A DNA stretch of 31,567 bases from a virus: the IMG/VR virus record IMGVR_UViG_3300032238_001658, positions 1-31,567 of that record, one strand, 5' to 3'. The notes under the pieces are model-generated. The model worked only from the letters and a program-made list of their open reading frames with translations. It was not told the origin of the DNA and did no database searches. Both the position numbers and the translations under genes were made by a program. The number at the start of each line of letters is the position of its first letter. Position 1 is the stretch's first letter. Shown here piece after piece: positions 1 to 31,567 of this stretch.

Positions 1-3000
1 TATCAACTTTTAGTCCGTGTCTATTGACGGTAGTAACAGTTGCAATTCCTGAGGTATTACTATATGTTAATGCACTAATACGAATTGCTTCTCCAGTAAG
101 ATAGGTAAATGCATTTGTAGTAACATCTGAACCCACAGAACCACCCGAAATTGGAGATGTGGAAGAAACTGTAAAACTATTTGCTGCACCAACGGCAACA
201 CTTGTAATTCTATATAAGTCGTTGAATGATTGAGATGCAACTGAGGTTATTCCAGAAACTCTGACAGTATCGCCAACATTATTATAGATTTTAGTAACAG
301 TTACATATGCCTGCGAATATCCAGTCGTAGTTGCAACACCAACAACAGCAAGTGTATTGCCAATACCATAAGCACTACCACCATCCATAATCTTAACATC
401 AGTAATATTGCCCGATGCATTCAAAGTTAGTTTAGCAGTTGCATAAGATCCTGTTGTGGATCCTGCAAAACCAACAAGTTTTGCATTATAAAGAGTTCCG
501 CCTGCGCCAGAACCATAAGCAGCACCACTATTTCCAATACTGACTGCAGTAATTCTGTTCAGTCCGTGATCAATTGAAGTATATATTATATGAGTTGTTG
601 AAGATGTTGATACAATGCTAGTAACACCAACACCAACATCAATATCTTTTAATACTTTAGAGATTGTTTCTTTCGTAACACTCTTGCGAACATCATCAAC
701 AACAACTTCTCCAATAGTTGATGAAGATGCAAAGCAAGTTGTTTCATCTGCATCAGAAACTGGATTGTCGCGACTAATTTGTGGATAAAGTTCTTTTACT
801 GGTTGCGAATATTTTTCATTAGTAAATGGAGAAACTGTTGGCGTATTTGATGAGTTAACAAGAGTTAGATAATAGATACCATCTTGCTGCCCTACAACAT
901 ACTTCTGTACTTCTTGACTTCTATGGACATAATAAGTATTATTATAATTCTTTCTCTTGAAGTATGGAAGAGCAGTTGTTCTTGAAGATGTATCGCTGGT
1001 AAATGTCCCAGGATTTGTGCTAAGACCAACAGAGAATTGCTTTGCACTACTAATTCCTGTTACAGAATAAGTTCCATTAAATCCAGTATTACTTGCTGCT
1101 GTTGTATTTGTAGAGCTTTTGATATTTACAAGTTCGACAACAGAACCAACAGAAAGATTATGTGGAAGTTCAGTAACAATGTTTGCGGTAGTACCGGACC
1201 AATTTGCTCCTGCAATAAATCTAAAGTTTCTTTGTTGATTTACATTTACGATTGACCCATTACCAAAGTAGGTTTGAATTTCTGCATCAGTAGAACCAAT
1301 AGATGTATTGGACTCTTGAAGAATAAATCCATCGCTTGGTGGTCTTGCACCAACAGAACCTGCAGATTGTGGAATTACATATCTTACACGATAAATTGTA
1401 TCTGTTGAGTTTCTGTTATCTTGCTTACGTGAAATATAAGTTCTTGGTGTTGCTGCTCCAAGTGAGGTTGTTCCCAGACTTACAATTTGAGAATAAATGG
1501 CATTTTCAGTCGATGCAGATGCTACCTTAATATACCATTGCGAATTAGTGGTGTCATACTGAACTGGGTGGCCAATATCTCCAGAATTCTTATCTGATAC
1601 TCTACTTACAACACTTAAAAGTCCACCTTTGTTATTGATTGTTATTGCAGCAGCATTAATTGCATCATTTTGTGTTTTTGCAATCTTAATCTGAGCAGTG
1701 GTTGTTAATCCACTGGAAGTATTATCGCTTGTAATTGCATAATAAACAGTATTTGGCACTAGTCCATCAGGAATCTGGCCAGTATTACTTAAAATACGAA
1801 TAGATTCTCCATTGAAGAAACTATGATTTTGTGTCAATGAAAGTGTATTGCCGGTAATACTATTAATACCTGAGACACTTCTGTTCACATAGAACTTCTT
1901 CTCAGAACTTGACTGAGAACCAGGCATTACAATACGAGAAGTAAATTCTGTTACAACTCCCACGTTTGAAATCAGAACTTTCAGTAAATCATTTTCTCTT
2001 GCGCCAATTCTATAACCTTCCAGAACATTTTCTGGTGCAACATCAGAGTTTGTTTGATTATAAAGATAGAGATTTCCAGTTGATGCAACACCAACAGTTT
2101 TGCTTACATCAATTGAATTGAATTCAATTGCAGTTTCTGTTTTTGAAATTTCTTTTGGAGGAATAATATGAGTAATATAACCCAAATCATCTTGTGGGAA
2201 TGCATTTCTTCTGAAACCTGATGCAACAAGTGCTTTTGCACCAAAGTTAGAGTTAGAGTTTGTGACTGAGAAATCACCACCACTTTCTACAGCAAAGTGC
2301 TCTGCATATCCAATTGCGAAGACAGAAACGTTTTGAATGAAGGCATCATTAACTGCCTTAATATGAAAGTTTCTATATGTGGGTTTAAATACAGCTCTTG
2401 AATTATTGCTAATTGTTTCATTTCCTGCAACAGTATTGTCATCATACTGACTGGTGCTTGAATTATAAACAACAAATGCATTATCATCTTTTTGCAGACC
2501 AATACCCGTAAATTGGGCAATGACCATTGACTTAAATCCTTCTGCCTTATCTCCATCAGCAAGAACACCACACATTCCATAAACAGAACGCAGAGAGATA
2601 TTGAAAATATATGGAGATGCTGAGGTAACAGTATCAGAACTTAATGTCAGAGTTGCTCCGGTAACACTTGGAAGTGCAACTGCTGGCGCATTCTGAAGCT
2701 GATATGTAATCTGAGTATCACTTAATCTTTGAGTTACAACAAACTGACCATTATAACCTGATGCAGTAATACCCTGAATACGGAATGCAGTATCTACATC
2801 CAAACCATCAACAGCAGAATCAATTGTGACTGTAACCGTTGTTGTTGCAGTTACACCATTACCTGCTTTAATACTTGTAATGCCAACTGAACCGCCAGTT
2901 GGTCCGACAATACGATATTCATCAATCTTAGGTTGAATATCAATTGAAGAAGATGGATAATCTGGCTCAATTGCACGACCAGATGATTGTCCATAGGCAA

Positions 3001-3739
3001 GACCAACTTTTTCATAATACATATCCAAATCAGTACGGGATGTTGAATATGTTTGGAACGTATCATTAATACTTACAGAGTTAACTCCATCAGCATACTC
3101 AAAACAAGTGAGTTTATGGTGAGAGAAGTTAGGAACAAATAAGTTGCTTGTGTAGTCAATATAACACTGACCATTTGGATCGGCATCAAATAAAGAAAAC
3201 TGCCAGAAGTAACATCCACCAGTGATTCTAAAAATTGTTGATCTTTCAATATTATCATTGGTTGGATTTGGAACGTACTTAGGACGAATTTTCGTCTTTC
3301 TCAAATCCAATCCAACAATCGAAGTACCTCTCGGAACAATTGCTCCACCGTAAATACTATTCAGTTTATAAAGTTGATTATCAGCAATAGTGACATCAAA
3401 GTTTGTTGTTAAATCAAATGCAGGAAAATCATTTGAATTGGACCCATTTCTCATTCTATAATTATTTGACCCATCGGGAATCCATCCTGGACGATTATCA
3501 ACAACATGATCTCCGGGATAGAGAAGAATGGTTGTCTTACCAAATCTATCGTTATTCAGACCTATTTGATATGAAAATCTTGCAGATTCAACAAGTGCTC
3601 TTTGAATTGTCTTAAATGGACGAGTTAAAGAATTCCCTTGGTTCTCAATACTGTCTGTAGCATCAAGACTGTTTGGATCAACATAGAGAATTGTGCCACG
3701 AACAGACTTCAGAAAATTGTCTAAACGAGAGAGACCCAT
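1..3739 (-). CDS. Giant virion structural protein, N-terminal 1246 codons (3' end outside window)
   Basis: One uninterrupted reverse-strand frame runs from ATG at 3739 through the window edge, so the C-terminus is missing. The protein begins MGLSRLDNFLKSVRGTILYV and then has an RPFKTIQRAL / TTILLYPG pattern, typical of the first turns of pectate-lyase-like beta-helix tail proteins. The rest is Ser/Thr/Gly/Asn-rich beta-type sequence with recurring SVGVTSI, GSAYGIGNTL and VTVTKI-like blocks and few charged clusters. I recognise the N-terminal style as that of the very large structural proteins of T4-like cyanophages (sometimes labelled VrlC), but no single function is established; tail fibre or baseplate periphery is an inference. 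A late promoter (3771-3778) lies 31 bases upstream of the start. Neighbouring genes upstream are small and early-type, so this gene starts a new late unit. Confidence 0.85.
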   Translation of the reverse strand, partial: MGLSRLDNFLKSVRGTILYVDPNSLDATDSIENQGNSLTRPFKTIQRALVESARFSYQIGLNNDRFGKTTILLYPGDHVVDNRPGWIPDGSNNYRMRNGSNSNDFPAFDLTTNFDVTIADNQLYKLNSIYGGAIVPRGTSIVGLDLRKTKIRPKYVPNPTNDNIERSTIFRITGGCYFWQFSLFDADPNGQCYIDYTSNLFVPNFSHHKLTCFEYADGVNSVSINDTFQTYSTSRTDLDMYYEKVGLAYGQSSGRAIEPDYPSSSIDIQPKIDEYRIVGPTGGSVGITSIKAGNGVTATTTVTVTIDSAVDGLDVDTAFRIQGITASGYNGQFVVTQRLSDTQITYQLQNAPAVALPSVTGATLTLSSDTVTSASPYIFNISLRSVYGMCGVLADGDKAEGFKSMVIAQFTGIGLQKDDNAFVVYNSSTSQYDDNTVAGNETISNNSRAVFKPTYRNFHIKAVNDAFIQNVSVFAIGYAEHFAVESGGDFSVTNSNSNFGAKALVASGFRRNAFPQDDLGYITHIIPPKEISKTETAIEFNSIDVSKTVGVASTGNLYLYNQTNSDVAPENVLEGYRIGARENDLLKVLISNVGVVTEFTSRIVMPGSQSSSEKKFYVNRSVSGINSITGNTLSLTQNHSFFNGESIRILSNTGQIPDGLVPNTVYYAITSDNTSSGLTTTAQIKIAKTQNDAINAAAITINNKGGLLSVVSRVSDKNSGDIGHPVQYDTTNSQWYIKVASASTENAIYSQIVSLGTTSLGAATPRTYISRKQDNRNSTDTIYRVRYVIPQSAGSVGARPPSDGFILQESNTSIGSTDAEIQTYFGNGSIVNVNQQRNFRFIAGANWSGTTANIVTELPHNLSVGSVVELVNIKSSTNTTAASNTGFNGTYSVTGISSAKQFSVGLSTNPGTFTSDTSSRTTALPYFKRKNYNNTYYVHRSQEVQKYVVGQQDGIYYLTLVNSSNTPTVSPFTNEKYSQPVKELYPQISRDNPVSDADETTCFASSSTIGEVVVDDVRKSVTKETISKVLKDIDVGVGVTSIVSTSSTTHIIYTSIDHGLNRITAVSIGNSGAAYGSGAGGTLYNAKLVGFAGSTTGSYATAKLTLNASGNITDVKIMDGGSAYGIGNTLAVVGVATTTGYSQAYVTVTKIYNNVGDTVRVSGITSVASQSFNDLYRITSVAVGAANSFTVSSTSPISGGSVGSDVTTNAFTYLTGEAIRISALTYSNTSGIATVTTVNRHGLKVD

Positions 3740-3770
3740 CTTATTTGTACTTATAGTTTCCGTTATGGAT

Positions 3771-3778
3771 TATTTATC
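3771..3778 (-). promoter_or_regulatory. Late promoter, GATAAATA
   Basis: On the minus strand the sequence GATAAATA differs from the T4 late consensus TATAAATA at one base. It lies 31 bases upstream of the giant structural gene and directly after the terminator at 3788-3806, so it separates late transcription from upstream early transcription. Confidence 0.6.
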
Positions 3779-3783
3779 ATACG

Positions 3784-3806
3784 ACAAAACCTCCACAAGG
3801 GAGGTT
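3784..3806 (-). terminator. Rho-independent terminator
   Basis: A perfect 7-bp stem (AACCTCC with GGAGGTT, arms 3788-3794 and 3800-3806) with a 5-nt loop is followed on the minus strand by TTTTG. It ends transcription coming leftwards from the small-gene region and from the promoter at 3849-3878. Confidence 0.7.
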
Positions 3807-3842
3807 CTGAAGCACACGGAAGGGATTTGGTTAAGTATCGCC
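3784..3842 (-). ncRNA. Candidate short RNA between a sigma70-like promoter and a terminator
   Basis: A near-consensus promoter (3849-3878) predicts a start near 3842, and the next strong terminator ends near 3784. The product would be an RNA of about 59 nt. No convincing reading frame with a ribosome-binding site fits inside it; a GTG-started 16-codon frame crosses the hairpin but has no Shine-Dalgarno sequence. It could be a small regulatory RNA, or simply an early promoter attenuated by the terminator. This is inference from the two signals only. Confidence 0.35.
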
Positions 3843-3848
3843 TTTAAT

Positions 3849-3878
3849 ATTATACCACGATTGTTTTTGGTAAGTCAA
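3849..3878 (-). promoter_or_regulatory. Sigma70-like promoter (TTGACT-18-TATAAT)
   Basis: On the minus strand TTGACT (3873-3878) is followed after 18 bases by a perfect TATAAT (3849-3854), preceded by TGG, an extended -10 signature. It begins just downstream of the 35-aa gene and upstream of a terminator. It is of the type used by host RNA polymerase for early cyanophage genes. Confidence 0.65.
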
Positions 3879-3886
3879 TTGTTCTT

Positions 3887-3994
3887 TTAGTCTTTTGTCG
3901 AAAACCATAAGATACTCAAATTTATGACTCCTATCACACCACTAACCATCAGCACCCTTGACACTACCTCATAAATGTTTGGTTCCATCAACAT
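3887..3994 (-). CDS. Very small putative membrane protein (35 aa)
   Basis: The reading frame encodes MLMEPNIYEVVSRVLMVSGV followed by IGVINLSILWF and a short charged end. A single hydrophobic stretch of about 20 residues (roughly residues 13-31) fits one transmembrane helix. The start at 3994 has AGG seven bases upstream, overlapping the stop of the preceding 32-aa gene (4003-4101); an in-frame ATG at 3988 would give 33 aa. It lies in a leftward run of very small genes downstream of the tRNAs. I do not recognise the family. The frame is too short for automatic callers, so support rests on the ribosome-binding site, the tight spacing and the coherent hydrophobic pattern. Confidence 0.5.
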   Translation of the reverse strand: MLMEPNIYEVVSRVLMVSGVIGVINLSILWFSTKD

Positions 3995-4002
3995 AAAAGA
4001 AC

Positions 4003-4101
4003 CTACTCAGATTTATTAAACTGAGAGATCACTAAAAATCCAAAAACAAATAGACCTGCTACTCCTAAGGACATCTGCGAAAGAGTTTCTGTAAAGACCA
4101 T
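4003..4101 (-). CDS. Very small putative membrane protein (32 aa)
   Basis: The frame encodes MVFTETLSQMSLGVAGLFVF followed by GFLVISQFNKSE. Residues 11-26 are strongly hydrophobic and Gly-rich, fitting one short transmembrane helix with a polar C-terminal tail. It ends eight bases before the start of the 35-aa gene, so the two probably form a small pair. No clear Shine-Dalgarno precedes it; instead an AT-rich hairpin (arms 4113-4119 and 4122-4128) followed by T-rich sequence lies just upstream and may end part of the upstream transcription. Its size and one-helix form resemble small photosystem or cytochrome subunits, but I see no diagnostic match and assign no function. Confidence 0.45.
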   Translation of the reverse strand: MVFTETLSQMSLGVAGLFVFGFLVISQFNKSE

Positions 4102-4168
4102 AGTTATAAAAAAAGTAAATTTTTACTTCATTTTATCTATATGAAAATTTGATTTTGTTTAAGTATTA

Positions 4169-4342
4169 TTACTCATTTTGTTTGCATTCTAACATATATT
4201 CTACAGTATTTGCTACATCATTCATAGCATCACGAAGAAATGGTTGTTGTCCCGATTCTTGTTTGCGAATAGGACGCGAACTATCTGTAAGAGTCCAACG
4301 CCATTGTTTCATAGACTCGCAGTACCAGAGTTTTATATTAAT
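4169..4342 (-). CDS. Small unknown protein, apparent ATT start (57 aa)
   Basis: A perfect GGAGG (4350-4354) lies seven bases before ATT at 4342, and an open frame runs from there to TAA at 4169. The product reads (M)NIKLWYCESMKQWRWTLTD, then SSRPIRKQESGQQPFLRDAM and a C-terminal NDVANTVEYMLECKQNE. The first in-frame ATG (4312) lacks a good ribosome-binding site and would remove the IKLWYCES segment, giving 47 aa. The aromatic N-terminus and amphipathic C-terminal helix look like a real small soluble phage protein; I do not know its function. It starts 24 bases after the 3' end of tRNA-Thr and is probably co-transcribed with it. ATT initiation is an inference from spacing. Confidence 0.55.
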   Translation of the reverse strand: MNIKLWYCESMKQWRWTLTDSSRPIRKQESGQQPFLRDAMNDVANTVEYMLECKQNE

Positions 4343-4349
4343 GATTTTA

Positions 4350-4357
4350 CCTCCTTT
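4350..4357 (-). promoter_or_regulatory. Strong ribosome-binding site AAAGGAGG
   Basis: Minus-strand AAAGGAGG is the best Shine-Dalgarno sequence in this region. Seven bases follow before ATT (4340-4342), with no ATG, GTG or TTG in frame at a workable distance. It is the main reason to place the start of the 57-aa gene at ATT. Confidence 0.6.
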
Positions 4358-4366
4358 ATTTAGTTA

Positions 4367-4438
4367 AGCCGAAGACAGGGATCAAACCTGCGACCTGAAA
4401 TTTACAAAATTCCTGCTCTATCACTGAGCTACTTCGGC
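4367..4438 (-). tRNA. tRNA-Thr (anticodon UGU)
   Basis: The gene folds as a complete cloverleaf: a 7-bp acceptor stem (GCCGAAG/CTTCGGC), 4-bp D stem (GCTC/GAGC), 5-bp anticodon stem (GGAAT/ATTTC, one G-U pair) with loop TTTGTAA giving anticodon TGT, and a 5-bp T stem (GCAGG/CCTGT). CCA is not encoded. It reads ACA, a codon used heavily in the phage structural genes here. The D-loop has A at position 19 and the T-loop has T at 56, replacing the usual G19-C56 tertiary pair by A-U. It starts two bases after the stop codon of the 89-aa gene. Confidence 0.93.
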
Positions 4439-4440
4439 AT

Positions 4441-4710
4441 TTAATCAACAGGCAACATTTCTGGATTTTCCAGTTCAAGTTCAAACAACATTGGATGACA
4501 CTCTTCATCAATCAAATAGAATGATGTCCTGTATAAATCCTCTGGTTCAAATCTTCTTTCTGTGTCTGCTAATTTGATTAATTCCAGATCATAAATTGAA
4601 TCATCTGGAAGTTCATCAAAAGTAAAAGGAACTTGATTTATAAAGTACATCAGAACAATTTGTGTTCCCTCATTATACCAACAATACCTGGCATCAATTC
4701 TGTACTTCAT
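4441..4710 (-). CDS. Small acidic unknown protein (89 aa)
   Basis: The protein starts MKYRIDARYCWYNEGTQIVL and is acidic in its second half (ELPDDS, DTERRFEPEDLY, ELELENPEMLPVD). No catalytic motif or membrane segment is visible. It looks like one of the small conserved proteins of early cyanophage regions, but I cannot name the family. Upstream, the ribosome-binding sequence AGGA sits in a 6-bp hairpin (TAGGAA/TTCCTA) that touches the ATG, so initiation may be modulated by local structure. The gene lies between the HNH endonuclease and tRNA-Thr and is followed by the tRNA after two bases, which suggests one transcript. Confidence 0.65.
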   Translation of the reverse strand: MKYRIDARYCWYNEGTQIVLMYFINQVPFTFDELPDDSIYDLELIKLADTERRFEPEDLYRTSFYLIDEECHPMLFELELENPEMLPVD

Positions 4711-4746
4711 AGGAACTTTTCCTACTTTTGTTTATTTAGAGGTTGA

Positions 4747-5211
4747 TTAAGATTTCTTATTTTTACCTCTATATGTTTCTGTCTGCGCGTGGCAGTTTGG
4801 ACATAAGAGACGAAGGTTTTCTAAAGTATTATTGTATCGGTTTCCGTCAATGTGGTCAAGTTCTATTGGCGTAATTTTACCATTCCACTCAGTAATACCG
4901 CAACATTCACACTTGTATTGCTTTAGTCCTTCATTAATCAGACGTTTTTTTAAGTTATTTGATTGAACCAACCTATTTTCAACAAGATAAGTTTCAATAG
5001 GTTGTCTTTTAGGTAATTTTTTACCTTTACTCCACGCCTGTCCGTGAAAGTGTGTAGTGCTTAAATTAAGTTTTTTAATTCTTTCTTTAGCACATTGATA
5101 GTTTCCACCTGCTTCTCTCAAATTAAGTTTAGAAAGAACCTGTCGTAAACTTCCACTTTCTTTTACAACTTTTGCAAATTCTTCATCTGTATAATTTCTA
5201 GATTTTGCCAT
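4747..5211 (-). CDS. HNH homing endonuclease, free-standing, next to intron-bearing tRNA-Leu
   Basis: The C-terminal third is a clear HNH nuclease with zinc ribbon: CECCG near residue 99, then the motif ELDHIDGNRYNNTLENLRLL and CPNCH. The N-terminal part (residues 1-60, MAKSRNYTDEEFAKVVKESG...) is a helical DNA-recognition region ending in basic sequence (KGKKLPKRQ). Length 154 aa fits free-standing phage HNH enzymes. I place the start at ATG 5211; a TTG 12 bases earlier is in frame but lies inside a hairpin stem. The gene begins 46 bases downstream of tRNA-Leu on the same strand. Its start codon touches one arm of a 14-bp inverted repeat whose loop holds a late promoter. By analogy with the psbA-associated F-CphI of cyanophage, it may cut intronless tRNA-Leu genes; the target is not shown by the sequence. 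Confidence 0.88.
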   Translation of the reverse strand: MAKSRNYTDEEFAKVVKESGSLRQVLSKLNLREAGGNYQCAKERIKKLNLSTTHFHGQAWSKGKKLPKRQPIETYLVENRLVQSNNLKKRLINEGLKQYKCECCGITEWNGKITPIELDHIDGNRYNNTLENLRLLCPNCHAQTETYRGKNKKS

Positions 5212-5256
5212 AACGGTAAACAATAACTATAATTATTTATAAATTGTTTACCGTTA
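5211..5256 (-). repeat. 14-bp perfect inverted repeat enclosing a late promoter
   Basis: Arms 5211-5224 and 5243-5256 are perfect reverse complements (TAACGGTAAACAAT / ATTGTTTACCGTTA) with an 18-base spacer. The minus-strand spacer contains TATAAATA. The 3' arm ends on the A of the HNH start codon. RNA reading through from tRNA-Leu would form the hairpin, while RNA started at the late promoter would lack the 5' arm. Confidence 0.85.
5234..5241 (-). promoter_or_regulatory. Late promoter TATAAATA in hairpin loop (HNH gene)
   Basis: A perfect T4-type late motif on the minus strand, inside the loop of the inverted repeat. With T4 spacing, transcription would begin near 5228, about 17 bases before the HNH ATG, leaving out the 5' arm of the repeat. 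Confidence 0.65.
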
Positions 5257-5257
5257 A

Positions 5258-5538
5258 TGCGAGTAGGGAGACTTGAACTCCCACGGGCAATGCCCAACAG
5301 ATTTTCGTACCACTATAGTTTTCACTACCCTTTCGGTTTGTGGTCTGGACTATACCTTCACCATACCTTTCAGTTTAGGTGTTCCCCGTCTAGTCTCTAC
5401 ACCTTCATCTTACGATGCTTGGCTCGGTATTGCCATTTTAAAGGTTTCACCGAATTTGAGGAATTACACTCATAAGATTTCTCAAATGAGGCTCAATTTT
5501 CATAAGTCTGGTGTGTCTACCGATTCCACCATACTCGC
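5258..5538 (-). tRNA. tRNA-Leu (UAA) interrupted by a group I intron
   Basis: The exons are 5504-5538 (35 nt) and 5258-5305 (48 nt); joined they give an 83-nt class II tRNA. The acceptor stem is 7/7 (GCGAGTA/TACTCGC), the long variable arm is GGGC-ATT-GCCC, and the T stem and loop are GGGAG-TTCAAGT-CTCCC. The anticodon loop CTTAAAA gives UAA. The only irregularity is a C-U mismatch at the top of the anticodon stem (27-43). CCA is not encoded. The intron lies between anticodon U34 and A35, the position known for cyanobacterial and plastid tRNA-Leu(UAA). The mature tRNA would read UUA and UUG leucine codons. It follows a small gene and a terminator hairpin (5541-5564) and precedes an HNH endonuclease gene. 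Confidence 0.93.
5306..5503 (-). other. Group I intron (IC3-like) in tRNA-Leu, 198 nt
   Basis: The intron ends in G, and its internal guide GAG pairs with exon CUU, giving the obligatory U-G pair at the 5' splice site (P1, loop AUGAAAAUU). P2 is CUCAU/AUGAG. P4 is UUCGGU/ACCGAG followed by the conserved GCCAAGC. A minimal hairpin CAUC-GUAA-GAUG takes the place of the long variable region of the Anabaena intron. The guanosine-binding P7 core contains AGACUAGACGGG. The 3' part has AGUCC and two GAAA-capped hairpins (P9 region), and an outer CCAC/GUGG stem. No ORF is encoded in the intron. It is shorter than the 249-nt Anabaena homologue but core elements appear intact, so self-splicing is likely though untested. 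Confidence 0.9.
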
Positions 5539-5540
5539 AT

Positions 5541-5564
5541 AAAAAACTCAGAGAAGACTGAGTT
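5541..5564 (-). terminator. Terminator-like hairpin before tRNA-Leu
   Basis: A 7-bp stem AACTCAG/CTGAGTT (arms 5545-5551 and 5558-5564) with a 6-nt loop is followed on the minus strand by a run of six T. It covers the stop codon of the 59-aa gene and ends two bases before the tRNA. It may be a partial terminator or a processing site separating mRNA from tRNA. Confidence 0.6.
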
Positions 5565-5727
5565 GATTGCTACATTCTACCATATAAGTGGCAGGATGTA
5601 AACGGCAGTATTCATTAAACGTAATCTTCATTTCTTTATTGGTAAGATTACAGTTTTCTGCTGCTTTTGGAACATTCCATCGAGCAGAAAACAACATCTC
5701 CATTGATTCTCTTGTTTCTGGACGCAT
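5548..5727 (-). CDS. Small conserved-type cyanophage protein (59 aa)
   Basis: The frame begins MRPETRESMEMLFSARWNVP and continues with KAAENCNLTNKEMKITFNEY, then CRLHPATYMVECSNQLSLL. The middle (KAAENCNLTNKEMK) reads like a helix-turn-helix: an 'xAAxxCxLTxKEM' spacing as in short DNA-binding helices, although no regulator family can be named. The style is familiar from small conserved proteins of T4-like cyanophages. Its start directly follows an approximately 70-base element (5725-5796) that also precedes the gp59 gene. No good Shine-Dalgarno is present; the start is preceded by a T-run and AAAA. Its stop lies inside the hairpin preceding tRNA-Leu. Confidence 0.65.
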   Translation of the reverse strand: MRPETRESMEMLFSARWNVPKAAENCNLTNKEMKITFNEYCRLHPATYMVECSNQLSLL

Positions 5728-5796
5728 TTTTAAAAAAAGTATCGTGTGAGAATTTTTGCCGGGATTTTTTTCGACCTTAAATGGAATTAAAGGTCA
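5725..5796 (-). repeat. Upstream element, copy A
   Basis: On the minus strand this stretch shares TTTAATTCCATTT, a following AGGT, then GAAAAA, TCCC, AAAAATTC and ACTTTTTTTAA, in the same order and spacing, with 29373-29442. About three quarters of positions agree by eye. In both places the element ends at a start codon (59-aa gene here, gp59 there). GACCTT/AAGGTC at its upstream end can form a small hairpin. Confidence 0.6.
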
Positions 5797-5805
5797 ATTT
5801 TAGTT

Positions 5806-5988
5806 TCAGAGTGGATTTGCGTATGAAAGAGTGCTTTCATCAAGTGTTGAACGAACAAAGTCTAGCACACTCATAAACTCATCTACAGTATCACATGACA
5901 CTTGCTTTTCTGTCCCCTCATTAGAATAAAGATATACAGTTCGCTTCAGAGGATCAACAACGCATCGTGTCAGGTACTCATTTTGCAT
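5806..5988 (-). CDS. Small unknown protein, first gene of an early-type unit (60 aa)
   Basis: The protein starts MQNEYLTRCVVDPLKRTVYL and continues with YSNEGTEKQVSCDTVDEFMS. It is a compact soluble sequence with two beta-like stretches (CVVDPLKRTVYLY, EKQVSC) followed by a helix (DEFMSVLDFVRSTL). I do not recognise a named family. It is the first gene downstream of a near-perfect sigma70-like promoter (6014-6042), with a leader of about 20 bases, so it should be expressed early by host polymerase. The transcript probably continues into the 59-aa gene, tRNA-Leu and the HNH region. Confidence 0.7.
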   Translation of the reverse strand: MQNEYLTRCVVDPLKRTVYLYSNEGTEKQVSCDTVDEFMSVLDFVRSTLDESTLSYANPL

Positions 5989-6013
5989 TCGGTCGTCCGT
6001 TGATTACCCAAGT

Positions 6014-6042
6014 ATCATAGCAGGTCCTGGGGCACCTGTCAA
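6014..6042 (-). promoter_or_regulatory. Sigma70-like promoter (TTGACA-17-TATGAT)
   Basis: Minus-strand TTGACA (6037-6042) is separated by exactly 17 bases from TATGAT (6014-6019). It lies in the gap between the last late structural gene and the small early-type genes, pointing into the latter. It is the best host-type promoter of the window. Confidence 0.8.
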
Positions 6043-6045
6043 GGT

Positions 6046-6360
6046 TTATGCAAGGGTAATATTTGCAGATCTTAAAATGCCATCAGAACCGCGAACTTTA
6101 ATTCTCAAATTTGTATTACTAGTCAACTCAAAACTCATTTGAGAATTTGATGATGGTGCAGAAGTTGTACCTAAACCAACTGTTGTAATACCAGTTACGA
6201 TTAGGTTTTGAGTTGTAGATAATCCAGCAATCCCCAATGAAGTTGCTAATATACCACTAGTAGCACCAATTCCAAAAGTAGCAGATTCATTTCGAATAGA
6301 TAGCATTGTGGATGATCCTGCAGATACACTATCATCAATAAAATAATAATTATTTGCCAT
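6046..6360 (-). CDS. Small virion-type structural protein (104 aa)
   Basis: The protein starts MANNYYFIDDSVSAGSSTML and is rich in Ser, Thr, Gly and Ile with hardly any charged clusters (SGILATSLGIAGLSTTQNLI, TGITTVGLGTTS), ending in a beta-type FELTSNTNLRIKVRGSDGIL. This composition matches the repetitive beta-structured fibre or decoration proteins of the same late block; the TxxGIxTVGLGT style recurs in the fibre proteins of cyanophages. AAGGAG lies nine bases before ATG. It is the last gene of the leftward structural operon. Function beyond 'virion component' is not supported by a domain. Confidence 0.7.
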   Translation of the reverse strand: MANNYYFIDDSVSAGSSTMLSIRNESATFGIGATSGILATSLGIAGLSTTQNLIVTGITTVGLGTTSAPSSNSQMSFELTSNTNLRIKVRGSDGILRSANITLA

Positions 6361-6372
6361 TAAACCATCTCC

Positions 6373-7011
6373 TTACTTATTAATACTATAGATTGAATTG
6401 TTGCCAGGATAATCATTGATTGATTCTCCTTCATATTCGACGATCAATTTTTCTCCGTCTTTTCTTTCGCCATGAACAAGAAAATAACAATCAATATTAG
6501 ATGCAGTTCCCGAACGAATCATAATTTTTGCTCCCCATTCAATTTTATCCACAATCAAATCCTGAGAAGAACCAATCTGAGTAAGTGTAACCGTAATACT
6601 TTCCGGATCAACAAGTCCTTTCCAATATTCTGGAAGTTTAATTATATTCGAATTAGTAAGTCTTCCGCGATAATAGACACCAGACTCTGGACCCTCCAAA
6701 CAAACATGGCGCAGTCTCCATCCTTCTTTTGTTGGATGGGGAATATCAAAAGGTTTTCTAGATGTAAGAGTAATGCCTGATGCAGTAACTTGATCAGCCG
6801 TGACAGTGTGGGCAGTCAGTGCATTATTTACTTGGAAATTATCAATTTGAGCATTGCCATGAAGATATGGGGTACAGGCATCTGTTGGATAATCAATATC
6901 ATTGGTTTGCGACTTGACAATGTAATCATACATTGTGGATTTTAAACCTGATGTTGCTCTATCAGAACAATCAGCAACTCTTTCGTTATTTACAAGATTA
7001 AACTCCGCCAT
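6373..7011 (-). CDS. Virion protein with FDIPHP/GWRLRH domain (212 aa), paralogue 1
   Basis: Residues 1-85 are a variable N-terminus. From about residue 86 a conserved domain begins: KPFDIPHPTKEGWRLRHVCL, then EGPESGVYYRG, IKLPEYWKGLVD, VTLTQIGSSQDLIVDKIEWG and GERKDGEKLIVEYEGES. The next gene upstream (7011-7799) carries the same domain, so they are tandem paralogues. The pattern (F.I.HP, L.H, EGPE..VY.RG, LP.Y, LT.IG) is shared with C-terminal modules of phage and bacterial fibre-like proteins, where it often ends a surface appendage. It starts at the TAATG overlap with its upstream paralogue, with GGAG seven bases upstream, indicating translational coupling. Confidence 0.75.
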   Translation of the reverse strand: MAEFNLVNNERVADCSDRATSGLKSTMYDYIVKSQTNDIDYPTDACTPYLHGNAQIDNFQVNNALTAHTVTADQVTASGITLTSRKPFDIPHPTKEGWRLRHVCLEGPESGVYYRGRLTNSNIIKLPEYWKGLVDPESITVTLTQIGSSQDLIVDKIEWGAKIMIRSGTASNIDCYFLVHGERKDGEKLIVEYEGESINDYPGNNSIYSINK

Positions 7012-7799
7012 TAATTTTCTCCTTTAATATCATAATGATATCCAGAAACTGAATATTCATTATTATTGCCTGGATAATCTGCTGGACTTTCTCCTTCATA
7101 CTCAGAAATCAATCTCTCGCCATCTTTTCTTTCAGCAAAGATATGATAGAAGCAATGAATAGGCATACCACCCTTTGACTGGAGGTAAACTTTTTCTTCA
7201 TCAATCCTTTTCACAATAACATCTTGATGAGAACCAATTGGCGTCAGTGATACCGTAATTGTTGTCCAATCAACAAGGTTCTTCCAATAAGAAGGAAGTT
7301 GAATTTCATTTCGGTTCAGGACCTTTCCTCTTACATAAACATCATTTGAGGGACCTTCTGGGCACGTATGGCGCAGTCTCCATCCCTCTTTGGATGGATG
7401 AGGAATATCAAAATTCTTCTTAGCAGATAAGATATGCGATCCACATCTCGACTTAACTTCTCCTTGAGCGATGATATCAGAACCTGCAATGACTTTGCTA
7501 CTGACACTTAAATTATCAAAGATTGCAGCATCTCCACTTACGACAAGTGAATATGGAGAAAAATTTTGACCACAGTTTGCTCCGCCTACTGGAACTTTTA
7601 TAGAATCTCCATTACTCAAGGGTCCAACCATTAATGTTGCATATGCACCAGGAAATTCTGTTGCATTTCCAATTGATAATGGACCCTCAACAAATGCACC
7701 ACCTCTTACAGCTTCTTTACCAACTCCCATCCAAGGAGGCTGTCCTGCACCAACCATCAACTGCCTTCCAGTTGAAATATCATCAGAAGAATTTGCCAT
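7011..7799 (-). CDS. Virion protein with FDIPHP/GWRLRH domain (262 aa), paralogue 2
   Basis: The N-terminal ~120 residues (MANSSDDISTGRQLMVGAGQ, then PPWMGVGKEAVRGGAFVEGP and a beta-rich part) differ from paralogue 1. From about residue 128 the shared domain follows: KNFDIPHPSKEGWRLRHTCP, VYVRGKV, IQLPSYWKNLVD, VSLTPIGSHQDVIVKRI, AERKDGERLISEYEGES and DYPGNN. The common tail suggests the two proteins attach to, or end in, the same kind of structure while presenting different N-terminal parts. The gene lies between the needle-like 222-aa protein and paralogue 1 with near-zero spacing, so it belongs to the late structural operon. The name 'tail fibre-like' is inference. Confidence 0.75.
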   Translation of the reverse strand: MANSSDDISTGRQLMVGAGQPPWMGVGKEAVRGGAFVEGPLSIGNATEFPGAYATLMVGPLSNGDSIKVPVGGANCGQNFSPYSLVVSGDAAIFDNLSVSSKVIAGSDIIAQGEVKSRCGSHILSAKKNFDIPHPSKEGWRLRHTCPEGPSNDVYVRGKVLNRNEIQLPSYWKNLVDWTTITVSLTPIGSHQDVIVKRIDEEKVYLQSKGGMPIHCFYHIFAERKDGERLISEYEGESPADYPGNNNEYSVSGYHYDIKGEN

Positions 7800-7811
7800 T
7801 TTTACCTCTTA

Positions 7812-8480
7812 TTATACTTGATTATTTTTATTTTGTAAATTCTTACCACCATTTTTGCCGTCTTTATTTGCAACGGCATCGGTAGTATTTCTAATTAATG
7901 ACCCGTATATATTCATAGCAGTATTTGCTGCCATTTCTACTTGACCACTAGAAACCATTCTACATAAAGTTTTTGCATTTCCAATGATCTTTTTCCCGTC
8001 AAGTTCAATTGTTTCACTTGCTTTCATACGAATGTTTCCTTTAGAACCACCCTCACCAACAGCAACTAATTCAATATCAGTTCCTTGCAATCTAAGTTTT
8101 CCATTACTAGCAACGATACAAATGTTTCCATTCCAAGAATGAATCATCAAAGTATCTTCTGCTTCCTTTTTATCAAGACCTGCATCAATAGTAATTCTAC
8201 CAGGAGCAGTAACTTGTGTGCATCCTTTACGAGAACCGTCTTTATCTAAGACGATACCGTGCCTTCCATCAGATGCTTGAAGCATTACATCTGACGTTAC
8301 ATCCCCTTGTTTGTGAATAGCACCAAAAGAAATTGATCCATGATCATTACCAAGTGTTTTTGCAGTATAGTTTTGTTTAGCAGTATTTGTTTTTGAAACA
8401 CCACCACCAGCAGCACCACCTTTGGACAATGTTGTGGGAGTGCCCAGTTTTGTATTATTACGATTTTGTGATGTAGCCAT
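7812..8480 (-). CDS. Beta-helix/needle-like virion protein (222 aa), possibly baseplate spike tip
   Basis: The N-terminal 40 residues are low-complexity and basic (MATSQNRNNTKLGTPTTLSK, GGAAGGGVSK). The rest has short repeating beta units: DGRHGIVLDKDG, APGRITIDAG, EDTLMIHSWNGNICIVASNG, KLRLQGTDIELVA, GNIRMKASETIELDGKKI, GQVEMAANTAMNIYGS. Such repeats are typical of the C-terminal triple-stranded needle of T4 gp5 and of VgrG spikes. The gp5 of this phage (12573-14345) appears to lack that needle, so this protein may supply it in trans; this is inference. It lies in the late operon just downstream of the 1348-aa protein. Confidence 0.65.
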   Translation of the reverse strand: MATSQNRNNTKLGTPTTLSKGGAAGGGVSKTNTAKQNYTAKTLGNDHGSISFGAIHKQGDVTSDVMLQASDGRHGIVLDKDGSRKGCTQVTAPGRITIDAGLDKKEAEDTLMIHSWNGNICIVASNGKLRLQGTDIELVAVGEGGSKGNIRMKASETIELDGKKIIGNAKTLCRMVSSGQVEMAANTAMNIYGSLIRNTTDAVANKDGKNGGKNLQNKNNQV

Positions 8481-8500
8481 TAGATATGCCTAACTTATTA

Positions 8501-11500
8501 CTATGTAGTGGTATTTGGCGTACCTGGAATATTAAGTCTTGGATTATTACTGGTAACATCAGTACCAGACCTTTCAATTGCACTTGCAGGCGTTGTGACC
8601 TTCGCAGTAATGCTCTCTTGAAGAGTATCATAAACACGAGTTGGTGTTCCAACAGTCTTATAATATCCTGCATATTTGACACCATTTTCAAAGAAGATTG
8701 CGCCATAATATGCACGACCATCTACATAACCAGTTTGCTTGAGACCAACAAGATCCGTAACTTGAATTAATTTCTTTCCTTCTCCAGTTAAGGCAGGGTC
8801 TAATGGATCTCGTATCACTTCAAATACAGGTCTAAATGATGCATTCACTCCAGTTTCTGATGGAAGAGTAATTTCTGGGTAGAAAGTGAAACCACTACAT
8901 CCACCATTAACTTTAACATCTACAATTCTACCAAAAGAATCACAAGTATAACTTAATTGACATCCAGTATCAGGATTAATTTTAAGTTGATCTACTCCAC
9001 AATTATAATTAATTCCCGAATTTTCTACAATAACTTCTGCAAGTTTAAGAAGAACGGGATATCCTTGGCCAGTAGGTGCTGGCGCAATATATCCAACGCC
9101 AGGATCTTCTACGATTACTTTATCCACAACACCTTTACCCCTAATCAATTTGGGGCAAGGTGGAGGAACTAGAATTGCAGATACTCCGATTGGATTTTCG
9201 GTCCAAGGTTTGCTATGACCTGTACTGACCGTTACATTTTTAGTAATTTCTACAAAAGTTACAACTGGATTCTCTTGAAAAGAAGTATTGGGTATATTAA
9301 TATTTGATAACTCCAGTTCTACTATTCTTTTTCCTTTTGTAACATTCAGAAAAGTTGTTCTTACTCCTTGAAATACTTTTGCCCTTCCTGCTTCAACGCC
9401 ATCAACTCTAACAATGACTTGATCATCTGCCAAGGACTTAACAATATACTGTCCATCTTCAGGGAAATCAACATTTGACCAACGGAAGAACCAAGTTTTT
9501 CCTTGTATTTCATCTGTTGGAGTTAGAATATTGCTAAAAAGAGGTGAAATATCATTTCCATTATAACTTGTAATATCCGTAGGACCATCATAAGTTATTC
9601 CATTTTTTACAGTTCCACTAGTAATTGATGGGAATTTTTGTACAACATCGACAACAAATTTACATTCATTACCTTTTAGATCATAAAATCTTCCAATACT
9701 AGTAGCACATTGAATATCACTCCAATTATAATCTCTATAATCCTCTACCTCTAATACATTATCTCCTTTAGTTCTTAACTTTATTTGTCCGCGATTACTA
9801 GTAGAAAGTTTTACTTTATATACTTTACCATATTGAACATTTTTTGTAATATTTTCTTTTTTACTACTTTCTCCATTATCATATTCTTTTGATATTGAAA
9901 TTCCTAAGTCATCAATAGCAAATTTATTTGCAAATTGACCAGTAACAGAGATATTAAAATCAACATCAACAGTTTTTGGTTGGGGCGGAGAAGATACAAT
10001 CCAATCTTTTGTACTGAAAATTTTCTTTTCAACTTGAGCAAAAGTCTCAGAAGTGTAGTTAGAAACTTCTACTGAAATCGTATGATTGCCTTTTTCCAAT
10101 AGAACTTTTTCTGAACCATTTGTTTTACCAACTCTTCTAGAAAGGTCAAGTGATAAATTATTATCAATATAAATTTTAGCAATATCATCTACCTCGCCTT
10201 GAATTTTATAGTATCCTCGATAAGGAATTTCTACATTCCAAGAATTTCTAAAAATTGTTCCCCCTCTATCACTATCAAAAGTATCCAATGGAGGAACTGG
10301 AGATAATGCATAACGATTTAAAAATTTACTCCAACCATTAAATCTTACAGGATACCAAGGATTGGATGCGCCAGGAAATCTTGTAGACCAAAGTGGGCTG
10401 GGAGGACATCTTCCAGTTTGAACAGGGGGTTTTTCTTGAGGAATGATTGGAGGAGGAGCATCAATTGTAATCGATATTCCCATTGGATTCTCATTCCAAG
10501 ATCTTGATGCAACTACCTGCTCAGTTGTATATGTTGCTTCAATATTTACCGCAAGAGCCATTGGATTTCCTTTAGACAATGACCTTCCTTCAATTTGCTC
10601 TAGTTCTGCACGAATAGTATAATTTCCTGCCTTAAATTGATAGATTTCATTAAGATCTCCAGTACCTGTAGATGTGCCTGGGAAGAATCCCTCTTTCCTA
10701 ATTTGAATATCTCCAATATAAAGTGTTACATTATCATCAACAGCAATTTGAATTCTGTAATCACCATCGATAGGAAAATTAATATTGTTCCAAATAATAT
10801 TATGCTTTCCAGCAAAACTATTAGTTTGTGCTTCTTTGGTTGTTGTATCAAAAGGAGATACTCCATAACGATCAGCAATATTGGATGTTGCAGTTGCTGT
10901 TGGATTGGTCCTCCACAAACGACGATTTGCTTTATCAATATAATCTATTGTATTAAAAACATTCGAATTTTGGACTGGTCTTGATGTCAGTTGACTAATG
11001 GTCCTACTTGATTGAAGATTTTTTGTTTCTATAATTTCAATAGAACCATTTACATCATTCCCCCCACCATCAAAAAATTCAATTTTTTGATACTTAGTGC
11101 TATCTGCACCATAAAAAGTATTCCTATTTGCAAGTCTTGGTGTTCTTTGAGTATCTACAAATCTAATTGGACCATATTCTCTATTTACTTTAAAAACAGA
11201 TTTTGCACTTACAGTTCCCCTTGTTTGCCAATTACCACCATCTTTAGTTTTTTCCAAAACAATTGGTTGCCCATCTGGATTTGGAATAATTGCTTTTGAA
11301 ATTGCTATTCCATAACTATTTGGATCATCTTTCCAAACTAAAGAAAGTGTTACCTCAGTTTCAATATTTCCGCCCACTACCAAATAATATCCATCACTTT
11401 TAAGAATAAAATCTGCACCCTCTACTTGTTTTTCTATTTTATCCTGTATTATTTTGGTTTCATATATGGGAAAATTTTCCAAATCAACTCTAATTTTATG

Positions 11501-12547
11501 AACACCTCCTTTTAATGTTTTTCTCTGTGGATTTACTGGCGCATTAAAATTCTCAAGATCAAAAAATTTCAATCCATCAACATATAATGTTGCTTTATTA
11601 TCACATAATCCTCTAAAAACATATTCTCCATCACGCGGAAACTCATCTTCCCATTCAAAAGTAAATACTCTTCCTGCAAAATCACTTCCAGGAACATTTG
11701 ATGGAGAAACGGGAGAGACTGCATAGGAATTCATAAAGTCATTCCATGCAGTATAGTTTGGATTATTATCTTTTTTGCGAACTAACTCTAAATGTGAAGC
11801 ATCAGTTACCTCATACTTTCGGAAAGATTGACTTAATGATCTAATTCTTTTTGGCGTATTTTTTCTTGTTGTCCAAAATGGATTTTTTCCTATAGTAAGT
11901 TCTTTTTGATATTTTTCAATTTCTCTTTGAATTGGATCTTCGGTTACACCAGTATAAGTTCCAGGTTGCCAAGCACCCAAATCTTCTCCATTAGGACCCC
12001 AATTTCTTCCATATCCAACAGTTGTATCTGGACTTATTTCATATTCTTCAAAGTCTGCTTCATTATCATATGTCTCAAGTGTCTCAGTAGTTTCTCCAAG
12101 AACAGCTGTAAGAACTACTCCATTACCATTTTGACAGACATCTTTCGCATTTACAAAAGGTTCGTATTGATATCCAAATCCACCTTCTATAACATCTACT
12201 GCAAGTATTGCGCCATCAATACCAACAACAGCATTTCCTACTGCACCAATGCCACCACCGCCACTAAAATCAATAACTGGCGGACCACACTCTACAACTG
12301 TTTGAGGACCGCCACAACTATTTGCAGTGGAAACAAGACTATCTGTGGTTAAATTATTAACATCATTAATATTCAAATACTGAATATTATTATTACCATT
12401 TCTAAAAATGAATATCGTTCCTGGATTTTCTTGGGCATAGATATTTGCTTCGCCGATAGTCACTCCTGTAACATATCCCGTATCAGTAGAAATATATCCT
12501 ACTCTAATATCATCTTTAGATTTTGGTCCAAATAAATTAGTCGGCAT
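8501..12547 (-). CDS. Giant virion protein with four PA14-like beta-sandwich modules (1348 aa)
   Basis: The N-terminus (MPTNLFGPKSKDDIRVGYIS) is followed by a Gly-rich stretch. Then come four similar modules at about residues 295-365, 585-655, 768-835 and 1020-1090, each with 'W....FP.DG.Y......DD...Y.DG', a turn, then a KG.H/KR..V.LEN/LSN ending. Examples are FTFEWEDEFPRDGEYVFRGL and FFRWSNVDFPEDGQYIVKSL. This is the pattern of PA14-type carbohydrate-binding folds. Each module is followed by 'W.ENP.GI' or a similar linker. The C-terminal third is cysteine-containing (CQLSYTCDSFGR) and ends with a collagen-free beta region. A role as a host-surface-binding baseplate or fibre protein is likely. 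A late promoter (12567-12574) overlaps the end of gp5, directly upstream. Confidence 0.8.
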   Translation of the reverse strand: MPTNLFGPKSKDDIRVGYISTDTGYVTGVTIGEANIYAQENPGTIFIFRNGNNNIQYLNINDVNNLTTDSLVSTANSCGGPQTVVECGPPVIDFSGGGGIGAVGNAVVGIDGAILAVDVIEGGFGYQYEPFVNAKDVCQNGNGVVLTAVLGETTETLETYDNEADFEEYEISPDTTVGYGRNWGPNGEDLGAWQPGTYTGVTEDPIQREIEKYQKELTIGKNPFWTTRKNTPKRIRSLSQSFRKYEVTDASHLELVRKKDNNPNYTAWNDFMNSYAVSPVSPSNVPGSDFAGRVFTFEWEDEFPRDGEYVFRGLCDNKATLYVDGLKFFDLENFNAPVNPQRKTLKGGVHKIRVDLENFPIYETKIIQDKIEKQVEGADFILKSDGYYLVVGGNIETEVTLSLVWKDDPNSYGIAISKAIIPNPDGQPIVLEKTKDGGNWQTRGTVSAKSVFKVNREYGPIRFVDTQRTPRLANRNTFYGADSTKYQKIEFFDGGGNDVNGSIEIIETKNLQSSRTISQLTSRPVQNSNVFNTIDYIDKANRRLWRTNPTATATSNIADRYGVSPFDTTTKEAQTNSFAGKHNIIWNNINFPIDGDYRIQIAVDDNVTLYIGDIQIRKEGFFPGTSTGTGDLNEIYQFKAGNYTIRAELEQIEGRSLSKGNPMALAVNIEATYTTEQVVASRSWNENPMGISITIDAPPPIIPQEKPPVQTGRCPPSPLWSTRFPGASNPWYPVRFNGWSKFLNRYALSPVPPLDTFDSDRGGTIFRNSWNVEIPYRGYYKIQGEVDDIAKIYIDNNLSLDLSRRVGKTNGSEKVLLEKGNHTISVEVSNYTSETFAQVEKKIFSTKDWIVSSPPQPKTVDVDFNISVTGQFANKFAIDDLGISISKEYDNGESSKKENITKNVQYGKVYKVKLSTSNRGQIKLRTKGDNVLEVEDYRDYNWSDIQCATSIGRFYDLKGNECKFVVDVVQKFPSITSGTVKNGITYDGPTDITSYNGNDISPLFSNILTPTDEIQGKTWFFRWSNVDFPEDGQYIVKSLADDQVIVRVDGVEAGRAKVFQGVRTTFLNVTKGKRIVELELSNINIPNTSFQENPVVTFVEITKNVTVSTGHSKPWTENPIGVSAILVPPPCPKLIRGKGVVDKVIVEDPGVGYIAPAPTGQGYPVLLKLAEVIVENSGINYNCGVDQLKINPDTGCQLSYTCDSFGRIVDVKVNGGCSGFTFYPEITLPSETGVNASFRPVFEVIRDPLDPALTGEGKKLIQVTDLVGLKQTGYVDGRAYYGAIFFENGVKYAGYYKTVGTPTRVYDTLQESITAKVTTPASAIERSGTDVTSNNPRLNIPGTPNTTT

Positions 12548-12566
12548 ATCTTTTTCTTGTTAATGA

Positions 12567-12574
12567 TATTTATC
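12567..12574 (-). promoter_or_regulatory. Late promoter GATAAATA
   Basis: A one-base variant of the T4 late motif on the minus strand, overlapping the gp5 stop codon and 20 bases before the ATG of the 1348-aa gene. Confidence 0.6.
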
Positions 12575-14345
12575 AAGCAGTCCCAGCATTAAATCCTACA
12601 GAATATCCCGAAACAATAGTTCCTCTTTTACTACTTGATACTTCCTTAAATGGTACTGTTGGGGAAGGAGTTGATATTGTAGGATTATTTGCTGCTTTGT
12701 CTACTTCAGCAAATCTTGGCAATTGTGCTTGTTCAGTAGCACCACTACCAGTAGATATAGAATATTGATCCGATACCGCACAATTGGGTTTCAAGTCACT
12801 CGGAAATATATTCAATACAATATTTGTAAAACTAAGTGCCGAAGTAATACTTCCACTAATTCCGCCAATTATAGATCCAACATTATTAACAGCACCAGAA
12901 ATTTCTGATAATTCCGATTGAATATCAGAAAGAAAATTATTAATATTATCCAGAATATTATCGACAGACTTATTCATTTCGTTCATATTTTGTCCTATGA
13001 TACTTCCACTCAAATCTTCTACAGAACAAATAGGGGTATCAGTAGTAGTACCTTTTGTTGAAATAGTAGAATCTTCTTCATCTGGATCACGTTCTTTTGA
13101 AGTACTTTTATCCAAAACTTTATCCAAAAATCCTTGTATTTGTCCACAAAGATTATTGGTAATTTTACTGTAAACGTCATTAAGAATTTGATTGATAATT
13201 TCTTTGAGATCACTATACTTATATCTTTGATTTGGATATAATAAATCAACTGTTGGTGATAGTGCCTTATTAATTTTCTTCAAAACATATTCAAAAATTT
13301 TATCAAAAATAATCTTCATATATTTTGCGATTTGACAAGCAGCATTCGCAATTAGTTCTTTAAGAGATGTTATTGTACTTGTAACTGCATCAATATAACT
13401 TTTTGCTGCTGCCAAATACTTATTAATATCTTTTGTAAGATTTTCAATGATTGTTCTGATTGCTTTTAATGCTGATCCAGGCATATCGCAAGGATTCATT
13501 AATACAATTTTTTTAGTATAATATTCTTGCCTTTTTACATCTGCCGCAGTTACAATATGTGGATTATCTGGTTGCTCAATTGTTGCACCAGGTGCTGCTC
13601 CAGATTGTGGAGAATTTGAAAACTTACAACGATCCTTAATTCCTTTAGCAACTGCTTGTTGAACAAAAGCAGCTTTATTTGCCCCAGTTAGTCCTCTTGC
13701 CTCTGCTTCTCGTAATGCACTTTGTTGATCTGCAAATTGTGCCTTATTTAAGGGCAGATCTGAACGGAGACCAAATTCATTAACTTTAACTCCAGGAGGA
13801 GTAGGAGAACATTCTACAGATTGTTCTACCGTTCCTGGTTTTTTTGTAGATAATCCTACATCAGGAACTTTTGGTTTTGCTTGTTGTTGCGGAGGTTCTT
13901 TTCCCTCTGCATATCCACTTGTTGCAGCAAAATTTTGTGCGGTTGTTCCAATCTTTGTTGCAAGTATAGTCTGAGAATTATTTCCCAGCACTCCCATAAT
14001 TACAGGAACTTGTTGGTCCTGACCATCAAGGAAAAATCCAAATACAAAATTTCCTTGTCTTAAACCTAGAGTTTCAATCGCATTTGTCTGACCACCACCA
14101 GCAGTGGTGGGATACATAACCTGAGCCCAAGGAAGTTGATCCGAAGGAATTGTTTCTTCTTCTTTGTCGTGAAGACCAATAATTCTGACTTTATATCTAC
14201 GACCCCAACCAGGAATTTCATTTGAACTTTGATGTTTTCCTGGAAGCATATTATCACGCCAAGTGGAATCGTCAGCAATCTGACCAACCCACCAATTAAA
14301 TGATGATCCTAAAAATCCTGAGTTAAATAATGCTCCTTCAGACAT
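12573..14345 (-). CDS. 5: Baseplate hub gp5, OB-fold N-terminus, no lysozyme domain (590 aa)
   Basis: The N-terminal 130 residues are the gp5 OB-fold: FNWWVGQIADDSTWRDNMLP, GWGRRYKVRIIGLHD, LPWAQVMYPTTAGGG, RQGNFVFGFFLDGQDQQVPV, IMGVLGN. T4 gp5 continues with a T4-lysozyme domain and a beta-helical needle; here neither is seen. Instead there is a Pro/Gln linker, a short region around residues 200-240, and a long helical stretch (about 290-400: KAIRTIIENLTKDINKYLAA, IAKYMKIIFDKIFEYVLKKI), then low-complexity Ser/Thr sequence. The protein probably sits at the centre of the hub with gp27. It follows cp12 after two bases, and gp27-like lies next upstream, the expected partner. Confidence 0.88.
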   Translation of the reverse strand: MSEGALFNSGFLGSSFNWWVGQIADDSTWRDNMLPGKHQSSNEIPGWGRRYKVRIIGLHDKEEETIPSDQLPWAQVMYPTTAGGGQTNAIETLGLRQGNFVFGFFLDGQDQQVPVIMGVLGNNSQTILATKIGTTAQNFAATSGYAEGKEPPQQQAKPKVPDVGLSTKKPGTVEQSVECSPTPPGVKVNEFGLRSDLPLNKAQFADQQSALREAEARGLTGANKAAFVQQAVAKGIKDRCKFSNSPQSGAAPGATIEQPDNPHIVTAADVKRQEYYTKKIVLMNPCDMPGSALKAIRTIIENLTKDINKYLAAAKSYIDAVTSTITSLKELIANAACQIAKYMKIIFDKIFEYVLKKINKALSPTVDLLYPNQRYKYSDLKEIINQILNDVYSKITNNLCGQIQGFLDKVLDKSTSKERDPDEEDSTISTKGTTTDTPICSVEDLSGSIIGQNMNEMNKSVDNILDNINNFLSDIQSELSEISGAVNNVGSIIGGISGSITSALSFTNIVLNIFPSDLKPNCAVSDQYSISTGSGATEQAQLPRFAEVDKAANNPTISTPSPTVPFKEVSSSKRGTIVSGYSVGFNAGTA

Positions 14346-14347
14346 AA

Positions 14348-14560
14348 TTAATCTTCATAAATTCTACATTCAGGTGCTTCTGGATTACTATCGCAATATA
14401 ATTCTAATGGCGATGGATCATAATGATCGTTTGGATGATTCTCAACCCATTTTTCCAACGCTTCCAGTTCTTGTTCAGTATGGCGGCGAGATTGTGGAGA
14501 TATCAAAGGATCATCAAGAATCTTCTTATCTTTCTCTATATGCTTTTCTACACTATCCAT
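14348..14560 (-). CDS. cp12: CP12-like Calvin-cycle inhibitor (70 aa)
   Basis: The C-terminus LELYCDSNPEAPECRIYED is the CP12 signature: C56 and C65 separated by eight residues with Pro between, followed by R-I/V-Y-E/D-D. Known CP12 uses this cysteine pair to bind GAPDH and recruit PRK, switching off the Calvin cycle; phage copies are thought to redirect carbon flow to the pentose phosphate pathway. The N-terminal part (MDSVEKHIEKDKKILDDPLI, then a basic-acidic helix) lacks the second cysteine pair of plant CP12. I start at ATG 14560, after the gp27-like stop; a longer frame from 14620 overlaps that gene by 32 bases and adds a non-CP12 segment. A late-type motif lies 25 bases upstream. Its place between two baseplate hub genes is striking. 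Confidence 0.8.
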   Translation of the reverse strand: MDSVEKHIEKDKKILDDPLISPQSRRHTEQELEALEKWVENHPNDHYDPSPLELYCDSNPEAPECRIYED

Positions 14561-14585
14561 TTTTTTAGTGAGTGTATTGTCTAAG

Positions 14586-14593
14586 TATTTAGA
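14586..14593 (-). promoter_or_regulatory. Possible late promoter TCTAAATA
   Basis: One base off TATAAATA on the minus strand, spanning the stop codon of the gp27-like gene and 25 bases before the preferred cp12 start. It would give cp12 and gp5 their own late transcript. Confidence 0.4.
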
Positions 14594-15962
14594 GTGGAAT
14601 TGGTGACCCTTTCTTACCAAGAGAGTCTCTTACTAATGTAAGTTTTGTCCATCCACCATTTGCTTTATTAATATAATGACAGAGATCTGCAATAATATAA
14701 AACCCACCAAATTGTTTGTTCAATCCTTGAGTTTTTTCTGTTGAAAGTTCTGGAGAATCTATAAAAATTAAATCTCCAGCGTGCAAACTAAAATCAGCAA
14801 TAATAGTAATCGTTGTTCTTGTACTAAACAATTGATTATAACGCATCGTTGATTGATTTAAAATATTTTTTGGATCAAAATTTTCTTCTTTGGATTTTGA
14901 TATTTGCTGAGATGTATCTCCTGTTGGCAATGATCCTTTATCAATCAACATACACTGGGTTCTTGAGAAATCTTTATCCTTTTCTTCTCGATTAAATTCT
15001 GGATTTAATTTTGGAAGTTCTTTCCCTGCAAGTTGAAGATTTTTTTCAAATTGTTTTGAATTTGGTGTTATAACTTCATAGTAACAATTAAATGGGTCAA
15101 ATAGAATTGTTCTTGTAGAATAAGTGCCGATTTGTAATTTTGATTCAGCAGTTCCTGTCACATCATCAACATTATGTTCTAAAATTTTTGCATATCCAGC
15201 AGGAATATCTGCACCTGCCCCCTCTGAAGTTTGATTATAAATCAATGATTTATAATTTTTTTTACTTCCACTTCCAGGTTCATTTTCCGATAACAAACCA
15301 TCCAATGATTTAAACTTAAATCCATCCGAGGTCTCATAAAAGAAATATCCTGCAGTATTTCCTTTTGCGTTTTGAATTTTTGGTATTGCTTTTTTTGCTA
15401 ACCAAACACAAGCATAAAAAGGTCTTCTTTGATTTCCGATAAAGTTGTAAGTATTTTCAGTCTCTTCTATATCAAGTTTCTTTTGTGTATTGAGATACTT
15501 AGTGTCAGTAAGAATTTTTTTAATACTATCAGATATTTTTCCATCAAATCTTGTATTTAATGCAACTTTATAATTTAAGATACCTTCTTTAGAAACAAAG
15601 TCCAATCCCAAGAGAGACTTTGTTGTATCCTGAAACATTGGAGTAATTTTATTCACATAAACATCAAATTTTAATTCTACTCCATTTGCATCCACCAATT
15701 TGACTGTTGCTTTTTCTTGACCAACTAATGGCAAACCTTCCAGTAATGTTTTTTTAACTCCAGATTTTTGTACTGTATTGCCAGTATCTGCCAGAACAAT
15801 AGAAGTTCTTATCGTCTCATTAAGAATACTTTCATAGTAATAAAGATCAGTAAGCATATCAGGAATTTTATCTTCCTTTGTTGATTGATCATTAGAAATT
15901 ATGGCAAATTCTTTGATATCAACATCTTTAAACTGTCTTGTAGTTATCGCTTGATTAGACAT
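14589..15962 (-). CDS. 27: Baseplate hub gp27-like protein (457 aa)
   Basis: The sequence pattern is of the gp27/gpD hub fold: an N-terminal beta domain (residues 1-130: MSNQAITTRQFKDVDIKEFA, YYYESILNETIRTSIVLADT), a middle part with the KKLDIEETENTYNFIGNQRR peptide typical of hub insertion domains, and a C-terminal beta-barrel (RTTITIIADFSLHAGDLIFI, GGFYIIADLCHYINKANGGW). T4 gp27 is 391 aa, so this is somewhat longer. gp5, its known trimeric partner, lies two genes downstream, separated only by cp12. A weak late-type motif CTTAAATA (15983-15990) precedes the start. The assignment rests on pattern and context; the hub role is well supported, the exact orthology less so. Confidence 0.7.
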   Translation of the reverse strand: MSNQAITTRQFKDVDIKEFAIISNDQSTKEDKIPDMLTDLYYYESILNETIRTSIVLADTGNTVQKSGVKKTLLEGLPLVGQEKATVKLVDANGVELKFDVYVNKITPMFQDTTKSLLGLDFVSKEGILNYKVALNTRFDGKISDSIKKILTDTKYLNTQKKLDIEETENTYNFIGNQRRPFYACVWLAKKAIPKIQNAKGNTAGYFFYETSDGFKFKSLDGLLSENEPGSGSKKNYKSLIYNQTSEGAGADIPAGYAKILEHNVDDVTGTAESKLQIGTYSTRTILFDPFNCYYEVITPNSKQFEKNLQLAGKELPKLNPEFNREEKDKDFSRTQCMLIDKGSLPTGDTSQQISKSKEENFDPKNILNQSTMRYNQLFSTRTTITIIADFSLHAGDLIFIDSPELSTEKTQGLNKQFGGFYIIADLCHYINKANGGWTKLTLVRDSLGKKGSPIPL

Positions 15963-15985
15963 AAATCTCTGTTTTCCTACACTAT

Positions 15986-18778
15986 TTAAGCGTTCATATA
16001 AGTCATATCATAATCTGAATCTGGAGAGGAACCTCCTCCACCAAAACCTATTCCCGATCCCATCGGCATTGGCATAGGAAGATAAACTATTTCTGGTGCT
16101 GGTTGCTCAACTACAATTTGTTCTTCTGATCCAGATTCATAAGAAGCATAATCACGAAGAACTTGAATTGCATCATTATAGTTTGCCTTATTAAGTGCAT
16201 TCAAAAACCCAGGGAAGGTATTTTCAAGTGCTGAAGTTGTATTCGAATCTAATACAAATTCAGGACCTTTTTCGCCAATAATGGCACGGGTCATTCCACG
16301 AACCAATCCACCTTTAGCCATTGCTTTCAAAGATTGAAATTCTGCTAAAGCATTCCTAACTTTTGCAGATCCTTTCCATTCAATTGGGCCTGCAGGAGTT
16401 CCAGGTTTACCTCCCCACTGATATCCAGGAATATCAAATGCCAATCCAGAATGATGTAAAGAACCTTCTCCACTGTGAGGGCCAGTAACTCCGCTACCAA
16501 AACCTTTAAATTCAGTAACTTTAAATCTTTTGGAAAAGAAATTATATGCTCTTTCTGCCGTTGCCCTATCCTTGAATGATAGGTGATCGTGATATTTTTC
16601 AGCATACCCAGGTCCGCCATGATCAGGAGCATAATTTGGACTTGATGGATCTCCAGTAATATATTGAACACCTGATAGGTCAGTCATACCGGGTTTTCCT
16701 GCAATATATGATCCCATTTCACCTTTTTCAAGTGCAGAACGAATATTTGCAATATTTTTCCAGTGATCTGCATCATACCTACGATCCCATCCAACATAAG
16801 CATATCCTGCCTTTTTAAGTTGTTCTTCTGTTGATTGTGGATTCATAAATTCATCAAGAAGTCCATATTGCTTTAATTCTTCTTTAATCCATTTTATTTG
16901 TTCAGCATTACTTGCAGTTTCTAATGGTTTACCTAAGAATTTTTCTGCATTGGTTATTCTACTTCTATTCCAACTAATCAAACCTTTATTTGTTCCTGCA
17001 CCATCATTTAAAACCCAGGGAGTTCTTTGACCTTTCCAAGTAGATTCTGCTTGAATAATTGATGAAAGAACAGCAGCAGAAAGAGATGGAAATCCTGCTG
17101 CCATAAGTAAACGCGCTCCACCGATTGCTTCAGTTGCACTCCCACCAAAATCATCTTCAGTGCCAGGAGGTTGTTCTTTCTTTTCTTCAGATGGTTTTAA
17201 CATCAAATTCTTCATCAAATCTTGAATTGCTGCATCTATTTTTGGAGAAATGCTATCTTCAACGGATTTTGCAATCACATTCGTCATATCTTCATTAAAC
17301 ATACCAGGACCAACTTCACCGCCACCAGCAAATCCACTTCCAGAATTTCCAAAAGTATTATTAATCCATCCACTTAAACCTTGCCCTGCATTTTTATAAT
17401 CAACAGCAGAAGGTTTTTCGCCTGCAACTACTTTGGTTGCGATTGCTAGGAGTGGTCCAAAGAATGGAGCAGTCCCCAGAGTATCATAAGATTTTTTAAT
17501 ATAACCACCAGGATTTACAGTATCTTTCTTATCAGTTTCTGGAAAGATTTTTTCTATTTGTTTTTCACCACCAACTGCAGCACCTGGTTTTAGTGTAGGT
17601 GGTTCTACCTTTACTCCTCTGGTTACTTTAGTTTTTGTTACTCCTCTTTTTACGCCACCAATAATCTTACCACCTCTTGTTATAGGTCCGCCACCGGCAA
17701 CACCCATAAACGAAGGACCAGACATAGATGGTTGTCTTTGTTGAACCTGCTTATCTGTAAGTCCAGGGGTTCCACCAAATGCTTTTCCAACAGATTTATC
17801 AAATTCTTGCCCGCCCATAAATTCGCGAGCAATATCAAGTGCCAAAAACGCCCACCCAGCAACAGGAATCGCAGAACCAAAAGAAAGTAATCCACCAACA
17901 TAATCACCATCCTTAATTCTCATTATACCTTCAACAATTGCAAGTCCGGCACCTAAAAGTGGAATTGCTTTAAATGCTTTGGATCCTATCTTGGCACCAA
18001 ATTTTCCACCAATACGAGCACCAGCTCTTGTCGTCACTCTACCAGCACCTCTCCTGGCAAGTGTTCCTGCTCCTTTTTCAGCAGCTCTTTCAGCACCTTT
18101 ACCAGTTAATTTGCGACCCAAACGATCCATTCCAAAGTCAGCACTTGCCATTCCCACAATAATGGCAAGGTTCATAAACTTCTTAAAATCACCTGTAAGT
18201 TTATCAAAGTTCTTTAATGCATCTTCTCCAAATGTTTTGCCAACCAAACCACGAGTTGCATCAACTGCTTTATAACCAGCATCTATAAAACTTACCATTC
18301 CATTGAGTAACTTCCCACTCATATCAATAAGAAAATCAAATGCAGGTGCGGCAATCTTTACAAAATTAATAAGTTGTGGAGTATATGGAATTAATTTATA
18401 AACAAAATATCCAAGTAAAGTATTAAAGATAAAGTTTTTTAATCTATCAAGAAATCCAAGTTTTGGTAACCCAGGAACATTTAATTTTTTAGTGCCAGGT
18501 TCTTTTTTTGTTTCTAACTTTTCCTCTTCTTTTCCAAATTTTTCTTTTTCACTTTCCTTTCTTTTTCTTTCAATCTCTGCGCTCTTTAAAAGTGTAGTGC
18601 TTTGAATTAAATCTTTAATTTTTATTACTTGTGTTCTAATAATGATTAAATTATTTTTTGATATACCAGTGCTCTCATCACGCAAAGAACTTGCTGATAT
18701 TTTTTTAATAGAAGAAGATAATCCACCTAAAAGTTTTGTTGGATTAATTTTTGCTGGAGGAAGTGCTTTGATTGCCAT
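15986..18778 (-). CDS. Large tail protein with lysozyme-like and M15-peptidase-like domains (930 aa)
   Basis: Residues 1-110 are helical and charged with a Lys/Glu-rich segment; 110-350 contain hydrophobic helices (FIFNTLLGYFVYKLIPY, LLGAGLAIVEGIMRI) and Gly/Arg repeats, like tape-measure proteins. At about 550-690 lies a phage-tail lysozyme-like domain (AVLSSIIQAESTWKGQRTPW, then GLISWNRSR and AGYAYVGWDRRYDADHW). At about 725-800 a peptidase M15-like motif SLHHSGLAFDIPG (S-x-H-x-x-G-x-A-x-D) follows a KYHDHLSF segment. A tape-measure-style GEKGPEFVLDSN motif is near 836. This protein could cut both glycan and peptide of host peptidoglycan during DNA entry, replacing the lysozyme missing from gp5. 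It overlaps the upstream gene by one base (ATG/TAA), indicating coupling. Confidence 0.75.
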   Translation of the reverse strand: MAIKALPPAKINPTKLLGGLSSSIKKISASSLRDESTGISKNNLIIIRTQVIKIKDLIQSTTLLKSAEIERKRKESEKEKFGKEEEKLETKKEPGTKKLNVPGLPKLGFLDRLKNFIFNTLLGYFVYKLIPYTPQLINFVKIAAPAFDFLIDMSGKLLNGMVSFIDAGYKAVDATRGLVGKTFGEDALKNFDKLTGDFKKFMNLAIIVGMASADFGMDRLGRKLTGKGAERAAEKGAGTLARRGAGRVTTRAGARIGGKFGAKIGSKAFKAIPLLGAGLAIVEGIMRIKDGDYVGGLLSFGSAIPVAGWAFLALDIAREFMGGQEFDKSVGKAFGGTPGLTDKQVQQRQPSMSGPSFMGVAGGGPITRGGKIIGGVKRGVTKTKVTRGVKVEPPTLKPGAAVGGEKQIEKIFPETDKKDTVNPGGYIKKSYDTLGTAPFFGPLLAIATKVVAGEKPSAVDYKNAGQGLSGWINNTFGNSGSGFAGGGEVGPGMFNEDMTNVIAKSVEDSISPKIDAAIQDLMKNLMLKPSEEKKEQPPGTEDDFGGSATEAIGGARLLMAAGFPSLSAAVLSSIIQAESTWKGQRTPWVLNDGAGTNKGLISWNRSRITNAEKFLGKPLETASNAEQIKWIKEELKQYGLLDEFMNPQSTEEQLKKAGYAYVGWDRRYDADHWKNIANIRSALEKGEMGSYIAGKPGMTDLSGVQYITGDPSSPNYAPDHGGPGYAEKYHDHLSFKDRATAERAYNFFSKRFKVTEFKGFGSGVTGPHSGEGSLHHSGLAFDIPGYQWGGKPGTPAGPIEWKGSAKVRNALAEFQSLKAMAKGGLVRGMTRAIIGEKGPEFVLDSNTTSALENTFPGFLNALNKANYNDAIQVLRDYASYESGSEEQIVVEQPAPEIVYLPMPMPMGSGIGFGGGGSSPDSDYDMTYMNA

Positions 18779-20883
18779 TATCTAATACCATATGCTTTTG
18801 CATTTTTTGCTGCATTACTTCCTGGATGTGATGCAGGGAATACTGGAGTTCCTTTATTATTTGTAGGCATACTGCCCAATTGAGGTTTTGTTGTTCCTCC
18901 AGAAGATGTAGTAATAACTTTTACTCTTGATTTAGATGGAGGAGCAACAGAATATCTACCACTTATATTACTCTTAGATTGTTTTAAATTTGGAGTAATT
19001 TCAGCAGCAGTTGCCTTTGGAGCAAAGATTGAACTTAATCTATCCAATAAACTTGGTTCTTTTTTTATAACTGGTTTTGGTGCAGTTAAAGATGCAATGG
19101 TTTTATTTGAAATTTGATTATATTGCTGAAATGTTTGTTGTCTATCTTTCATTCCAACAATTTGATCTGGACTCATTGCAGATGGATTATTTACTGCTCT
19201 TGACACTTCGAAGGTATTACTCCAATTTGTAACTTTTGGTCTTACTCTTGATTTCCAATATTCAATAGATGCATCTAAGGCAACATCACTGTTCATCATA
19301 AGTTGTGGATTATCTAATAAATTCTTTCCAATCCTTCTACCAATATCCTCATAATTTGCTCTTCCAGTGATTTGCAAATATCCACGACCAATATACTTAT
19401 AGGCATCATCTGTATTACGATTTCCAAGTCCAAGTGCAGGATTTGCATATCCCTTAAAATATTCATATCCAGGTTTCCCTGGCGGATCATTTGGACTTGA
19501 ATTATATTTCTCTCTTTTTGGAGTGCCAAATCCACCAGATTCGTGCTTTACTTGAGATAAGAATGCCTTAAGTTCAATTGGATCAGTAATTCCTCTTTGT
19601 CTTGCACGACTTGCAAACTTAATTTCAATTGGCGATAATGCAGGAGTTTTAGTTGATTTGGGAGCATTTCCAATCAATCCACCACCAACAGCATGAGGTA
19701 TTCCACTTATAAATGTAGGTTTATTTGTCCCTCCTCCAGCAGCATTCATTGATTCCAATGTATCTACGCCATATTTTGCAACTGCTCCGCGAGACATAAT
19801 AAATTCTCCATCAGAAAGCATTGCGGGAATTTTATCAACTCCTTTTTGTCCACTCACTCTTCCAGAAAAATAATTAAATCCGCCACCAGAAAACTTTGGA
19901 ATTTTTATAAATCCACCACCCCAACGTCCTTCAACTTTTGATTCAGAATCACCACCACTAAATGCCCTTTGTGCAAGTTGTGTTGCAGCCCATGCACCAC
20001 CAGCAAGTGCTAAAGCAGACTTTGGATTACTTTTACCAAATCTTATAAGTGCAGGAATTGCTTTTGCAAGTTGTCCAATTCCAGATAGTGCAATTCTTGT
20101 TAGAACTCTAATACCTTTCCCAAACTTTGTTCCAAACAAAACAAATCCACCAACAATTGCAGGCCACCAATCTGTAAGGAATCTTGTTATCGTGCGAACT
20201 TTTTCTTGATTTTCTTTTTTACCAAACCAATCCAATAACAAGTAAACTGCTCTTCCCAAGAAAACCGCAGTAAAGAAATCCCAAATTCTTTGCAGTAAAG
20301 ATTTGACTGGAGCAATAATTTTTTCTGCAATCTTTTGAGCAGCACTAAATCCTTTTTCAAGTTTTGATTCTACTCCTGCTCTTCTTGCCTGTTCTCCTTT
20401 TTTTCTTTGGTCATCAGATTGCTTTTTAGAATCTCTATTTTGCTGCGTTAAACTTTTAATAATTTCAGCAAGAGCATCAATGATTGTTGTTATTTCATTT
20501 CCACCAGTCATCTTGTCAGCTGCTGGAGGAAGAGAAAGGGGTTTAATTCCTGCCAGTGCTTTTTGTTTGAAGAGATTAATGCCTACAGCACTTCCTTTTT
20601 TAAAACTTGCTGCAGTAATTTTTTTTGGCTTAAATCTACCTTTTTTTGTCTTTACTCTCTTCCATTCATTTGCTAATAATTCACTTTCTACAGTCGAATA
20701 CTTACTTTTGGACATTCTAGAAGCAACCATTGCTTCTCTCAAATGTCCAATATATTCATCATATGACAACTCATACTCATCCTGAAGACCAAGCAGTTCT
20801 AAAATTCTTTCATCAATCTTTTCGATAGATACCTTCTTCCCTTTAAAGAGAACTAGAGAATTGATTTTAGAAGGATCCGCCAT
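18778..20883 (-). CDS. Large tail protein with GH19/lysozyme-like domain, tape-measure-like features (701 aa)
   Basis: Residues 1-60 form a charged helical start (MADPSKINSLVLFKGKKVSI); 190-300 hold hydrophobic helices (LLQRIWDFFTAVFLGRAVYL, ALALAGGAWAATQLAQ). Near 343-380 is the tape-measure-associated pattern SGQKGVDKIPAMLSDGEFIM followed by SRGAVAKYGVDTLESMNAAG. At about 418-585 a glycoside-hydrolase-19-like lytic domain is visible: KAFLSQVKHESGGF (catalytic Glu in HESGG), YKYIGRGYLQITGRANYEDI and ALDASIEYWKSR. The mix suggests a tail-interior protein that also degrades cell wall. Together with the 930-aa neighbour it gives this phage several murein-lytic activities. A late promoter (20923-20930) lies 40 bases upstream. 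Confidence 0.75.
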   Translation of the reverse strand: MADPSKINSLVLFKGKKVSIEKIDERILELLGLQDEYELSYDEYIGHLREAMVASRMSKSKYSTVESELLANEWKRVKTKKGRFKPKKITAASFKKGSAVGINLFKQKALAGIKPLSLPPAADKMTGGNEITTIIDALAEIIKSLTQQNRDSKKQSDDQRKKGEQARRAGVESKLEKGFSAAQKIAEKIIAPVKSLLQRIWDFFTAVFLGRAVYLLLDWFGKKENQEKVRTITRFLTDWWPAIVGGFVLFGTKFGKGIRVLTRIALSGIGQLAKAIPALIRFGKSNPKSALALAGGAWAATQLAQRAFSGGDSESKVEGRWGGGFIKIPKFSGGGFNYFSGRVSGQKGVDKIPAMLSDGEFIMSRGAVAKYGVDTLESMNAAGGGTNKPTFISGIPHAVGGGLIGNAPKSTKTPALSPIEIKFASRARQRGITDPIELKAFLSQVKHESGGFGTPKREKYNSSPNDPPGKPGYEYFKGYANPALGLGNRNTDDAYKYIGRGYLQITGRANYEDIGRRIGKNLLDNPQLMMNSDVALDASIEYWKSRVRPKVTNWSNTFEVSRAVNNPSAMSPDQIVGMKDRQQTFQQYNQISNKTIASLTAPKPVIKKEPSLLDRLSSIFAPKATAAEITPNLKQSKSNISGRYSVAPPSKSRVKVITTSSGGTTKPQLGSMPTNNKGTPVFPASHPGSNAAKNAKAYGIR

Positions 20884-20922
20884 TTGATTGCTGCTTCAGT
20901 TTTTTTTTTCTACTCGTAATTA

Positions 20923-20930
20923 TATTTATT
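20923..20930 (-). promoter_or_regulatory. Late promoter AATAAATA
   Basis: Minus-strand AATAAATA, one base from the T4 late consensus, 39 bases upstream of the 701-aa tail gene. A run of ten A follows on the minus strand between motif and start codon. Confidence 0.55.
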
Positions 20931-20969
20931 ATCATATATAATAATACCTGCTGAACCGCAATTCACAGG

Positions 20970-20990
20970 AGGGGGAGCAAAAGTCCCCCT
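20970..20990 (+). terminator. Strong GC hairpin, probable terminator
   Basis: AGGGGGA pairs with TCCCCCT (7 bp) around a GCAAAAG loop; TTTATTATAT follows on the plus strand. No plus-strand gene lies upstream, so it may belong to the mobile endonuclease cassette and stop read-through into it. Confidence 0.5.
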
Positions 20991-20996
20991 TTATTA

Positions 20997-21004
20997 TATA
21001 AATA
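20997..21004 (+). promoter_or_regulatory. Late promoter TATAAATA
   Basis: Perfect T4-type late motif 25 bases upstream of the ATG of the truncated GIY-YIG gene, lying between the two arms of the inverted repeat. Confidence 0.6.
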
Positions 21005-21029
21005 ATTAATGCGGTTCAATAGAGTAGAA

Positions 21030-21215
21030 ATGTATTATACTTACGCATATTTGCGTGAAGATGGAACTCCTTATTATATTGGAAAGGGGAAAAACAAAAG
21101 AGCATATATTAAAAGAAGAAAGGGAAATGGATATAGTGTTGGAAATATTTACGGCGTTTATAATGGCAATAGAAAAAAACATAAAGATATTATAAATGTA
21201 GAAAAGATAAAATAA
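21030..21215 (+). pseudogene. Truncated GIY-YIG homing endonuclease (61 aa)
   Basis: The frame encodes [20 protein letters not shown] followed by a basic stretch with the expected Arg ([14 protein letters not shown]). It closely matches the start of the full-length GIY-YIG enzyme at 23494 (CYYTYAYLKEDGKPYYIGKG). The catalytic Glu segment and the whole DNA-binding part are missing; the end ([18 protein letters not shown]) has no counterpart. It ends four bases before the stop of the convergent gp51-like gene, so a full copy was probably eroded by deletion. Its promoter, hairpin, inverted repeat and GAGTAGAA ribosome-binding site are all intact. An N-terminal ATG at 21009 would add seven residues but lies before the ribosome-binding site. 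Confidence 0.75.
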
Positions 21216-21218
21216 AAA

Positions 21219-21383
21219 TTAACCGTTTGCTTGTTGTTTTAACTTTTCCTCTTCCAGATGCTGTTTTAGTAATTCAACATAGATATCTCTTTCCCAAGGT
21301 ACAAGATTTTCAATTTCCCACAAGGACCATCGATGATACTGCATCAAAGCAAAGTTAAGACGGAAGTAGTTTTCTAGGTCCAT
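21219..21383 (-). CDS. 51: Baseplate hub assembly protein, gp51-like (54 aa)
   Basis: The short frame encodes MDLENYFRLNFALMQYHRWS, then LWEIENLVPWERDIYVELLK and a Gln/Lys-rich end. The pattern 'L..QY..WS..EIE...PWERDIY..LL' recurs directly after gp26 in T4-like cyanophages, where it is assigned to gp51, a factor needed for hub assembly. It begins 11 bases after the gp26 stop; an ATG at 21392 would give 57 aa and only two bases of spacing. The pairing resembles two-gene tail assembly-chaperone arrangements of other phages, but I see no frameshift signal. Sequence similarity to T4 gp51 itself is weak, so the name rests on context. Confidence 0.6.
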   Translation of the reverse strand: MDLENYFRLNFALMQYHRWSLWEIENLVPWERDIYVELLKQHLEEEKLKQQANG

Positions 21384-21394
21384 ATGGACCATGG

Positions 21395-22114
21395 CTATGC
21401 GAAAAAAGATGCTAACCCTTCTAAAACTACTTCGCTTTCTACTTGCGTTTTTGGATTTGTAACTTTGATTTTATGAGAAAGTCTGGGCATTGTCTCAAAG
21501 AACTTTTCAATTTCTTTAAACTGTGCTGAATTCATCTGTTCCAAGAATTCAATCAATTCTTTCTTGGTTACATCAGATGCAGACCACACTTCTTCTTCAG
21601 TGTAAATTTTATCAATACAAGAAGAAATCAATTCAAATGATTGATCCATTGCATTATCATTTTTAAAATCAAAGTTAGTTTTAATAAATTGATCCAATGA
21701 TGGATATTTCATCGCCATCATAATTGTAGGATCTACTTTAATTTTAGACGAATGCTCTTCATTTTTTTGAACCTTGATTGAATCTAAATCAATCTTTACG
21801 GCAACATTAGTTTCTTCATCATCTGGACAGATAATATTAACTTCAATTTCTTCTCCAACAGACTTACCACGAATATTCAGGAACAAATACTCAATATCAA
21901 ATGTGGGAAGTGCTTCTACTTTAATTCCTTTTGTAAGAATACAATTCTTAATTACGGTTTTAATAGCATTAGTAATTTGCTTTGCATCTTCACTCTCCAA
22001 AGCAATAACTAATACTTTTTCTTCTTTTACTAAAAATGGCCTGTACTGGACTGTCTCTCCCGTTGATGGCAATTCAAGTTCATATGTTGGCGTAGCAATT
22101 TTTGGTAAAGGCAT
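21395..22114 (-). CDS. 26: Baseplate hub protein gp26-like (239 aa)
   Basis: The protein begins MPLPKIATPTYELELPSTGE and continues TVQYRPFLVKEEKVLVIALE, a hallmark start of the T4 baseplate hub family (Pfam T4_baseplate, gp26). A conserved VNIICPDDEETN / IDLDSIKV segment (about residues 95-115) and an acidic helical C-terminus (TKKELIEFLEQMNSAQFKEI, EKFFETMPRLSHKI) follow. I choose ATG 22114; the in-frame TTG nine bases upstream has no better ribosome-binding site. It lies between gp54-like and gp51-like with a late promoter (22143-22150) that overlaps the end of the gp54-like gene. The product acts in assembly of the central hub. Confidence 0.82.
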   Translation of the reverse strand: MPLPKIATPTYELELPSTGETVQYRPFLVKEEKVLVIALESEDAKQITNAIKTVIKNCILTKGIKVEALPTFDIEYLFLNIRGKSVGEEIEVNIICPDDEETNVAVKIDLDSIKVQKNEEHSSKIKVDPTIMMAMKYPSLDQFIKTNFDFKNDNAMDQSFELISSCIDKIYTEEEVWSASDVTKKELIEFLEQMNSAQFKEIEKFFETMPRLSHKIKVTNPKTQVESEVVLEGLASFFA

Positions 22115-22142
22115 AATATCCAATAAAAATTTCAGATGTGAT

Positions 22143-22150
22143 TATTTATT
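22143..22150 (-). promoter_or_regulatory. Late promoter AATAAATA
   Basis: Minus-strand AATAAATA overlapping the gp54-like stop codon, 28 bases before the gp26 ATG. Confidence 0.55.
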
Positions 22151-22982
22151 ACTTAACATTGAGATTAAAATTTCCACTATAAGCAGTATTAACATCAATT
22201 GCTTTTCCAACTGCCGCAGATGCACCAAAAGGTACTCCACCTGTTGATGTAAAATTGTCTAAGGAAGTTAGGTTGATATTTGGACTAAATGTCTGAGCAT
22301 TAAGATCTGCAAGTTGTTGTGGAGTTAGATTAAAATTTTGAGTATCTGGTTGTTTATCTGTTGTTTCATCAATATAGTATCTAATGTAAGTAAGTGAGAC
22401 TGTACATTTTAATAATGAAGATGCATCATAAGATACTGGCATTGATGTAACTGCTATTGGAAATACATTTACAAATTTATAAGTTAATGGTTTCCTTTTA
22501 TAATCTCTTTCAAATTTTGTAATCGTCAATCCTTGAGGGGCAATATACAAGTTTGGATAATTTACTCTATAAAAATAAGCAGGATTTTTAGATCCCACTG
22601 GTTTTCCTCCCGAAGCATCCCCAGTATTTTCATTTACTGCATACTTTATCCAAGATTCAAAAAATCTAATTGGCAAATAATTTTCTGCATCTACATAAAA
22701 ACTCAAATCAATACGATCATCATAAAGTCTTCTATATGCATGTCTTTCAGTCACACCTGTAAAATCATTATTGATTTCGTGAGTTGCTAATGATGATCCG
22801 GGCAAAACAGTTTCACTGCAAAGCAATTGTAATTTCTCTTGGTTAAGGTTAAATACACCATTAGCAGACAAATACTCACCAGTTAATCCCTCAGGTTTAG
22901 TAATATGAACTTCAAAGTGAGAAGTCAGTGCTGGTTGTAGTAAATTTGCCTTAATTTGTGCTACTGTCCTTGGAGTAGGCAT
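22149..22982 (-). CDS. 54: Baseplate tail-tube initiator, gp54-like (277 aa)
   Basis: The core (about residues 20-215) reads like a tail-tube fold: SHFEVHITKPEG, ERHAYRRLYDDRIDLSFYVD, FFESWIKYAVNE, PAYFYRVNYPNLYIAPQGLT, TYKFVNVFPIAVTSMPVSYD and LLKCTVSLTYIRYYID. T4 gp54 and gp48 share this fold with the tube protein gp19 and start the tube on the baseplate. Cyanophage proteins of this type are about 280 aa, and T4 gp54 is 320 aa. A shorter Gly/Ser-rich C-terminal extension follows. It is the first gene of the leftward hub operon and diverges from gp4 (23025) across a 42-base gap. Distinction between gp54 and a tube paralogue is not certain. Confidence 0.65.
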   Translation of the reverse strand: MPTPRTVAQIKANLLQPALTSHFEVHITKPEGLTGEYLSANGVFNLNQEKLQLLCSETVLPGSSLATHEINNDFTGVTERHAYRRLYDDRIDLSFYVDAENYLPIRFFESWIKYAVNENTGDASGGKPVGSKNPAYFYRVNYPNLYIAPQGLTITKFERDYKRKPLTYKFVNVFPIAVTSMPVSYDASSLLKCTVSLTYIRYYIDETTDKQPDTQNFNLTPQQLADLNAQTFSPNINLTSLDNFTSTGGVPFGASAAVGKAIDVNTAYSGNFNLNVK

Positions 22983-22983
22983 T

Positions 22984-22991
22984 TATAAATA
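22984..22991 (+). promoter_or_regulatory. Late promoter TATAAATA for gp4 cluster
   Basis: Perfect late motif on the plus strand in the 42-base divergent gap, 33 bases upstream of the gp4 ATG. Confidence 0.7.
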
Positions 22992-23024
22992 CTTTTTGAT
23001 CCGTTATATTATGTAGTAAAGATA

Positions 23025-23462
23025 ATGGCAGAAAGTTATAAGAGCAAATACAGACCATCTTATCCAAACAAATATAAAGGCGATCCAAATAATATTATTT
23101 GTAGAAGTAGTTGGGAAAGACGTTTCTGCTCTTGGTGCGATCTCAATGAAAATATAATTTCTTGGGGGAGTGAAGAATTTTTTATTCCATATGTGTCTCC
23201 TGTTGATAATCGGATTCATAGATACTTTCCTGATTTTATAATCAAACTCAAAGAAAGCACAGGACAGATTAAGACCTATGTGATTGAAGTCAAACCAAAG
23301 AGACAAACTCAACCACCAAAACCAAAATCAAGAATGACAAAAGGATTTCTATACGAAGCAAAAACTTATGCAGTCAATCAGGCAAAGTGGAAGGCAGCTG
23401 TAGAATTCTGTAAGGATAGAATGTTAGAATTCAAGATTATAACCGAAGACGAACTTTTTTAA
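23025..23462 (+). CDS. 4: Head completion protein gp4 (145 aa)
   Basis: The sequence has the nuclease-like pattern of T4 gp4 (gp50/4) proteins: IICRSSWERRFCSWCDLNEN, ISWGSEEFFIPY, NRIHRYFPDFIIKLKES and YVIEVKPKRQTQPPKPK. The RYFPDF...IEVKPK stretch corresponds to a TnsA/PD-(D/E)XK-like core (Asp in PDF, E-x-K in VEVKPK). In T4 it is needed to make filled heads competent for tail joining. It leads the rightward late cluster with gp48 and gp53; a perfect late promoter lies 33 bases upstream. The length agrees with T4 gp4 (150 aa). The following endonuclease gene separates it from the rest of the cluster. Confidence 0.9.
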   Translation: MAESYKSKYRPSYPNKYKGDPNNIICRSSWERRFCSWCDLNENIISWGSEEFFIPYVSPVDNRIHRYFPDFIIKLKESTGQIKTYVIEVKPKRQTQPPKPKSRMTKGFLYEAKTYAVNQAKWKAAVEFCKDRMLEFKIITEDELF

Positions 23463-23463
23463 T

Positions 23464-23471
23464 TATAAATA
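23464..23471 (+). promoter_or_regulatory. Late promoter TATAAATA (GIY-YIG gene)
   Basis: Perfect late motif two bases after the gp4 stop. With T4 spacing, RNA would begin near 23477, at the end of the left arm of the inverted repeat at 23470-23507. Confidence 0.65.
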
Positions 23472-23507
23472 ATAACAGAGATGTAAAATATAAATGAACT
23501 GTTATTA
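23470..23507 (+). repeat. 9-bp perfect inverted repeat enclosing the GIY-YIG start codon
   Basis: TAATAACAG (23470-23478) and CTGTTATTA (23499-23507) are exact reverse complements. The 20-base loop contains the ATG at 23494. Read-through RNA from gp4 contains both arms; RNA from the late promoter would lack nearly all of the left arm. Confidence 0.65.
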
Positions 23508-24141
23508 CACATATGCATATCTAAAAGAAGATGGCAAACCTTATTACATAGGTAAGGGTAAAGGATATAGATGTAATTATGGACATGGAAAAAATTGCAA
23601 TCCACCAAAAGATAGAAGTAGAATAATAAAATTAAAACAAAATCTTACAGAAGAAGAAGCATTTAAGCACGAAATCTATATGATTGCTGTGTTTGGTAAA
23701 AAATGTGATGGAACTGGTATTTTGATGAATATTGCAGATGGTGGAAACGCCCCACCCAAAATGTATGGTGATGCCAGCCCAACAAAAAGACCAGAAGTTA
23801 GAGTAAAAATAGGTGCTGCTCTAAAAGGTAGGAAAGGTAATATAGTTAGTTTAGAAACAAGACAAAAAATTTCAAAAACACACAGAGAAAGATTAAAAAA
23901 TAATCCAAGACCAATTTCTTATTATGTTGAGAATTTGAAAAAGATGGCGGAAAGAAATAAAATTGATAAAGGGAAGCATAAAAAGCATAGTGAATTTATG
24001 AAAAATCAATCTTATGCAGCAAAATCAGTGGAATATAATGATAAAATATATAAATCTATGACCGAAGCAATTAAAGAAACAGGACTTTCCAGATACTATA
24101 TTCTCAAGCAAGGTGGAAAATTCGTTAATAGTATCAAATAA
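23494..24141 (+). CDS. GIY-YIG homing endonuclease, full length (215 aa)
   Basis: The GIY-YIG domain occupies residues 1-95: CYYTYAYLKEDGKPYYIGKG, a conserved Arg region (GYRCNYGHGKN), the catalytic Glu in EEEAFKHEIYMIAVFGKKCD and the ILMNIADGGNAP motif. A Lys/Arg-rich DNA-binding tail follows with NUMOD-like repeats (RVKIGAALKGRKGN, LETRQKISKTHRERLKNNPR) and a C-terminal helix-turn-helix-like segment (YKSMTEAIKETGLSRYYILK). It is a free-standing Seg-type enzyme lodged between gp4 and the 130-aa gene; its TAA overlaps the next ATG as TAATG. Target is probably a neighbouring late gene of related phages lacking it, which is inference. Confidence 0.9.
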   Translation: MNCYYTYAYLKEDGKPYYIGKGKGYRCNYGHGKNCNPPKDRSRIIKLKQNLTEEEAFKHEIYMIAVFGKKCDGTGILMNIADGGNAPPKMYGDASPTKRPEVRVKIGAALKGRKGNIVSLETRQKISKTHRERLKNNPRPISYYVENLKKMAERNKIDKGKHKKHSEFMKNQSYAAKSVEYNDKIYKSMTEAIKETGLSRYYILKQGGKFVNSIK

Positions 24142-24533
24142 TGGCAGAAGGTTTTGGTCAATACATAGGTGCTTATTCAAATTTAAGAATAAAAGAACTA
24201 AAAAAAAGAATTGCTGCATCAAATTCAAAAGATCCAGAAGATTTGATGCTGATTATTATTGATGTTTTTAAGGAAGAAGTATTACATCCAGAACCAGGAA
24301 AATTTTATACATTCATTTATAATGCAAAAACTCCAGGAATTGAATATGATCAACATCCTTTGATTGCTTGCACTGAACTTCAAAGGTGGGGATTTAGAGG
24401 AATTAACTTTCATTGGAGAAAATATAGAAACTACACCTGGGAAGAAGTTGCTGGTAAATTGCACGTTGTTCGTCCAAATGAACTTGATGAATTAATTTCA
24501 TTAAGTTATGGAAAATTCCGTCTAAATAAATAA
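24141..24533 (+). CDS. Conserved-type unknown protein of the gp4-gp48 cluster (130 aa)
   Basis: The protein begins MAEGFGQYIGAYSNLRIKEL with a helical basic start. A beta-rich part follows: PGKFYTFIYNAKTPGIEYDQ, HPLIACTELQRWGFRGINFH and WRKYRNYTWEEVAG. The 'G..Y.F.Y..K.....YD..PL......G.N.HW..YR' pattern looks like a compact family found near structural genes of large phages, but I cannot name it and give no function. It starts at the TAATG overlap with the inserted endonuclease, so its translation may now depend on it. Its C-terminus RPNELDELISLSYGKFRLNK is basic. A role in virion assembly is suggested only by context. Confidence 0.75.
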   Translation: MAEGFGQYIGAYSNLRIKELKKRIAASNSKDPEDLMLIIIDVFKEEVLHPEPGKFYTFIYNAKTPGIEYDQHPLIACTELQRWGFRGINFHWRKYRNYTWEEVAGKLHVVRPNELDELISLSYGKFRLNK

Positions 24534-24546
24534 AACCCCATCATAA

Positions 24547-24609
24547 ATGTCTCATACTCTACAAAAAATTAAGATGAACGATCCCTTTGTAGATGGGAGG
24601 GATTTCTGA
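24547..24609 (+). CDS. Possible 20-aa leader peptide coupled to gp48
   Basis: A short frame MSHTLQKIKMNDPFVDGRDF ends in TGATG, so its stop overlaps the gp48 start. The gp48 ribosome-binding site (GGGAGGG) lies inside it. It might be translated and couple to gp48, or be chance; no ribosome-binding site of its own is visible. Confidence 0.25.
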   Translation: MSHTLQKIKMNDPFVDGRDF

Positions 24610-26033
24610 TGTCAGAAACTGCAACTTCCGAACCATTTAAAATTAAATTACCATCAGGAACAGAGTTATACGGTATTACCAAAACATACTATGTAAAAGA
24701 TGGTAATACAGTTAAACCAACAGATCCAAATAAAGGAAGTATGTTAACTTATTGGACAGAAGTACCAAGAGATAAATGGAATGGGCAAGGAGAAACTGGA
24801 ATTCAGTATGCTGCACCAGGAACAGGCGCACCAAAATTTTATAATTTACAGGGAGTTTATAATAGAGATGGTGATGGAAAATGGAGTCCATTTGATGCAG
24901 GAGCAGAACTAAAACAAGAATTTGCAAAATATGATCAAGGAAAGCCAACACAAATACAAACTGTAGTTGCAACATCACCACAAGCAGTAGCAAAACAAGC
25001 TAACGTTTCAGCATCAGGATTATCTTCAACATTATTTCAAAAAAATACATCAAAAACTCCAACAGGAACTGATCCAAGTTCACCAGCACCCACAGCAGAA
25101 GACAAAAAAGCATTTGAAGAAGCTTTAAAAGATTTAAAAGGAAATTCAAGAAAAAAATATGATTTAAATCTTAGATATCCAGAAAATTTGCAGTTAGAAT
25201 ATCAAGATTGTATCAAATTTTCTGCTTTAGAATATAAACCACCAGGACTTAATGCATCTTCTGGCGCAAGTAATGAAAATAGAAGTGTTACTTTAGATAG
25301 TTTTAAAAGACCTACTATTGGTAAAGATGGTAAAAGAGAAATTTTAGGATCAGTTACTCTTCCAATTCCAGGAGGCATTAGTGACGCAAATTCTGTTGAT
25401 TGGCAAGATGATAAATTGGATCCATTTAAAAAAGCATTTGCAAGTATTGCAGTTGAAGGAATTACAAATGGTGGAGAAGGTGCATTTAAAGAATTAAGTT
25501 CTCAATTTAAAGGAGCTCGTACTTCTGGGTTATTAGCTATGGTCCCATCTAAATTTGCAGAAGCAGTAACAGATACAAATAATCTTTTACAAAGGACGAC
25601 TGGTGCGGCACCAAATCCAAATTTAGAATTATTATTTACTGGACCTTCTCTCCGCAGTTTTACATTTAATTTTAGATTATCACCAAGAAGTAAAGACGAA
25701 GCAATTATTGTAAAAAAAATAATTAGATTTTTCAAACAAACTATGAGTGTAAAAAGAAGCACATCTACGCTCCTTCTTGGTTCTCCACATACATTTGCAA
25801 TTGCATATCTAACATCAAATAAAGAACATCCTTACCTGAATAAATTTAAAGAATGTGCATTACAATCTTGTAATGTATCTTATACTCCCGATGGAAATTA
25901 TATGTCATTTAATGGAGAAGAACCATCAATGACTTCTTATGAAATGTCACTTACATTTAAAGAACTTGAGCCAATCTTTGATGATGATTATACCAATCTT
26001 GATAGTAATAATGACAAATACATAGGTTACTAA
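24609..26033 (+). CDS. 48: Baseplate tail-tube cap gp48-like (474 aa)
   Basis: The C-terminal half carries the gp48 signature: NPNLELLFTGPSLRSFTFNF, RLSPRSKDEAIIVKKIIRFF and a KQTMSVKR start of a tube-like domain, then GNYMSFNGEEPSMTSYEMSL and TFKELEPIFDDDYT. Before it lie NSRKKYDLNLRYPENLQLEY and a Ser/Gly-rich loop. The N-terminal ~150 residues (YGITKTYYVKDGNTVKPTDP, YNRDGDGKWSPFDAG) are an extra segment not present in the 364-aa T4 protein. In T4, gp48 caps the baseplate and seeds the tail tube with gp54. The start at 24609 is preceded by GGGAGGG about ten bases upstream. gp53 follows after one base. Confidence 0.85.
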   Translation: MSETATSEPFKIKLPSGTELYGITKTYYVKDGNTVKPTDPNKGSMLTYWTEVPRDKWNGQGETGIQYAAPGTGAPKFYNLQGVYNRDGDGKWSPFDAGAELKQEFAKYDQGKPTQIQTVVATSPQAVAKQANVSASGLSSTLFQKNTSKTPTGTDPSSPAPTAEDKKAFEEALKDLKGNSRKKYDLNLRYPENLQLEYQDCIKFSALEYKPPGLNASSGASNENRSVTLDSFKRPTIGKDGKREILGSVTLPIPGGISDANSVDWQDDKLDPFKKAFASIAVEGITNGGEGAFKELSSQFKGARTSGLLAMVPSKFAEAVTDTNNLLQRTTGAAPNPNLELLFTGPSLRSFTFNFRLSPRSKDEAIIVKKIIRFFKQTMSVKRSTSTLLLGSPHTFAIAYLTSNKEHPYLNKFKECALQSCNVSYTPDGNYMSFNGEEPSMTSYEMSLTFKELEPIFDDDYTNLDSNNDKYIGY

Positions 26034-26034
26034 A

Positions 26035-26703
26035 ATGCCAAGTTATTTCCGCCAGGTTCCAAATTTTGATTATGTTAGCAGACTACCAAATGCTAATATT
26101 GGAGATTATATTCCAGTAAAGAATATTTTCAAAAAAGGAAAACTTCGTGAAGATATTTTCCAAGACTTAGCATTTTTTGAAAAGTATAAAATCACAGGAA
26201 ATGATCGTCCCGATAATGTTGCCTTTGAAGTTTATGGAGATTCAACATTAGATTGGTTGGTTCTTCTCTGCAATAATGTAGTCAATATTCAAACAGAATG
26301 GCCACTCACACAAGATGCATTTGACAGATATGTGCTGAATAAGTATAGTGATTATGAAACTCTTTATAGTGGAATACATCATTACGAAACATCGGAAGTT
26401 ACAAATAGTCAAGGAGTCATTATGGTTCCTGGTGGATTAGAAGTTCCTGATGGTTATTCAATCAATTATTATGATTACTTTATTGATACACAAGTTGATA
26501 CTGGAAATATTGCAGTACCAGTTACCAATTATGAATATGAAGACAAATTAGAGAATGATAAAAGAAATATTTACGTTCTCAAACCATTCTATCTTAATAT
26601 TGTACTGAACGATATGGGAGATATTATGCCATACAAAAAAGGGTCCTCACAGTATGTTAGTGAAAATTTAGTTCGCGGCGATAATGTTAGACTTTACAGT
26701 TGA
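26035..26703 (+). CDS. 53: Baseplate wedge protein gp53 (222 aa)
   Basis: The N-terminal half is the gp53 family pattern: MPSYFRQVPNFDYVSRLPNA, NIGDYIPVKNIFKKGKLRED, NVAFEVYGDSTLDWLVLLCN and NVVNIQTEWPLTQDAF, where 'YG....DW..LL.NN..N...EWP' is the core motif. T4 gp53 is 196 aa and joins wedges into the hexagonal baseplate. The C-terminal part includes YEYEDKLENDKRNIYVLKPF, matching the wedge-binding tail. It is the last gene of the plus cluster and overlaps the convergent GIY-YIG gene by 17 bases in coding sequence. Confidence 0.88.
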   Translation: MPSYFRQVPNFDYVSRLPNANIGDYIPVKNIFKKGKLREDIFQDLAFFEKYKITGNDRPDNVAFEVYGDSTLDWLVLLCNNVVNIQTEWPLTQDAFDRYVLNKYSDYETLYSGIHHYETSEVTNSQGVIMVPGGLEVPDGYSINYYDYFIDTQVDTGNIAVPVTNYEYEDKLENDKRNIYVLKPFYLNIVLNDMGDIMPYKKGSSQYVSENLVRGDNVRLYS

Positions 26704-27337
26704 TTTCTTTTAATTTCTTCATTGCTTCTTTTGTTTTCTCTGATACCTTTTTCTTAAATTCTTCACTCATAGAAAGTCCTTTATTCCAAGGTATTTTTCC
26801 TTTAGTCTTTTCGCTAATATTTTTTCTTCTTAGTTCCAATATTTCTTCACTATAAATTCTATTTTTAGCAGCATCACTCATTCTTTTTTTGGTATCATTG
26901 CTTCTTTTTTTCCCTCTTATAGCATTACCAATTTTTATTTTAGTTTCATCACTCATTTTTCTATTTTTTGCCGCCAATCTCAATTTTATTTTTTGCTCCT
27001 CTGGCATTGGTTTTCTTTTTTTACAAGTTTTAAAAGAACCCTTTGACGGGACAAAACAAAACTTTGTAGAAGTTTGATAAGATCTGTTAGCAAAGTGTGG
27101 GTTCTCTACTACCTTATAATATCTCTGCAAAATAATTTCATCAGCATATGCTTCTTCTCTTGCAGCATAATCACTTTTGAGTATTATTTTTTGAGTTGGT
27201 TTGAAGTTCTTATCACTAAAAGAACCAAAATACTTTACATCTTCTTCAGGTAAGCATTTGCAGGTTCTTGATCCAAAATATCCTCTACCATATTCCTCAT
27301 AGGAATAATAGACATAGTGATACTCTTTGAGTTTCAT
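26687..27337 (-). CDS. GIY-YIG-family homing endonuclease with NUMOD3 repeats (216 aa)
   Basis: The N-terminus is a variant GIY-YIG core: EYHYVYYSYEEYGRGYFGSR, with the second motif YFGSR. The catalytic Glu lies in the helix DYAAREEAYADEIILQRYYK. From about residue 105, NUMOD3-like repeats follow: PMPEEQKIKLRLAAKNRKMS, DETKIKIGNAIRGKKRSNDT, KKRMSDAAKNR and SMSEEFKKKVSEKTKEAM. The length fits free-standing Seg/Hef-type enzymes. It lies between gp32 and the convergent gp53, whose last 17 coding bases it shares. Upstream it has a terminator, a late promoter and an inverted repeat ending next to its GAG ribosome-binding site, so it should be silent early and translated late. Confidence 0.85.
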   Translation of the reverse strand: MKLKEYHYVYYSYEEYGRGYFGSRTCKCLPEEDVKYFGSFSDKNFKPTQKIILKSDYAAREEAYADEIILQRYYKVVENPHFANRSYQTSTKFCFVPSKGSFKTCKKRKPMPEEQKIKLRLAAKNRKMSDETKIKIGNAIRGKKRSNDTKKRMSDAAKNRIYSEEILELRRKNISEKTKGKIPWNKGLSMSEEFKKKVSEKTKEAMKKLKEINCKV

Positions 27338-27363
27338 AGTTCTACTCTATAAAGTCGCAATAC

Positions 27364-27371
27364 TATTTATA
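27364..27371 (-). promoter_or_regulatory. Late promoter TATAAATA (GIY-YIG gene)
   Basis: Perfect late motif on the minus strand, placed after the terminator and before the right arm of the inverted repeat, 26 bases upstream of the endonuclease ATG. Confidence 0.65.
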
Positions 27372-27374
27372 CAA

Positions 27375-27400
27375 GAAAAGGTGTCCGAAGACACCTTTTC
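27375..27400 (-). terminator. Strong terminator after gp32
   Basis: An 11-bp perfect stem (arms 27375-27385 and 27390-27400) with loop CGAA on the plus strand; T-runs on both sides make it functional in either direction. It ends leftward gp32 transcription 41 bases after the gp32 stop. Confidence 0.85.
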
Positions 27401-27440
27401 CACCTTAAGTGCGACCTTATAGGTATTATTATTTAGTCAC

Positions 27441-28388
27441 TTAATCGTTGGCAAGCTTGGAAAAATATGCCAACGCATCATCTTCATCTTCATCAACTTC
27501 TTTATTGACTACAGGAAGTGAAGGAGATTTGGACCGAGCATAAGACTGTTCCAGTTCTTCTACTACACGACTTTCAGCACTAGGAGTTTGAGAATAAGAC
27601 TCATACTCATCCTCTTGCTCAACAACAGCACGAGACTGTGTAGGAGCAACTTTCTGTCCAAGAACCATCTTCAGACGACGATCAAGGTCTTCGTAGGATT
27701 TGAATTGATCGGGAGCAGTAACTGCAGTAAGAGAATATTCTTTCTTCCAGATTGCTTCCATTGCATCATCATCGTCAAGAAGAGGTGCCTGACGATCAAA
27801 CTCAGACTTGTCATAGTTCCAGTAACCATCCTTCTTCACAATCTTCAGTTTGAAGTTTGCACCTTGCCAGAAGTCAAAAGGATTGATAGGAGTTTCGTCT
27901 TCAAATTCAGGTTGCATGGCTTCCATGACCTTATCAAAGATTTTCTTACCATACTTGAAGAGGAAGACTTTACCTTCATTCTGAGGATTAATGGGATCCT
28001 TTACAACATAGATGTTGGAATAGTAGGATAGTTTACGCTTCTGCTTACGAACGGTTTCTTTATTTGCTTCAGTACCAGTGTTCCACAGTTCACGATTATA
28101 TTCACCAAGAGGATCCTTACCACCAATGGTAGTCAGTGAATTCTCAATGTACCAACCACCAGGACCTTGGAAGGCATGAGAATACATTTTTGTCCAGGGA
28201 AGTTCTTCACCTTCAGGGGCAGGCAGGAAACGAATCACTGCGAATCCGTTACCAGTTTTATCCATTTCTGGACGCCAAATGCGTTCATCAACTCCCGAGG
28301 AAGAAGAACTCATTTTCTCAACTTCTTTGACCAGTTTTTGAGTCAAAGAACCGAGTGAAGATTGCTTTTTAAGATCAGAAAAACTCAT
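27441..28388 (-). CDS. 32: Single-stranded DNA-binding protein gp32 (315 aa)
   Basis: The protein has the gp32 layout: a basic N-terminal LAST-type segment (MSFSDLKKQSSLGSLTQKLV), an OB core with GNGFAVIRFLPAPEGEELPW, GGWYIENSLTTIGGKDPLGE, SYYSNIYVVKDPINPQNEGK and FDFWQGANFKLKIVKKDGYW, and an acidic C-terminal tail (EVDEDEDDALAYFSKLAND) that in T4 binds gp59 and other partners. The Cys/His zinc ligands of T4 gp32 are absent, as in other cyanophage versions. AAGG lies eight bases before ATG. A sigma70-like promoter (28435-28463) overlapping the end of the DUF1825 gene and a strong terminator after the gene suggest its own abundant transcript. Confidence 0.92.
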   Translation of the reverse strand: MSFSDLKKQSSLGSLTQKLVKEVEKMSSSSSGVDERIWRPEMDKTGNGFAVIRFLPAPEGEELPWTKMYSHAFQGPGGWYIENSLTTIGGKDPLGEYNRELWNTGTEANKETVRKQKRKLSYYSNIYVVKDPINPQNEGKVFLFKYGKKIFDKVMEAMQPEFEDETPINPFDFWQGANFKLKIVKKDGYWNYDKSEFDRQAPLLDDDDAMEAIWKKEYSLTAVTAPDQFKSYEDLDRRLKMVLGQKVAPTQSRAVVEQEDEYESYSQTPSAESRVVEELEQSYARSKSPSLPVVNKEVDEDEDDALAYFSKLAND

Positions 28389-28434
28389 TTAGATTACCTT
28401 GTATTTGTAAGATTTGGCTTTTGTGTACTTCGTT

Positions 28435-28463
28435 ATTCTAGTCGGAAGAATCGCTTTTGTCAA
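28435..28463 (-). promoter_or_regulatory. Sigma70-like promoter for gp32 (TTGACA-17-TAGAAT)
   Basis: Minus-strand TTGACA (28458-28463) and TAGAAT (28435-28440) are 17 bases apart. The -35 lies in the last codons of the DUF1825 gene. Transcription would start near 28428, leaving a leader of about 40 bases before gp32. Confidence 0.7.
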
Positions 28464-28782
28464 TCTGCTTCTTCATCACCTCAAGCATTTTGGACATATT
28501 GTTGAAGATGACATTCATATCCATATCAGGAGAAAGACCCATCATTGCAGCAGAACTTGAAATTTTTTCTTTCATTTTCTGTGCTTCTGGATCATCAGAT
28601 AGACTTAGACGTGTATAAAGAATTTGTTGTTTATTGAGAAGTTTATCCAAAAGATTAACATGGCGAATTTTATCTTCCTTCGTCATCGTAGGAAATGTAA
28701 AAACACTTCCGTAAATTTCATCTTGTAGTTCAGAGATTTCAGTCATCTCTGCACGGACAATATCAGAACTAAAAAAACTCAT
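28438..28782 (-). CDS. DUF1825-family protein (114 aa)
   Basis: The protein starts MSFFSSDIVRAEMTEISELQ and has the family layout of DUF1825, a short helical family otherwise known from cyanobacteria: 'FF.S.IV..E......LQ', then KEDKIRHVNLLDKLLNKQQI, LYTRLSLSDDPEAQKMKEKI and a final GLSPDMDMNVIFNNMSKMLE. Three or four amphipathic helices are expected; no catalytic motif is visible. Its function is unknown. In T4-like cyanophages it lies, as here, between gp59 and gp32, so a link to replication is possible. ATG overlaps the gp59 stop by four bases (ATGA), indicating coupling. Shared family with the host suggests past transfer. Confidence 0.75.
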   Translation of the reverse strand: MSFFSSDIVRAEMTEISELQDEIYGSVFTFPTMTKEDKIRHVNLLDKLLNKQQILYTRLSLSDDPEAQKMKEKISSSAAMMGLSPDMDMNVIFNNMSKMLEVMKKQIDKSDSSD

Positions 28783-29375
28783 GAATCCCCGAGAATAACT
28801 TCTTTCAAAATTCGTTTATAATGAAATACATCAATATTTAGAAATGGACTGTACTTTTTAATTTTCATACTGACGGTTTCCCACACAGGATCCTTCAGTT
28901 TTTTATCAAAATTACTTCCATACTGAAAGATTCTATCATAGATGACTAATGTTTCAATACTAATCTTCTCACTCAGGAACATTTTTAATAGTACTGGATG
29001 AGACTTGGAGCAATTAAATACTTCTTGAAATTTATTTTGTTCGAATAACCTTTGAGTTTCTTCTTTGAAAATATAAGACAATGACTGAATTTTTTTCTGC
29101 CATTGTTGATATCTACTTTCACCCTCTTTAATCATTTCACCAATCCAAATAGTTTCTGGATTGCTTGAAGAAACAAAATTTGCAACAAAAAAATTTACTA
29201 CTTCTTGATCAGTTTTATTTCTTGCAAATTTCTCAAACCACATCCTATCTTTCCTTTTATAGAAAGACTGAACTGTTGCCCTTACCTTTTTATTGTACTT
29301 GAAATAATCGTAAGAATCTTTTGTGAAGTGATTCTTTAGAGCAAGGTATTCTCTATAAGCATCATAAGGCATCAT
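28779..29375 (-). CDS. 59: Helicase loader gp59 (198 aa)
   Basis: The pattern is that of cyanophage gp59: MMPYDAYREYLALKNHFTKD, KVRATVQSFYKRKDRMWFEK, DQEVVNFFVANFVSSSNPET, IWIGEMIKEGESRYQQWQKK and a C-terminal domain with FDKKLKDPVWETVSMKIKKY, SPFLNIDVFHYKRILKEVIL. In T4 gp59 (217 aa) loads gp41 helicase onto gp32-coated DNA at forks. Its neighbours gp32, DUF1825 and gp33 are as expected. A second ATG (codon 2) could be the true start. The start follows upstream-element copy B. Confidence 0.88.
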   Translation of the reverse strand: MMPYDAYREYLALKNHFTKDSYDYFKYNKKVRATVQSFYKRKDRMWFEKFARNKTDQEVVNFFVANFVSSSNPETIWIGEMIKEGESRYQQWQKKIQSLSYIFKEETQRLFEQNKFQEVFNCSKSHPVLLKMFLSEKISIETLVIYDRIFQYGSNFDKKLKDPVWETVSMKIKKYSPFLNIDVFHYKRILKEVILGDS

Positions 29376-29442
29376 TAAAAAAAGTAATATAGTGAATTTT
29401 TACTGGGAAAATTTTTCAACCTAAAATGGAATTAAAAGACTA
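29373..29442 (-). repeat. Upstream element, copy B
   Basis: Second copy of the element at 5725-5796, between gp33 and gp59 on the minus strand. It overlaps the last codons of gp33 and ends at the gp59 start. Shared blocks are TTTTAATTCCATTTTAGGT, GAAAAA, TCCC, AAAAATTC and ACTTTTTTTAA. Here TATATT lies just before ACTTT and may be a -10 box without a clear -35. Confidence 0.6.
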
Positions 29443-29689
29443 ATTTGGCACGGGAAGTTTTTTTCAGAAAGTTAAGTTCCATTGCCTCATACTTAATCTT
29501 TTCTTTCAATGGTTTTGAAATCAGTTTAGGCACTGATTCTACATCAATATTATTCTTCTCACAGAAATGAATAATAGCATCAATGTAACTCATCTTCTCA
29601 TCACTATGCACAAGAGTTTCAATCTCCTGTGCAAATCTTGTTGGACAGAAAAATTTACTTTCCAGTACCTTTTCTAATTCATTCTCCAT
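29432..29689 (-). CDS. 33: Late transcription coactivator gp33-like (85 aa)
   Basis: The protein starts MENELEKVLESKFFCPTRFA and has the pattern used for gp33 in T4-like cyanophages: SYIDAIIHFCEKNNIDVESV, PKLISKPLKEKIKYEAMELN and a C-terminal FLKKTSRAKLVF. T4 gp33 (112 aa) bridges RNA polymerase and the sliding clamp to activate late promoters; such promoters are abundant in this window. I start at ATG 29689, which overlaps the exonuclease stop by 11 bases; a longer frame from 29713 is in the frame of overlap and less likely. A sigma70-like promoter (29742-29770) lies upstream inside the exonuclease gene. Assignment is by pattern and context. Confidence 0.7.
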   Translation of the reverse strand: MENELEKVLESKFFCPTRFAQEIETLVHSDEKMSYIDAIIHFCEKNNIDVESVPKLISKPLKEKIKYEAMELNFLKKTSRAKLVF

Positions 29690-30359
29690 TTTGCCCAGTA
29701 TTGTGACGTACAAATTCTTTAATGTAGCGAACTAATAACTTAATATAATCCCCTTTGTTTCTTTTGTCAAATATTTTGACTTCACCACCAGGAGTTACCA
29801 TGATAGTAATAAGTTTAACTGGAACAATATTAGTCAGTTCATAATAAGCAGCAGCATAAAATGTTTCTTGTACAAAGTAATTTTCAATCCACTCTTCTGG
29901 TTTAATCTTATCTGAAGTCTTAAAGTCTATAACTGCAAGTTCTCCTTCATATTCAGCAATACAATCTACTCTTCCAGCGAGTCCAAAATATTCTGAATAT
30001 AAAGTCCTTTCAATTGCATGAATATTATTTATCTTATCAAGATAAGGTTTAGCATGAATGAACATAATCTTTGTCATTGGTTGGTAATTATTCCAATCCA
30101 ATTCTTTGTTCTCCAAATAGTCTTGACAGACTAGGTGAAAATCAGTACCTCTTGCTGTTGCTCTTTTAGTAATACGATTTGCTTCCTCAAGACCAACTCT
30201 TTGTCTCCATTTAACGAAGACTTCCCTGTTGAAAAAGCTTGTGACAGAAGTAATAGAAGGCACCCATTCTCCATTAGGTAGGTTATAGAGACGGATGCTT
30301 TCTGTTGTTTTACATTCCAATTCAATATCACCCAGATAATTATGATGAATAAAACTCAT
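29679..30359 (-). CDS. PD-(D/E)XK (RecB/MGME1-like) exonuclease (226 aa)
   Basis: The nuclease core is clear: a helix with RGTDFHLVCQDYLENKE (conserved His), then FGLAGRVDCIAEYEG (Asp) and ELAVIDFKTSDKIKPEEWIE (D-x-K), followed by YFVQETFYAAAYYEL with the QxxxYxxA motif of RecB-family enzymes. It probably degrades or processes DNA ends during replication, recombination or host DNA recycling. The protein sits between phoH and gp33, a usual place in T4-like cyanophages. It overlaps the GIY-YIG stop region by four bases, so an endonuclease gene has been inserted directly upstream. Confidence 0.85.
   Translation of the reverse strand: MSFIHHNYLGDIELECKTTESIRLYNLPNGEWVPSITSVTSFFNREVFVKWRQRVGLEEANRITKRATARGTDFHLVCQDYLENKELDWNNYQPMTKIMFIHAKPYLDKINNIHAIERTLYSEYFGLAGRVDCIAEYEGELAVIDFKTSDKIKPEEWIENYFVQETFYAAAYYELTNIVPVKLITIMVTPGGEVKIFDKRNKGDYIKLLVRYIKEFVRHNTGQNGE
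29742..29770 (-). promoter_or_regulatory. Possible sigma70-like promoter for gp33 (TTGACA-17-TATATT)
   Basis: Minus-strand TTGACA (29765-29770) and TATATT (29742-29747) are 17 bases apart inside the last third of the exonuclease gene. The predicted start near 29735 leaves a leader of about 46 bases before gp33. Confidence 0.5.
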
Positions 30360-31096
30360 TTATTTTTCCTTTTAAATTTAATTCTACCATAAGAAAATCC
30401 TTCTGGCAATTTTTCACTTGCAAAAATACAAGTTTCTATTTTTCCATCATTAATCCAAATTCTTTTAGGACGATTTTTTGCTTTTTCTTTTAATTTTTCA
30501 ATAGTTTCTGGTGAATGTTTTTTTCCATACATAGGATTATTTTTACCAGAAATATCATAATGATTTTCACTAATTTTTTTTCTTGTTTCTTCTGAAAGAG
30601 TTCTCCCTAAATTTATTTGTCGCAATTTTTCAATAGTTTCTGGACTAAATTTTCTACCAATTAACCAAGGTTTATTTTTTCCTTTTGAAGAGGCACTCAT
30701 TTTTTTCTTTGTTTCTTCTGTATGATTTTTGCCATACATACCAACTTTTTTTTCTTTATGGAGTTGTTTAACTCTTTCAGAACATTCTTGTCGATATTCT
30801 TCGGTAACTTCCCAACCAAAAATTCCATCACCACCATCAGTTAAATTATAACCATAAGGAACTTTAGTATTATACTTCTTAATATAATACTGTTCTAATT
30901 CATATGCTCTTCCAGCAGTATCAACTTCTTCAATTAATTCAATAAAAAACTTATTTTCACCATATTTTTTGATTGCTTCAGTTAAAAGAAATCCTCTTTT
31001 GGCGTGTTGATAAAATCTTTCGGTTATAGAAAATTTAGTTATTCCAACATACTGCTTTTTATTTTCAAAATTGGTAATTAAGTAAATATTATACAT
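30356..31096 (-). CDS. GIY-YIG homing endonuclease with NUMOD3 repeats (246 aa)
   Basis: The GIY-YIG domain is at residues 1-95: MYNIYLITNFENKKQYVGIT, ERFYQHAKRG (catalytic Arg), the Glu helix AYELEQYYIKKYNTKVPYGY and NLTDGGDG. NUMOD3 motifs follow: MYGKNHTEETKKKMSASSKG, GRKFSPETIEKLRQINLGRT, NPMYGKKHSPETIEKLKEKA, and a C-terminal PKRIWINDGKIETCIF segment typical of such enzymes. It lies between phoH and the exonuclease, an insertion point in an otherwise compact replication block, and overlaps the exonuclease start by four bases. A late promoter in the loop of an inverted repeat lies immediately upstream. Confidence 0.92.
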   Translation of the reverse strand: MYNIYLITNFENKKQYVGITKFSITERFYQHAKRGFLLTEAIKKYGENKFFIELIEEVDTAGRAYELEQYYIKKYNTKVPYGYNLTDGGDGIFGWEVTEEYRQECSERVKQLHKEKKVGMYGKNHTEETKKKMSASSKGKNKPWLIGRKFSPETIEKLRQINLGRTLSEETRKKISENHYDISGKNNPMYGKKHSPETIEKLKEKAKNRPKRIWINDGKIETCIFASEKLPEGFSYGRIKFKRKNK

Positions 31097-31100
31097 TATC

Positions 31101-31152
31101 TAACTCATAAAAGGTTATAATTATTTATCTAAATGTAAACCTTTACGAGTTA
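31101..31152 (-). repeat. Inverted repeat with late promoter in the loop (GIY-YIG gene)
   Basis: TAACTCATAAAAGGTT (31101-31116) and AACCTTTACGAGTTA (31138-31152) are near-perfect reverse complements with one extra base and one mismatch. The loop holds GATAAATA. The arm nearer the gene contains GAGTTAGATA, the likely ribosome-binding region, so pairing would hide it. Confidence 0.75.
31122..31129 (-). promoter_or_regulatory. Late promoter GATAAATA in hairpin loop
   Basis: One base from the late consensus on the minus strand. Transcription would start near 31116 at the edge of the second arm, so the first arm would be absent from late RNA. Confidence 0.6.
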
Positions 31153-31161
31153 AACATAAAA

Positions 31162-31567
31162 TCAAAGACTAATACCTAATTGATATTTTGCAGTTAGATA
31201 TTCTTTAACAATCCCTGAACGAACAACGTCTTCAATACCAAATTCAATAATATCAAAAGAAGGCATATTACGAAGAATTTTCATAAAATCAATGATACCA
31301 TTTCTTTCACTTGTTTTAATTAAATCACTTTGAGTAGCATCTCCGCAGAACATAATTTTACTATCCTCACCGACACGAGTAATAATACTATCAAGTTCAT
31401 GTCCATTTAGATTGGCAAACTCATCTACAATGATAATTGAATTATCCAGAGTAGTTCCCCTAATAAAAGAAGTACTCCAAAAACTAATCGTTCCTTGTGT
31501 TTTGAGGTTTCCATACAGCATTTCAAACGATGCTTCATCAGGCAACTCAAACATATACTTCACCATA
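31162..31567 (-). CDS. phoH: PhoH-like P-loop ATPase, C-terminal part (5' end outside window)
   Basis: The visible ~135 residues contain the Walker B strand NSIIIVDEFANLN and the following IMFCGDATQSDL motif (sensor-like Asp and Gln) of PhoH ATPases, with GTISFWSTSFIRGTTLDNS before and a C-terminal GIVKEYLTAKYQLGISL. The Walker A motif lies beyond the window edge; the frame is open through 31567, so an apparent ATG at 31566 is internal. PhoH is nearly universal in T4-like cyanophages; its role in phosphate stress is presumed from the bacterial name but not proven. It heads the leftward replication block, and a GIY-YIG gene has been inserted downstream. Confidence 0.9.
   Translation of the reverse strand, partial: MVKYMFELPDEASFEMLYGNLKTQGTISFWSTSFIRGTTLDNSIIIVDEFANLNGHELDSIITRVGEDSKIMFCGDATQSDLIKTSERNGIIDFMKILRNMPSFDIIEFGIEDVVRSGIVKEYLTAKYQLGISL

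Follow-up and report, generated by a model that had tools for sequence, protein, structure and literature searches.

A probable homing endonuclease of the tRNA-Leu(UAA) gene in viruses and bacteria, with a group I intron as its optional companion

In collaborative homing, as defined in the account of PMC3984707, the target of the endonuclease is the intron site. By its logic, though not by its protein, the closest known system to the locus described here is F-CphI/psbA of cyanophage S-PM2, which, in the description given in PMC6083498, likewise joins a group I intron to an adjacent free-standing endonuclease gene in a cyanophage. F-CphI is of the Endo VII type and has a protein-gene target, whereas the enzyme studied here is an HNH protein with cysteine pairs and the host gene is a tRNA; in the same description the psbA intron blocks self-cleavage, while most relatives of our HNH family are intronless (PMC6083498). 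T4 SegB, as presented in PMC2988022, resembles our enzyme in being free-standing in a tRNA region, but it is a GIY-YIG enzyme whose listed target is a tRNA intergenic region, with no intron. I-HmuI and I-PfoP3I are HNH nucleases as well, but belong to protein-gene introns, whereas the family studied here is mostly free-standing and located at tRNA genes; I-HmuI (1u3e) was returned by Foldseek with a non-significant E value of 2.7. In mycobacteria, HNH genes have been reported from horizontally acquired tRNA clusters, and the portions of PMC6582537 that treat them do not make a link to tRNA-Leu(UAA) or its intron. Our search of the literature found no description linking this HNH family to that tRNA or to the intron.

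The window (the whole stretch of DNA analysed, 31,567 nt) carries on its minus strand a split tRNA-Leu(UAA) gene at 5258-5538, whose exons are found contiguous, with few substitutions, in the intronless sibling locus L323. In the splice model read from the sequence, a 5' exon (5538-5504, 35 nt, ending in CTT) and a 3' exon (5305-5258, 48 nt) flank a 198-nt group I intron (5503-5306, minus strand) inserted after U34 of the anticodon. The intron was recognised by an Rfam match (Intron_gpI, RF00028, at 5513-5324, 67.9 bits, E 2e-15 in the window) and by alignment with 17 related introns; it has a group I core, interrupts the anticodon and ends in G, and splicing yields the anticodon loop CTTAAAA with the anticodon UAA. 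The insertion site is the one common to cyanobacterial and plastid tRNA-Leu(UAA) introns, which are among the oldest known introns and mostly have no reading frame. Likewise, no ORF of at least 60 aa was found wholly within the window intron. The split tRNA was missed by ARAGORN in its default run and, with introns allowed, was given a different splice placement and the name Tyr(ata), so that its assignment as Leu(UAA) is based on the splice model together with relatives for which ARAGORN does give Leu(taa); at all loci other than the window, split tRNAs and anticodons are ARAGORN calls. Outside tRNA-Leu(UAA), the best cyanobacterial match to the intron (L518, 81% over query positions 45-168) has a tRNA-Met as its host gene according to ARAGORN, and the same conserved core occurs in other tRNA genes and apparently also in protein genes of five further records (L208, L220, L209, L217 and H6 HTVC120P), once in a gene annotated as capsid protein.

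Downstream of the tRNA, an intact ORF running from ATG 5211 to the stop codon at 4747 (4747-5211, minus strand) encodes a protein of 154 aa, the proposed tRNA-Leu(UAA) homing endonuclease. It matches the Pfam families HNH (3e-5) and HNH_3 (1e-5) as well as phrog_10822 (E 1e-52), and the His, Asn and Cys residues of the motif are conserved in the family, with the cysteines paired. A structure model (mean pLDDT 88, pTM 0.56) gave no match at E 0.001 or better in a Foldseek search of the PDB. The first-pass annotation, which had described an intron-split tRNA-Leu on the strand of the HNH gene, an intron free of ORFs and an HNH start 46 bases beyond the tRNA, was borne out on each count: by Rfam and the splice model, with both genes on the minus strand; at the 60-aa threshold for frames wholly inside; and exactly, the tRNA ending at 5258. 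An ORF-less intron in a tRNA gene and an adjacent free-standing endonuclease gene, two of the features of a collaborative pair, are thus both present.

The HNH gene constitutes an insert that separates the 3' end of the tRNA from a gene of 89 aa (4441-4710, minus strand; phrog_4134, function unassigned). At the end of the insert begins a downstream flank (4711-4746, minus strand) with a CTAAATA promoter-like box of the neighbour gene, and this flank is identical in the HNH-less L323 from CAACCTCTAAATAAAC on. With its near-identical exons and the same downstream sequence, L323 represents an empty site for both intron and HNH gene. The tail tube protein of the window virus matched 120 phage records, whose names are without exception those of Synechococcus, Prochlorococcus or marine viruses, and a baseplate protein is closest to that of S-SM2; judged by these proteins, the virus is related to T4-like cyanophages. 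In L384, L385 and L398, other sequence fills the slot that separates tRNA-Leu from the 89-aa gene, the L384 ORF presumably resembling a 2OG-Fe(II) oxygenase by its motif, and in L388 a split tRNA-Leu is followed by a different HNH gene, which suggests turnover of homing genes at the site. Turnover of homing endonuclease genes has been proposed in PMC10448857 as an alternative source of such layouts, and the different HNH gene in L388 fits this idea.

We then asked where relatives of the HNH gene reside. A protein scan of viral contigs gave the 80 closest relatives, of which 79 could be evaluated (L064 starts inside the gene), and tRNA-Leu(UAA) adjoined or surrounded the HNH gene in all 79. The gene lies 3' of an intronless tRNA-Leu(UAA) in 58 of these and 3' of an intron-split one in 18; single loci show it divergent from an intronless tRNA-Leu(UAA) (L079), 5' of a split one (L078) and inside the intron (L080). 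An intact intronless tRNA-Leu(UAA) therefore stands beside the gene in 59 of the 79, including that of the closest relative (L002, 89%). Even on contigs rich in tRNAs (L071 with 18, L054 with 20) the gene is found at Leu(UAA). A search of the phages collection matched 241 records (60 listed), and in each of 15 hand-picked for close reading a tRNA, in one case a tmRNA call, lies within 200 nt of the HNH gene; nine are at tRNA-Leu (anticodons TAA, TAG and CAA), and the others at Gln (twice), Glu, Asn, Phe and the tmRNA call. Wider relatives are found beside tRNAs for Gln, Glu, Asn, Asp and Phe as well as beside a tmRNA call, so the family has addresses other than tRNA-Leu(UAA). Divergent members 3' of tRNA-Gln or tRNA-Asp (L110, L244, L117 and L196) suggest subfamilies with other tRNA addresses. 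In many cyanophage-like contigs (L003, L004, L006, L020, L034 and others) the tRNA with the UAA anticodon differs from normal bacterial tRNA-Leu in that its variable arm is short (73-77 nt).

In viral records, HNH genes inside the intron were found on the opposite strand (L080, L205 and L216) and on the same strand (L212, L280 and L082, the last a 595-kb phage), and in L251 the gene occupies the 5' part of the intron. What looks like a fragment of the HNH C-terminus directly follows the split tRNA-Leu of L286, apparently a decayed homing gene.

The association extends to bacteria. Using the family alignment as query, we scanned GTDB with one genome per species and analysed the best 80 matches by similarity. 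In 39 of these best 80, the HNH gene immediately precedes, on its 5' side, an intronless tRNA-Leu(UAA) of the same orientation, and at these 39 loci (among L433-L511) the HNH frame often overlaps the 5' end of the tRNA, by a median of 10 nt, so that the last codons come from the tRNA gene. The HNH gene lies inside a split tRNA in 23 of the best 80 matches, namely tRNA-Leu(UAA) in 21 (18 on the opposite strand) and, in two, a tRNA assigned to Phe(aaa) by ARAGORN, and a further seven place it beside or at a related intron. The remainder of the best 80 comprises five at other tRNA-Leu genes, one at His, one at Gln and four without a nearby tRNA. We also drew genome samples irrespective of tRNAs: in the cyanobacterial phylum 2 of 292 genomes carried the gene, and in the gammaproteobacterial class 4 of 369. 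All six copies are at tRNA-Leu(UAA), five of them inside the intron; one genome per sample had served as seed, which leaves four of the six copies independent. The same kind of intron is known from cyanobacterial tRNA genes (tRNA-Leu(UAA) and tRNA-fMet), and 35 of the 292 genomes match the window intron, whereas of the only two carriers of the HNH family in this sample one has the gene inside a tRNA-Leu intron.

Based on these findings, we propose, with a probability of roughly three in four, that the HNH protein is a free-standing homing endonuclease with the tRNA-Leu(UAA) gene as its target, and that the window intron is an optional companion that can be co-converted with it rather than an obligate partner. 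In a mixed infection, the enzyme would cut or nick the tRNA-Leu(UAA) gene of a virus without the HNH gene, and repair from the carrier would copy the HNH gene with the adjoining tRNA allele, plus the intron if the donor has one. In other lineages, the gene may have moved into the intron, giving rise to a self-contained mobile intron. Because the 5' edge, the 3' edge and intron residence all border the same tRNA, and because the tRNA bodies beside the HNH gene differ strongly except in the anticodon loop, we infer that the target would be the tRNA itself, perhaps its anticodon region. An anticodon target predicts self-cutting by carriers with an intact intronless gene, an objection that must be answered; nicking, allele differences or protection based on the insertion are candidate answers. 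HNH nicking enzymes that tolerate an uninterrupted carrier site do exist, I-PfoP3I being one.

The same enzyme can be accompanied by differing tRNAs and intron states. Between L027 and L034, the HNH protein and its leader are each 100% identical, while the tRNA 3' halves are 60% identical and one of the two loci has an intron. Among 44 HNH pairs at least 90% alike, the tRNA 3' half falls below 75% identity in 15 and the intron state differs in 10; conversely, nine pairs share the tRNA 3' half with HNH less than 70% identical. This decoupling of HNH gene and tRNA halves implies exchange boundaries at the tRNA/HNH junction. In addition, the tRNA of L054 has a body of another kind yet contains an intron resembling that of the window (97.6% over 165 nt). 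Besides the window copy (L001), 89 HNH sequences were compared, 25 of them beside an intron-containing tRNA, and on the tree of all 90 this state requires 11 changes, 10 of which are forced by strong branches. Residence inside the intron requires five changes on the phage HNH tree, where a single clade is rejected (AU test, p=0.00035), and nine, three of them forced by strong branches, when bacteria are included.

To determine whether intron and HNH gene travel together, we sampled the window locus through the 89-aa neighbour gene, a query blind to both. This gave 80 loci among the matches listed, one of them without a tRNA-Leu; of the remaining 79, 60 had neither element, 11 the HNH gene without the intron, six the intron without the HNH gene and two both. 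The HNH gene thus behaves as an optional insert, 60 of the 79 loci among the matches listed being intronless and HNH-free. It was present in 2 of 8 intron-containing and 11 of 71 intronless loci among the matches listed (Fisher p=0.61), counts from loci that are not independent of one another; after clustering at 97%, p was 1.0. An obligate intron-HNH pair at the window locus is ruled out by this sample. The first-pass annotation had suggested a collaborative pair and had named frequent independent occurrence in close relatives as what would speak against it; by that measure the strict pair is refuted for the window lineage. Other parts of the suggestion stood: the link of the enzyme family with tRNA-Leu(UAA) was borne out, and enzyme gene and intron have been joined many times, including with the former inside the latter.

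The independence of intron and HNH gene at the locus would also be expected if the tRNA-Leu(UAA) locus were simply where the enzyme homes, with the intron an unrelated resident, neither helping nor moved. This explanation is further favoured by a set collected with the intron pattern, in which the intron occurs without the HNH gene at 20 of the 34 split tRNA-Leu(taa) loci whose flank was long enough, among the matches listed. In a scan with the tRNA pattern, covering at least 120 loci, the HNH gene was present at one of four intron-containing loci, carriers being too few for a statistical comparison. We nevertheless consider an entirely unrelated intron unlikely: the HNH gene is found repeatedly inside the intron, one clade of the enzyme is always accompanied by it (see below), a window-like intron has reached a different tRNA body in L054, and HNH pairs keep the enzyme while changing the intron state.

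At the other extreme, strict collaborative homing would have the enzyme cut only intronless tRNA-Leu(UAA) genes, with the intron protecting the carrier and both spreading as a unit. The HNH genes inside the intron speak for it, and so does a divergent HNH clade, clade B, whose enzyme has 237 aa with an extra C-terminal domain. A scan by protein only found 12 clade B loci at 82% identity or more, and all 12 have an intron, the one in L408 being divergent and recognised over its 3' half. These loci have four kinds of tRNA body; three of them are identical, and by our reading of the identity list nine are distinct. Some HNH clades, then, behave as collaborative pairs. Within the tRNA body type of the window, HNH carriers have the intron in 7 of 7 unique loci compared with 5 of 15 HNH-free ones at the same locus, a difference (p=0.005, or 0.034 with clustered loci) that was found post hoc and is a hint only. 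The pooled table of bodies, from which repeated flanks and HNH-free loci with a 3' flank shorter than 250 nt were left out, contains one exception, L140, with a weak HNH match (89.6 bits). A typing of split-tRNA bodies as I or II was discarded as unreliable, exon lengths being fixed. As a general account, strict collaborative homing is nonetheless improbable. Intact intronless tRNA-Leu(UAA) genes accompany the enzyme in 59 of 79 viral and in 39 of the best 80 bacterial relatives, which makes the intron dispensable as a shield, a role consistent with the data in clade B only; an association is absent from the locus sample (p=0.61 among the matches listed), and the closest relative, L002 (89%), is intronless.

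Alternatively, tRNA arrays could be hot spots for any homing gene, with adjacency to tRNA-Leu(UAA) reflecting shared cargo instead of targeting. That a different HNH gene (L388) and an unrelated ORF (L384) take the same slot agrees with this, as does the position of T4 SegB within a tRNA cluster (PMC2988022). The explanation is nevertheless very doubtful, given that the gene keeps to Leu(UAA) among the 18 tRNAs of L071 and the 20 of L054, that the bacterial copies among the best 80 matches are at this one tRNA gene and that close HNH relatives are rare beside other tRNAs. A function on RNA, or in helping the intron to splice, instead of in DNA homing might be suggested by the bacterial copies within introns but is scarcely credible in view of the intronless majority of carriers and the conserved HNH motif with its paired cysteines.

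The preferred reading, a homing endonuclease of the tRNA-Leu(UAA) gene, is accompanied by a candidate mode of expression. The 46-nt leader between tRNA and HNH gene (5212-5257, minus strand) is predicted to form a hairpin whose 3' arm abuts the HNH start codon and within which lies a T4-type late promoter -10 box (TATAAATA). We folded 70 of 72 leaders (L001 and L117 omitted): TAAATA is present in 66 of the 70 and enclosed by at least five pairs in 63. The median z was -3.5 against mononucleotide shuffles, with values below -2 in 49 of 70 leaders and weak folds (z of -2 or above) in the other 21. Among unique leaders, 45 of 59 reached a stem score of at least 7, compared with 26% of shuffles, and the stems show compensatory pair exchanges at the same positions, for example G-C to A-T. 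The box alone is weak evidence, since of 18 promoter-like boxes in the window only 6 have one of its 24 ORFs starting within 80 nt downstream. Inspecting the leader by eye, we saw no operator-like target copy of the kind known from I-TevI.

For T4 I-TevI, I-TevII, I-TevIII, segB and mobE, PMC2988022 describes a hairpin on the early RNA with a late promoter within it; the HNH gene of the window shares with segB, mobE and I-TevI the late promoter and the hairpin over the start codon, here as read from sequence. The best reading is that the HNH gene would be under T4-type late control. On early read-through RNA the hairpin would block translation of HNH, and transcription from the late promoter within it would yield a translatable late RNA, as for T4 I-TevI, segB and mobE.

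How ORF-less tRNA-Leu(UAA) introns pass between lineages is an old question, for which this small HNH clade supplies a concrete candidate enzyme, and the HNH gene of the window a candidate vehicle for the intron. In phages, as in bacteria of many phyla, these HNH genes are tied to a single tRNA gene, and in several lineages they lie within its intron. We speculate, tentatively and at rather less than even odds, that one HNH family supplies the mobility enzyme long missing for the tRNA-Leu(UAA) group I intron, in bacteria as in their viruses, with a target in the anticodon region, a free-standing gene on either side of the tRNA or within the intron, and cyanophages carrying it between cyanobacterial and viral tRNA genes. 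If this were true, enzyme alone, intron alone, the two side by side and enzyme within intron in either orientation would form a natural series for endonuclease capture, supplying natural intermediates for the proposed path by which an ORF-less intron and a free-standing endonuclease become a mobile intron. On one of the contigs with the HNH gene inside the tRNA-Leu intron, we also noted a sub-threshold match to GOLLD RNA (L212:6719-7203, 81 bits; gathering threshold 150).

Follow-up and report, generated by a model that had tools for sequence, protein, structure and literature searches.

A group I intron in a phage tRNA-Leu(UAA) gene beside a free-standing HNH endonuclease gene: a candidate for collaborative homing

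Phages carry many tRNA genes, yet according to a 2014 review every phage group I intron known at the time lay in a protein gene (PMC3984707). The locus described here raises the question of whether a phage tRNA gene houses such an intron, where the intron comes from, and how it relates to the endonuclease gene next to it. The window, by which we mean the whole stretch of DNA analysed, comprises the 31,567 bases of a virus record. An earlier note, made from the letters alone, read one of its genes as a tRNA-Leu(UAA) split by a compact group I intron and regarded this as unusual for a phage. The review bears out that phage tRNA introns are little known, and our full-text literature search, covering open-licence papers only, turned up no description of a group I intron in a phage tRNA.

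The gene lies on the minus strand and is built from three parts:

5504-5538, minus strand: 5' exon of tRNA-Leu(UAA), bases 1-34, with the intron directly after U34 (ARAGORN, intron option)
5306-5503, minus strand: group I intron of 198 nt, ORF-free, with its terminal G at 5306 (Rfam RF00028 and covariation)
5258-5305, minus strand: 3' exon of tRNA-Leu(UAA), bases 35-73, CCA not encoded (sequence reading)

Read on the minus strand, 5258-5538 displays everything the earlier note had described at this level, namely two exons, a perfect acceptor stem and a 198-nt insert that sits between bases 34 and 35 and ends in G. The acceptor stem (GCGAGUA...UACUCGC) comprises 7 bp; the sole imperfect stem position noted is C27-U43 in the anticodon stem, a mismatch common to many relatives with and without the intron. 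The covariance-model check that had been proposed gave a match to RF00028 at 5513-5324 on the minus strand, with 67.9 bits (E 2e-15) against a curated cut-off of 50 bits and over the full length of the model (1-253 of 253). This is the sole group I match to Rfam in the whole window. ARAGORN does not call the gene at 5538-5258 in default mode, and calls it as a split tRNA once introns are allowed. Only 1 of 200 shuffles folds as well as or better than the spliced tRNA-Leu, whose predicted minimum-energy fold is short of the full cloverleaf. The intronless tRNA-Leu of S-TIM5 and the spliced tRNA of the window share 96% identity. At the sequence level, we regard the presence of a group I intron in this tRNA-Leu(UAA) gene as almost certain.

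Comparison with relatives reveals how the intron has been maintained. Two pairings of its predicted fold are invariant:

5492-5506, minus strand: P1, formed by exon CUU (5506-5504) and guide GAG (5494-5492), with U34-G at the splice site; invariant in 46/46
5348-5395, minus strand: P7, formed by GACUA (5395-5391) and UAGUC (5352-5348); invariant in 46 relatives

We aligned 46 distinct phage introns from the same site and counted pairs on a hand-derived P1-P9 structure. Predicted pair cells are paired in 96.0% of cases versus 85.8% in shuffles, and sliding the structure by 1-3 columns leaves 29-43% of cells paired (33-38% for one column). Compensatory cells, in which both sides have changed, number 254 versus 80.5 in shuffles, and the covariation score is 0.316, a value reached by 0/500 shuffles, versus 0.121 in shuffled alignments. 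Double changes occur in 23 pairs of the structure, covariation being present wherever the columns vary; neither P7 nor the splice-site U-G nor the terminal G varies among the 46 introns. The elements first recognized in the single sequence (P1 with its U-G, P2, P4, P7 and the GAAA-capped P9 hairpins) agree with this alignment. The intron is under selection, and its conservation suggests that it is probably self-splicing.

The carrier is a phage, as had been assumed from the outset. The locus is surrounded by T4-like genes for the baseplate hub, tail tube, tail-tube cap, baseplate wedge and end protector, and further T4-like neighbours encode the single-strand binding protein (gp32), the helicase loader (gp59) and PhoH. 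Host contamination or misassembly is ruled out by these genes and by the synteny common to relatives. The best isolate matches of the hub protein are in cyanophages S-SM2 and Bellamy (44-50%). Proteins of the Photo_RC (psbA/psbD) type occur in 8 of 40 sampled contigs that bear the HNH gene or the intron, 6 of them intron carriers. Because several such contigs encode photosystem proteins, the intron-bearing phages are probably cyanophages; a cyanobacterial host is likely, the Photo_RC evidence coming from related contigs and not from the window. The window also contains three more homing-endonuclease-like genes (PHROG 314), at 23494-24141, 26687-27337 and 30356-31096.

Outside the coordinates of the earlier note, and absent from it, is a gene that starts about 35 nt 3' of tRNA-Leu:

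4747-5223, minus strand: free-standing HNH endonuclease gene, 158 aa from TTG 5223 or 154 aa from ATG 5211 (Pfam HNH; PHROG 10822, E 6e-53)

The HNH motif and the zinc Cys residues are intact and invariant across all arrangements compared; none of the solved structures is informative for the protein. We chose 80 IMG/VR loci by HNH similarity alone. In 74 of these, the HNH gene follows a UAA tRNA, identified by a call or by eye, at a distance of 20-41 nt, and about 20 of the 74 tRNAs contain the intron. Three further loci end at the contig edge, and 2 of them still show the intron and 3' exon. The gene occurs in several arrangements: 3' of an intronless UAA tRNA in most loci that have it, 3' of a split tRNA in the window, and just 5' of a split tRNA in L078. 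Two homologues lie within the intron. A 595 kb phage (LR756511.1, L083) has a 700-nt tRNA-Leu(UAA) intron that encodes, on the sense strand, an HNH protein 49% identical to that of the window, and L079 carries its homologue antisense. Other homologues are found beside tRNAs of other kinds in Gordonia, Pseudomonas and Enterococcus phages. In members of a second phage intron clade (L108, L131, L137, L145, L165, L171, L173), the split tRNA-Leu is preceded by an HNH-like gene or fragment whose end lies about 130 nt upstream of it.

Natural alleles provide a second view of both elements, taken from an independent anchor:

4441-4710, minus strand: PHROG 4134 gene, a conserved neighbour that lies directly after tRNA-Leu where HNH is absent and so marks the HNH empty site

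Surveyed from this gene, the syntenic locus holds neither element in 61 cases, the intron alone in 6, both in 2 and HNH alone in 11. At one and the same site the HNH gene is present in some alleles and missing from others, the empty site being the tRNA/PHROG 4134 junction, and it is thus optional; a free-standing HNH gene here adjoins an intron-bearing gene, and both elements are optional. Empty sites of the intron are found in 11 of the 61 loci that lack both elements, where a window-type tRNA (at least 80% identity) has an intact CUUAAAA. In L353, L354 and L372 the exons of such empty sites are 93-96% identical to those of the window, and intronless alleles this close at the same locus indicate that the insert is optional and precise. 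Window-type tRNA is present in none of the 11 loci with HNH alone, nor in the 58 such loci of the first sample (identity at most 73%). The intron-type anticodon stem, RGACTTAAAATCY, is found by distinct tRNA in 3/33 intronless loci with HNH versus 15/31 with neither element (p = 0.0007, uncorrected for kinship), and by distinct stem-loop in 1/22 versus 5/16, likewise uncorrected; the three HNH-linked intronless tRNAs that have it are those of L002, L006 and L052. The rarity of intron-type stems fits the exclusion of a cuttable site, and limits that P1 pairing sets on the intron alone could contribute.

The intron has also changed its surroundings. In L188 it is 96% identical to that of the window, whereas the tRNA body around it reaches only 53% identity and has a short variable arm, a discrepancy from which we infer that introns moved between differently built UAA tRNAs. 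On the HNH tree the intron state changes about 10 times, an approximate figure since L158 and L160 are labelled intronless though their contigs carry the intron. Many HNH-linked UAA tRNAs have class I bodies of 73-75 nt with a short variable arm, versus the long arm expected for tRNA-Leu (L003, L004, L017, L029, L055, L074, L115, L188 and others), many of them with G1-U72. Similar class I UAA tRNAs are annotated as tRNA-Leu in P-SSM7, P-RSM6 and Streptomyces phages.

Between the tRNA and the HNH gene lie two predicted control elements:

5211-5256, minus strand: regulatory hairpin, a perfect 14-bp inverted repeat with arms at 5256-5243 and 5224-5211 (fold z = -7.4)
5234-5241, minus strand: TATAAATA, a match to the T4 late-promoter consensus in the hairpin loop (TAAATA in relatives)

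The stability of the hairpin is matched by 0/200 shuffles, and the two HNH starts, TTG 5223 and ATG 5211, fall within its 3' arm or at the end of that arm. In 54 distinct loci, TAAATA is present in 51, versus 22% of shuffles, and sits in the loop in 45. The strong repeats among these loci have 35 distinct 3' arms, so it is the pairing that is kept and not the sequence. No Shine-Dalgarno is obvious in the region before the HNH start, and the hairpin would hence hide the start codon itself. For I-TevI, segB and mobE, the early RNA hides the ribosome-binding site and the late RNA is made without the 5' arm (PMC2988022). A terminator-like hairpin with a T run (CUCAGUCUUCUCUGAGUUUUUU, 5541-5562) ends directly before the tRNA 5' end, and one is found before the tRNA also in L128, L178 and L002.

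Several known systems resemble parts of this locus. Bacterial tRNA-Leu(UAA) introns (cyanobacterial trnL and alphaproteobacterial) have the same tRNA, U34/A35 site and core, whereas the intron of the window is phage-borne, 198 nt long and HNH-linked, and the cyanobacterial ones are distant from it. The endonuclease of a cyanobacterial tRNA-fMet intron has a nuclease fold other than HNH. Where PMC3984707 cites Bonocora and Shub 2001, it presents that enzyme as a homing endonuclease specific for the tRNA anticodon region, intron-encoded and bacterial, unlike the free-standing phage HNH of the window. In S-PM2, F-CphI is likewise a free-standing endonuclease by an intron-bearing cyanophage gene, psbA, with optional elements and collaborative homing (PMC6083498); here, the target is a tRNA gene, the family is HNH and not the Endo VII motif, intron-encoded versions exist, and cleavage is putative. 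T4 SegB is also free-standing, tRNA-linked and under hairpin and late-promoter control (PMC2988022; PMC13096335), but it is a GIY-YIG enzyme without an intron and with no fixed tRNA isotype, whereas the HNH of the window is tied to UAA tRNAs. The mobE gene and the defunct intron of T4-like phages (trans homing; PMC2988022) share HNH and hairpin control with the locus, for which we likewise propose mobilisation in trans, although that system concerns a protein gene and this one a tRNA gene.

Collaborative homing, a process described for psbA and nrd genes, is in our judgement the best explanation of the locus, and on balance a probable one. It is supported by the linkage of HNH to the tRNA, the mobility of the intron, the four allele states, the hairpin with its late promoter, and the F-CphI/psbA precedent. 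An early read-through RNA would splice itself with a guanosine cofactor and yield a tRNA that reads UUA, which makes up 30% of Leu codons here; in early RNA, the HNH start would be hidden by the hairpin. Late RNA begun at TATAAATA would lack the 5' arm and allow HNH to be made. During mixed infection, HNH would cut or nick, close to the intron site, the intron-free tRNA-Leu gene that a related phage brings along; repair would copy the intron and HNH across, while the carrier's own gene would be shielded by the intron or by a divergent tRNA. Movement of the HNH gene into the intron would produce a composite mobile intron. The components of this proposal differ in strength: homing of HNH at the tRNA-Leu locus is likely, and cleavage at the intron site with true collaboration is plausible, the balance tipping at most slightly in its favour.

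The intron and HNH could instead be independent elements at a common hotspot, with the intron spreading by co-conversion with its flanks or by reverse splicing. Most loci with HNH are intronless, so that HNH needs no intron, and many introns have no HNH nearby (e.g. L178, 99% identical), which argues against collaboration, as does the presence of RGACTTAAAATCY in the HNH-linked intronless tRNAs of L002, L006 and L052. The HNH gene lies beyond the tRNA 3' end, with its empty site at the PHROG 4134 junction, and has homologues beside other tRNAs; its target might be the tRNA 3' end. These points are countered by the homologues within the intron (LR756511, L079), which suggest a target near the intron site, and by intronless tRNAs that are never window-type where HNH is present. 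We consider independence possible but doubtful. That splicing has been lost and the tRNA is a dead gene, as the C27-U43 mismatch might suggest, is scarcely credible given the compensatory changes in 23 pairs and the invariant core, splice-site U-G and terminal G, and given that many relatives, intronless ones included, have the identical mismatch. Extending collaborative homing, we tentatively picture the UAA tRNA gene of aquatic phages as a battleground, in which an HNH family would aim at the anticodon region, a mobile ribozyme would shield the gene and travel with it, class I UAA tRNAs would offer escape, and all stages from two elements to a composite intron would survive; this broader picture is rather speculative.

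The source of the intron is a separate matter. The earlier note had the phage pick it up from, or exchange it with, cyanobacteria in shortened form. It correctly placed the insert at the site of the cyanobacterial trnL-UAA intron, between bases 34 and 35, and the probable hosts, judged from Photo_RC genes on several intron-bearing contigs, are cyanobacteria, both points in favour of its reading; the relationships among introns point elsewhere. Scans with a core pattern gave at least 120 viral and at least 119 bacterial matches, and tRNA-Leu(UAA) introns make up 66/120 and 63/119 of the matches listed. In a tree of 119 distinct tRNA-Leu(UAA) introns from phages and bacteria, a long branch (1.14 changes per column, 100/100) sets the 12 sampled cyanobacterial trnL introns off as a separate clade, and the rows nearest to the window intron are phage only. 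Among the introns listed, the best identity to it is 99% in phages, 74% in Acidobacteriota, 73% in Pseudomonadota (alphaproteobacterial) and 67% in Cyanobacteriota, the cyanobacterial median being 64%; the closest same-site bacterial introns listed are thus alphaproteobacterial and acidobacterial. The best six matches in 291 cyanobacterial genomes have other exons (CAU-anticodon tRNA where readable), none being at the Leu site, and no close trnL intron was found in this sample. In 289 genomes from the class of an alphaproteobacterium, 3 of the 6 best matches were called as introns of tRNA-Leu(UAA), and the exons of a fourth are of Leu type. For the introns sampled, the separate clade, the lower identities and the lack of Leu-site matches disfavour transfer from cyanobacterial trnL to phage, and we hold capture from the host to be highly improbable. 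AU tests with constrained clades did not reject phage and cyanobacterial introns on one side of a branch, and favoured no single deep order among phage, cyanobacterial and proteobacterial introns. One genome labelled Legionellaceae (L314, a Tatlockia MAG) has a cyanobacterial-type trnL intron within the cyanobacterial clade, probably through contamination.

Such introns are frequent in phages and usually unannotated. We found intron-bearing tRNAs in cyanophage-like contigs, in phages of 595-735 kb and in isolates. The genome of the isolate Atu_ph07 has a split tRNA-Leu(UAA) where its record has no tRNA feature, and the paper on it counts 33 tRNAs and does not contain the word "intron". Uncultured phage records LR756501 and LR756511, which we take to be records of the huge-phage paper, have split tRNA-Leu genes; that paper does not use the word either. 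Because ARAGORN misses split tRNAs by default, phage tRNA counts are probably too low. In an isolate, Gordonia phage Daredevil (NC_048021.1, L346), a 238-nt insert whose core is group I-like interrupts a tRNA-Lys(UUU) that lacks annotation. Group I-type cores in predicted phage tRNA-Arg(UCU), CAU-anticodon tRNA and tRNA-Thr genes (L117, L119, L109, L151, L159, L183) suggest that introns in phage tRNA genes extend beyond Leu. With one HNH family found free-standing, adjacent and intron-encoded at one intron site, the proposed birth of mobile introns becomes directly testable.

Around some other introns related by sequence, no split tRNA was found; these introns belong to the isolates pYD6-A, AD45-P1, Vibrio 1.187.O and 249E41-1, Kolpuevirus and HTVC120P and to the uncultured phage cr116_1. 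Judged by annotated neighbours, several of these probably lie in protein genes. In Pelagibacter phage HTVC120P (L084), the related intron, at 75% identity, is located between two CDS annotated as capsid proteins.
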